DNA from: Caldifarciminota bacterium | GTDB lineage: Bacteria; Hydrothermota; UBA3072 | Length of the DNA: 40,613 nucleotides | Assembly: GCA_023131835.1 (NCBI GenBank) | Contig: JAGLZA010000088.1 | Location: forward strand, 1-40,613 | Direction of reading: 5' to 3' | In this document: piece by piece, positions 1-40,613 of the stretch | Layout: each line of letters begins with the position of its first letter | Position numbering within the stretch: the stretch's first letter is position 1 | The notes under the pieces: model-generated | Told to the model about the DNA's origin: nothing | Databases searched by the model: none | What the model saw: only the letters and a program-made list of their open reading frames with translations | Position numbers and translations under genes: made by a program

Positions 1-690
1 CACGAAAAATACATCTTAGCTGATAGCTGTTGGCTGATAATGCCACAGATGAACGCAGAGATAGTCGCTTCGCTCCAATTGAGAAATAGTTAAATGGCTG
101 AATGGATAAATAGTTAAATAGGAACGAACCTGACAAACTTAATGAACCCAGCAAATAGTCATTGCGAACAATGTCATTGCGAACTCCTCTTCCTGCTTCG
201 CTCCGTGAAGCAATCTCTAGCTTCCTGCTCGACCCCGGTGAAGCAACCTCGGAAGGGTTCTGTGCTGGGTTTCCAACCCTACGAACCCCATGAACTCTAT
301 GAACTCAGTCTTTTGGCCACGGTTTGAGACAGATGTATGGGCGAGGTTTCCTCGCCCATACGCATAACGCTATAAACGCATCCAACGCAATGAACGCAAA
401 GGATACAGAGATAGTCGCTTCGCTCATTGAAGATTGCAAAGTGCAAAATGCAAAATGCCCCATCCCCTCATCCCTTTTTCACCACAAAGGACACAAAGAA
501 GAATAATGTTTTGTTATCACCTCACCCTTTATTTTACAACAACGGAGACGCTGAGGATACAGAGAAAATAATGTGTTGGTCAGTTAGTCTGTTAGTGAGT
601 TGGTGGGTAGAGGGCAAGATATATCTTGCCCGATTGTAGGGGTTCGATTTATCAAACCCGAATGACGCAGAGCGAGCTCTGCCACTACTT
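1..690. repeat. Intergenic tract of degenerate palindromic repeats
   Basis: I see no credible gene here; the short open frames run through repeats. The tract holds two copies of the ATAGTCGCTTCGCTC element (about 61-77 and 411-427) and a stretch of the type 'cattgcgaac..gcttcgctccgtgaagcaatctc' (160-250). It also holds perfect or near-perfect palindromes: GGGCGAGGTTTCCTCGCCC at 339-357, GGGCAAGATATATCTTGCCC at 612-631, GGGTTCGATTTATCAAACCC at 640-659, and a CGCAGAGCGAGCTCTGCC stem at about 666-683. Motifs of the form 'caccacaaaggacacaaagaa' (about 480-503) recur in the other tracts. The tract ends 7 bp from the stop codon of the flavoprotein gene at 697. Confidence 0.75.
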
Positions 691-696
691 CCTTCT

Positions 697-2322
697 CTAT
701 CTAAACCGCAGGTGACAGAAAAGGCATCTTCTTGATTCCTTCAACCCTTCCTCAAATGAACATTTCCCTTCTATTTCTTCAAAAACCTTATTGTTACCGC
801 TCTGCGGTATCTGAAGTGAAGGTTCCGGAGTGGGATTCCTAACCAATGGTAATTCATGAATGGGGTATTCTGTAAAATGCAGGAATTTACTAAATCTTGC
901 TCTAAAACCCCGGAGGTAGATATCTATTGAATATGCTGCCTTCTTACCATCAGCAACTGCCTCAACAGCTGTGGATGGTCCCAATAGGTCACCACCTGCA
1001 AATACACCCGGGATTGGAGTCCGAAGGGCAAAATCCACAATCACTTTTCCATCAGCATCTATAATCTCATCTGGTAGAAAACCTACATCCGCCTTTTGCC
1101 CGATAGAGATTATCAGGGTTTCACACTCCTCAACCCTTGCAATACTCTCATCAAAGGAGGGGCGAACTTGCCCCTTATTGTCAAACACAGTAAGGCACCG
1201 TTTCAGCTGCACACCTTTGATCTCTTTTTCTCCAAGAATCTCACACACTCCCAATGAATTCATTATCTTGACCCCTTCATTTATCGCTCTTTCTATCTCC
1301 TCTTTATATGCAGGCATCTCCTCTCTTGATTCAAGGGAGATAAGGGTTACCTCTGAGCCCAACCTGATTGCCGAACGTGCTGCATCAACTGCAACACTTC
1401 CACCACCTATTACTATTGTTTTTTTACCTATAGAAGGGAAAAATCCTCTTTTTATCATCTTCAGAAAATCAAGCCCGTAATAGATACTGTCTTTTTCTAC
1501 CTCTCCTATACTTAATTGATTATTGAGATGACTGCCTGTTGCTATAAAGATAGCATCAAAATCATCCTTGATTCTTGAAAAACCAATATCCCTTCCGACC
1601 TCTATCCCTGTTCGAACCTCTACACCAATGGCTTTGACAAAGGATATTTCCTTCTCTACTACCCTCTTCGGAAGACGGTAATTCGGGACACTCTGTGTCA
1701 ACATTCCTCCTGCAAAACCCTCTCTCTCGAATATCACCACTCGATAGCCCATTTTTCTTAGTCTATACCCGCAAACAATACCCGAAACTCCACCACCAAT
1801 AATAGCAACCACCATACCATTATCTCCTATCTCCCGTGGCAAGAAATGCTCCATAGAAATGTTATCAAAGATAAATCTCTTTAGATATCTAATTTTTATA
1901 GACTCATCAATGCCGCTCCTTGAGCAGGGAAATTCACAGGGAGCAAAACAGATCCTTCCAAGACTCCCCGGAAAGATAATCTCATCTAATATTTTCATAA
2001 ATGCTTCTTCCGTCTTTCCTTCCGATAAAAGCGATATGTATAAAGACGGCCTCACACCAGCAGGACAATAGTCATCACAGGGAGCAGGAGGATAGTAAGG
2101 CCCTTTGAATGCATCTATAATATTACCCACCCACAGGATGATAATCGAAAACATAACCAAAAAACATAATGGATGAAAACCATTCCAGATAATCTTGAAG
2201 AAATAAACCACCAGGGGAAAAACCACTATAAAAAATATGCCCGAGAGATATCTCTTTCTATAGAACTGCCCCGCACCCGGAATAAAAAAGGAGAGAACCG
2301 CTGCTCTAAATCTCTTCCTCAT
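697..2322 (-). CDS. Membrane-anchored GltD-like FAD/NAD(P) oxidoreductase with Fe-S domain
   Basis: 541 aa. Residues about 1-73 are hydrophobic with a PGAGQFY motif (14-20), like the TM2/DUF5683-type small membrane domain, so the protein should sit in the inner membrane. Residues about 80-140 resemble the Fe-S domain of glutamate synthase small subunits and dihydropyrimidine dehydrogenase, with cysteines at 82, 86, 125, 129 and 133. An FAD-binding Rossmann fold follows (GGGVSG, about 176), then an NAD(P)-binding one (GGGSVAVDAARSA) and the late FAD motif GVFAGGDLLGP. This is the GltD/NfnB-type electron-transfer module; donor and acceptor are unknown. The C terminus ends abruptly in RRCLFCHLRFR, whereas relatives often continue a cysteine-rich motif after RCLxC, so the end may be truncated. 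It is a single gene between repeat tracts. A TTGACA lies at 2359-2364 without a clear -10 box. Confidence 0.8.
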   Translation of the reverse strand: MRKRFRAAVLSFFIPGAGQFYRKRYLSGIFFIVVFPLVVYFFKIIWNGFHPLCFLVMFSIIILWVGNIIDAFKGPYYPPAPCDDYCPAGVRPSLYISLLSEGKTEEAFMKILDEIIFPGSLGRICFAPCEFPCSRSGIDESIKIRYLKRFIFDNISMEHFLPREIGDNGMVVAIIGGGVSGIVCGYRLRKMGYRVVIFEREGFAGGMLTQSVPNYRLPKRVVEKEISFVKAIGVEVRTGIEVGRDIGFSRIKDDFDAIFIATGSHLNNQLSIGEVEKDSIYYGLDFLKMIKRGFFPSIGKKTIVIGGGSVAVDAARSAIRLGSEVTLISLESREEMPAYKEEIERAINEGVKIMNSLGVCEILGEKEIKGVQLKRCLTVFDNKGQVRPSFDESIARVEECETLIISIGQKADVGFLPDEIIDADGKVIVDFALRTPIPGVFAGGDLLGPSTAVEAVADGKKAAYSIDIYLRGFRARFSKFLHFTEYPIHELPLVRNPTPEPSLQIPQSGNNKVFEEIEGKCSFEEGLKESRRCLFCHLRFR

Positions 2323-2756
2323 TGTGACACACTACCCCAAAACCTTACACTCAAACACTGTCAATACAATAATTGCAACCATTAACAATGAATTCTTCTG
2401 TAAGGGCGCAAGCGCCATACGCCCCTACCAATTTTATTTCTCCTCTGTGTCTTCTGTATCCTCTGCGTCTCCGTTGTTGTGAAACAAAGGGTGAGGTGAT
2501 AAGGCATTTTGCAATTTCCAATTTACAATTTTCAATCTTCAATGGAGCGAAGCGACTATCTCTGTGTTTTTTTGCGTTCATTGCGTTATGCATTTGGGCG
2601 AGGAAACCTCGCCCCTACATCTATCTCAAACCGTGAAGGAACCGTGGCTAAAAATGGGTGGAGAGGAACTTTGCATTTTGCACTCTTCATTTTTCAATCT
2701 TCAATGGAGCAAAGCGACTATCTCTGTGCCCTCTGTGGTTAAAAAATAGGGGGTAT
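2323..2756. repeat. Intergenic repeat tract
   Basis: I see no convincing gene. Two copies of TTCAATGGAGC(G/A)AAGCGACTAT lie near 2539-2559 and 2701-2721, each preceded by 'cattttgcaatttccaattt'-like text that also occurs inverted elsewhere in the window. The palindrome GGGCGAGGAAACCTCGCCC at 2596-2614 has the same GGGCGAGG stem as the one at 339-357, but with loop AAA instead of TTT. The tract stops 5-10 bp before the stop codon of the gene at 2757. The promoter of the upstream flavoprotein gene must lie near 2323-2400. Confidence 0.7.
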
Positions 2757-3188
2757 TCAGCCATCCGTAGTATTTTCATCCGCCGTTCCTAATCTGGACT
2801 CAATAAAGGCGATTGCCTCATCTCTGTTATTTGAAAAGCGAATAAAGAGACCCCTGAAGTTCTCCAACCTTGAAGGAACCGGGAAAGGGCTTAAGAGAAC
2901 GCCATTTCTATCGGGATAGAAGGAGCGATACTGACTCCAATTCTTTCTTATTGTGTAAAAGACTTTCTTGATTACTATTCCATCCTTGTCAAAAAGGTAT
3001 GTGGTTTGGGAGTAATAGGGCAGGAGGGAAAGCCAGAGAATAAGTATGGTAAAGATACCATATAATGGCCCGTATAACAAATGCAAGGTCAGGGCTAATC
3101 CGAGTATAAAAATGGTGGAAAGTATTGTTTTTCTTGGATGTTCAGCAGCAGGGAAGGATACCCATTCAATCGTTGAATTCTCTGCCAT
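2757..3188 (-). CDS. Small membrane protein, PH-like (bacterial PH / YcxB type), uncertain
   Basis: 143 aa. A soluble stretch of about 20 residues is followed by two close transmembrane helices (about 21-57), then a C-terminal domain of about 80 residues starting TTYLFDKDGIVIKK. Two membrane helices followed by a 'F..dGi.i' beta-rich domain is the layout of bacterial PH-like/DUF304-type proteins, but I cannot assign a family firmly. It starts 23 bp inside the 3' end of the HIT gene and so is translationally coupled to it. It is the last gene of the endoQ-HIT operon. Its function is unknown. Confidence 0.6.
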   Translation of the reverse strand: MAENSTIEWVSFPAAEHPRKTILSTIFILGLALTLHLLYGPLYGIFTILILWLSLLPYYSQTTYLFDKDGIVIKKVFYTIRKNWSQYRSFYPDRNGVLLSPFPVPSRLENFRGLFIRFSNNRDEAIAFIESRLGTADENTTDG

Positions 3189-3657
3189 AGGTTTCCCTCA
3201 GTAAATCATATGCTTCTTCTAATGACATTGGCACAACCTTTGTTTCCCCTATCACTGGCATAAAATTAGTATCTCCACTCCACCTCGGAACAAGGTGTAT
3301 ATGAAGATGGTTTTCAATCCCTGCTCCTGCTATCCCCCCTATGTTCATCCCTATATTGAACCCCTGAGCATTCATCGCCTTCCTGATTACTAATTCCCAT
3401 CTCTTGAGATAATGCCAGAGTTCGCTTGTTGTCTCTTCTCTTAACTCCTGAAGATCTCCTGTATGTTTCTCCGGAGCAATCATTATATGTCCGTTATTAT
3501 ATGGATATATATTCATAATCACCAAAGAGTGCTCCCCACGAGAAAGAACAAAACTCTTCCTGTCATCATCCGTGGTTAAAGCCTTACAGAAGATGCATTC
3601 CTCTTTTTTGAGGTTCCTTATATACTTATAACGCCAGGGTGCATATATTTTATCCAT
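3166..3657 (-). CDS. HIT-family nucleotide hydrolase/transferase
   Basis: 163 aa from the ATG at 3657. A TTG one codon upstream is the alternative start, but ATG gives a TGATG stop/start junction with the EndoQ gene. The histidine-triad signature HLHIHLVPRW lies at about 117-126 (H117, H119, H121), and an N-terminal CIFC pair suggests the Zn-binding subset of HIT proteins. NGHIMIAPEKH (about 56-66) is the conserved strand-turn of the family. HIT proteins cleave nucleoside phosphoramidates, dinucleoside polyphosphates or nucleotidylated substrates; the length and NGH..I.P pattern fit the Ap4A-hydrolase/phosphorylase-like branch. Coupling to EndoQ suggests, but does not prove, a link with nucleotide or DNA damage metabolism. 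Confidence 0.9.
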   Translation of the reverse strand: MDKIYAPWRYKYIRNLKKEECIFCKALTTDDDRKSFVLSRGEHSLVIMNIYPYNNGHIMIAPEKHTGDLQELREETTSELWHYLKRWELVIRKAMNAQGFNIGMNIGGIAGAGIENHLHIHLVPRWSGDTNFMPVIGETKVVPMSLEEAYDLLRETYGREFND

Positions 3658-4886
3658 CAAAAGAGCGATTGTTGTTTTCTTTTTATTGATTTTTCTTTTT
3701 CTGGTATTCTTATCTTTCCAAATACTCCATCATAGCCTGGCTCTATTTCCACTTTCTCTTCTCTAACATTTATTATTGCTTCTGCAGTCCGTGTATCTGT
3801 GCTTTTTCTTATATCCTCTTCAGACACATCAAGGAGTATCTTAAACTCGCTACCAAAATATGTGGTGAGTTTCTGATAGACTCCCTGGGTCGTCTTGGCA
3901 TTCTTTCCCAATTTAAGAGAATTAGCGACAATTTCAGAAAGGGGAATTAATCGTTTATATTCGATTCGACCTTCTGAACTGGGCTTATCTCTATCAGAGA
4001 GTGAATAAACTCGATGGAGCACCCCAAGGGTAAGCGGACGACCACAAACAGGACAAATATTATTATGCTTTTTAGATTCATCTGGAGAGTATACGATTCC
4101 ACATTTTCGGTGCCCATCAAAATGATATTTGCCTTCTTCAGGAAAAAACTCTACCGTATAGAGAAATCTTTCCCTATCCTGTTTCTTCAATATCTCTCTT
4201 AATTCTTGATAATCAATAGGACCATCGAAGCAATTCGCCTCCCTTCCAATATTTCCTGGAGAATGGGCATCCGAATTGGAAACGAGGGTGATGTTGTCAA
4301 GGGAAGAGAGTAACCAGTTCATTGGAGGGTCGGAGGATAATCCTGTCTCAATAGCATAGATTTTATTACTATATTCCCCGAATGCTTCTTCGATTGAATC
4401 AAACCCGGATTTGGACCCAAACAATCCAAACCAGGGTGTCCACAAGTGCGCAGGGATCAATATTGCATCTTCTTCGATAGAAAAAAGCACCCCGGCAAGA
4501 TCTATAAGGTTGATAGATAAGATAGGCCTACCATCGGATTCCAGACTACCGAATCTTCGTATCTCTTTGTTGAATTTCTTGACCAGTTCAAAATTCGGGA
4601 GTATTATAAGCGAATGGACCTTCTTTGTTTCTCCGTTATAATTAAATATGTTACAAACCTCTGTGGTCAATATAAAATCAACCCCTCTATATTGATAGAT
4701 TCCATTCCTTTCAGGCTTTAGATGTTTCTCTAATTCGTATAACCAGGCTGGATTTGTAAAATCTCCGGTTCCCATAAGGTTTATTCCTTTCCTCTTAGCA
4801 GCCTCGGTAATATTATCCAGATCCAGAAATTTACTGGTAGCTCTCGAGTATTTAGAATGAATATGAAGGTCTGCGTAGTAATTCAT
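3657..4886 (-). CDS. endoQ: Endonuclease Q (EndoQ), PHP-domain DNA repair nuclease
   Basis: 409 aa from the ATG at 4886; a TTG 24 bp upstream would add eight residues but lies between the promoter -10 box and the ATG. The PHP-domain metal motifs are ADLHIHSKYS (5-14), PAHLWTPWFG (145-154) and SNSDAHSP (203-210). A zinc-ribbon-like part follows, with C262, C278 and C281 (H259 nearby). This is the layout of EndoQ (formerly TIGR00375), which nicks DNA 5' of hypoxanthine, uracil or abasic sites. EndoQ is mainly archaeal with scattered bacterial members. The last five residues, QQSLF, fit the bacterial beta-clamp binding consensus QL(S/D)LF. It is the first gene of a three-gene operon, with a TTGACA-16-TATTAT promoter and only 12 nt between the -10 box and the ATG. 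Confidence 0.88.
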   Translation of the reverse strand: MNYYADLHIHSKYSRATSKFLDLDNITEAAKRKGINLMGTGDFTNPAWLYELEKHLKPERNGIYQYRGVDFILTTEVCNIFNYNGETKKVHSLIILPNFELVKKFNKEIRRFGSLESDGRPILSINLIDLAGVLFSIEEDAILIPAHLWTPWFGLFGSKSGFDSIEEAFGEYSNKIYAIETGLSSDPPMNWLLSSLDNITLVSNSDAHSPGNIGREANCFDGPIDYQELREILKKQDRERFLYTVEFFPEEGKYHFDGHRKCGIVYSPDESKKHNNICPVCGRPLTLGVLHRVYSLSDRDKPSSEGRIEYKRLIPLSEIVANSLKLGKNAKTTQGVYQKLTTYFGSEFKILLDVSEEDIRKSTDTRTAEAIINVREEKVEIEPGYDGVFGKIRIPEKEKSIKRKQQSLF

Positions 4887-4898
4887 AATGGTATTTTT

Positions 4899-4926
4899 AT
4901 AATACCTCAATTATAAATTGTGTCAA
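4899..4926 (-). promoter_or_regulatory. Promoter of endoQ operon, probably leaderless
   Basis: TTGACA (complement of 4921-4926) is separated by 16 bp from TATTAT (complement of 4899-4904). The ATG at 4886 lies 12 nt after the -10 box and there is no Shine-Dalgarno sequence. A TATAAA overlapping the -10 (complement of 4896-4901) would put the start of transcription almost on the ATG. Confidence 0.6.
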
Positions 4927-5213
4927 GACCAATTTTTTCACCCTACCCCCTTTTTTCACCACAGAGGACACAGAGGACTAAAGAGCCCAACCACTCCCCT
5001 TTAATTTTAGGTGTTTTAGAGTACACAGAGAAGAAATAAAATTGGGTAGCGAAACTTGTTTCGCGTCCTGTTAGATAATTTCTTTATCTATCTGGGTAAA
5101 CGCCCCGTAGGGACTTGATTCATCAAGCCCAAATATCGCAGAGCAAACTTTGCTACTCCGAAAAGGCCAAATCGCGGTTTTAGAAACCGCTCCTATAATG
5201 TAGTCTCAGTACA
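4927..5213. repeat. Intergenic repeat tract
   Basis: No gene seen. The tract holds 'caccacagaggacacagagga' (about 4950), GTTAGATAATTTC-TTTATCTA (about 5068-5089) and 'cgtagggacttgattcatcaagccc' (about 5106-5130). It also holds a degenerate CGCAGAGCAAACTTTGCTAC (about 5139-5158) and the palindrome GCGGTTTTAGAAACCGC (5174-5190). The same modules recur in the same order at 18790-18930. It ends next to the stop codon of plsY at 5217. Confidence 0.7.
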
Positions 5214-5216
5214 CCC

Positions 5217-5795
5217 TTAGAATAAAGATGGCTCTTCACCCCTTATGAGTCGTTTAATATTGGAACGATGTGTAATAAATATACCAACAGGTAATAAAAT
5301 GGCGAGAATAAGCACTGGGATTGATACAGAATCCGTTAAAAAGAAATAGAGAAGAGGGAGTGCAAGTGCTCCTCCAAGGGACCCGATTGACACCCTTCTC
5401 GTTATCAAAATCAGAACACCCCATATTCCAAAACTGCAAAGTGCAGGAACAGGCATAAGAGCCAGAACACCACCAAAACCTGTTGCTATTCCTTTCCCAC
5501 CCCTGAATCCAAGAAAGGGCGTTGTGACATGTCCGAGCACAGCACCCAAAACTGCTACAATACCAATAACAGGGGATACCAGGGAAAAATATATAACGGG
5601 TATAAATCCCTTCAAGAGGTCAAGAATAAAAACCAGAATCCCTTCCTTCTTTCCCACTACTCTCATAACATTGGTAGCACCTATATTGCCACTTCCTTCC
5701 TCCCTTAGATTATATCCCTTGATACGCCCCACAATGTATCCGAATGGCAAACTACCAAGTATATAAGAACCAAGAAAGGCAACTAAATACCACAT
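5217..5795 (-). CDS. plsY: Glycerol-3-phosphate acyltransferase PlsY
   Basis: 192 aa integral membrane acyltransferase that moves the acyl group of acyl-phosphate to glycerol-3-phosphate, the first step of phospholipid synthesis. Visible family motifs are GSLPFGYIVGRI (14-25), REEGSGNIGATNVMR (31-45), the loop GHVTTPFLGFRGGKGIATG (about 88-106) and several hydrophobic helices. Length is typical. AAGGAGGTAAAATAATG gives a strong ribosome binding site. It lies 33 bp after der, as the last gene of the DUF512-der-plsY operon, an order also seen in Firmicutes, where gpsA often follows; gpsA is absent here. Confidence 0.95.
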   Translation of the reverse strand: MWYLVAFLGSYILGSLPFGYIVGRIKGYNLREEGSGNIGATNVMRVVGKKEGILVFILDLLKGFIPVIYFSLVSPVIGIVAVLGAVLGHVTTPFLGFRGGKGIATGFGGVLALMPVPALCSFGIWGVLILITRRVSIGSLGGALALPLLYFFLTDSVSIPVLILAILLPVGIFITHRSNIKRLIRGEEPSLF

Positions 5796-5828
5796 TATTT
5801 TACCTCCTTTTTATCCTGAAAATAATAT

Positions 5829-7091
5829 TCATCTCTTAGCTAGGATATTAATAGGAATGCCCTTAAAGCTTAAATCCCGTCTTATCCTGTTCACAAGATA
5901 TTTCTTGAAATCCCAATCAAAGGCTTCCGGGACATTAGTATGAATCCATATAGTTCCTTTGCTATATTCTACCGAAGATATCTTAACTTCTCTTCTTGTT
6001 GTTGGTGGAGGCCTGTAGGAACAGGCTTTCTCTATAACATCCTTTATTTCCGGATGCTTTGAACCTAATTCATCCAGTATCTTCAGAGAAAGTAAGAGCG
6101 AATCTTCTACCCCTTTCATCGTAATAGAAGATACAGGTATCATCGGAACCCAGTGAATAAAGGGCAACAACTTCTTAAAGTATTTTTTAATCGCTTCTTT
6201 TTTAGAAGAAGGCACAAGATCAAATTTTGTAAGGAGGATTATTAAAGGAGTCCTTCTATCTATTGCCCAATTGATTATCCTTTTATCCTGCCTTGAGACC
6301 TCCTCTGTGGAATCAATAAGTATCAAAACTATATCCGACTCTTCGATTGTCCTTATTGAACGAAGGAAGGAATAATACTCCAGAGAATCCTTTAATCTTG
6401 ACCGCTTCTTTAGTCCGGCTGTATCTACAAGCACAATGTTCTCATTGTTGAATTCAAGATAGGAATTTGTGCTATCCCTTGTAGTTCCAGGCTCCTCCCT
6501 GATAATACACCGTTCATATCCCATAACAGCATTTACAAATGTTGATTTACCTGTATTGGGCTTTCCTATAATACCGATTGTCCTGTGATCGATTATTTCT
6601 CCGGACTCAAAACCCTCAATAACCCAGTCAAGTAGCTCCTTTGTTCCATATCCTGACAAAGAAGACACCTGGAAAGTCTCATCCAGCACAACCGAAGAGA
6701 ATTCGGAAAATACATTCAAATCTGCACCTTTATCCATTTTATTGATCACAAAAGCTTTCCTACTTTCTCCTTTCCTTATATAGTCAGCAATCTCTTTATC
6801 CAAAGGATTCAAACCCTCTTTACCATCTACCAACTGCAGGATTACATTAGCCTCCTCAAGAGCAAAATCCACCTGTCTCCTGACCATCCTCGCAAGATAA
6901 TCATCGGAGAATTTCAGCCCTCCTGTATCTATTAGTATTACGGGAATACCATCCCTCTCCATTACACCATAGACCCTGTCCCGTGTAACTCCAGGAGCTG
7001 AGTCGACAATCGATTTTCGCTCTTTAAGCAACCGATTAAACAGGGTGGACTTCCCCACATTTGGTCTTCCTACTATTGCCACTGTATTCAT
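5829..7091 (-). CDS. der: Ribosome assembly GTPase Der (EngA)
   Basis: 420 aa with the two tandem GTPase domains unique to Der. The first has P-loop GRPNVGKS (8-15), DTGGL (55-59) and NKMD (117-120). The second has P-loop GKPNTGKS (176-183), then DTAGL and TKFD. A C-terminal KH-like domain ends the protein. It acts in late 50S subunit assembly. The start codon overlaps the stop of the DUF512 gene by 4 bp (ATGA), so translation is coupled. Length and motifs are those of a complete protein; nothing is missing. Confidence 0.97.
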   Translation of the reverse strand: MNTVAIVGRPNVGKSTLFNRLLKERKSIVDSAPGVTRDRVYGVMERDGIPVILIDTGGLKFSDDYLARMVRRQVDFALEEANVILQLVDGKEGLNPLDKEIADYIRKGESRKAFVINKMDKGADLNVFSEFSSVVLDETFQVSSLSGYGTKELLDWVIEGFESGEIIDHRTIGIIGKPNTGKSTFVNAVMGYERCIIREEPGTTRDSTNSYLEFNNENIVLVDTAGLKKRSRLKDSLEYYSFLRSIRTIEESDIVLILIDSTEEVSRQDKRIINWAIDRRTPLIILLTKFDLVPSSKKEAIKKYFKKLLPFIHWVPMIPVSSITMKGVEDSLLLSLKILDELGSKHPEIKDVIEKACSYRPPPTTRREVKISSVEYSKGTIWIHTNVPEAFDWDFKKYLVNRIRRDLSFKGIPINILAKR

Positions 7092-8344
7092 TTCATCTCA
7101 CCAAGGTTGCTGATATCATAAGGGGCTATATGGACATCCATTGATAGAGATTCATGGAAATCTTCAAGAGAACACCCATCTATGAATAAGTGGTCACTGT
7201 TCACTATATCCGGAGGGAGAATAACCTCATCAAAATTCAAAACTGAGATAACGCCAAGAAGGTCCCATCCACCAAGGAGTGATGCAACCTCCACGGAATT
7301 ACCAAAATACCTGTTCCTTACCGGCAAAACATCAACCTCTACATTGGATTCACTGAAAACCTTTGCTAATTTAGAGATAACCCCGGCACCAAGGATTCCT
7401 GTAACAAGAAGAACCCTTCCCTCAAAATCAGGAACTGAAAGGTCTTTTAACCCTTCAAGAAATTGTCTTACCATTCCTATACCATTCTCAAGTTGGGGAT
7501 AACTACCGTAATGGCTTGCAGAAGGAATCTCGACCCCGGTCTTAAGATAGAATTCATCGGCAAGATAAATAACCGAATTCCCTGTCTTCCTTTTCATCTC
7601 TTCCTGATACGGCTGTACTATCTGTATTATCTCCTCCATCCATTTTACAGTTGGTGTTTCGATAGGCAAAAGTTCATCCCTGTGGATAGTAAGCCCCACG
7701 GGAATAATTCCAATCGATTCAACATCCGGGAACAACGAAAGGAGATCCTCTATTGCCTTATGTAGGTATTCTCCATCATTGAATCCAGGAATGAGAACTA
7801 TCTGGGTATGTAATCTTATCCCGCCATTGACAAGTCGCTTTATATCATCAAGTATCCCACCTGCCCGTGGATTTCTCATCAATTCCGTCCTTTTTTCAGG
7901 ATCAGTGGTATGAACAGAGATATAAAGAGGGCTCAATCTAAGTTCCATAACCCGTTCAAAATCCTTTTCCTTAAAATTAGTAAGGGTTATATAATTACCA
8001 TAGAGAAAAGATAATCTGTAATCATCGTCCTTGACAAGGAGCGATTCCCTGACATCTGGTGGATTCTGGTTGATAAAACAAAATGAACAATTATTCTCGC
8101 ACCACATTGTTTCAAACTCGACGGGCTTTATCCCAAGGGGAATCTCTGGTTCCTTCTCAATGTGATAAGTACTCCTCTTATTGTCTGAAGAGACTAATAT
8201 ATCAAGAGATCTGCTGGCCTCAAAGAATCGCAGGTCAAGAACATCATTGATATCTTTCCCGTCAATGGAGACCAGATAAGAACCTACTTTCAGACCTATC
8301 TCTTCTGCTAAAGAACCCTGCTCAATATCCTCTATCTTAATCAT
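7088..8344 (-). CDS. DUF512 / PDZ-containing radical-SAM-like protein
   Basis: 418 aa from the ATG at 8344. An N-terminal PDZ-like segment (about 1-60, GSLAEEIGLKVGSYLVSIDG) precedes CENNCSFCF, a CxxxCxxC cluster at C82, C86 and C89, as in the DUF512/'radical SAM NifB-PqqE-like' proteins found next to der. The C-terminal DUF512 region includes GVEIPSASHYGSYPQLENGIG. The biochemical role is unknown. An open frame extends upstream to 8401, but its first residues (MERSDYM) are encoded by a dispersed repeat. The ATG at 8344 instead lies 7 nt after the -10 box of a good promoter, so I take it as the true start. It leads the operon with der and plsY. Confidence 0.85.
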   Translation of the reverse strand: MIKIEDIEQGSLAEEIGLKVGSYLVSIDGKDINDVLDLRFFEASRSLDILVSSDNKRSTYHIEKEPEIPLGIKPVEFETMWCENNCSFCFINQNPPDVRESLLVKDDDYRLSFLYGNYITLTNFKEKDFERVMELRLSPLYISVHTTDPEKRTELMRNPRAGGILDDIKRLVNGGIRLHTQIVLIPGFNDGEYLHKAIEDLLSLFPDVESIGIIPVGLTIHRDELLPIETPTVKWMEEIIQIVQPYQEEMKRKTGNSVIYLADEFYLKTGVEIPSASHYGSYPQLENGIGMVRQFLEGLKDLSVPDFEGRVLLVTGILGAGVISKLAKVFSESNVEVDVLPVRNRYFGNSVEVASLLGGWDLLGVISVLNFDEVILPPDIVNSDHLFIDGCSLEDFHESLSMDVHIAPYDISNLGEMK

Positions 8345-8351
8345 TTGGTTC

Positions 8352-8379
8352 AATATAAACCAGTTGGATAAAAAGTCAA
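8352..8379 (-). promoter_or_regulatory. Promoter of DUF512-der-plsY operon, leaderless type
   Basis: TTGACT (complement of 8374-8379), a 16-bp spacer and TATATT (complement of 8352-8357) are followed by 7 nt and the ATG at 8344. There is no Shine-Dalgarno sequence. A dispersed repeat begins directly upstream, at about 8383. Confidence 0.6.
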
Positions 8380-8382
8380 TCA

Positions 8383-8850
8383 TATAGTCACTTCGCTCCA
8401 ATGAAAATTGAAGAATGGAAAATGATTTTCACCACAAAGACACAGAGGACACAGAGAAAATAATGTGTTGGTCAGTCAGTCTGTTAGTGAGTTGGTGGGT
8501 AGAGGGCAAGATATATCTTGTCCGTTTGTAGAGGTTCGATTTATCGAACCCGAATAACGCAGAGCAAGCTCTGCCACTACAGAAAGGATATCATTGCGAA
8601 CAATGACATTGTTCGCAATGACTATTTGCTGAGTTTATTGGGTTTGTTAGGTTCGTCCCTAATTAACCATTTAACCATTCAGCTATTTAACTATTTCTCA
8701 ATGGAGCGAAGCGACTATCTCAGCGTTCATCAGCGGTTAAAAAAAGTGGAGTGGTAGTGTGCTCTTCTCTCTCTGAATTACAAAAATTTAGGGTGGTGAT
8801 GGGCTTTGTGTCCTTTGTGTCTTTGTGGTGAAATAAAGAGGGGTGGGAGG
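8383..8850. repeat. Intergenic repeat tract between divergent operons
   Basis: No gene seen. It starts with ATAGTCACTTCGCTCCAATG (8384-8403), a one-base variant of the dispersed element, and carries an inverted copy near 8699-8720. Between them lie 'caccacaaagacacagaggacac' (about 8430), the palindrome GGGCAAGATATATCTTGTCC (8504-8523), a GGTTCGATTTATCGAACC stem (about 8532-8549), CGCAGAGCAAGCTCTGCCAC (8560-8579) and 'cattgcgaacaatgacattg' (about 8593-8612). An inverted 'gtgtcctttgtgtctttgtggtg' lies at about 8809-8830. The module text at about 8460-8580 nearly repeats 568-686. Confidence 0.75.
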
Positions 8851-8862
8851 TGAGCATCACCA

Positions 8863-8890
8863 TTGACATTTTTAACTTATCTATTAATTT
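8863..8890 (+). promoter_or_regulatory. Candidate promoter of lipoprotein-porU operon
   Basis: A perfect TTGACA (8863-8868) is followed after 16 bp by TAATTT (8885-8890), a weak -10 box, and 10 nt later by the ATG at 8901. The geometry matches the leaderless promoters of endoQ, the DUF512 gene and asnS, but the -10 match is poor. Confidence 0.4.
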
Positions 8891-8900
8891 ATTCACTACT

Positions 8901-9866
8901 ATGCAGCGGATGTTTTGGATTACATTGTTCTTAATAATTAACTGTGCTCATAGGGGACAAGAACTCCATCCCCCAGCACCTAACCTTCCACAGGAAATGA
9001 TAAATAAACTTGAAAATGGCTTCGGATTCAAATGGGATGCAAAGAGAGAAAAGGGTGGTATAATTACTACTCTCAAAGCCAGTGGTGTATACAAGGGTGG
9101 GGGGGACTACGAGATGAAAGCAGCTTTAAGAATTGGAGACATAGAGGAATCCATCTTTGATATAGATCCGTATATTGAGCTCAAGAACCTTTGCGGAAAA
9201 GACGACTTTGAATTCACTTCCCGAAAAAATGGCGAATATGTCTATTCCTTTACTGCAAATCTTACCCTTCTTTCGCCTGGAGGAAAAGAAGGGAAGGGAC
9301 AACTCCTTATAGGGGAAAAGGGAATAACAAGAATAACCGCTAAAACCGAAGATATAGAATGGCAGATGAAGATAGAACCCTTAAAAGGAATAACAAGAAA
9401 GAGTCTAACAATAAACAAAGATATAGACCCCTTAATCTTGAAACAACGGCTGGAATATTTCGGAGAAAGGAGAGTAGAGATAAAGGGAGCAAAGATCTAT
9501 TTTGAGAAAACCTTACCTATAAGAAAAGAAGGGTTATTGTTAAAGAAGGGGAAATATTCCATATTCGCTCTTAAAAGAGAACCAGAGGGAGAACTCTTCT
9601 TATCCCCTGATTCTATTGAAAGATATACCCCTATCCGAAAAATAGAAGTAGAAATAGAAGATGCCCGGATGAGAGAAGATGAACATGGAGAATACTGGAT
9701 TACCATTCATTTCAACAAACCAGCAGAAGGAGACTTGACAGGCATCGTAATTGAGAAAGAATTATTTGGTATTGGACATTCCAGTGGCAAGACCTTGCGT
9801 TTTATAGTGAGGAATTATAGATTGGCAAAAGAGATATATGCTGTGCTAAAATCAGGACCGTTATAG
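8901..9866 (+). CDS. Putative lipoprotein of unknown function
   Basis: 321 aa from the ATG at 8901; a GTG at 8850 behind a GGGAGG-like site is the alternative start. The N terminus MQRMFWITLFLIINC is a short hydrophobic signal ending in Cys15, a non-ideal lipobox because the -1 residue is Asn. The mature protein is charged and beta-rich. The C-terminal half (about 210-310) vaguely recalls the periplasmic P1 region of SecD (DARMREDEHGEYWITIHFNKP), too weakly to name it. It heads an operon with the Trm112-like gene, the PorU-like sortase and a LOG-family gene, so a role in the outer envelope or T9SS export is possible but unproven. Confidence 0.7.
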   Translation: MQRMFWITLFLIINCAHRGQELHPPAPNLPQEMINKLENGFGFKWDAKREKGGIITTLKASGVYKGGGDYEMKAALRIGDIEESIFDIDPYIELKNLCGKDDFEFTSRKNGEYVYSFTANLTLLSPGGKEGKGQLLIGEKGITRITAKTEDIEWQMKIEPLKGITRKSLTINKDIDPLILKQRLEYFGERRVEIKGAKIYFEKTLPIRKEGLLLKKGKYSIFALKREPEGELFLSPDSIERYTPIRKIEVEIEDARMREDEHGEYWITIHFNKPAEGDLTGIVIEKELFGIGHSSGKTLRFIVRNYRLAKEIYAVLKSGPL

Positions 9867-9888
9867 ACTATGAAAAAGGGAGGTAGAA

Positions 9889-10053
9889 ATGATAAGTAAG
9901 GAATTACTTGATATACTTGTTTGCCCCAAATGCAAAGGGGATTTGAAATATGATAAGGAGAACAATAGACTGCTCTGTAATAAATGCAAACTCGCCTATC
10001 CAATAAAGGATGATATACCAGTAATGCTTATAGACGAGGCTGAAGAGATATGA
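9889..10053 (+). CDS. Trm112-family zinc-ribbon protein (UPF0434/YcaR-like)
   Basis: 54 aa. The sequence starts MISKELLDILVCPKCKG and has a second cysteine pair in LLCNKCKLAYPI (C12, C15, C30, C33), then DDIPVML. This is the complete Trm112p/UPF0434 pattern: a small zinc-binding protein that in other organisms activates methyltransferases, with mostly unknown bacterial partners. AGGGAGGT ends 4 nt before the ATG. The stop overlaps the start of the porU-like gene (ATGA, 10050-10053), so the two are translationally coupled. Confidence 0.88.
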   Translation: MISKELLDILVCPKCKGDLKYDKENNRLLCNKCKLAYPIKDDIPVMLIDEAEEI

Positions 10054-13000
10054 TTTTCCTTCTCTTCTCCTCTCTTACAATCCTTTGCGACACCCCTGAT
10101 TCCCTGATTTTGCGCTATACAGTTGAACCCGAGATTTCAACAATGGATGGTAGAACATTCTATGAAATAAACCACGGGACATACCTTGATAAAGCGGGAA
10201 TGCCTGCAATTCCTTTTTTGAGAAAAAGGATACTGACCCCTGTTGGCGGAAGGATAGAACTTCGGTATGAGGTAAAAGGGAAAGAGAGAATCGGCGAGAT
10301 ACCGGCGCAGATTTACTCATATAATCAACAAAAAAAGAGGGAAAAAACAGAACCATTTCAGCCTCTGCCAGCTGAATTAAAAAGGAATCGTCCCTCACCC
10401 TATGGTAACGCAGCCCTTTTAATATATCCCTTCTCCTTTGACGGGAGATATACCTATATAAATAAATCTGTAATAATCAGGATATACTTTAAGGGAGGAG
10501 AATGGATATATCCGGAAGGGTACGCAACAAAATATCCCGGTCTTTTCCTTAATCAACTAAGGGGAAAGCGGAGAAAAATAAAAAAGGGTATCCCTAAAGC
10601 AGGACTCTTCCTCAAGATAAAGACCACAAAGGAAGGACTCTACAGTATAACCCCTTCTGATTTACAGGAGGCTGGTTTTAATCCCTCATCCATTGACCCA
10701 AACAGGATAGAAGTAAGACACGGATATAAGGGTGCCCTCAAATGGGATATGGACAGTTTGACGAACATGGATTCCCTTCCTCCAATAATTCCTGCTATAT
10801 ACGAAACCGACGAAGACGGCTCCTTTGAGGAGGGAGAAAGGATTCTATTCCTTGCCAATGGTCTCTCTGGCTGGGATAAAAACTACTTTACTGATAGGAT
10901 ATATTTCTACTATAATCCGTTCACCGATATCAATGCCTACTGGCTTTGTTTTGACGGTGAACCCCTGATAATGGGAGAGGAGCATCCTACAGGTGGAGAG
11001 GATGTCCGGTATTTTATTGATACAATACATCTCGAGGAAGATAAATATAGTCCGTTAAGGAGTGGACTTGTCTGGGGATGGGAAGAACTCAATACAACCG
11101 GCGGACAAACCTCTCTTTTGAATATTCCCTTTACCATCCATTCCCCATATGATAATGAAGCGATCCTGCGAATCGCTTTCTACCCTAAAAACTCAGGAAC
11201 ATACACCTTTCGTGTCTCCCTGAACGGAACCGTCAGGTATGATACAGTCTCAGCCCAGGGGAGTCCCAGTCAGGACAGAACTGTTTTCTTTGACACACTC
11301 GACGCTCTCTCAGGAGGTTCGAATCAGCTAAGTATCGAACTCTTGACCGTGGATGAATCAATAATAATAGATTATGTAGAGGTTATCTATAAGAGAAAAC
11401 CCACTGCAGTGAGTGGAAAACTGCAGATAAGTTCGGATACTAATATAGTTAAACACTACTCAGTGGATAATCTAAATAATAATCCCTGTCTACTGAACTA
11501 TAGTGAACCTGAAAATCCATATCTCATTTACCATCAGTTTGATGGGGATGAGATTGATTTCTCATCAAGTGCTACACAGATACTACTTCAAGAATCCCCT
11601 TATTCAATAGAGGATATATCTATTTCTGACCCTGCATCTCTACAATCAGGTGGTGCGGATTGGATCGTTATTTCACCAGATGAATTTCTATCCTCTGCTT
11701 ATAGACTTAAGAGATGGAGAGAAAATCACCTCAGGGGTTTCTCCTCACCCCTCTCCCGGGTGGTATCATTAAGAGAGATATATGACAATTTCTCCTTTGG
11801 AGTCAGTGATCCCTCTGCAATCAAGAGATTCCTGTATCATACCCAGATAGAATGGAATCCCCCTGTGAGTTATGTCCTTCTCTTCGGTGATGGGAGTTAT
11901 GATAACAAAAACAATACGGGTATAGGAAAGACTACATTTATACCCATTCATACAGAGGGTATATATATCCATACAGGGCTTGGTTACCTTGATAAGAATC
12001 CTTGCTGGGATAGCTGGTTCGTTGATTTTAACGAAAACCATGTCCAGGATATACCTATTGGCAGAGTCACAGCTTCCAACCAAGGTGAAGCGGACAACTG
12101 GGCAGATAAACTCATAGATTATGAATCCTCTTCCGGAAGTTGGAGGATGAATGCAATCCTCTTAGCCGATGATGCCTACAGTGGTAGCCCCGATACTCTT
12201 CACATAGAACCAACACATACAACCGGAACAGAAGGTATTTCCAATATCCTGCCTGATTGGATCTATCAGAAAAAGGTATATCTTATGGAATATCCACGGG
12301 TAGGGGGCGAGAAGCCAGAGGCAGCGGAGGCTCATAAAAAGGCTATGTCACAGGGTGCACTTGCAGGGGTTTATCTTGGGCATGGAAACCTGAGAAGATT
12401 GACCCATGAATCAGTATTTCTCCTGCAGGATATAAGCGGATTCAAGAACTGGAGAAAGGTTCCTTTCTATTACTTCGGCTCCTGTGATGTGGGTTATTTT
12501 GAAAGAGCAGACGAAAATTGCATCTCGGGGTATTCTGTGCTCTATCCAAACGGAGGATGTATAACAACTGTTGCTGCCGGAAGGGCAACCTATCCTTATT
12601 CAAACAATGCATTGGGACAAAGAATTATCCAGTATCTTTTCAGTGATTCAGTATCCACAGCAGGAGATGCATACCTTCTGGCAAAGGAAGGTGGCGGACA
12701 TTTTACCTATACCTTCTTTGGAGATCCGGCTACTGTAATACTTTTGGATTCTACTGAACTCTTAGTCGAAATACCGGATACAGCAATAGGAGGAGAAGGA
12801 TTTTTGATAACAGGAGAAACAAATACTTCCTCTGATAGACTTTTTTGTATAGTAACGGAGGCAGACTATGATACTACATTAGATGCACGAGAAGGTATTG
12901 GCAGCACTCCATTTTATATTACTATAACAAAAATTGGAAGAAGGCTCTTTCAGGGTAGTACTCCAATAGCAAACGATTCATTCAGAATCAGAATAAATCT

Positions 13001-13727
13001 TCCTGTAGATATAGATGTAGACTCAGGCAACATCTACCTTTATTCCAGAGGGGATAAAGAGGCTCATCTTCATTCATCTATCCAGTTTGTCCAGGGGACA
13101 GGAACCTCTGATACCACACCACCTGGTATCAGTTTCCTGATAAAGGGTAGAAAACTAAGTAAAGATGACCTGATTCCACCATCAGGAGAAATGACCATAG
13201 AGGTGAGGGATAGCAGCGGTATAGATATGCGGTCAAATATCAACCTTCAGGTTCAGGTTCAAAACTCAGACCCCATATACCTTATAGACGATTTCACCTA
13301 TCACTCGGGCTCTCCAACTACTGGTGAAGCAACCTTTTCCTACGAAGAACCATTCTTCTCTGATACTATTCGGTTTACGGTGTATGCAAAGGATAATGCA
13401 GGGAATGTGGGCAATGCAGGAATAACATTCAGAATTGGCGAAGGGGAACTCCTCTGGGGAGTGGATAACTACCCCAATCCTATGAAGGATAAGACAACCA
13501 TTATATATCATCTTTCCCAGGAGGTTGAGGTTGATATCAAGATATTTACGATAGCAGGCAGATTTGTTAAGAAACTCCGGACCGGGGTATCAAGGTATGG
13601 ACTTAACTACGCAGAGTGGGATGGAAGAGACGAAAGAGGCAGAGAGGTCTCCAATGGTATATACTACTTTATGGTTAGACCCGGAGAGGCAGACCCATAT
13701 TATGGAAAGATAGCTGTGATAAGATGA
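10050..13727 (+). CDS. porU: PorU-like type IX secretion sortase, peptidase family C25
   Basis: 1225 aa. A short signal peptide is followed by an N-terminal beta-rich region and a C25 (gingipain-type) domain at about 540-900. YVLLFGDGSYD, IPIGRVTA and GSWRMNAILLADDA are characteristic of PorU. The catalytic pair is His778 in YLGHGN and Cys812 in GSCDVGYFER. The last 90 residues form a FlgD-like/T9SS C-terminal domain (NYPNPMKDKTTI to GKIAVIR); P. gingivalis PorU also carries such a domain. PorU removes the sorting signal of T9SS cargo at the outer membrane and attaches the cargo to the surface. A non-PorU C25 protease is the alternative, but length and motifs favour PorU. It is coupled at both ends (ATGA) to the Trm112-like and LOG genes. 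Confidence 0.85.
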   Translation: MIFLLFSSLTILCDTPDSLILRYTVEPEISTMDGRTFYEINHGTYLDKAGMPAIPFLRKRILTPVGGRIELRYEVKGKERIGEIPAQIYSYNQQKKREKTEPFQPLPAELKRNRPSPYGNAALLIYPFSFDGRYTYINKSVIIRIYFKGGEWIYPEGYATKYPGLFLNQLRGKRRKIKKGIPKAGLFLKIKTTKEGLYSITPSDLQEAGFNPSSIDPNRIEVRHGYKGALKWDMDSLTNMDSLPPIIPAIYETDEDGSFEEGERILFLANGLSGWDKNYFTDRIYFYYNPFTDINAYWLCFDGEPLIMGEEHPTGGEDVRYFIDTIHLEEDKYSPLRSGLVWGWEELNTTGGQTSLLNIPFTIHSPYDNEAILRIAFYPKNSGTYTFRVSLNGTVRYDTVSAQGSPSQDRTVFFDTLDALSGGSNQLSIELLTVDESIIIDYVEVIYKRKPTAVSGKLQISSDTNIVKHYSVDNLNNNPCLLNYSEPENPYLIYHQFDGDEIDFSSSATQILLQESPYSIEDISISDPASLQSGGADWIVISPDEFLSSAYRLKRWRENHLRGFSSPLSRVVSLREIYDNFSFGVSDPSAIKRFLYHTQIEWNPPVSYVLLFGDGSYDNKNNTGIGKTTFIPIHTEGIYIHTGLGYLDKNPCWDSWFVDFNENHVQDIPIGRVTASNQGEADNWADKLIDYESSSGSWRMNAILLADDAYSGSPDTLHIEPTHTTGTEGISNILPDWIYQKKVYLMEYPRVGGEKPEAAEAHKKAMSQGALAGVYLGHGNLRRLTHESVFLLQDISGFKNWRKVPFYYFGSCDVGYFERADENCISGYSVLYPNGGCITTVAAGRATYPYSNNALGQRIIQYLFSDSVSTAGDAYLLAKEGGGHFTYTFFGDPATVILLDSTELLVEIPDTAIGGEGFLITGETNTSSDRLFCIVTEADYDTTLDAREGIGSTPFYITITKIGRRLFQGSTPIANDSFRIRINLPVDIDVDSGNIYLYSRGDKEAHLHSSIQFVQGTGTSDTTPPGISFLIKGRKLSKDDLIPPSGEMTIEVRDSSGIDMRSNINLQVQVQNSDPIYLIDDFTYHSGSPTTGEATFSYEEPFFSDTIRFTVYAKDNAGNVGNAGITFRIGEGELLWGVDNYPNPMKDKTTIIYHLSQEVEVDIKIFTIAGRFVKKLRTGVSRYGLNYAEWDGRDERGREVSNGIYYFMVRPGEADPYYGKIAVIR

Positions 13728-14173
13728 AGATAGTAGGCGTTATTGGTGGCTCATCTGCACCTGATGATATCTCTCAGATAGCATACAAGATGGGGAAATT
13801 GATAGGTGAGAGAGGATATGTCCTCATATCCGGAGGACTGGGTGGGGTGATGGAGGCTGCATCAAGAGGAGCAAAGGAGGCAGGAGGAATAGTAATTGGC
13901 ATTCTCCCGGGTAATTCACGAGATACTGCTAACAGATGGGTTGACATCCCAATCGTTACAGGGATGAGTCATGCCAGGAATGTAATAATCACTCAGACAG
14001 CCGATATCCTTATAGCAATAGACGGAAGGGTTGGAACTCAGAGTGAAATCGCCTTTGGGCATATATACAGGAAGAAGATAATAGGGATCAGATGCAATAT
14101 TCCACTTCCCCACATTAAAGTATCTACTCCGGAAGAAGCAATATCCCTGGTTGACGAATATTTCGGTGAATAG
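13724..14173 (+). CDS. LOG-family (SLOG, TIGR00725) nucleotide-binding protein
   Basis: 149 aa. GVIGGSS near the N terminus, SGGLGGVMEAASRGA (about 36-50) and DGRVGTQSEIAFG (about 100-112) are the nucleotide-binding loops of the short TIGR00725 branch of the SLOG/LOG superfamily, once annotated as lysine decarboxylase-like. Relatives include cytokinin-riboside phosphoribohydrolases and Mo-cofactor carrier proteins; the substrate here is unknown. The start overlaps the porU stop (ATGA). Its last 201 bp (13964-14164) recur almost exactly at 18469-18669, so its C-terminal end (YFGE) may have been replaced by a recombination event. Confidence 0.85.
   Translation: MKIVGVIGGSSAPDDISQIAYKMGKLIGERGYVLISGGLGGVMEAASRGAKEAGGIVIGILPGNSRDTANRWVDIPIVTGMSHARNVIITQTADILIAIDGRVGTQSEIAFGHIYRKKIIGIRCNIPLPHIKVSTPEEAISLVDEYFGE
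13964..14164 (+). repeat. Left copy of 201-bp direct repeat (3' part of LOG gene)
   Basis: Reading base by base, this block matches 18469-18669 with two differences, both near the right end: gcaatAtcc versus gcaatCtcc, and gttgaCgaa versus gttgaTgaa. Just outside the block the flanks diverge at once, with GGGATG versus GGAATG on the left and TTTCGGTGAA versus TTTCAGAATT on the right. The copies are 4505 bp apart in direct orientation. Confidence 0.97.
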
Positions 14174-14287
14174 GTCTTCGAAAAGATGAAGGGAATCATA
14201 CGCTTATAAAATATTAGAAATGCTTTATATGATTGAGTTGCAAAGAATTAGGGTAATAGAACCAGAAATTTCAAACCAGTTAAAACC

Positions 14288-14315
14288 TTGACAAAGGGGG
14301 ATTTTCATCTATAAT
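14288..14315 (+). promoter_or_regulatory. Sigma70-type promoter of C25 protease gene
   Basis: A perfect TTGACA (14288-14293), 16-bp spacer and perfect TATAAT (14310-14315) lie 43 nt before the ATG at 14359, which also has AAAGGAGGT upstream. It is the best promoter in the window. Confidence 0.8.
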
Positions 14316-14358
14316 AAAGCCACGGCTAATTCGGAAAAATCAAATAAAGGAGGTAGAA

Positions 14359-16770
14359 ATGAAGAAATTACTTAAAAAGGTATCTTTCACCGGGGTGCTA
14401 ATACTATTTGGGATACCCTTGTTAGTAAATGCATCGATCAGTTACGAGTGTCGCTATGATCAATCATCCATCCAGTTTGAAAAAAGAGAAGGCGGTGATT
14501 TGATTCGGCTCAAGGACATTGGAGTAATAGAAAATGAAGGAAAACCTATGATGCCAGTCGATTATATCCATCTTCTTATCCCTCAGGGACAGAAGGCTGA
14601 ATCGGTTAAGGTTGAGATAAATTCATCCTATACTCTCCCCGGGAGATACAAGATTAACCCTTCACCCAACCCCATCAACCCCTCAGAACATCCAATGGAT
14701 TTGTCTATCTATAATTCGGAGGTACCGTATCCAGGGGTAAGAGCCAAGATAACGAGGACAGGTAGTTTTGGAGGAAACAAAATAGTGCAGATTGCTGTAT
14801 ATCCAATGGACTATTTCCCCAAAAAAGGTGAAATTGTGTTCTTTACCGATCTCACAATCGAACTCTTTCATGGAGATTCTAAAAGAGAGGCAATAAAACA
14901 GACTTACAGAACATCATATTCAGATTATAAAATCAATAAGGCACTGAAGAGCATTGTTGATAATGATTATGACATCCCTTCATATTCTTACCACCCTAAC
15001 ACCAAGGATAAAGATGTTTACTCTTATATAATAATCACAGGGCGAGACCTTACGGAGAGTTTCGAACTATTAATTGAACACCTCTGGAGAAAAGGAATCG
15101 AAGCGCGCACCTTCTCTGTAGAGGAAATTCTCGAAGAATATCGCGAGGACCCTATATCTAAGATTTCTGATGAAGCTGGTGCTATTCGGGGATTCCTTAT
15201 GGATATGTATAAGGAGGGGGTGCAATGGGTTCTATTAGGGGGACATGAAAAAGTTGTTCCGGTGCGATATGGATGTGCCAAAGATAATGATCATTCAGTT
15301 CAACAGAAGCAACCTTCGGATCTCTATTACTCCGATCTGGATGGTAATTGGAATGTGGATGAAGATAAATATTATGGAGAGCCAAATGATGACGCAATTG
15401 ACTGTTACCCCGAATTATTCGTAGGACGTCTTCCTTGTGATAACAATGATGAGATTGAACACTGGACTAAAAAATTATTAAGTTATGAAGATCCAAAAAG
15501 TACAGCATATCTAACAAGAGTCTTTTGGACTGCAGCTGACGAGGTAAGGAATGCCCCAAGGAATATAATAGAATACGGGTCGTTCCCTTCATATTTTAGC
15601 CATGACACCACAATGCTTGAAGGTACTGATGGATATGGACCAAAGGGGAGTGCGGTTATAGATGTGATGAACGAACATTTCGGCTGGTTTAATCATTATG
15701 GGCACGGAGCACCAGATCAATTAACAGTATCTGCACCAGGCAATAATAACCCCAGCCCTTATAGAGATTTCATTGTAAGTCTTGATTCCTGCGATGAATA
15801 TTTCTATGCTCATAGTCCCACCTGTAATGTAGAACCAGGGAATGGATTGGATTCACTTCACAATCAAAATTACTATGGAATCATGTATCTTTCCTCTTGT
15901 TATCAAGGGGCATATGATCATGAACATTTTGATCTATTCGATAACTACTGTGGTCCATCAATGGCTGAAGCATTTACCTTACTCCCAAAGAAAGGCGGTC
16001 CTGCTTTCCTGGGGTACACACGCTATGCAACCTATATAGCACCTCAAATACTGCATATTCGTCTCCTGGATATGCTGTTCAACGAGCAACTCACAAATAT
16101 AGGGGTTGCTGAAGCGTTGTCCAAAACTCAAGTTTGCAACCATTATATTCATCTCGGCCATACCCTCTTCGGTTGCCCATTGATGGAGGTATGGACTGAA
16201 GAACCTAAAACTTTGAATGTAATTGTTGATAATTCTGTTCCTCCTGAAGCCATGGATTTCAACATCAGAGTAACTTCTAATGGGAAATCAGTGGATGATG
16301 CATATGTTTGTTTATGGAAGGACGACGAGGTTTACACCACAGGCTTCTCAACTCGGAATGGGAAGTTAACTGTACCAATAGAGCCAAAAACAGAGGGTGA
16401 AATGTTCTTGACTGTTACCAAAGAGAACTTTCTCTCCTATAGAGATACGATCTATATAACGAAAAGTGCTTCTATAACTGAGGGAACGTCCATCGCCTAT
16501 GCTACTTGCAAAACAGAGGGGACCCTTTTACTTAATAAAGTTATATTTGAACTTTATCTTTCTGAGACAGGGCAAGTTAAATTGGATATATTCGATGTTA
16601 CCGGGAGAGAGGTAGCAAAATTGAAAGATGGTGTTTTTGAAAAGGGAAGCCATAGAATCACCTGGGCTGGATTTGACGCAAATGGAGGTTGTACTCCTAA
16701 GGGGATATACTTCTTCCGACTCCAATATAAGAATCAAACTCTTCGCGGAAAATTCCTTTTACTGCGTTAA
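14359..16770 (+). CDS. Secreted C25 (gingipain-like) cysteine protease, T9SS cargo
   Basis: 803 aa. A signal peptide (MKKLLKKVSFTGVLILFGIPLLVNA) is followed by an N-terminal propeptide-like region (about 30-200) with LLIPQGQKAESVKVEI. The C25 catalytic domain (about 220-620) contains VPVRYG, FVGRLP, the catalytic His449 in HYGHGAPD and Cys514 in YLSSCYQG. About 95 residues of beta-sandwich follow, and the C terminus is FlgD/T9SS-like (VKLDIFDVTGREVAKL to LRGKFLLLR). The usual PNPF start of that domain is missing, replaced by TEGTLLLNKVIFEL. The likely role is an extracellular protease. It has its own strong promoter and lies inside the 4.5-kb unit bracketed by the 201-bp repeat. Confidence 0.87.
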   Translation: MKKLLKKVSFTGVLILFGIPLLVNASISYECRYDQSSIQFEKREGGDLIRLKDIGVIENEGKPMMPVDYIHLLIPQGQKAESVKVEINSSYTLPGRYKINPSPNPINPSEHPMDLSIYNSEVPYPGVRAKITRTGSFGGNKIVQIAVYPMDYFPKKGEIVFFTDLTIELFHGDSKREAIKQTYRTSYSDYKINKALKSIVDNDYDIPSYSYHPNTKDKDVYSYIIITGRDLTESFELLIEHLWRKGIEARTFSVEEILEEYREDPISKISDEAGAIRGFLMDMYKEGVQWVLLGGHEKVVPVRYGCAKDNDHSVQQKQPSDLYYSDLDGNWNVDEDKYYGEPNDDAIDCYPELFVGRLPCDNNDEIEHWTKKLLSYEDPKSTAYLTRVFWTAADEVRNAPRNIIEYGSFPSYFSHDTTMLEGTDGYGPKGSAVIDVMNEHFGWFNHYGHGAPDQLTVSAPGNNNPSPYRDFIVSLDSCDEYFYAHSPTCNVEPGNGLDSLHNQNYYGIMYLSSCYQGAYDHEHFDLFDNYCGPSMAEAFTLLPKKGGPAFLGYTRYATYIAPQILHIRLLDMLFNEQLTNIGVAEALSKTQVCNHYIHLGHTLFGCPLMEVWTEEPKTLNVIVDNSVPPEAMDFNIRVTSNGKSVDDAYVCLWKDDEVYTTGFSTRNGKLTVPIEPKTEGEMFLTVTKENFLSYRDTIYITKSASITEGTSIAYATCKTEGTLLLNKVIFELYLSETGQVKLDIFDVTGREVAKLKDGVFEKGSHRITWAGFDANGGCTPKGIYFFRLQYKNQTLRGKFLLLR

Positions 16771-16869
16771 ATGCACAGGTAGAAGAATGTAATAATGATA
16801 ATAGAATGCAATACTTGGAAATTGATAATACAAAACAATAAGAAAATCTAAAAAAATAAGGGGGTAAAG

Positions 16870-18285
16870 ATGTATAGTTTATATAGAAAAGTCTTTTTCA
16901 TGGGAATAGTGCTCTTCTTAGGAGTAACTGGACTCTTTGCCCAGGCTCCTGGGGTAGAGTGGTCAAGGACCTACGGAGGGTCAGATGTGGATGAAGCTTA
17001 TTCAGTCCAACAGACCACTGATGGTGGATTTATCGTTGCTGGATATACAAAATCATACGGTGCAGGATCTGAGGATATTTGGGTTATAAAGACAAATTTT
17101 ATTGGAGATACTCTTTGGACAAGGACGTTTGGATGTGAATATAATGATTATGGATACTCAATTAAACAGACCTTGGATGGTGGGTATATCATTGCTGGAT
17201 ATAACGCTTATGAACCTTATGGTTTTTACCTTATAAAATTAAATTCATCTGGCGACACACTTTGGACCAAAACATATGGTCATGCTATGGCTACTCCTGC
17301 ATATTCTGTTCAACAAACATCTGATGGGGGGTATATCGCTGTAGGACAGGTTTCCTCGTGGTGGAGTTATTATTATCTTATAAAAACAGATTCACTGGGA
17401 TATATCCTATGGGAGAGGAGTAATTATCAGGGAGCAGTTAATTCTGGAGGTTTTTCAGTTCAACAAACCTCTGATGGAGGGTATATTGTCGCTGGACGGA
17501 CAGACCTTCTAAATCCAGGTCCTCCTGATAAAGTTTACCTTTTAAAAACCGATACTTTAGGTATTGAAGACTGGTCAACAACATTTGGAAGTGATAATGA
17601 TACCAGTCAAGCTTATTCAGTTCAACAAACATCAGATGGTGGATATATCATTGCAGCAGGAAAAAATTCCAATGAAATTTGGCTTATAAAGACAAATACA
17701 AACGGTGATACTATATGGACAAAGACATATGAAGGAGCAACGTGCGGAGTAGGCGATCCTTTAGTCCGGCAGACTCCTGATGGTGGATTCGTCGTTACAG
17801 GGGCAAAGGATGGAGAGGTTTATCTCATAAGAACAGATTCCCTTGGTAATACACTCTGGACGGAAAAATATGGAGAGGGGAGAGGACGGTCAGTTCAACG
17901 TACCTCAGATGGAGGATATATAATTGCAGGAACCTCTGGCGGAGATGTTTATCTTATAAGGACAGAACGCGACTACACTGGCATAGAAGAAGAGGAATTT
18001 TCTGCCAGGGTTTTCTTCGTATCTCAGTGTAAGCCAAATCCGTTTACGGACAAAACGATGATTAAATATAGTCTTCCTCAAAGCAGTAGGGTTCGCATAT
18101 CGGTCTACAACCTCCTTGGACAGGAAACAAGAGAACTTGTCAATCAAAGAGAGCAGGCAGGCGTACATACTGTCGAGTGGGATAGTAAAGATAATACAGG
18201 TGAAAAGGTCTCAAGTGGTGTTTACATACTGAAAATTAAGGCAGGAAAGAATAAAGCATCAAGGAAGTTATTCCTGCTACGGTAA
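16870..18285 (+). CDS. Secreted beta-propeller-like repeat protein with T9SS C-terminal domain
   Basis: 471 aa. After a signal peptide (about 1-25, ending LFAQA) come seven repeats of about 45-50 residues, each with a core like SVQQTSDGGYIVAG followed by YLIKTDSLGDTLWT. Seven such units suggest a seven-bladed propeller, probably a surface adhesin or binding scaffold rather than an enzyme; no catalytic motif is seen. Residues about 385-471 form a canonical T9SS/FlgD-like domain (KPNPFTDKTMIKYSLP to KASRKLFLLR). AGGGGGTAAAG precedes the ATG. It lies 99 bp after the C25 gene in the same direction and is probably cotranscribed with it. The function is unknown. Confidence 0.82.
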   Translation: MYSLYRKVFFMGIVLFLGVTGLFAQAPGVEWSRTYGGSDVDEAYSVQQTTDGGFIVAGYTKSYGAGSEDIWVIKTNFIGDTLWTRTFGCEYNDYGYSIKQTLDGGYIIAGYNAYEPYGFYLIKLNSSGDTLWTKTYGHAMATPAYSVQQTSDGGYIAVGQVSSWWSYYYLIKTDSLGYILWERSNYQGAVNSGGFSVQQTSDGGYIVAGRTDLLNPGPPDKVYLLKTDTLGIEDWSTTFGSDNDTSQAYSVQQTSDGGYIIAAGKNSNEIWLIKTNTNGDTIWTKTYEGATCGVGDPLVRQTPDGGFVVTGAKDGEVYLIRTDSLGNTLWTEKYGEGRGRSVQRTSDGGYIIAGTSGGDVYLIRTERDYTGIEEEEFSARVFFVSQCKPNPFTDKTMIKYSLPQSSRVRISVYNLLGQETRELVNQREQAGVHTVEWDSKDNTGEKVSSGVYILKIKAGKNKASRKLFLLR

Positions 18286-18423
18286 GAGAGATTTGCTTCA
18301 ATTCGAGGGTTAGGCCTAAAAAAATCAACTAATTGAGGTCGTTTGTAAATATAGGGGCTTTAAGCTTTCACATATTTATAGAAAAGGGAACCTTCTTTTA
18401 GGTTTAGTAGAACTACACAAGAG

Positions 18424-18445
18424 AAGCCTTGGAGGGCCTTTTTCG
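18424..18445 (+). terminator. Weak candidate Rho-independent terminator
   Basis: AAGCC-TTGGAG-GGC(C)TT followed by TTT forms a short stem with one bulge and a brief T run, about 140 bp after the propeller gene and about 25 bp before the right copy of the 201-bp repeat. The stem is short. Confidence 0.25.
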
Positions 18446-18468
18446 GCAGATGGTAAGACTGTTTAGGA

Positions 18469-18669
18469 ATGAGTCATGCCAGGAATGTAATAATCACTCA
18501 GACAGCCGATATCCTTATAGCAATAGACGGAAGGGTTGGAACTCAGAGTGAAATCGCCTTTGGGCATATATACAGGAAGAAGATAATAGGGATCAGATGC
18601 AATATTCCACTTCCCCACATTAAAGTATCTACTCCGGAAGAAGCAATCTCCCTGGTTGATGAATATTTC
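18469..18669 (+). repeat. Right copy of 201-bp direct repeat
   Basis: Near-identical copy (two differences) of 13964-14164, the 3' part of the LOG gene, in direct orientation and after two T9SS cargo genes. The left flank (18286-18468) has no match to the LOG gene. Confidence 0.97.
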
Positions 18670-18714
18670 AGAATTTTGGAGAAATCTCCCAATCCATCAA
18701 CCCTTAACTTCTAA
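18469..18714 (+). pseudogene. 3' fragment of LOG-family gene with different C terminus
   Basis: 81 codons. The first 67 correspond to the C-terminal half of the LOG protein encoded at 13724-14173 (from MSHARNVIITQ), then a distinct tail RILEKSPNPSTLNF ends the frame. The N-terminal half with the first nucleotide-binding loop is absent. No Shine-Dalgarno sequence precedes the ATG at 18469, which is an internal methionine codon of the parent. It is best read as a displaced gene end. The tail may be the ancestral C terminus of the gene before the T9SS unit was inserted. Confidence 0.85.
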
Positions 18715-18967
18715 TCACAAATTCTCACGTAAAACAGCAAAAGGGCATAGGATTAACGAATAAGGGTAATTCATGAATTACCCCTACAAGCCCGCCCCGT
18801 TAGATAATTTCTTTATCTAACGGGGTAAACGCCCTGTAGGGGCTTGATTCATCAAGCCTGAATAACGCAGAGTAAGCTCTGCTACTCCGAAATTGGGGGT
18901 ATCGCGGTTTGGAAACCGCTCCTACAATGCGTGAAGAACGAAGGGCGTGATAAATCACGCCCCTACA
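18715..18967. repeat. Palindrome-rich repeat tract
   Basis: No gene seen. It holds consecutive palindromes: GGGTAATTCATGAATTACCC (18764-18783), a perfect 13-bp stem around TTTCT (18795-18825, arms CCCCGTTAGATAA and TTATCTAACGGGG), 'ggggcttgattcatcaagcc' (about 18839-18858) and CGCAGAGTAAGCTCTGCTAC (about 18866-18885). These are followed by GCGGTTTGGAAACCGC (about 18904-18919) and GGGCGTGATAAATCACGCCC (18943-18962). Several are followed by CCTAC or preceded by GTAGG. The last lies 8 bp from the stop codon of the hydrolase gene at 18971 and could fold at its mRNA 3' end. Confidence 0.8.
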
Positions 18968-18970
18968 AGA

Positions 18971-21133
18971 TTATTCTCCCTCAACCCACCTACCGATTTT
19001 TAGAGCGTGATGGACTGATTTATTATCAGCATAAACAGTGAAACCTGACGGATATAGTTCATATCTTTTCGGCTTTTCCGGAGTTTGCCAGATAATTGTG
19101 ATATTCCGTCCCTGATAGGGAACGTGCTCAAGCAAAAAGAAATCAAGATTCAGAGGAAGGGGGTCCACCTCTATACGACCATCCTGCCGTGGTTCAAATC
19201 CAGCAACATGACGAATTATGATATCAATCCACCAGGAATGCATATAATCACGAAAATGGCTGAGGGGTGTACCTGTGATTGGATTGTAACGCTCGTAGAA
19301 ATCTGCATGGGGTTGAAGATGATTGCGAGCAGCGCGCTTAATTAACTCTGCAGCATCGGTTAGTAAAGTGCGATCAATCATCTTTGCAGAAGTAGCAAAT
19401 GCCTCTATTATATGGGAGGTTGCAGCAGGCCAGGATGGACCTTCCCAGAAACCAGTGGGATTGAAGTGTATATCATTTTTGGGAAGGGCAGGAACCGGAT
19501 AGGGCAACCAGAATTGCTCAGGATCCAGAAGGTGTTTTCGGAATATACCAAGATGCTGATACTCCCCGATCCCGGCAAAAAATGGGTAGAAAGTCGTAAT
19601 GCAAATCACATCTGATAACTTTTTTGTTGATGGGTGGCGGTCTCGCCAACACTCATCTTTTGCATCCCAGAGAAGAGAGTTGACCGCCTTTTTTGTTCTA
19701 TTAGCATAAGCTTCAAAATATTTAGCTTCAGTGTCTCTACCAAGCACTTTCGCCATATTCGCAACCGATAGGAGATTGGCATAGGCATAACTGGTCGCGT
19801 CCAATGCATCGTATTGCAGCGTAGCCTTTTCACTGCCCCAACGGAACAGGTCATCCATCCCTGTTTCAAGTTGGTGATCAATGACAAATAAGCCATCACC
19901 ATCTACATCCCGGTCTTTAATCCACCATTCTATGTTTTTCTTCATACCCGGATAGACCTCTTGAAGTAGTTCCTTGTTTCCGTGTATCAGGTAATGCCTC
20001 CAGGCAGTATATGGGAGCAAGGACAGACCTGTTTTGGAGTGATGATGGAGCTTCACTCGGTTAGTGCGCGGGGAAGTATACCAGGGAAACCTGCCATCTT
20101 CATAGGCAGAGTGTATCATATTTGCTATGTGTCCAAGTCCGACCTCTGGATCCACAGCCCAGTTCATATCCAGAGCCATAAATGGTGCGCTGTAACAGCA
20201 GTATGTCTGGTATGCCTGCCTACCTTCCAGAACAACAGGGTATTTGAAATATCCGAGATTGCCTCCTGCTGTAGAAAACCTGAGCAAAAACCATCTAAAA
20301 CCATAAAGCTCTTCCAATCCTTTGTCCGAGCAGGCAAAATGAGGAACACTATGCTCAAAAAATTTCCGCCACTCTTTGCGATTTAACGCAATTGGGTCTT
20401 CTTGTTTCAGTGTTGCTTTGAGATTTGCCAGGGCAATTTGTGAATCCGGGTCAATAGCACAGGATACTATTAATTGTTGTGTGTACCCACTCGGAATTTC
20501 TATCTCGTAGACCAACTTGTATGTCCCTGAAGGTGTGGTGATAATCTCCTCTGGCTCAATACTGCTACCAACAGCCATACAGAGTCCATCGTGGAGTATA
20601 ATTGGAAAGACATTCTTATCTCTCATTATAATGAGATTACCCCTTCTCTGTGTAATCTTCTCACCGCCTTTCTTGCCACGCCAGTCATACGATTCACGAC
20701 AGTCTCCGCTAACTTCTATTTTGTGCTTGATGGTTTGCTCAGAGGTGTTGTTAAGGTGAATTATAGAAACAACCACATCTTCCTTTGTTACACATACTTG
20801 TCTCTGTTCTATAAGTCCGGTTTTAATTCCACTGTCTGCATCGAATGATATAAGAATGTGGTCTGGATACCACTTGATAGTGGCTCCATCGACTGCACTA
20901 AAGATATTGCCCAGATTATGTGTAGCAAAAAAGAACTTTGAGGACTTGCCTGTATAGAGGGCTACATTGCGCCCGTGACCAACACAGTTTTTATCTGCCC
21001 GGTTGCCAATAAGGTCAAGCAAGGAAATTTCTGTGCGCTCCTTCCCTTGCGAACTGGGGTTGATTTCTTTAGCCTCCCCTGGGGTTAAAAAGAGAAGCCA
21101 TGTTAATATTATGCTGAATAATTGGTTACACAT
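18971..21133 (-). CDS. Secreted GH63-like (MGH1-like, alpha/alpha-barrel) glycoside hydrolase
   Basis: 720 aa. A signal peptide (about 1-21, ending GEA) indicates export. Residues about 40-250 are a beta-sandwich-like N-terminal part; about 260-660 look like an (alpha/alpha)6 barrel. ETGMDDLFRW (423-432) and FYERYNPITG (612-621) correspond to the acid Asp and base Glu segments of GH63/mannosylglycerate-hydrolase-like enzymes, so the proposed pair is Asp428 or Asp429 with Glu614. GFWEGPSWPA (561-570) is also typical. Such enzymes release glucose, mannose or related sugars from glycosides; the substrate cannot be told. It begins 21 bp after hepT in the same direction; TATAAT lies 12 nt before the ATG with no Shine-Dalgarno sequence, so it may have its own start site. 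Confidence 0.8.
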   Translation of the reverse strand: MCNQLFSIILTWLLFLTPGEAKEINPSSQGKERTEISLLDLIGNRADKNCVGHGRNVALYTGKSSKFFFATHNLGNIFSAVDGATIKWYPDHILISFDADSGIKTGLIEQRQVCVTKEDVVVSIIHLNNTSEQTIKHKIEVSGDCRESYDWRGKKGGEKITQRRGNLIIMRDKNVFPIILHDGLCMAVGSSIEPEEIITTPSGTYKLVYEIEIPSGYTQQLIVSCAIDPDSQIALANLKATLKQEDPIALNRKEWRKFFEHSVPHFACSDKGLEELYGFRWFLLRFSTAGGNLGYFKYPVVLEGRQAYQTYCCYSAPFMALDMNWAVDPEVGLGHIANMIHSAYEDGRFPWYTSPRTNRVKLHHHSKTGLSLLPYTAWRHYLIHGNKELLQEVYPGMKKNIEWWIKDRDVDGDGLFVIDHQLETGMDDLFRWGSEKATLQYDALDATSYAYANLLSVANMAKVLGRDTEAKYFEAYANRTKKAVNSLLWDAKDECWRDRHPSTKKLSDVICITTFYPFFAGIGEYQHLGIFRKHLLDPEQFWLPYPVPALPKNDIHFNPTGFWEGPSWPAATSHIIEAFATSAKMIDRTLLTDAAELIKRAARNHLQPHADFYERYNPITGTPLSHFRDYMHSWWIDIIIRHVAGFEPRQDGRIEVDPLPLNLDFFLLEHVPYQGRNITIIWQTPEKPKRYELYPSGFTVYADNKSVHHALKIGRWVEGE

Positions 21134-21154
21134 ATGAGTTTTATTATTATATAA

Positions 21155-21499
21155 CTACATCTGCAAATTATTGAAAATTTCCTTTATATGAGGTTTAATT
21201 TGTGGTATATGTTCTTTTACCACCAACCAAACCCTTTCAAGATTTATGCCAAAATAAAAATGAATAACTTTATCCCGCATTCCTGCAATATCTTTCCAGG
21301 GAACCTCAGGATATTTTTCTCTAATTTCATCAGGGATATGTTTTGCTGCTTCTCCCATAATTTCAATACATCTTATAACTGCAAAATTTGTCCTCTCATC
21401 TTTAAAAAAATCCTCATAATCCATACCTTCTACAAACCTCTCCGCACGTTCCATATTTTCAAATATATCCTTAATATAAATAGAAATATCATGCGTCAT
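21155..21499 (-). CDS. hepT: HepT-like HEPN toxin (DUF86)
   Basis: 114 aa. The HEPN signature RDKVIHFY (R75, H80, Y82) matches the RX4HXY motif of HepT toxins, which act as RNases in HEPN/MNT toxin-antitoxin pairs and are silenced when the partner adenylylates the tyrosine. The preceding [11 protein letters not shown] is also characteristic. It overlaps mntA by 4 bp (ATGA). The pair lies at the 3' end of a long housekeeping run, a typical landing spot for a stabilising module. Confidence 0.92.
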
Positions 21500-21789
21500 A
21501 GATAAATCACACCTTTAAGAATCTTCTCTTTTAGCTCTGGTCTGACATCTTTTTTAGGCACAAGGTCAACTTTTATACCTAAAAGTTCGGATAGGTAGTT
21601 TTCCACTTTTACCAAATCAAGAAGGCTCACAGGCTCATCAAACTCGACAAGCAAATCAATATCACTTCTTCTTCTCTGCTCTCCCCTGACATAAGAACCA
21701 AAAATGCCAATCTCTTTTACTCTATACTCTTCTTTTATCTCCCCTTTGTGCTTTACAAGTATCTCTTTAATCTCTTCAATGGGTTTCAT
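21496..21789 (-). CDS. mntA: MntA-like nucleotidyltransferase antitoxin
   Basis: 97 aa from the ATG at 21789; a TTG at 21816 would add nine residues, but AAAGGAAG lies between them and fits the ATG better. The minimal nucleotidyltransferase motif [16 protein letters not shown] (31-46: G31, S32, D43, D45) is intact. In HEPN/MNT pairs this enzyme AMPylates the toxin HepT. It starts 33 bp after ddl and overlaps hepT by 4 bp. Confidence 0.93.
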
Positions 21790-21822
21790 ACGCTTTCTTC
21801 CTTTCTTTATAAGCAAACGAAT

Positions 21823-22707
21823 TCATTTAGGCCTCTCAAGTGCCAATTTGAGGATCTCTTCCACCAGCTCATCATACTCAATTCCAATCTCCTTTGCTTC
21901 TGCCGGTAGATCAGAGAGGTCGGTCATACCAGGTATAGTATTTATCTCAATAACATAGATGTCCTCCCCGTCCACCATGAAATCCACTCTTGAGAAATCC
22001 CTGCATTCAAGAGCACTATGCGCTTTTAGTGCTATGTTTTTGACCTTTTCAGTCATTTCATCATCCAGCCTCGCAGGAATAATAAATTCAGTCATCCCCT
22101 GAGTGTATTTTGCCTCAAAATCATAGAATTCGTTTTTGGAAATCAGCTCAAGAATAGGGAGTGCCATATCCCCGAGTATTCCAATTGTAATTTCTCTTCC
22201 ATCTATATACTTCTCAGCAAAGGAATCGCCATATTCATTTGCCCGTTGGACAGCTTTATAATGCTCATCTTTCTCCCTCACTATGGTTATACCTACAGAG
22301 GAACCCTCTAAGACAGGTTTTATAAGATATGGCAGATCCATAGGAACAATATCCGCACTTACGGGATATCTAAAAGGAGGGGTTGGGATTCCAGAAGAGA
22401 GCAAAATTTTCTTGGTGAAAACCTTATTTATACAAAGAGCACTTGATAGAACACCTGACCCCGTATATGGAATATCCATTGTCTCTAAAAGTCCCTGAAT
22501 AGTTCCATCCTCTCCTGGCTTTCCATGTAACATTATACAGGCAATATCTATAGGGTTCTTCTCTAAAACTTGCGGTATATCCCGACCGACATCAATTTCT
22601 ATGACATCATATCCCCTGTTTCTTAAAGCAGACGCTACCTTCTTTCCGGAGAGAATGGATATCTCTCTCTCAGCAGACCATCCACCATAGAGGACGCCAA
22701 TTTTCAT
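21823..22707 (-). CDS. ddl: D-alanine--D-alanine ligase
   Basis: 294 aa, slightly short for the family but with all parts. Visible are LYGGWSAEREISILSG (N-terminal substrate loop), LHGKPGEDGTIQGLLE, KPVLEGSSVGI, a DGREITIGIL strand, and the C-terminal ATP/Mg motif EINTIPGMTDLS. It makes D-Ala-D-Ala for peptidoglycan, so the cell has a peptidoglycan wall. The start overlaps the stop of the upstream propeller gene by 4 bp (ATGA). Confidence 0.96.
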   Translation of the reverse strand: MKIGVLYGGWSAEREISILSGKKVASALRNRGYDVIEIDVGRDIPQVLEKNPIDIACIMLHGKPGEDGTIQGLLETMDIPYTGSGVLSSALCINKVFTKKILLSSGIPTPPFRYPVSADIVPMDLPYLIKPVLEGSSVGITIVREKDEHYKAVQRANEYGDSFAEKYIDGREITIGILGDMALPILELISKNEFYDFEAKYTQGMTEFIIPARLDDEMTEKVKNIALKAHSALECRDFSRVDFMVDGEDIYVIEINTIPGMTDLSDLPAEAKEIGIEYDELVEEILKLALERPK

Positions 22708-24608
22708 AATTCGATTCGCATTACCCTGTCGTTGTTATGTTTATCAAAAACCCTTATTGCTATATACCTGACCCCCTCCTTTACCATAAATAAAAACAGC
22801 TCTTGTTTCTCATCAAAGAGTCCATCTGCAGCTATTGCAATCCTCCATTCAAAATCATCAGTATTATCATTCAGAGGAACTTTATAAAACACCGCCGGTA
22901 TGGTTGATAGTTCATCAGATGCAATACCAGATATCGAGATACTATCTCCTACAACTTTCTTCTTTATTCCCTTGATCTCTGGTGAAGAATGATCTACGAT
23001 GAATTGGACAATGTCCGTGTCAGTTAAGGGATTGGGTTGATCGGTTATGTCGGTTGTTATAATCTTCACCATATAGACACCATCAGGATAAGGGCGGGTA
23101 TCAAGAAAATAGGCATCATCCTTGATCTTAGGACCTATTCGTTTGAATTCGTCTCCCTCTCTCCTGAGATACAAATCAGAGAGCAGGCGATCACCATCCG
23201 GATCCATTGCTTGCCAGTAAATACATCGGATCCCCTTCGGTAGCTGATAAGACTGCTCGGGAATAAAGAAACCCATTTTTCTTAGTTTTGTTTGTTTTTC
23301 CGGAGAAAGAAATTCACGGTGCTGTGGACCACTTGTTCCTCCGCCACACCCAACCCCTGGTGGCAAAACAGCAAATAGCGTTATCTCAGGGGACGAATTC
23401 CTCTCCCTATAGGATATTCTGACCTCTTTAAGATATGTCTTCTCTCCTTTAAGGTCAGCCTTCCACTGAATGAAAGGATCCTCAACCTCTATACCCTTCT
23501 TAATGGACTTCCAGTTGATCCAGGAGGAATCCACCTCTTCCTTTTTACCACTCCTTATAAAGAAGGATATATCGCCATTACCTTCATAAAAAAGATTCCC
23601 CCAGACAACCCCTATTCCTCCGTTAAAGATTGATGATGTATATGAGCCCTTTTTATTTTTCTCTTTCTTTATTCTATAGATATTCGGTGGATATCCTGTC
23701 CCTATGTAGAGTACATCCCCTAAATTCCTTAATGCAGTTATTCTGGATTCCTCAAGGTCTGCCACTATAAGAAAATTCCTTCGATGGAATTCTCCAATCT
23801 GTCCATCTTCTGCTTCTCCGGCATAGAATCTGCCTTCCATCTCTACGCCGCAGAGTATTGAAGTCCCTTTATATGAGGTAAATTCCCTGTTGTTGATAAG
23901 GAACTTCACTTCTCCATCAGGTTCACTATTAGCAAGTGAAATACCAGAGACACAGAGAGTATCCCCACAGAATCCCAACCCGTTCACCTCATCAAGCCCT
24001 GTATCATAAAAGATCCTCCCCTCTCCATCCGGATATAACTCATAGACAAGTCCCGGGTCTGAGGTCGCAACAAACAATCTATCTGAATGGATTGTCATCC
24101 TGGTTACAGAAGCACCTTGCGTTTTATAGAATTTCTCTATCTTATTATCCTTTGCTATTTTGTATATTTTACCTTCCGGGCCCGTTCCAACAAGTAGATC
24201 CCCTTCCCATTCAAGGATAGAATATATATTATCCGAATCGATAGATATGGAATCTACAATTTCTTTACCCTTGATTGATAATAACTTTCCTCCCGGTGAA
24301 AGACCTGCTATAATAAGATTCCCTCTCTTTCCCAATTTGATTAACCTTCCATCTGTATCCATAATAGTATCGATGGTTCCCTTACTGAGCCTGATTATGA
24401 AACCCGTCTCAGAAACGCCATAATAGATTCCATCCTTCCCGTCTATTATATCCGATATAAACCCATCACCATCTGTGGTAAGTTTTTCAATCCTATTACC
24501 TATGAATATGGAATCACTGGAAATAATCGTTCCCTCTACTCTACCTTTATAGAGTGAATCTCCCGAATATGTCCAGAAATACGAAAACGATAAAAGAAAA
24601 AACAACAT
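22704..24608 (-). CDS. Exported beta-propeller-like protein of unknown function
   Basis: 634 aa. A short signal sequence (MLFFLLSFSYFWTYS) is followed to about 330 by irregular beta-propeller-like repeats (SDIIDGKDGIYYGVSETG, GDLLVGTGPEGKIYKI, DRLFVATSDPGLVYEL, DVLYIGTGYPPNIYRI). The spacing is about 40-50 residues and the GTG/GP turns recall WD40/PQQ-like blades. Residues about 380-634 look like Ig/fibronectin-type domains. It is not recognised as a named family. The start lies 1 bp after the S55 protease gene, whose last codons AGG AGG supply its Shine-Dalgarno sequence. It is probably periplasmic or surface exposed; a partnership with the S55 protein is only an inference from coupling. Confidence 0.72.
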   Translation of the reverse strand: MLFFLLSFSYFWTYSGDSLYKGRVEGTIISSDSIFIGNRIEKLTTDGDGFISDIIDGKDGIYYGVSETGFIIRLSKGTIDTIMDTDGRLIKLGKRGNLIIAGLSPGGKLLSIKGKEIVDSISIDSDNIYSILEWEGDLLVGTGPEGKIYKIAKDNKIEKFYKTQGASVTRMTIHSDRLFVATSDPGLVYELYPDGEGRIFYDTGLDEVNGLGFCGDTLCVSGISLANSEPDGEVKFLINNREFTSYKGTSILCGVEMEGRFYAGEAEDGQIGEFHRRNFLIVADLEESRITALRNLGDVLYIGTGYPPNIYRIKKEKNKKGSYTSSIFNGGIGVVWGNLFYEGNGDISFFIRSGKKEEVDSSWINWKSIKKGIEVEDPFIQWKADLKGEKTYLKEVRISYRERNSSPEITLFAVLPPGVGCGGGTSGPQHREFLSPEKQTKLRKMGFFIPEQSYQLPKGIRCIYWQAMDPDGDRLLSDLYLRREGDEFKRIGPKIKDDAYFLDTRPYPDGVYMVKIITTDITDQPNPLTDTDIVQFIVDHSSPEIKGIKKKVVGDSISISGIASDELSTIPAVFYKVPLNDNTDDFEWRIAIAADGLFDEKQELFLFMVKEGVRYIAIRVFDKHNNDRVMRIEL

Positions 24609-24609
24609 A

Positions 24610-26223
24610 TTACCTCCTGATCAATACCCTCTGTGTGGATTCACCACTAACCGGTCCATCTAATGGAATCTCCTTTCTTTCAATGGGGAAAAACTTATTC
24701 CCAGACACATTGCTATCTTTATTGAGTAATTTTTGAAGACTAAATGGCAGGTCCTTTAACTCAAGATTTCCAACACCGATTGACTTACCTTTTTTATAGA
24801 GCGAAATAATTACCCTGTCATTCGGTGGCAGGGAATTTATAAACTCTCTCCATTCATGAAAATCATCAAACTGAAATTTCTCCGGAATCCTATTACTTTC
24901 ATAATTTAAGTATTCTAAACTTCCTGAAACATTAAGCATCAAATCACAGGGCTCATCAGGGATGGAGAGGGAAACAGAAATGGTTGTATCAGGTTGTCTA
25001 TATTGGTCTATTATGATGGATACATTTATTGTTTCACCTAACTTGAACTCCGTCTTCTTAAGGCGTATCTCCTTGATGCTATATTCTCTTATCTCTTTTT
25101 CAACATCTATATCAACCATTATCGAATCTACTTCGATTCCCATATATCGATTGGTCTGAATATCTAAAAGCAATCCTCTTACCCATCCATATATATCCCT
25201 ATAAAGATAGTGGCCGCTCATAGCAGAAGAAATAGACACATTGCCCTGATTGGTATACAGGTTAAGTCTCCCCTTTATTGTAGCCGGGCTATAAGTTCCC
25301 ATCTCCTCCAACCAATTTGTATATATGAGGAATCCTACAAGATCGGATGAAAGATTTCTCATTGCCGTTATTCTATATTCTCTTTCCCTGTCATTTAATT
25401 TTATCCTGCAACCTACCATTGGGGGAACCTTACCCCTTATTGCTTTTATACTCGAAAAACCGTCTAAAACTACTGTTCCAATAATATTTCCCGGATTTGA
25501 AAACTTAAAAGAACTGTAATAGGAGGGAAGATAACCGCTAACTCCACCCTCGGATAAAGGAAGACTTGACACCCCGGTTCCGAACGCCGGATGCCCAAAG
25601 GCATAAATCGTATCTCCTATCACTGCAGTTATGGTCCCCATCATAGAAATACTACCATCTCCGGTAACAAGAACCACGCCACAAACACCTCCGGGAACAA
25701 TTAGGGTGGATTGCATCCCTTTCCCGCTTATCTGTCCTGAGGTGAGATGAAAATTACCGGGTAGTGAATCGAGCAGGGATATGGCATCGGAATGAAAACC
25801 AGCCACATTCAGGACTGGTGCTATAGGAGTCAATCCTTTGGCATCACCATAGGAAGAAGACCCATCAGATTTCATATCTTCAAAAGGTACGATACCACAG
25901 ATAGGCTTCTTTGAGAATGCCCAGGCATATGCCACTGCTCCCAGGAGTTTCCCGTCAATATAGACAGGACTACCACTCATACCAGAGAGCACACCCGCTT
26001 CATCCACCACATCCCCCTTTAGTTCCGCCAGGAATATAGTCTTTCCTGTAGGTGAAGTAGGGAGTTTACCCGTTATTTTTACCTTAAAGGTATCTATCTT
26101 TGAATCCTGAAAAGAACTCAAGCCAAAGCCTTCCATCCCAATGACTACATCAGAGGGGGAAAGGACTTCAGGAGTTTTTGTAATTTGAAATAATAGAACA
26201 AATAGAATCAGCATCTTCTTCAC
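24610..26223 (-). CDS. SpoIVB-like peptidase S55 domain protein, exported
   Basis: 537 aa from a GTG start preceded by AAAAGGATTAA; an ATG three codons in is the alternative. A signal peptide ([14 protein letters not shown]) is followed by the S55 signature GMSGSPVYIDGKLLGAVAYAW (about 81-101; proposed catalytic Ser85) and later YAFGHPAFGTG with a candidate catalytic His. In SpoIVB the His precedes the GMSGSP serine, so the His assignment is unsure. The C-terminal 250 residues are beta-rich. The non-sporulation members of this family have unknown substrates. The 5' end overlaps the DUF2520 gene by 56 bp in another frame. The last codons AGG AGG TAA form the ribosome binding site of the next gene. 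Confidence 0.8.
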   Translation of the reverse strand: MKKMLILFVLLFQITKTPEVLSPSDVVIGMEGFGLSSFQDSKIDTFKVKITGKLPTSPTGKTIFLAELKGDVVDEAGVLSGMSGSPVYIDGKLLGAVAYAWAFSKKPICGIVPFEDMKSDGSSSYGDAKGLTPIAPVLNVAGFHSDAISLLDSLPGNFHLTSGQISGKGMQSTLIVPGGVCGVVLVTGDGSISMMGTITAVIGDTIYAFGHPAFGTGVSSLPLSEGGVSGYLPSYYSSFKFSNPGNIIGTVVLDGFSSIKAIRGKVPPMVGCRIKLNDREREYRITAMRNLSSDLVGFLIYTNWLEEMGTYSPATIKGRLNLYTNQGNVSISSAMSGHYLYRDIYGWVRGLLLDIQTNRYMGIEVDSIMVDIDVEKEIREYSIKEIRLKKTEFKLGETINVSIIIDQYRQPDTTISVSLSIPDEPCDLMLNVSGSLEYLNYESNRIPEKFQFDDFHEWREFINSLPPNDRVIISLYKKGKSIGVGNLELKDLPFSLQKLLNKDSNVSGNKFFPIERKEIPLDGPVSGESTQRVLIRR

Positions 26224-26980
26224 TTAATCCTTTTTCTTTTGCTATCTTAAGGTTAACCATTAGCAATTCAGAAATCATGGGTAATAGTGAAGGATTAAAT
26301 CCTTTTAGGGCTTCCAGATCCCTCTTCAGTGTATCGTAATCTCCTCTTTCAATAGGCCCTGTTAGAGAAGCAACATATCCCTTATCTTTGATATTCTTAA
26401 GGGTTGATTCTCCAAGATTAAATGCTATATCCTCCTCTAAACCACAACTTGCGAATAATTCATTTCCGATATAGAGTAAACTATTCATAAGATTGCTTGA
26501 AACAACCGAAGCTAAATGATACAGAGGTTTCTTATCTGATTCGACATAGAATGCTCTACCCTTCAGTGCACTAACGATCCTCCTGGCAGTCAAAATCCCG
26601 AAAGAATCCCCTTCAATTCCCCAGAACCCACCAGAGAGGTCCATACCATAGGTGGAAATGGAACAAAGAGGATGCAAGGAGAATCTCGCTCTTGGATATG
26701 GAGCATTGATGGCCATATGATTCAGTGAACCACTCGTATGTCCTACTATTAGATCGGAAGGAAGCTCTCCGGATAGAAATTCAATTGCTTTATCAGGAAG
26801 GGCAAGTATGACCAATAAATCTTTATAATCTAATTGCCTGGGATCCGATAATTTTTCATTCTCTTCTACCCATTCGGGATAGGAAATAGAATAATATCCG
26901 AGAAATTCCCAGTTAGCTGATTTTAGTGATTCAGCAAGAGAGGTCCCAACCCTCCCGGCACCACAAAGGGCAAATCTCAT
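26168..26980 (-). CDS. DUF2520 / Rossmann-like NADP-binding protein
   Basis: 270 aa. The N-terminal nucleotide-binding loop [11 protein letters not shown] (7-17) belongs to a ProC-like Rossmann fold; HTSGSL and [10 protein letters not shown] (about 80-110) and an all-helical C-terminal half are typical of the DUF2520 family. It is a likely oxidoreductase of unknown substrate. It overlaps rpmA by 4 bp at its start and the S55 gene by 56 bp at its end. Confidence 0.85.
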
Positions 26981-27228
26981 TCAGATACGATATTGATGAC
27001 CTTCTTCCCGTGTCTTCTTCCAAATTCAACCCTGCCATCAATCAAAGCATATAGGGTATCATCACCCCCTCTGCCAACATTCCATCCGGGATGAAACTTA
27101 GTTCCTCTCTGACGCATCAGTATCATACCGGCCAGAACCTCCTCCCCACCAAACTTCTTAACACCAAGGTATTGAGGATTTGAATCGCGACCATTGCGGG
27201 AAGAACCCACACCTTTCTTATGCGCCAT
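26977..27228 (-). CDS. rpmA: 50S ribosomal protein L27
   Basis: 83 aa. [28 protein letters not shown] is the classical L27 N terminus near the peptidyl transferase centre, and [22 protein letters not shown] is its core. The N terminus begins directly MAHKKG, without the cleavable extension seen in Firmicutes. It overlaps rplU by 11 bp. Confidence 0.98.
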
Positions 27229-27556
27229 CTTCCCCTCCTTTCTTTTTATTTAAAACAACATCTTTGAGCTCTATCTCAGTGTATGACTGTCTGTGTCCCC
27301 TTGTTCTTCTATAACGTTTACGTCTCTTGTATTTATAAACAATAATCTTTCTATCCCTTCCATGGTCCAGAACCACTCCCTTTATTAACGCCCCCTCTAT
27401 ATAGGGACGCCCAATTATAACCCCTCCATTCTTCACAAGAAGGACTCTATCAAATGTAACCTCTTCTCCCACCTCTATGTTGATGTGGGGTATCTTTACC
27501 TTGGAACCAATATCTCCAACCCATTGAAATCCCTTTGCTTCAAATACTACAAACAT
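27218..27556 (-). CDS. rplU: 50S ribosomal protein L21
   Basis: 112 aa. It has [22 protein letters not shown], then [12 protein letters not shown] and [22 protein letters not shown], the basic 23S-rRNA-binding loop and C-terminal strand of L21. A short KKKGGEDGA tail makes it about ten residues longer than usual. It overlaps secG by 1 bp and rpmA by 11 bp; rplU-rpmA is the universal order. Confidence 0.97.
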
Positions 27557-27966
27557 CAGTTTCCTCCTTCTGGTTGAATGGGCAGTTCTGGTAATTGTAG
27601 AGGCACTTCTTCTTCTAAACCCTTAGATGGTTCAGGCAACTCTGTTTGCTGTTCAGGAATAATTCCTTCAATGGGAATCCCTCTGTCAGCAGGAATGGAT
27701 TCCCTTAACTGCTTCTGAATATCACCTGTCACAGTCTGTCTGGGCACAACCATTGCAATGGAAGTAGAGGTTACGAAAAAGAGAACTGCAAGAACTGCTG
27801 TTATCTTCACAAGAAAGGGTGAAGCTCCCTTTCCACCGAAGAAAGAACCACTCCCTCCACCTCCAAATACCGAACTCATACCAGAACCATGGGTCTGCTG
27901 CATCAGTATTATGAGTATTAGCAGAATCGCAATAAATACATGAATACCCATTATCAGACCTAACAC
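27556..27966 (-). CDS. secG: Preprotein translocase subunit SecG
   Basis: 136 aa. Two transmembrane helices (about 3-24 and 53-74) flank a glycine-rich cytoplasmic loop (MSSVFGGGGSGSFFGGKGA), the SecG signature, including LIILMQQ before the loop. The tail of about 55 residues, rich in Pro, Glu and Leu, is longer than in E. coli. It overlaps tpiA and rplU by 1 bp each; gap-pgk-tpiA-secG is a common gene order. Confidence 0.95.
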   Translation of the reverse strand: MLGLIMGIHVFIAILLILIILMQQTHGSGMSSVFGGGGSGSFFGGKGASPFLVKITAVLAVLFFVTSTSIAMVVPRQTVTGDIQKQLRESIPADRGIPIEGIIPEQQTELPEPSKGLEEEVPLQLPELPIQPEGGN

Positions 27967-28712
27967 TATACCCTCCTTACGGCCTCAATTATTTCTATAA
28001 AACTCACGGGATCCAATGAAGCCCCTCCAATAAGAGCTCCATCGATGTTATCCTGTCTTAGCAATTCTTCTGCATTATGCGGCTTCACTGAACCTCCATA
28101 TATTACCCTGACTTCTTCTCCCTTATTACCCAACGAACCTCTTATTATCCTATGCATTTCTTCTGCATCCTCAGGCCTTGCTGTCTTTCCCGTTCCAATT
28201 GCCCAAATAGGTTCATATGCAAAAGCAATCCTTTCGGGATCCACCTCTGCACCCTTAAGTGCTTCTATTATCTCCCTCTTTACTATCTCCTCCGCCTTAC
28301 CCTCTTCCCTCTCCTTTTCTGTTTCTCCTATACATATAACAACATTTAGCCCTAAGCGCAAGGCCGTTTTTAATTTTTTTCTCACTCCCTCATCTGTTTC
28401 ACCAAAATATATCCTTCTCTCGGAATGACCTAAGATTACCCATTCCACTCCAAGTTCTTTCAAAAACACAGGGGATATCTCACCAGTATAAGCACCTTCC
28501 TCTTCCCAGAACATATTCTGGGCACCTACAGCATAATTTGAGTTAGAAAGCAATTCAATTGCCACAGGTAAAGAGGTAAATGGAGGTGCAATAAACACAT
28601 CAATATCACTAATATCAACCTTAGAGGTTTTTAGTGTGTTTATAAACTCCTCTGTCTCCCGAGCACCCTTATACATCTTCCAGTTCCCGCCAATAAGAAA
28701 TTTTCTCATCAT
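27966..28712 (-). CDS. tpiA: Triosephosphate isomerase
   Basis: 248 aa TIM barrel with NWKMYKG (N-terminal Asn/Lys), LGHSERR (electrophilic His), AYEPIWAIGTG (catalytic Glu) and YGGSVKPHNA with the phosphate-binding GALIGGASLDP loop. It interconverts DHAP and glyceraldehyde-3-phosphate. Two ATGs in tandem (28712 and 28709) follow GGGGTGAT, and either may be used. It lies 7 bp after pgk. Confidence 0.97.
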   Translation of the reverse strand: MMRKFLIGGNWKMYKGARETEEFINTLKTSKVDISDIDVFIAPPFTSLPVAIELLSNSNYAVGAQNMFWEEEGAYTGEISPVFLKELGVEWVILGHSERRIYFGETDEGVRKKLKTALRLGLNVVICIGETEKEREEGKAEEIVKREIIEALKGAEVDPERIAFAYEPIWAIGTGKTARPEDAEEMHRIIRGSLGNKGEEVRVIYGGSVKPHNAEELLRQDNIDGALIGGASLDPVSFIEIIEAVRRV

Positions 28713-28719
28713 ATCACCC

Positions 28720-29904
28720 CTATTTCAATACTGAGATTGCAGGTAATTCCTCGCCCGATAGGAATCGGAGTGATGCTCCACCACCTGTAGAGAGATGGAC
28801 AACATCAATAGAGTAATCCCTGATTACCTTATCTGTATCTCCTCCACCTACTACAGTTAGAACACCTTCTTTTGTTACTTCACCTATTGCAGTCGCAACC
28901 TCATATGTTCCCTTACCAAATGGAGAGACCTCATAAACGCCAAGGGGGCCGTTCCAGAAAATGGTATTGGATTCCTTTATTATTGAGTTGAATTCCTCTA
29001 TTGTCTTAGGCCCAATATCAACACCCTTCCATTCGAGAGGGATGTTATCAATATCAACGATTTTATTCTCTGCTCCTTCCTTTAGTTCTTTTGTGATAAC
29101 AGCATCCACCGGAAGAATCAATTTTACTTCATTCTGTTTAAGTACGGAGAATATATTCTCAATATCAGGAAAAAGGGATTCATCCACTAAAGACTCCCCT
29201 ACATCAATTCCCTTTTTGGCAAGAAAACCAAAAGCCATCCCCCCTCCAATGAGAAGATTATCCACAAGTGGGGCAAGGTTTTTTATAACCGGTATCTTGG
29301 TTTCCAGTTTTGCCCCTCCGAGTATTAGTGTAAAGGGAGAAGGCGGATCCAGAAGGAGTTTCTCAAGATTCTCAATCTCTCTCAACATAAGTAATCCTGC
29401 TGCTTTTTTCTCAAAGAACCCTACAACTCCATAGGTGGATACATGTTTCCTGTGAGCGGTTCCAAAAGCATCATCTACATAAACAGAAGCAATTGATGCG
29501 AGTTCCCAGGCAAAGTCAGGATCATTTTCCTCTTCTTCCGGATGAAAGCGTGTATTCTCAAGAAGCAGTAATTCTCCTTCCTCAAGTCTCCCCACCGCAT
29601 CTTTCACCACATCTCCAATAGTTCCATCAACGAATTTCACCTCTTTCCCCAACAATTCCCCTAATTTCATAGCAACCGGGAAAAGTGATAATTCCTCAAC
29701 CCTCTCTCCTTTAGGGCGTCCAAGATGAGAGAGCATTATTATCCTTGCCTTCTTTTCAATGAGATATTCAATGGTTGGTAGGGCTGCGGTTAATCTCGAG
29801 TCATCCCGGATTACTCCATCCTTGATTGGGACATTAAAATCAAAACGACAAAGAACTCGCTCTCCTTTGAGTTCAAGGTCATGTATAGAAGGTATATTTA
29901 TCAT
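28720..29904 (-). CDS. pgk: Phosphoglycerate kinase
   Basis: 394 aa. RFDFNVPIKDG (about 21-31), SHLGRPKG (about 59-66), LLENTRFHPEEE, FGTAHRKHVST, ILGGAKLETKI, IFWNGPLGVYE and VVGGGDTDKVI are the substrate and nucleotide motifs. It catalyses the first ATP-forming step of glycolysis. The Asp-Thr in GGGDT, where many enzymes have GGGDS, is a minor variation. It overlaps gap by 4 bp. Confidence 0.97.
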   Translation of the reverse strand: MINIPSIHDLELKGERVLCRFDFNVPIKDGVIRDDSRLTAALPTIEYLIEKKARIIMLSHLGRPKGERVEELSLFPVAMKLGELLGKEVKFVDGTIGDVVKDAVGRLEEGELLLLENTRFHPEEEENDPDFAWELASIASVYVDDAFGTAHRKHVSTYGVVGFFEKKAAGLLMLREIENLEKLLLDPPSPFTLILGGAKLETKIPVIKNLAPLVDNLLIGGGMAFGFLAKKGIDVGESLVDESLFPDIENIFSVLKQNEVKLILPVDAVITKELKEGAENKIVDIDNIPLEWKGVDIGPKTIEEFNSIIKESNTIFWNGPLGVYEVSPFGKGTYEVATAIGEVTKEGVLTVVGGGDTDKVIRDYSIDVVHLSTGGGASLRFLSGEELPAISVLK

Positions 29905-30911
29905 AGGCGTTTACCCATCATTATGGCTACATCAATTACCCTAATCGAAAATCCCCATTCATTATCATACCAGGATAGAACCTTGACCATTTTCCCGCCA
30001 ACCACCCTTGTAAATCCCGGGTCAAATATCGAAGAATGTGGGTTTCCGATGATATCAATAGAAACAACTGGATCCTTTAAATATTCAAGAACACCAGATA
30101 ATTCCCCTTCTGCATATTCCTTGAATTTAGCATTTACCTCTTCCTCTGTGGTCTCCTTTGCCACCTCACATACGAAGTCCACAATAGCGCCATCCGGAAC
30201 AGGAACCCGCAAAGCTATTGCATCGAGTTTACCCTCTAATTCTGGTATCACCTCTATAGTTGCCGTAGATGCTCCTGTTGTTGTAGGTATGATAGATAAT
30301 GCAGCAGCCCTTCCCCTCCTCAAATCTTTGCTGGGTAGATCGAGGATTTTCTGGGTAGATGTGTAGGCATGAGTTGTGGTCATAAGACCGCGTTTTATCC
30401 CAAAGGATTCATGCAGAACCTTGACCACTGGAGCAAAGCAATTGGTTGTACAGGAAGCATTGCATATTATATCATGCTCATCCGGATTGTATTCTGAATG
30501 ATTTACTCCATAGACAAGAGTAAAAACCTTATCTTTCCCCTTGGCTGGCGCCGTAATAATAACCTTCCTTGCCCCGGCTTCCAGGTGTTTTGCTGCCTCA
30601 TCCTTCTTCCTGAATATCCCTGTTGCTTCAATCGCTATATCTACACCAAGTTCCTTCCAGGGTAGAGATGCAGGATCCTTCTCCTTAAAGAAGGGAATTT
30701 CCTTATCATTTACAATAAGGGAATCCCCTTTAATCTCAACACTCCCCTTAAATCTGCCATGAACAGAATCATACTTAAAGAGATAGGCAAGCGTATTAAT
30801 ATCCGCAATATCATTTATACCAAGGACCTCGATATCATCTCGGTTCACTGCATCCCGCAGGATACATCTTCCTATCCTACCAAAACCGTTAATACCAACA
30901 CGAACAGCCAT
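29901..30911 (-). CDS. gap: Glyceraldehyde-3-phosphate dehydrogenase, type I
   Basis: 336 aa. GINGFGRIGR (8-17) binds NAD, ASCTTNC holds the catalytic cysteine (about 150), THAYTSTQ the catalytic His, and WYDNEWGFSIRV the C-terminal motif. It is followed by pgk, tpiA and secG, with strong AAGGAGG upstream, 12 bp after the outer-membrane-type gene. Confidence 0.97.
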   Translation of the reverse strand: MAVRVGINGFGRIGRCILRDAVNRDDIEVLGINDIADINTLAYLFKYDSVHGRFKGSVEIKGDSLIVNDKEIPFFKEKDPASLPWKELGVDIAIEATGIFRKKDEAAKHLEAGARKVIITAPAKGKDKVFTLVYGVNHSEYNPDEHDIICNASCTTNCFAPVVKVLHESFGIKRGLMTTTHAYTSTQKILDLPSKDLRRGRAAALSIIPTTTGASTATIEVIPELEGKLDAIALRVPVPDGAIVDFVCEVAKETTEEEVNAKFKEYAEGELSGVLEYLKDPVVSIDIIGNPHSSIFDPGFTRVVGGKMVKVLSWYDNEWGFSIRVIDVAIMMGKRL

Positions 30912-30923
30912 TTATCCTCCTTT

Positions 30924-32411
30924 TTATAAACTTATCCCGATACCAATACCAAAATTTATATTTTCCCAGAAATCAAAAGTAAACTCCTCTTCTTCCAATT
31001 TAGTCATAGTTCCCAATAAAACCTGTGTTATATTCATCTTGAGAGGGATTGCAATCCTGAAATTGTCGTGTTTATAACCTACCGAGAGACCTACAGTGGC
31101 TGATGGAATGAATATGTCTTCAATATCCGGACTCTCCGTATTCAGCCATAGTATGCTACCTGCAACCCCGAAAGAAACATCCAGAACAGGAACGGGAAGT
31201 CCTAAAAAGACTCCCGCACTTATTCTCTGAATATTGAGTTCGTTGGAAGCAGGAAGGTCTATTGCTCCGTTTATTCCGAGTTTTATCCCGGGAATCTTCA
31301 ACAGGAGTGCAGCTTTCAATGAATGATAACCTACAAACTGAAGATTTGCATCACCTATCTCCTGATTAACCTTTTTTTGTAGGTCGCTTATGGTGATTCC
31401 TACATTCCCTGTAATCTGATGGTTTACAGTATCAACATTCATACCTGTAGTATCAATATCAAAACTATCGGGCAGTTCCGCTATCTGAGTAAAGAGCCAC
31501 CCATATTCGCCCAAAAGGCCGAATCCATTACCAAACTCATAGACCAGAGAGACCTTTAATATCTTTGCATCAAGAAGTAATCCGACATTAACCGCAGTTT
31601 GTGTCGCTTCAATATCACCCTGAAGGTTTCCGTAGAATAGGGTATCATTGATAAAAGCAGTTCCAGCAACATCAACAACCCACATATCCCCAAGGGAACC
31701 CTCTACAGTGGTATCTACAGAAACCGAGAAGGTATCAGGGATAACAGCAATATTCCCACTACCGTGCAATTTATTCCTGCTGAACTTCAAACCAGCACCA
31801 ATCTTTATGGGGCCAATACCGGTCCCTGCGCCAACGAAGATAGGAGATGATGAATACTCAATCTTGAACGGATCCGCACATTCGACAGATATCCCACCAT
31901 TAAATGGAATATCTACTACAATGGTATCACCCTCGGGGATATCAGGGTGATCGGAATGCGTTAGTTTAAATGGTTCTTCAGGATGAAAATCACCATGGAT
32001 GCTCCCATTCAACCCCATCTCCAACCCCCATTTATAACCCCGTGCAGAGGAAATTCCTATTCCAAACCGTCCTATCCTCTTTGAGATACCTATAAAATCC
32101 ATCCCACCCATCTCACTATATCCAAAGTCAAAGGGAACATAAATAGACTCTTCAACACCTCCGACATCAAATGAATCTTCAAGTGTAGAGCTGCTCTTCC
32201 CTGAAAAAGAAAAACCAGTAAAGAAATCAAGATTCCCTGATGAGGCTAATACTGCCGGATTGATATCTGCTCCTATTATTCCGGTGCCTTCAGCGGGATT
32301 CAAAAAACCCCTGTCAAGGAAAAAGAGATTGGTCGAACTGGAGGTATGATTGAGTTGAATATAGTAATCCCCTTCTATCTGAATAGTAAAAAATAAAATA
32401 ATTAAAAACAT
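30924..32411 (-). CDS. Exported outer-membrane beta-barrel-like protein
   Basis: 495 aa. A hydrophobic signal (MFLIILFFTIQ) is followed by alternating hydrophobic strands with many glycines throughout (FGIGISSARGYKWGLEMGLNG, ISAGVFLGLPVPVLDVSFGVAGS) and a C-terminal strand NFGIGIGISL, the look of an outer-membrane beta-barrel in the DUF5723/FadL-like range. No specific family is recognised. It sits between asnS and gap, with AAAAGGAGG upstream, 12 bp after the asnS stop. The function is unknown. Confidence 0.68.
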   Translation of the reverse strand: MFLIILFFTIQIEGDYYIQLNHTSSSTNLFFLDRGFLNPAEGTGIIGADINPAVLASSGNLDFFTGFSFSGKSSSTLEDSFDVGGVEESIYVPFDFGYSEMGGMDFIGISKRIGRFGIGISSARGYKWGLEMGLNGSIHGDFHPEEPFKLTHSDHPDIPEGDTIVVDIPFNGGISVECADPFKIEYSSSPIFVGAGTGIGPIKIGAGLKFSRNKLHGSGNIAVIPDTFSVSVDTTVEGSLGDMWVVDVAGTAFINDTLFYGNLQGDIEATQTAVNVGLLLDAKILKVSLVYEFGNGFGLLGEYGWLFTQIAELPDSFDIDTTGMNVDTVNHQITGNVGITISDLQKKVNQEIGDANLQFVGYHSLKAALLLKIPGIKLGINGAIDLPASNELNIQRISAGVFLGLPVPVLDVSFGVAGSILWLNTESPDIEDIFIPSATVGLSVGYKHDNFRIAIPLKMNITQVLLGTMTKLEEEEFTFDFWENINFGIGIGISL

Positions 32412-32423
32412 AATAACCTCCTT

Positions 32424-33713
32424 TTAAGGATAAACTCTCCCCAGCATTCTGGGGAAGGGTATTGTCTCCCTGATATGTTTTATGCCACAAATCCAGGCAA
32501 CTAATCGTTCAATGCCGAGGCCAAAACCAGCATGTGGAACAGAACCAAATCTACGGAGATCAAGATACCACTGGAAAGCCTCCATTGGAAGCTCTCTACT
32601 TTCTATACTCTTTTCCAATTCCTTTATATCGAATTCCCTTTCACCGCCGCCTACGATCTCACCGTAACCCTCAGGAGCCAGTAGATCAAAGGATAGGGTG
32701 TCACCCGTTTCTGAGTCCTTTCGCATATAAAAGGCTTTTACATCTATTGGGAAATGGGTTATCATAAACGGAGTATCAAAACTCATGGCAAGCACTGTCT
32801 CCTGTGGAGCACCGAAGTCATCGCCATATTCCATTGATTCGCCTAATTCATTCACTCGCCTGACCGCCTCTTCATACCTGATACGAGGAAAGGGAGTGAT
32901 TGTTGATTCAAGCAATGTCGTATCCCTATCCAGGGTTCTTAGCTCCTCCTTTCTTTTCTCAAGAACACGATGGATAGCATTCCCAACCATACCCTCAGCC
33001 AGTTCCATTGCATCTTCAAGATGGGCATAGGCCATCTCAGGCTCTATCTGCCAGAACTCTGTTAGATGACGACGGGTCTTTGATTTCTCTGCGCGGAATG
33101 TAGGACCAAAGCAATAGACCCTGCTGAATGCAAGGGCTGTAGCTTCACTATAAAGTTGTCCACTCTGGGATAGATAAACAGGTTCGCCAAAGTAATTCAC
33201 CTCAAAGAGGGTAGTCGTGCCCTCACAGGCAGCAGGAGTAAAGATAGGAGCGTCGAGTTGAAGGAATCCCTTCTCCCACAGGTATTCCTGTACAGACCTT
33301 ACCACCTCCGCACGTATTCGCAAGACCGCCCACTGTTTTGATGAACGCACCCATAGATGACGGTTCCCCAGGAGAAAATCCACACCATGAGATTTTGGGC
33401 TAATCGGATAACCTTCCTTATTCTGTATAGCCTCTATTGACCTGACGGATAGTTCATATCCTGTAGGTGCTCTTTGCTCCCTGTGGACTGATCCCCTGAC
33501 CACAATGGATGCTTCCTGATTGAGGTCATTGATAAGGGCAAAACCCTCATCATCAGTATCTTTCTCTGCAGCTACCCCCTGAATAAATCCAGTCCCGTCA
33601 CGGATCATTAAGAATTTTATTCTCCCACTGGACCGCTTATTATGCAGCCATCCTCGAAGCTCTACTTCCTGCCCTTCATACTTGTGAATATCCTCTATAT
33701 ACACCCATTTCAT
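32424..33713 (-). CDS. asnS: Asparaginyl-tRNA synthetase
   Basis: 429 aa class IIb enzyme. An N-terminal OB-fold (VELRGWLHNKRSSGRIKFLMIRDG) binds the anticodon; FLQLDAPIFTPAACEGTTTLFEV and FRAEKSKTRRHLTEFWQIEPEMA (motif 2) and GFGLGIERLVAWICG (motif 3) form the catalytic core. AACEGTTTLF is the asparaginyl rather than aspartyl type, so Asn-tRNA is charged directly. It heads the 15-gene run. The ATG lies 8 nt after a TATTAT -10 box without a Shine-Dalgarno sequence. Confidence 0.97.
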   Translation of the reverse strand: MKWVYIEDIHKYEGQEVELRGWLHNKRSSGRIKFLMIRDGTGFIQGVAAEKDTDDEGFALINDLNQEASIVVRGSVHREQRAPTGYELSVRSIEAIQNKEGYPISPKSHGVDFLLGNRHLWVRSSKQWAVLRIRAEVVRSVQEYLWEKGFLQLDAPIFTPAACEGTTTLFEVNYFGEPVYLSQSGQLYSEATALAFSRVYCFGPTFRAEKSKTRRHLTEFWQIEPEMAYAHLEDAMELAEGMVGNAIHRVLEKRKEELRTLDRDTTLLESTITPFPRIRYEEAVRRVNELGESMEYGDDFGAPQETVLAMSFDTPFMITHFPIDVKAFYMRKDSETGDTLSFDLLAPEGYGEIVGGGEREFDIKELEKSIESRELPMEAFQWYLDLRRFGSVPHAGFGLGIERLVAWICGIKHIRETIPFPRMLGRVYP

Positions 33714-33721
33714 AGTGTTTT

Positions 33722-33749
33722 ATAATATCTATATCCCTTATAAAGTCAA
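33722..33749 (-). promoter_or_regulatory. Promoter of asnS run, leaderless type
   Basis: TTGACT (complement of 33744-33749), 16-bp spacer, TATTAT (complement of 33722-33727), then 8 nt to the ATG. No Shine-Dalgarno sequence lies between. Confidence 0.65.
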
Positions 33750-33754
33750 CCCTT

Positions 33755-34215
33755 ATTCACTCTCCCCACACCCCCCTATTTAACCACAGAGGTCACTGAG
33801 AACTAAAGAGCCCCACCAATCCCCTTTATTTTTTGTGTTTTAGAGGACACAGAGGAGGCCCTGACAATCCCCCCCTTATTTCACCATGAAGACACGAAGG
33901 ACACAAATAGTCGCTTCGCTCCATTGAAAATTGAAGAATGCAAAGTGCAAAATGCAAAATTCCTCTCCACCAACCCACAAGAAAGGAATCACAAAGAAGA
34001 CAAAGGAAAAATAGTTAAGTGGTTGAATGGGAAAATAGTTAAATAGGTTATTGTTGAAATGGCTAATATTGGGAACGCCTATTTGACAATTTAATCATTC
34101 AACAATTCAATTAAAGTTAAGTAGGAGCGACATCCCTGTCGCGAAAATGTAGGAACGAATTTCTTCGAAAGTGGAGTAGGGGCAAGATATATCTTACCCT
34201 CAACATCCTGGGTTG
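33755..34215. repeat. Intergenic repeat tract
   Basis: No gene seen. 'accacagagg(t/a)cac' units recur near 33783, 33843 and 33882. ATAGTCGCTTCGCTCCATTG lies at about 33907-33926, followed by 'aaaattgaagaatgcaaagtgcaaaatg'. 'Aaatagttaaatagg' stretches lie near 34010-34050, and GGGCAAGATATATCTTACCC at 34180-34199. The tract ends close to the stop of the methyltransferase gene at 34223. Confidence 0.7.
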
Positions 34216-34222
34216 CGCTTAA

Positions 34223-35350
34223 CTATCTATTTGCCCACCAGATGAGTGCATGAACACCATTACTTAAAAGGTAAAGTTCTCCATTTCTATCTACCAACAG
34301 GTCTTTATCTTTCAAATCCACCATTACCTCTATCTCAACTCCTTCCTTCCATATTCCAAGTCTCTCATACATATTTTTTCGTTGTTTGAGATAAATCCTC
34401 CATAGCACATCTCCTCTTTCATTTTCAATCTCAACATTAGCAAAAATTCCCATCTGGTGCAGGGCATTTATCTTAGAGAGATAAGAACACCAGGGAACCT
34501 CTTCTACTTCGAGTTTTTTCTTGAGTATTGTATCTGCAACTCTAATTCCATCGTTAGTAGCTCTATCCCCATCAATGATTATACAATATCCCTTACAAAG
34601 ATTGGCCATTTTTTCAATCGTTGATTTAAGGTCTTTCACCCCCAGACTATACGCCGCCAGCACAACATCAAATTTACCAATATCCTCCACATCTTCGAAT
34701 CTTTGAGGTAAAATGGAAATATTGTTGAATTCTGCTTTCTTCTCTAAAATTTTCCGCATGGCAGCAGATGGCTCTAAAGCCACAACCTCTTCCACCCACT
34801 TTGCAATGGGCAAGGTAAACGCCCCTGTTCCAGGACCTATCTCCAATACTTTGGAATCATTCTTCAAAAACCGAAAGACCTTGTCCAATAACTTACCAGG
34901 GTAATTTATGGATGTGCTCCATTCATCGTAATGATCGGCTATTCCCTCCCATGGGTCACTGACCTCTCCGCTATATTTAGTCCAAACACTTTTTTCCCTT
35001 AAACTATTCCAGACCTCAATCCAACCTATGTGTTCTGGGTCAAAATAGGTAGGAGTAGCCATATAAATATATCTCAGATTCCTATCTCCTGCAACCAGAC
35101 TATGAAAGGTATATGGAGGAATATATACCACGGAATTTCCTTTTACAAAAAGTTCCTTTCCGTCGAGTAAAATCCTTCCCTCTCCATCCAGAATTATCAG
35201 CATCTCTTCATAATGACCTGTAGTATGTTTTTCACACTCCTCTCCAGGGTCCAGACAAACCTGTCCTGCTTCAAGCATCTTTGTGCTTTTCTCAAACAGA
35301 GGAAAGGTTCTTTTCTCACTTAGTTCCACTATCGAATCTCTTTCACTCAT
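34223..35350 (-). CDS. Cupin and SAM-dependent methyltransferase fusion
   Basis: 375 aa from the ATG at 35350, which stands 6 nt after GGAGGT; an ATG two codons earlier abuts the site and is less likely. Residues about 20-100 form a cupin (HTTGHYEEMLIILDGEGRI; PPYTFHSL with the second-motif His). Residues about 165-240 form a class I methyltransferase core, with motif I VLEIGPGTGAF. The C-terminal 75 residues are unassigned. The substrate is unknown; cupin-methyltransferase fusions may use the cupin as a sensor or as an enzyme on the same small molecule. It is divergent from a second cupin gene with overlapping promoters. Confidence 0.82.
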   Translation of the reverse strand: MSERDSIVELSEKRTFPLFEKSTKMLEAGQVCLDPGEECEKHTTGHYEEMLIILDGEGRILLDGKELFVKGNSVVYIPPYTFHSLVAGDRNLRYIYMATPTYFDPEHIGWIEVWNSLREKSVWTKYSGEVSDPWEGIADHYDEWSTSINYPGKLLDKVFRFLKNDSKVLEIGPGTGAFTLPIAKWVEEVVALEPSAAMRKILEKKAEFNNISILPQRFEDVEDIGKFDVVLAAYSLGVKDLKSTIEKMANLCKGYCIIIDGDRATNDGIRVADTILKKKLEVEEVPWCSYLSKINALHQMGIFANVEIENERGDVLWRIYLKQRKNMYERLGIWKEGVEIEVMVDLKDKDLLVDRNGELYLLSNGVHALIWWANR

Positions 35351-35485
35351 TGTCATACCTCCTCTATGATATTTTGAACATCTTCATTACATTGGGCGAG
35401 CACCTGCCTTCTCATCTCTCGCAACCGAAAAGGGTTGCCCCTACATAAAACAATGAAACTCCAACAAATTTTTACTCCTTACTCC

Positions 35486-35513
35486 TTGCAATTATTATCT
35501 TCAACTGTATGAT
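35486..35513 (+). promoter_or_regulatory. Promoter of cupin gene
   Basis: TTGCAA (35486-35491), 16-bp spacer, TATGAT (35508-35513), 80 nt before the ATG at 35594. Its -10 overlaps the -10 of the divergent methyltransferase promoter. Confidence 0.5.
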
Positions 35514-35540
35514 TATATCGTATTTATGAAATATATGCAA
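35512..35540 (-). promoter_or_regulatory. Promoter of cupin-methyltransferase gene
   Basis: TTGCAT (complement of 35535-35540), 17-bp spacer, TATAAT (complement of 35512-35517). It lies back to back with, and overlaps, the cupin promoter. A GCAACC-GAAAA-GGGTTGC palindrome (about 35420-35438) lies in the long 5' leader. Confidence 0.55.
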
Positions 35541-35593
35541 GACGTTTTATTTGCCCTGATATTATATAATCCTTTAAATCCAGGGGGAAGATT

Positions 35594-35956
35594 ATGCTTA
35601 TAAAAGATTTTAGAAAATGTGAGGAAATAATTGCAGGTGACAACACCATCTTAAGAGAATTATTAAATCCTTCAAGGGAAGATGTTACTATAGGGTATAG
35701 TCTCGCCTATGCAATAGTTAAGCCCGGTGAAATTACTTACGCACACAGGTTGAAGAGTGCTGAAGTCTACTATATACTGGAAGGTGAAGGGGAAATGTAT
35801 ATAGATAACGAAAAGGAGAAAGTTTTTGCCGGACAGGCAATTTACATCCCTCCGGATTCGATTCAGCAAATAAAAAACACAGGAACGGATGATCTAATCT
35901 TTCTGTGTATCGTGGACCCGGCCTGGAAGGTTGAAAATGAAGAAATATTGGAATGA
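35594..35956 (+). CDS. Small cupin-domain protein
   Basis: 120 aa single cupin. The first motif (YAHRLKSAEVYYILEGEGEMYI) has one His, and the second (PPDSIQQIKNTG) has Gln where a metal-binding His is usual. A classic metal site is therefore incomplete and a binding or regulatory role is as likely as catalysis. AGGGGGAAG precedes the ATG. It is divergent from the cupin-methyltransferase gene, suggesting shared function or regulation. Confidence 0.85.
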   Translation: MLIKDFRKCEEIIAGDNTILRELLNPSREDVTIGYSLAYAIVKPGEITYAHRLKSAEVYYILEGEGEMYIDNEKEKVFAGQAIYIPPDSIQQIKNTGTDDLIFLCIVDPAWKVENEEILE

Positions 35957-36880
35957 ATTAGTGCAGAACCACCCCCTTTTTAACCACAGAGACACAGAGT
36001 GTATTGGTTAATTTGTTAATTATTTTATTAGGTAAAAAAATAAAACTAAATCCCAACCCCTAAATCCAAAATCCTAAATTAAGACACAGAGGACACAGAT
36101 AGTCGCTTCGCTCCATTGAAAAATGCAAAGTGTAAAATTCAAAATGTCCTATCACCTCACCCCCTTATTTAAATGCAGACAAACACGGGTAAACAAGCTC
36201 GGTGGTTGCACAGTATGACATCTTCGCCTTTCTTATTCTGGTGAAGGTCTGGGTTGTGCCCTAAATCCTAACACCTAAATCCTAATCCCTAATCCTCGTG
36301 GAGGTCTGGGAGGAACTGACTAACTGACCAACTCACTAACTCACCAACCTTAAAACACATCTGTCTACCACCGAGCGTAAAACCCGACTCCGCAATCTCT
36401 GGTGAGGAGTATAGGTTTTCAACGCATCCAACGCAATGAACGCAGAAGAAAGTTTAATTAATTCGGATTTTCTAAACCCTACCCCTCCCATTTTTAGCCA
36501 CGGTTTCTTCACGGTTTTTGAGAATGATTCTTTGTTGCCCCTCCTCCCACCCATTTTTTTGACACGGATTTTCACTGATTAAACTGATTTAAAGAAACCC
36601 CTTCACTTCCCCTAAAAGACACTGATTTCTTTAATTTATTTTTTTATCAGTGATTACCTGTGTTATCTGTGTCTAATTCTGGGTAAATTTCAAGCGAAAG
36701 GAATTAGTTAAATAGTTGAATGGTTAAATAGTTAATTAGGGACGAACCTAATGAACCCTACGAGCTCAATAAACCCATTTTTTTAGCCACGGTTTCTGCA
36801 CGATTTAAAATATTTGTGTTTTCAGAAGAAAAAAGGGAGAAAAAGAAAAGGAAACAATCAATAATTTTGAGGATTTTTTT
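35957..36880. repeat. Long intergenic repeat tract
   Basis: No credible gene; an open frame at 36336-36575 runs through repeats. It holds 'accacagagacacagag' (about 35984), ATAGTCGCTTCGCTCCATTG (about 36100-36119), 'cctaaatcctaa' stretches (36055-36080 and 36260-36300), and 'actgactaactgaccaactcactaac' (about 36317-36344). 'Agccacggttt' occurs twice (36496 and 36786). 'Gacacggattttcactgatt' (36561-36580) and 'atcagtgattacctgtgtta' (about 36649-36668) are a related pair in opposite orientation. It separates the cupin from the orphan gene at 36923. Confidence 0.7.
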
Positions 36881-36922
36881 TATTAGCTAAAGGCTATCTA
36901 TTGAAAGGTAATCAATGCACAA

Positions 36923-38062
36923 TTACTTCTGGTTTTTCTGTTTTACAATAAATATCAGATCGGCTACATCCTTCAATCCAGCCTTCTCAGGATTAGCAAA
37001 AATAACAGGTTTCTGAATGACACCCTGACTTTCAAAATAATCTAGAAGGTCCCACATAAGTTCATGGTATACTACTATTATTATTTTACCACTATCCTTT
37101 ATAGATAATTCACTCTTGAGGTCTATAATATTAAGAGTATTTATAACTTGCTTTGCAACCTTTTGAGCGAGTATCTTGCTGAGTTTATATATGTTATTAG
37201 ACGTATCCTCCACTACAATGGGAATTGTAAGATTACCAGCGGAATCAAAGATATTGTAAGGCTTAAAAAATGTTATTGCTTTTTTGTTTTTGACTTTTCC
37301 ATACTTCACAATATTTTGAAATAGATAGGTATAGGCTTCAGGATTGGAATACACTGAAAATATTAATTTACCTCCTTTTTTGCTCCAGTTAAGGTATAAA
37401 CCAATTCCTTGATCTACTGATGAGTTAGTGCCACAAGAAAACGCTCTTGGTGGATACAAAGCCCACAAAAAACCTGCCCAAAATGGCTTTTCAATAGTAA
37501 TTTTTCTTTCCATAATTCTTCTTGCTTCTTCTAATTCATCCCAAACAAGATCATCCAAAACATAGGAGAAAAGGATTGTATAGGTATTCTCTCCATGACC
37601 TTCAAATTCCAGAACCTCTTTTAGAGCATATACTACTCCCGTTAATTCAGGACCTATTCTGAGTGCAGCCTCTTTAGTGATTTTTCTCAAGTATTCGGTT
37701 TTTGTAGAATCTAAGATTGGGAAATTGGTTTTAAAGGTATTGTCTTCTTTCTTTAATAATCGCCAGTCCTCCAGAAGTCTTATCTGGCTCTGTGTTACCT
37801 GGATGCCGCCCACCTTCATTTGTTCTATGGTTTTGCCCATTTGACAAGCCAATAGAATCTCTCCGTTATTATCGAGTCGGATTACGCTATGCGGAGTGGA
37901 ACTGGTAGCGTGTCCAAAGAAATGGAGATCATACTTATCAAAACATACGCTATTTGATTTTACAGAAGTTGCCTCACGTGCGGATATTGTTATGTTAAAG
38001 GATATAAAGCCTATAATGGTAAAGCAAATAATTGCAGCTATTTTTATAGATATCCTGTTCAT
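36923..38062 (-). CDS. Orphan exported protein of unknown function
   Basis: 379 aa. The N-terminal hydrophobic segment (about 6-27, ending SAREA) suggests a signal peptide or single anchor. Residues about 75-125 (GGIQVTQSQIRLLEDWRLLKKEDNTFKTNFPILD) look like a winged-helix unit, odd for an exported protein. The rest mixes helices and strands with no motif I recognise. It has a strong AGGAGGTGAG site and a good promoter. It lies immediately left of the attC-like array, in the same direction, and could be a gene that the array abuts. Confidence 0.7.
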   Translation of the reverse strand: MNRISIKIAAIICFTIIGFISFNITISAREATSVKSNSVCFDKYDLHFFGHATSSTPHSVIRLDNNGEILLACQMGKTIEQMKVGGIQVTQSQIRLLEDWRLLKKEDNTFKTNFPILDSTKTEYLRKITKEAALRIGPELTGVVYALKEVLEFEGHGENTYTILFSYVLDDLVWDELEEARRIMERKITIEKPFWAGFLWALYPPRAFSCGTNSSVDQGIGLYLNWSKKGGKLIFSVYSNPEAYTYLFQNIVKYGKVKNKKAITFFKPYNIFDSAGNLTIPIVVEDTSNNIYKLSKILAQKVAKQVINTLNIIDLKSELSIKDSGKIIIVVYHELMWDLLDYFESQGVIQKPVIFANPEKAGLKDVADLIFIVKQKNQK

Positions 38063-38141
38063 TTCTCACCTCCTGAAAATACTCACTTTAGATGCCCTCA
38101 GTCTGAATGAAGACTCTTGTATTCCTCTTCCTTTATATGTA

Positions 38142-38169
38142 ATCATACAGTAAAAAATAAAAAAGTCAA
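38142..38169 (-). promoter_or_regulatory. Promoter of orphan exported-protein gene
   Basis: TTGACT (complement of 38164-38169), 16-bp spacer and TATGAT (complement of 38142-38147), 79 nt before the ATG at 38062. Confidence 0.55.
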
Positions 38170-38274
38170 GAAGAGAAGGTGTCTTATGTAGGAGGAGTTA
38201 TACAAAATTAAGCGTTGCTTTTTCCAGATGTTGCAGAGTAGAATTCCGCATTATTTTCGTTTTAACGAGATGAT

Positions 38275-38349
38275 GGATAACGGTTTCGGTGTTTGTGAAG
38301 TCCTCAGGCATTTGGGTGAGCGTAGCGAACCGCAAACACGCTGTTAGCC
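38275..38349 (-). other. attC-like recombination site (third)
   Basis: Read on the minus strand, GGCTAAC (38349-38343) starts the site and GTTATCC (38281-38275) ends it. GTGTTTG and CAAACAC form a perfect 7-bp inner arm (38339-38333 with 38295-38289), and unpaired spacers separate arms and ends. The stop codon TAA of the upstream HEPN gene lies inside GGCTAAC. The end box deviates from GTTRRRY. Confidence 0.5.
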
Positions 38350-38994
38350 GCTGTTACTTTTGAAATGCTTTTTACTTGTTTGGTTATACAAATGTCGCAC
38401 CAACTCACGCGCTTTTAATCCAAACGAGTGAACATCGGATGGACTTAACTCGATTTCATCACCAACATTGTATTCTGAAATCTGAGATAAACGATGATCG
38501 GCACGATTAAGGTTGTGAATGATACAATTGCGAAGATGAGAAGTAACAATAGTCTTAGCTTTATAATTATCAAGCCATTCTAATTTCAGTTTTTCTTCAA
38601 AATACTTTATAACTTCATCCATTCGTTTATAGAAAAGATCGATAATTTCTCTCTCGATCATCAATTCGAGAATATCTTCATAGTCAGTGGTTTTCAGAAT
38701 TTCACCATATTTTAACTGTTTTTCTTTTGGTAGCATTGTGGGCCTAGACAGATAAACCTGTCGTACAAGGTCAACGAGAAAAGCTTCAAAATATGAATAT
38801 CCGAGTAAGAAAGCCGAATGAGTGATTTGCATTCGATAAATTGCGTAAGAACCAGGCAAAGCCGTTCTCTGATCTTGAGAAAACCAAATATTTCTTTCTC
38901 TATTTATGAGATTAAATACATCTTCGCGAGAAATAGCCAAAAAAGGTATTAATGTATCAAATTGGCCAATCACTCGATCTAATAAATTATCCAT
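38344..38994 (-). CDS. HEPN-like protein, probable cassette gene
   Basis: 216 aa, mostly helical, no signal peptide. RNCIIHN (R155, H160) is the RX4H motif of HEPN domains, which are often RNases in toxin and defence systems. The rest resembles no named subfamily I can place. AAGGAGTAAGGA precedes the ATG, which lies only 22 nt after the GTTAGGT end of the attC-like site at 39017-39106; the stop codon lies within the next site. A single gene filling the gap between two such sites is the layout of an integron cassette. Catalysis is untested. Confidence 0.72.
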   Translation of the reverse strand: MDNLLDRVIGQFDTLIPFLAISREDVFNLINRERNIWFSQDQRTALPGSYAIYRMQITHSAFLLGYSYFEAFLVDLVRQVYLSRPTMLPKEKQLKYGEILKTTDYEDILELMIEREIIDLFYKRMDEVIKYFEEKLKLEWLDNYKAKTIVTSHLRNCIIHNLNRADHRLSQISEYNVGDEIELSPSDVHSFGLKARELVRHLYNQTSKKHFKSNSG

Positions 38995-39016
38995 TCCTTA
39001 CTCCTTTTGTAATGGC

Positions 39017-39106
39017 ACCTAACGTTCCGCGAATATACGACGTTTGGCAATGCCGAATGTGCCGAAGGCCAAACCCGAAGGGCGCAGCGTATATCCGCCG
39101 TTAGAT
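39017..39106 (-). other. attC-like recombination site (second)
   Basis: 90 bp. On the minus strand it begins ATCTAAC (RYYYAAC) and ends GTTAGGT (GTTRRRY). Inner arms ATATACG/CGTATAT and a GTTTGGC/GCCAAAC stem are perfect complements, separated from the ends by unpaired spacers. It starts 14 nt after the stop of the 183-aa HEPN gene. It is the best attC candidate in the window. Confidence 0.7.
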
Positions 39107-39120
39107 GAAGTTGGTGCTTT

Positions 39121-39672
39121 TCAGTCAAAAACGTCTATAGCCCAATCTACTAATTTCTTAGTGCAATTATCGACATTTATATTTAATTCTTCTTTATTAT
39201 AAACATTTATTAATACTTCCAATCCCATTGTACACCTAGTTATTAAAGTTATTTTATCTTTCAACTCATTTAATAGAAAATTACGGAATTCATCCGTTTC
39301 AATGCTATCGTAATAGCCAACACATAGTTCATGGGCTATAAAATTTCTTGCGTCTTTTGCTTTTAGTAGTTCTTTTTTTATTTTTTTTACTTCTGGAAAT
39401 CCTTTTGCTGCAATATTTGTAACGATTTTTATTGAACGATCAAATGATATTTTTTTGAAAATTTGCTTGAATACTTCATCATTGTTTAAATTATTTATCT
39501 TATTGAATTCCTTGATTTCCTTTTTAAAGTAAGTTCTATACCGAATAACCAAAGCAAAAAGATAAGTTTTAAAAGTTTTTTCAAAGTTCGTAGCTAAAGC
39601 TAATGCTCGACCAATTATACTAAAATTATTATTTGAAAAATTGGTTAATTCTGGTGTTAAATCAATAATCAT
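39121..39672 (-). CDS. HEPN-like protein, probable cassette gene
   Basis: 183 aa, helical and lysine-rich. ARNFIAHE (R109, H114) is a typical HEPN RX4H motif. The sequence is unusually AT-rich compared with the housekeeping genes, as is common for mobile cassettes. TTGGAG precedes the ATG. It is enclosed by attC-like sites (39714-39883 upstream, 39017-39106 downstream). No partner gene lies next to it, unlike hepT/mntA, so it is either a solitary toxin-like protein or a non-toxic HEPN protein. Confidence 0.72.
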   Translation of the reverse strand: MIIDLTPELTNFSNNNFSIIGRALALATNFEKTFKTYLFALVIRYRTYFKKEIKEFNKINNLNNDEVFKQIFKKISFDRSIKIVTNIAAKGFPEVKKIKKELLKAKDARNFIAHELCVGYYDSIETDEFRNFLLNELKDKITLITRCTMGLEVLINVYNKEELNINVDNCTKKLVDWAIDVFD

Positions 39673-39713
39673 ATAATCTCCAAATTTTTATATTTTATAA
39701 AAGTACCAATTTC

Positions 39714-39883
39714 GCCTAACGTTTTCAGCATAAAAGAAGCCCAGCACTTTTCTCTTTTTTCTGTTCTAAACAAAAACAATAAATCCATTGTATATCCATT
39801 AAAAGCGCTCAAATTTCCCAACACAAAAAGTGCTGGGTTTGTGTGAGTGCCGTTAGGCACGAACCTTTTATGCTGGGTTAGGC
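39714..39883 (-). other. attC-like recombination site (first), composite
   Basis: 170 bp. On the minus strand it begins GCCTAAC (39883-39877) and ends GTTAGGC (39720-39714). The arms CAGCATAAAAG and CTTTTATGCTG are perfect complements, and an inner AAAAGTGCTGGG/CCCAGCACTTTT stem lies further in. A second GCCTAAC (39858-39852) lies inside, so it may be two fused sites. It begins 8 nt after the stop of the flavin oxidoreductase gene. It is longer than most attC sites. Confidence 0.6.
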
Positions 39884-39891
39884 GAAGCAAT

Positions 39892-40613
39892 TTATGTATA
39901 TGCTGCCTCTTCATACTCTTTTAATAAATTCTCAATAAGTTCTTTAACAGAAATGATCTTATCTACTCTATAGGCGTTAGCTCCTGCAAAAGCAAATCCT
40001 TCTTCAAGATTTCCCTTTTTGGCATTATATAATGCAAGAGCTATACAGTAAGGGGCCTTTTTAAAATCACAGGTCTTCAGGCACTTCCAGGGGCATTCAA
40101 ATGGTTTTCTAATCCCCATAGAAACATCTTCAAGAAATTGATTTCTTATCGCTCTCCCCGGCATTCCAACAGGACTATTAATTGTAATAATATCTTCTTT
40201 TTTACACTTTATATATGCCTCTTTAAATTCTATAGAAGCATCACACTCATGAGTTGCAACAAATCTGGTTGCCATCTGCACTCCGTGAGCTCCTAATTGC
40301 ATGACTTTGTAAATGTCCTCACCAGTATATATGCCTCCCGCAGCGATTATTGGAATATTTTTACCAAACTGCTGCTCAAAGGGTTTTATTGCATTGATAA
40401 CATCAGATAATATCTTCTCCAGCGTATTATCAGGATTATTCATCTGTTCTTTCTTAAAACCGAGATGCCCACCTGCTAATGGACCTTCAACAACTACGGC
40501 ATCGGGGATATGATTATAGTTTTTCGCCCAATACTTGAATATGATTTTCATAGCCCTTGCAGAAGATACTATGGGAACAAACTTAGTTGCAATCTCTCCC
40601 AATCTATCCGGTG
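39892..40613 (-). CDS. Nitronate monooxygenase-like flavin oxidoreductase, 5' end cut by window
   Basis: 240 codons visible; the reading frame stays open to the window edge, so the N terminus lies outside. KFVPIVSSARAMK, DAVVVEGPLAGGHLGFK and IIAAGGIYTGEDI with GVQMATRFVATHEC are motifs of FMN-dependent nitronate monooxygenase/2-nitropropane dioxygenase-like TIM barrels (the FabK/YrpB superfamily). A cysteine group in PFECPWKCLKTC (about 168-179 of the visible part) is found in the variant with EGPLAGGHLGF. The stop codon is followed after 8 nt by an attC-like site, so the gene may be a cassette or the last chromosomal gene beside an array. Confidence 0.88.
   Translation of the reverse strand, partial: PDRLGEIATKFVPIVSSARAMKIIFKYWAKNYNHIPDAVVVEGPLAGGHLGFKKEQMNNPDNTLEKILSDVINAIKPFEQQFGKNIPIIAAGGIYTGEDIYKVMQLGAHGVQMATRFVATHECDASIEFKEAYIKCKKEDIITINSPVGMPGRAIRNQFLEDVSMGIRKPFECPWKCLKTCDFKKAPYCIALALYNAKKGNLEEGFAFAGANAYRVDKIISVKELIENLLKEYEEAAYT

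Follow-up and report, generated by a model that had tools for sequence, protein, structure and literature searches.

A bacterial endonuclease Q ending in a peptide of the beta-clamp-binding type, and a related fusion of endonuclease Q with a UvrD-type helicase

The window analysed in this work, a stretch of 40,613 nucleotides from a bacterium of candidate division WOR-3, carries an endonuclease Q (EndoQ) gene whose product ends in QQSLF, and it raises the question of whether this short tail attaches the enzyme to the bacterial sliding clamp, DnaN. A first-pass annotation had placed the open reading frame at 3657-4886 and read its last residues as QQSLF, and both the coordinates and the terminal residues are as claimed. 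The gene (3657..4886, minus strand) starts with an ATG at 4886, stops with a TGA at 3657-3659 and encodes a PHP-type endonuclease Q of 409 amino acids with a C-terminal clamp-type peptide, the final residues being KRKQQSLF. A TTG eight codons upstream of the ATG is a possible alternative start; the ATG agrees with the N termini of homologues. The codons of the terminal peptide occupy 3660..3674 (minus strand), and its assignment to the beta-clamp-binding type is based on its sequence, its conservation and a comparison with DnaE. The linker from the EndoQ core to the peptide (approximately residues 394-404; 3675..3707, minus strand) is variable and modelled with low confidence, residues 399-404 having a pLDDT below 50.

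The identity of the protein as EndoQ, proposed in the same annotation, is upheld by its similarity to PfuEndoQ, by its predicted fold and by aligned catalytic residues. A phmmer comparison with PfuEndoQ (5zb8) gave E=6e-69 over residues 5-398. The match to TIGR00375 (E=9e-59, 199.7 bits) is below the model cut-off of 326.6, but this value is the naming threshold of a 'hypoth_equivalog' model and carries no functional criterion, so that it was not counted as a defining feature of EndoQ; the model matches in three of 14 control genomes, exceeding the cut-off in two, and two EndoQ–helicase fusions that were examined also score below it. The window EndoQ has no match in Pfam and none in PADLOC. 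Its AlphaFold model has a pLDDT of 92.2, and the best Foldseek matches are the chains of PfuEndoQ 5zb8 (TM 0.87-0.88) and 7k30 (TM 0.85); in the tail the mean pLDDT of the last residue block is 48, and 399-404 is the sole segment below 50. The catalytic zinc ligands of PfuEndoQ are Glu76, His84 and His139, as given in the available part of PMC8307549, and they correspond to Glu76 (4659..4661), His91 (4614..4616) and His147 (4446..4448) of the window protein. Asp206 (4269..4271) aligns with an Asp in 5zb8 and with an Asn in 7k30_A (SNSNAHS). All four codons are on the minus strand, and the four residues show no variation across the 24 aligned homologues. Sequence and model together point to a complete, functional-looking bacterial endonuclease Q.

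The gene is followed by two others on the minus strand. The ATG of a HIT-family nucleotide-binding protein gene (3166..3657; PF01230) overlaps the endoQ stop codon (TGATG), which agrees with the HIT neighbour reported at first pass, and the end of the HIT gene is in turn overlapped by a gene for a 143-amino-acid protein (2757..3188), a membrane protein by eye. These two overlaps make it likely that the three genes form an operon. The label 'PH-like' for the 143-amino-acid protein is unproven: the protein has no match in Pfam or NCBIfam, and falls in a cluster of 17 similar neighbours, two genes downstream of endoQ, that includes the window's own. The overlap with the HIT start was considered as a cause of tail conservation and ruled out, since a single shared base does not fix the peptide sequence. 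Members of the HIT cluster are neighbours of endoQ in 47 WOR-3 loci, and the HIT protein of the window matches the ThsC HIT model of PADLOC (E=1.4e-10). The other neighbours are named by eye. In 65 WOR-3 loci a SAM-methyltransferase gene precedes endoQ, the median overlap being one base; an IMP dehydrogenase-like gene occurs two genes upstream in 22 loci and a MutL-like gene directly upstream in five. In L148 and other loci of the wider scan described below, EndoQ is near dihydroorotase-like and aspartate carbamoyltransferase-like genes of pyrimidine synthesis (17 and 9 loci, respectively). IMP dehydrogenase and EndoQ are both concerned with hypoxanthine/xanthine chemistry. Dispersed direct repeats are also present in the window (13960-14164 / 18465-18669, 205 nt, 99%; 539-688 / 8431-8580, 150 nt, 91%; 5064-5163 / 18793-18892, 100 nt, 88%), together with several short TAGTCGCTTCGCTC-like elements.

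EndoQ was found in 114 of the 147 genomes of the window's phylum, and tails were taken from all 114 loci, one of which (L114) shows the N terminus only, leaving 113 with a visible C terminus. The absence of the peptide from relatives had been named beforehand as a finding that would speak against a clamp-binding role; its conservation is strong, with Q-x-x-L-[FW] close to the C terminus in 102 of 113 WOR-3 EndoQs, a count that includes L009, where the contig stops directly after QLELF, and L099, a gene with an internal stop whose C-terminal half ends QLSLF. The 11 proteins that lack the motif end in ERRGLF (L008), GELTLF (L028), DGLLF (L021, L059) or PLLW(Q) (L035, L047), or are tail-less (L107-L111). 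These last five form family f5, in which EndoQ evolves fast, is about 40% identical to that of the window, and is shortened and tail-less in 5/5 cases, with an apparently unstable position in the tree; their genomes do have DnaN. In 101 WOR-3 rows, the motif has Q in 101, L at position 4 in 101 and F in 100, and position 2 is L in 53, M in 32, Q in 5, K in 4, I in 4, G in 2 and N in 1. The linker ahead of it ranges from 11 to 47 residues, and the tail is kept although the genes flanking endoQ vary among loci. A conserved peptide behind a variable linker resembles a tethered docking motif.

Short motifs can arise by chance, and one could argue that QQSLF is a random C terminus; PlsY (glycerol-3-phosphate acyltransferase; 5217-5795), also encoded in this window, has the ending PSLF, which lacks a Gln and indicates that an LF ending alone carries no meaning. 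However, set against the 102 of 113 homologues are none of 630 other ORFs of at least 100 amino acids on the same WOR-3 loci (the sole match among 631 being the EndoQ half in L099) and only 13 of 112,000 shuffled tails that fit the strict form of the motif, and, among homologues whose tail is visible, the four closest (68-77% identity) end in QQSLF, QQSLF, QKTLF and QQSLF. Chance is thus already refuted for the family, and for the window's own tail it is scarcely credible. A genome-wide search with the DNA pattern for Q-x-x-[LF]-F-stop was discarded as too unspecific (177 matches versus 114 for the reversed control).

Whether QQSLF suits the clamp of its own host is a separate matter. DnaN was found in 128 of the 147 genomes of the phylum, and in the window's genome it is G000:C521. 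In an alignment with E. coli DnaN it is identical at 7 and different at 11 of the 18 positions that we take to line the peptide-binding pocket, so that the peptide preference of the E. coli clamp need not hold for this one. The weak beta-clamp consensus is QLxLF (PMC4549789, in the part available), and the fit to it proposed at first pass holds up at the level of sequence: Q, L and F are present, though position 2 is not Leu and departs from the preferred L/M. DnaE offers a comparison from the same genomes, and its clamp site was aligned for 24 of them. In the window's family the site reads MQSLF (G125, G126), METLF (G127), MGSLF (G128) and MGTLF (G129), in the window's own genome MPSLY, and elsewhere in the phylum QASLF, QISLF, QMALF, QTNLF, QQTLF, QKGLF, QLGLF and others. 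Sites with a polar position 2 suggest that polar residues are tolerated there in WOR-3, and in G125 and G126 an EndoQ ending in QQSLF stands beside a DnaE site MQSLF, a close match. DinB was dropped as a calibrator: it mostly lacks a terminal motif, and two frames carry QKRLF or QKSLF. The accessible text of PMC4549789 also states that clamp peptides can bind across domains, so that the type of tail is by itself no proof of specificity.

The polar position 2 admits another explanation, namely that the tail is a clamp peptide in the family at large but is decaying in the window's lineage, where EndoQ would be largely clamp-independent. L or M occupies position 2 in 85 of 101 WOR-3 motifs, yet every one of the six motif-bearing rows of the window's family and class has Q, K or N there; degenerate tails occur in sister groups (ERRGLF, DGLLF, GELTLF) and full loss in f5, and in the first of the two trees described below the tails of sister rows that share the window's starred set are degenerate or missing. 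Against decay, four of five family members with a visible tail have QQSLF and the fifth, QKTLF, retains Q, L and F at 68-77% identity, while DnaE of the same family likewise has a polar position 2. We consider decay unlikely.

The first-pass annotation had drawn a parallel with the PCNA-interacting peptide of archaeal EndoQ, and the comparison of tails bears it out as far as sequences can. EndoQ-profile matches occur in 127 of 156 genomes of one archaeal phylum, a few of them weak (near E=5e-4); this is the phylum of G147, the Aenigmatarchaeota genome of locus L219, which encodes PCNA (PF00705, E=1.6e-18), whereas PF00705 was not found in G148 and G149. Tails were collected from 70 loci of this phylum (the 30 best and 40 chosen down the list). 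At the same position behind the core, 58 of 70 have a PIP box, Q-x-x-[hydrophobic]-x-x-[FYW] (QKSLSDF, QKNLKEFL, QKTIFDF), and none has a beta-only motif, three of the 58 fitting the beta pattern as well; the remaining 12 comprise eight PIP-like tails without Gln (e.g. ESSLNKFL) and four that are tail-less or at a contig edge. Among motif-bearing bacterial rows, 209 are beta-only, six fit both patterns and one (L334) is PIP-only, which is a chance match of the pattern. On a tree built without the tail columns the type of tail changes once. The division into archaeal and bacterial rows takes a single change in a first tree of 134 rows (SH-aLRT 99) and two changes in a cleaned tree (131 rows, intein-bearing rows removed). 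The window's neighbourhood is placed differently in the two trees, probably because of the long tail-less f5 branch. The single change means that the contrast between beta-type and PIP-type tails amounts to one evolutionary event, well conserved on both sides, rather than to many independent ones, and the distribution, beta-type in bacteria and PIP box in the sampled archaeal phylum, indicates that the tail matches the resident clamp. Within a single enzyme family, the two types of tail make a compact example of a peptide that matches the clamp of its host. The archaeal L219 protein, 51% identical to the window EndoQ and with a PIP-like tail, had prompted the idea that the gene was transferred horizontally and its tail repeatedly re-tuned; as the tail type changes once on the tree, this idea was dropped as unproven. 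Two side observations concern the archaeal loci. In L321, L322 and L323, EndoQ contains intein-like inserts of about 390-415 residues, at PAH/C...HN/CWTPW, immediately after the zinc-binding His of the catalytic site; and a dCTP deaminase-like ORF (by eye) at L219:3408-3923 (minus strand) is divergent from the archaeal EndoQ, a possible link with uracil avoidance.

The tail is not confined to WOR-3. A GTDB-wide scan of genome contigs returned at least 593 stretches encoding EndoQ relatives, and the best 80 of these at least 593 come from Omnitrophota, Patescibacteria, Deltaproteobacteria, Nitrospirae, Gemmatimonadetes and others, with one archaeon; they comprise two fusions and 78 unfused proteins, 77 of them bacterial and one archaeal. 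The motif is present in 63 of the 77 unfused bacterial EndoQs of this best-80 set, with the contig end L178 scored as a miss; the set overlaps the WOR-3 loci, since at least L145, L147, L160, L166 and L176 look like the same genes by their tails. In the phylum of L201, which includes the Desulfobacteraceae, EndoQ matches occur in 198 of 297 genomes and the motif in 29 of 36 unfused EndoQs fetched; three related genes of this phylum (L263, L271, L272) have an early stop just ahead of the tail. The survey of bacterial C termini that had been suggested therefore speaks for the peptide in all three samples (102/113, 63/77 and 29/36), and the five tail-less WOR-3 EndoQs, the three truncated ones and the degenerate tails argue against its strict necessity. 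The same annotation had also described EndoQ as mainly archaeal in distribution; this does not stand, given EndoQ in 114/147 WOR-3 genomes and 198/297 genomes of the Desulfobacteraceae-bearing phylum. PMC8438529, in its available part, limits EndoQ to Euryarchaea and a few bacteria. An origin from mobile elements was considered and rejected, as no EndoQ relative was found in viral contigs or, with the archaeal L219 protein as query, in plasmids.

Two of the related loci, L201 (4001-7411) and L214 (4001-7297), encode long proteins in which an N-terminal EndoQ is followed by a complete UvrD/REP helicase (PF00580, PF13361). In the phylum of L201 at least 47 genomes have EndoQ matches in frames of at least 900 amino acids, and 34 of these, picked for long frames, were fetched (L327-L360), which with L201 and L214 makes 36 fusions examined. 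All 36 match the L201 helicase, at E values no higher than 1.5e-48. Q-x-x-[LMIV]-[FW] stands directly behind the EndoQ core, at residues 419-425, in 22 of the 36, and a second such motif behind the helicase in 33, the other three having QLKFF, QLSFF and QLGLL at this place. The terminal motif is absent from the 30 closest unfused UvrD-type helicases fetched from WOR-3 (two frames being cut by contig ends) and from 14 of 14 unfused UvrD-type helicases of 14 fusion-bearing genomes, and these 44 of 44 indicate that the second motif goes with the fusion. A role in defence was also considered; in PADLOC the helicase portion has matches to GajB and to further UvrD-type models, which might be expected of any UvrD.

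The fusions also bear on an explanation in which conservation of the tail has nothing to do with clamp binding: the tail could pack on EndoQ itself or on another copy, or be recognised as a tag by a protease or some other partner. Functions of this kind are possible for terminal peptides, and the low model confidence for the tail does not exclude docking in an assembly. Nevertheless, a linker of 11 to 47 residues does not resemble an intramolecular latch, the sequence of the motif agrees with the known clamp consensus and a PIP box takes its place in an archaeal phylum, and a degradation tag would hardly be kept internally, as the motif is in 22/36 fusions, or recur behind the helicase, as in 33/36. 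We regard such other roles as improbable. In our judgement it is very likely that the interpretation of QQSLF as a clamp tail is right, and that the window encodes an EndoQ which its tail tethers to DnaN.

We read the fusion as a putative clamp-anchored nick-and-unwind repair enzyme. UvrD-type helicases move 3'-to-5', and a helicase moving in this direction on the intact strand from the EndoQ nick would displace exactly the lesion-bearing strand; the two clamp peptides could each fill one of the two pockets of a clamp dimer, and the clamp would keep a polymerase at hand during unwinding. More broadly, we lean slightly towards a bacterial, clamp-organised, glycosylase-free deamination repair built on EndoQ, condensed into an EndoQ–UvrD/PcrA fusion, often with two beta-clamp peptides, in many genomes of the Desulfobacteraceae-bearing phylum and in a Gemmatimonadetes MAG. 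If this is true, the fusion would supply the missing step after EndoQ incision, in parallel to MutL–UvrD in mismatch repair; in any case it names a candidate for that step, for which PMC8438529, in the part available, postulates a helicase with FEN1. No report of an EndoQ–UvrD fusion was found in the open-licence literature, including the accessible parts of PMC7776575 and PMC8307549.

For the window EndoQ itself, the proposed arrangement is a core with the zinc-ligand residues, a short disordered linker and the terminal peptide QQSLF. The peptide would dock in the hydrophobic pocket of the host DnaN, docking would keep EndoQ at replication and repair sites, and the clamp would probably stimulate the enzyme, much as the Thermococcales enzyme is stimulated by PCNA. 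EndoQ would then nick 5' of a uracil, hypoxanthine, xanthine or abasic site, and the lesion-bearing strand would be displaced and resynthesised at the clamp. Incision 5' of these four lesions is established for PfuEndoQ and is reported for the Bacillus pumilus enzyme (PMC8307549, PMC8438529, each in part), whose activity on dU, dI and AP sites is cited in the available parts of PMC6202378 and PMC8438529. The tail offers a direct and cheap test of how EndoQ reaches its sites. The presence of EndoQ in most genomes of two bacterial phyla suggests that uncultured bacteria may commonly repair deaminated DNA with no glycosylase involved.

The core of this interpretation is already in the literature. 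Shiraishi et al. (2016; PMC4858679, in the part available) report that Tko EndoQ binds PCNA through its PIP box with a KD of 55 nM, that binding is lost without the tail and that PCNA stimulates the enzyme; they give the PfuEndoQ and TkoEndoQ tails as QRSITEFL and QRTLLQYI, and remark that beta-clamp consensus sequences are found in bacterial EndoQ C termini, so that the inference of a clamp tail is not new. What is added here is the counted conservation, the comparison with DnaE and the fusion with two clamp motifs. No report of EndoQ binding to DnaN was found in the open-licence literature, which omits most subscription papers.

Among known systems, the UvrD/PcrA/Rep helicases resemble the fused domain, for which PcrA (TIGR01073) is the best-scoring NCBIfam model; the fused domain differs from them in that it scores far below the equivalog cut-off, lies behind EndoQ and ends in a clamp-type motif that the 44 unfused UvrD-type helicases examined lack. 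The bacterial EndoQ homologues, including that of Bacillus pumilus, share with the window's protein a C-terminal beta-clamp consensus, according to the available part of PMC4858679; in contrast with them, the window's comes from another phylum, and its tail is considered here with counted conservation, controls and DnaE of the same genomes. An EndoQ homologue is also reported for Bacillus subtilis 168. The Thermococcales enzymes PfuEndoQ and TkoEndoQ have the same family, fold and catalytic residues and a terminal clamp-type peptide behind the core, whereas the window's peptide is of the beta type (QQSLF) in a bacterial host with DnaN, binding having been measured for the archaeal proteins only. 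NucS/EndoMS differs from EndoQ in its unrelated fold, in its mismatch specificity and in being found, among bacteria, mainly in Actinobacteria. Like EndoQ, it is an endonuclease found in both archaea and bacteria, and its C-terminal peptide varies with the clamp of the host, being a PIP box or, in Actinobacteria, a DnaN-type peptide, [E/K][L/Y][T/R]LF, that is needed for DnaN binding (PMC8228993, in the part available). NucS is thus the closest precedent for a single endonuclease whose tail is of the PIP type in archaea and of the DnaN type in bacteria.
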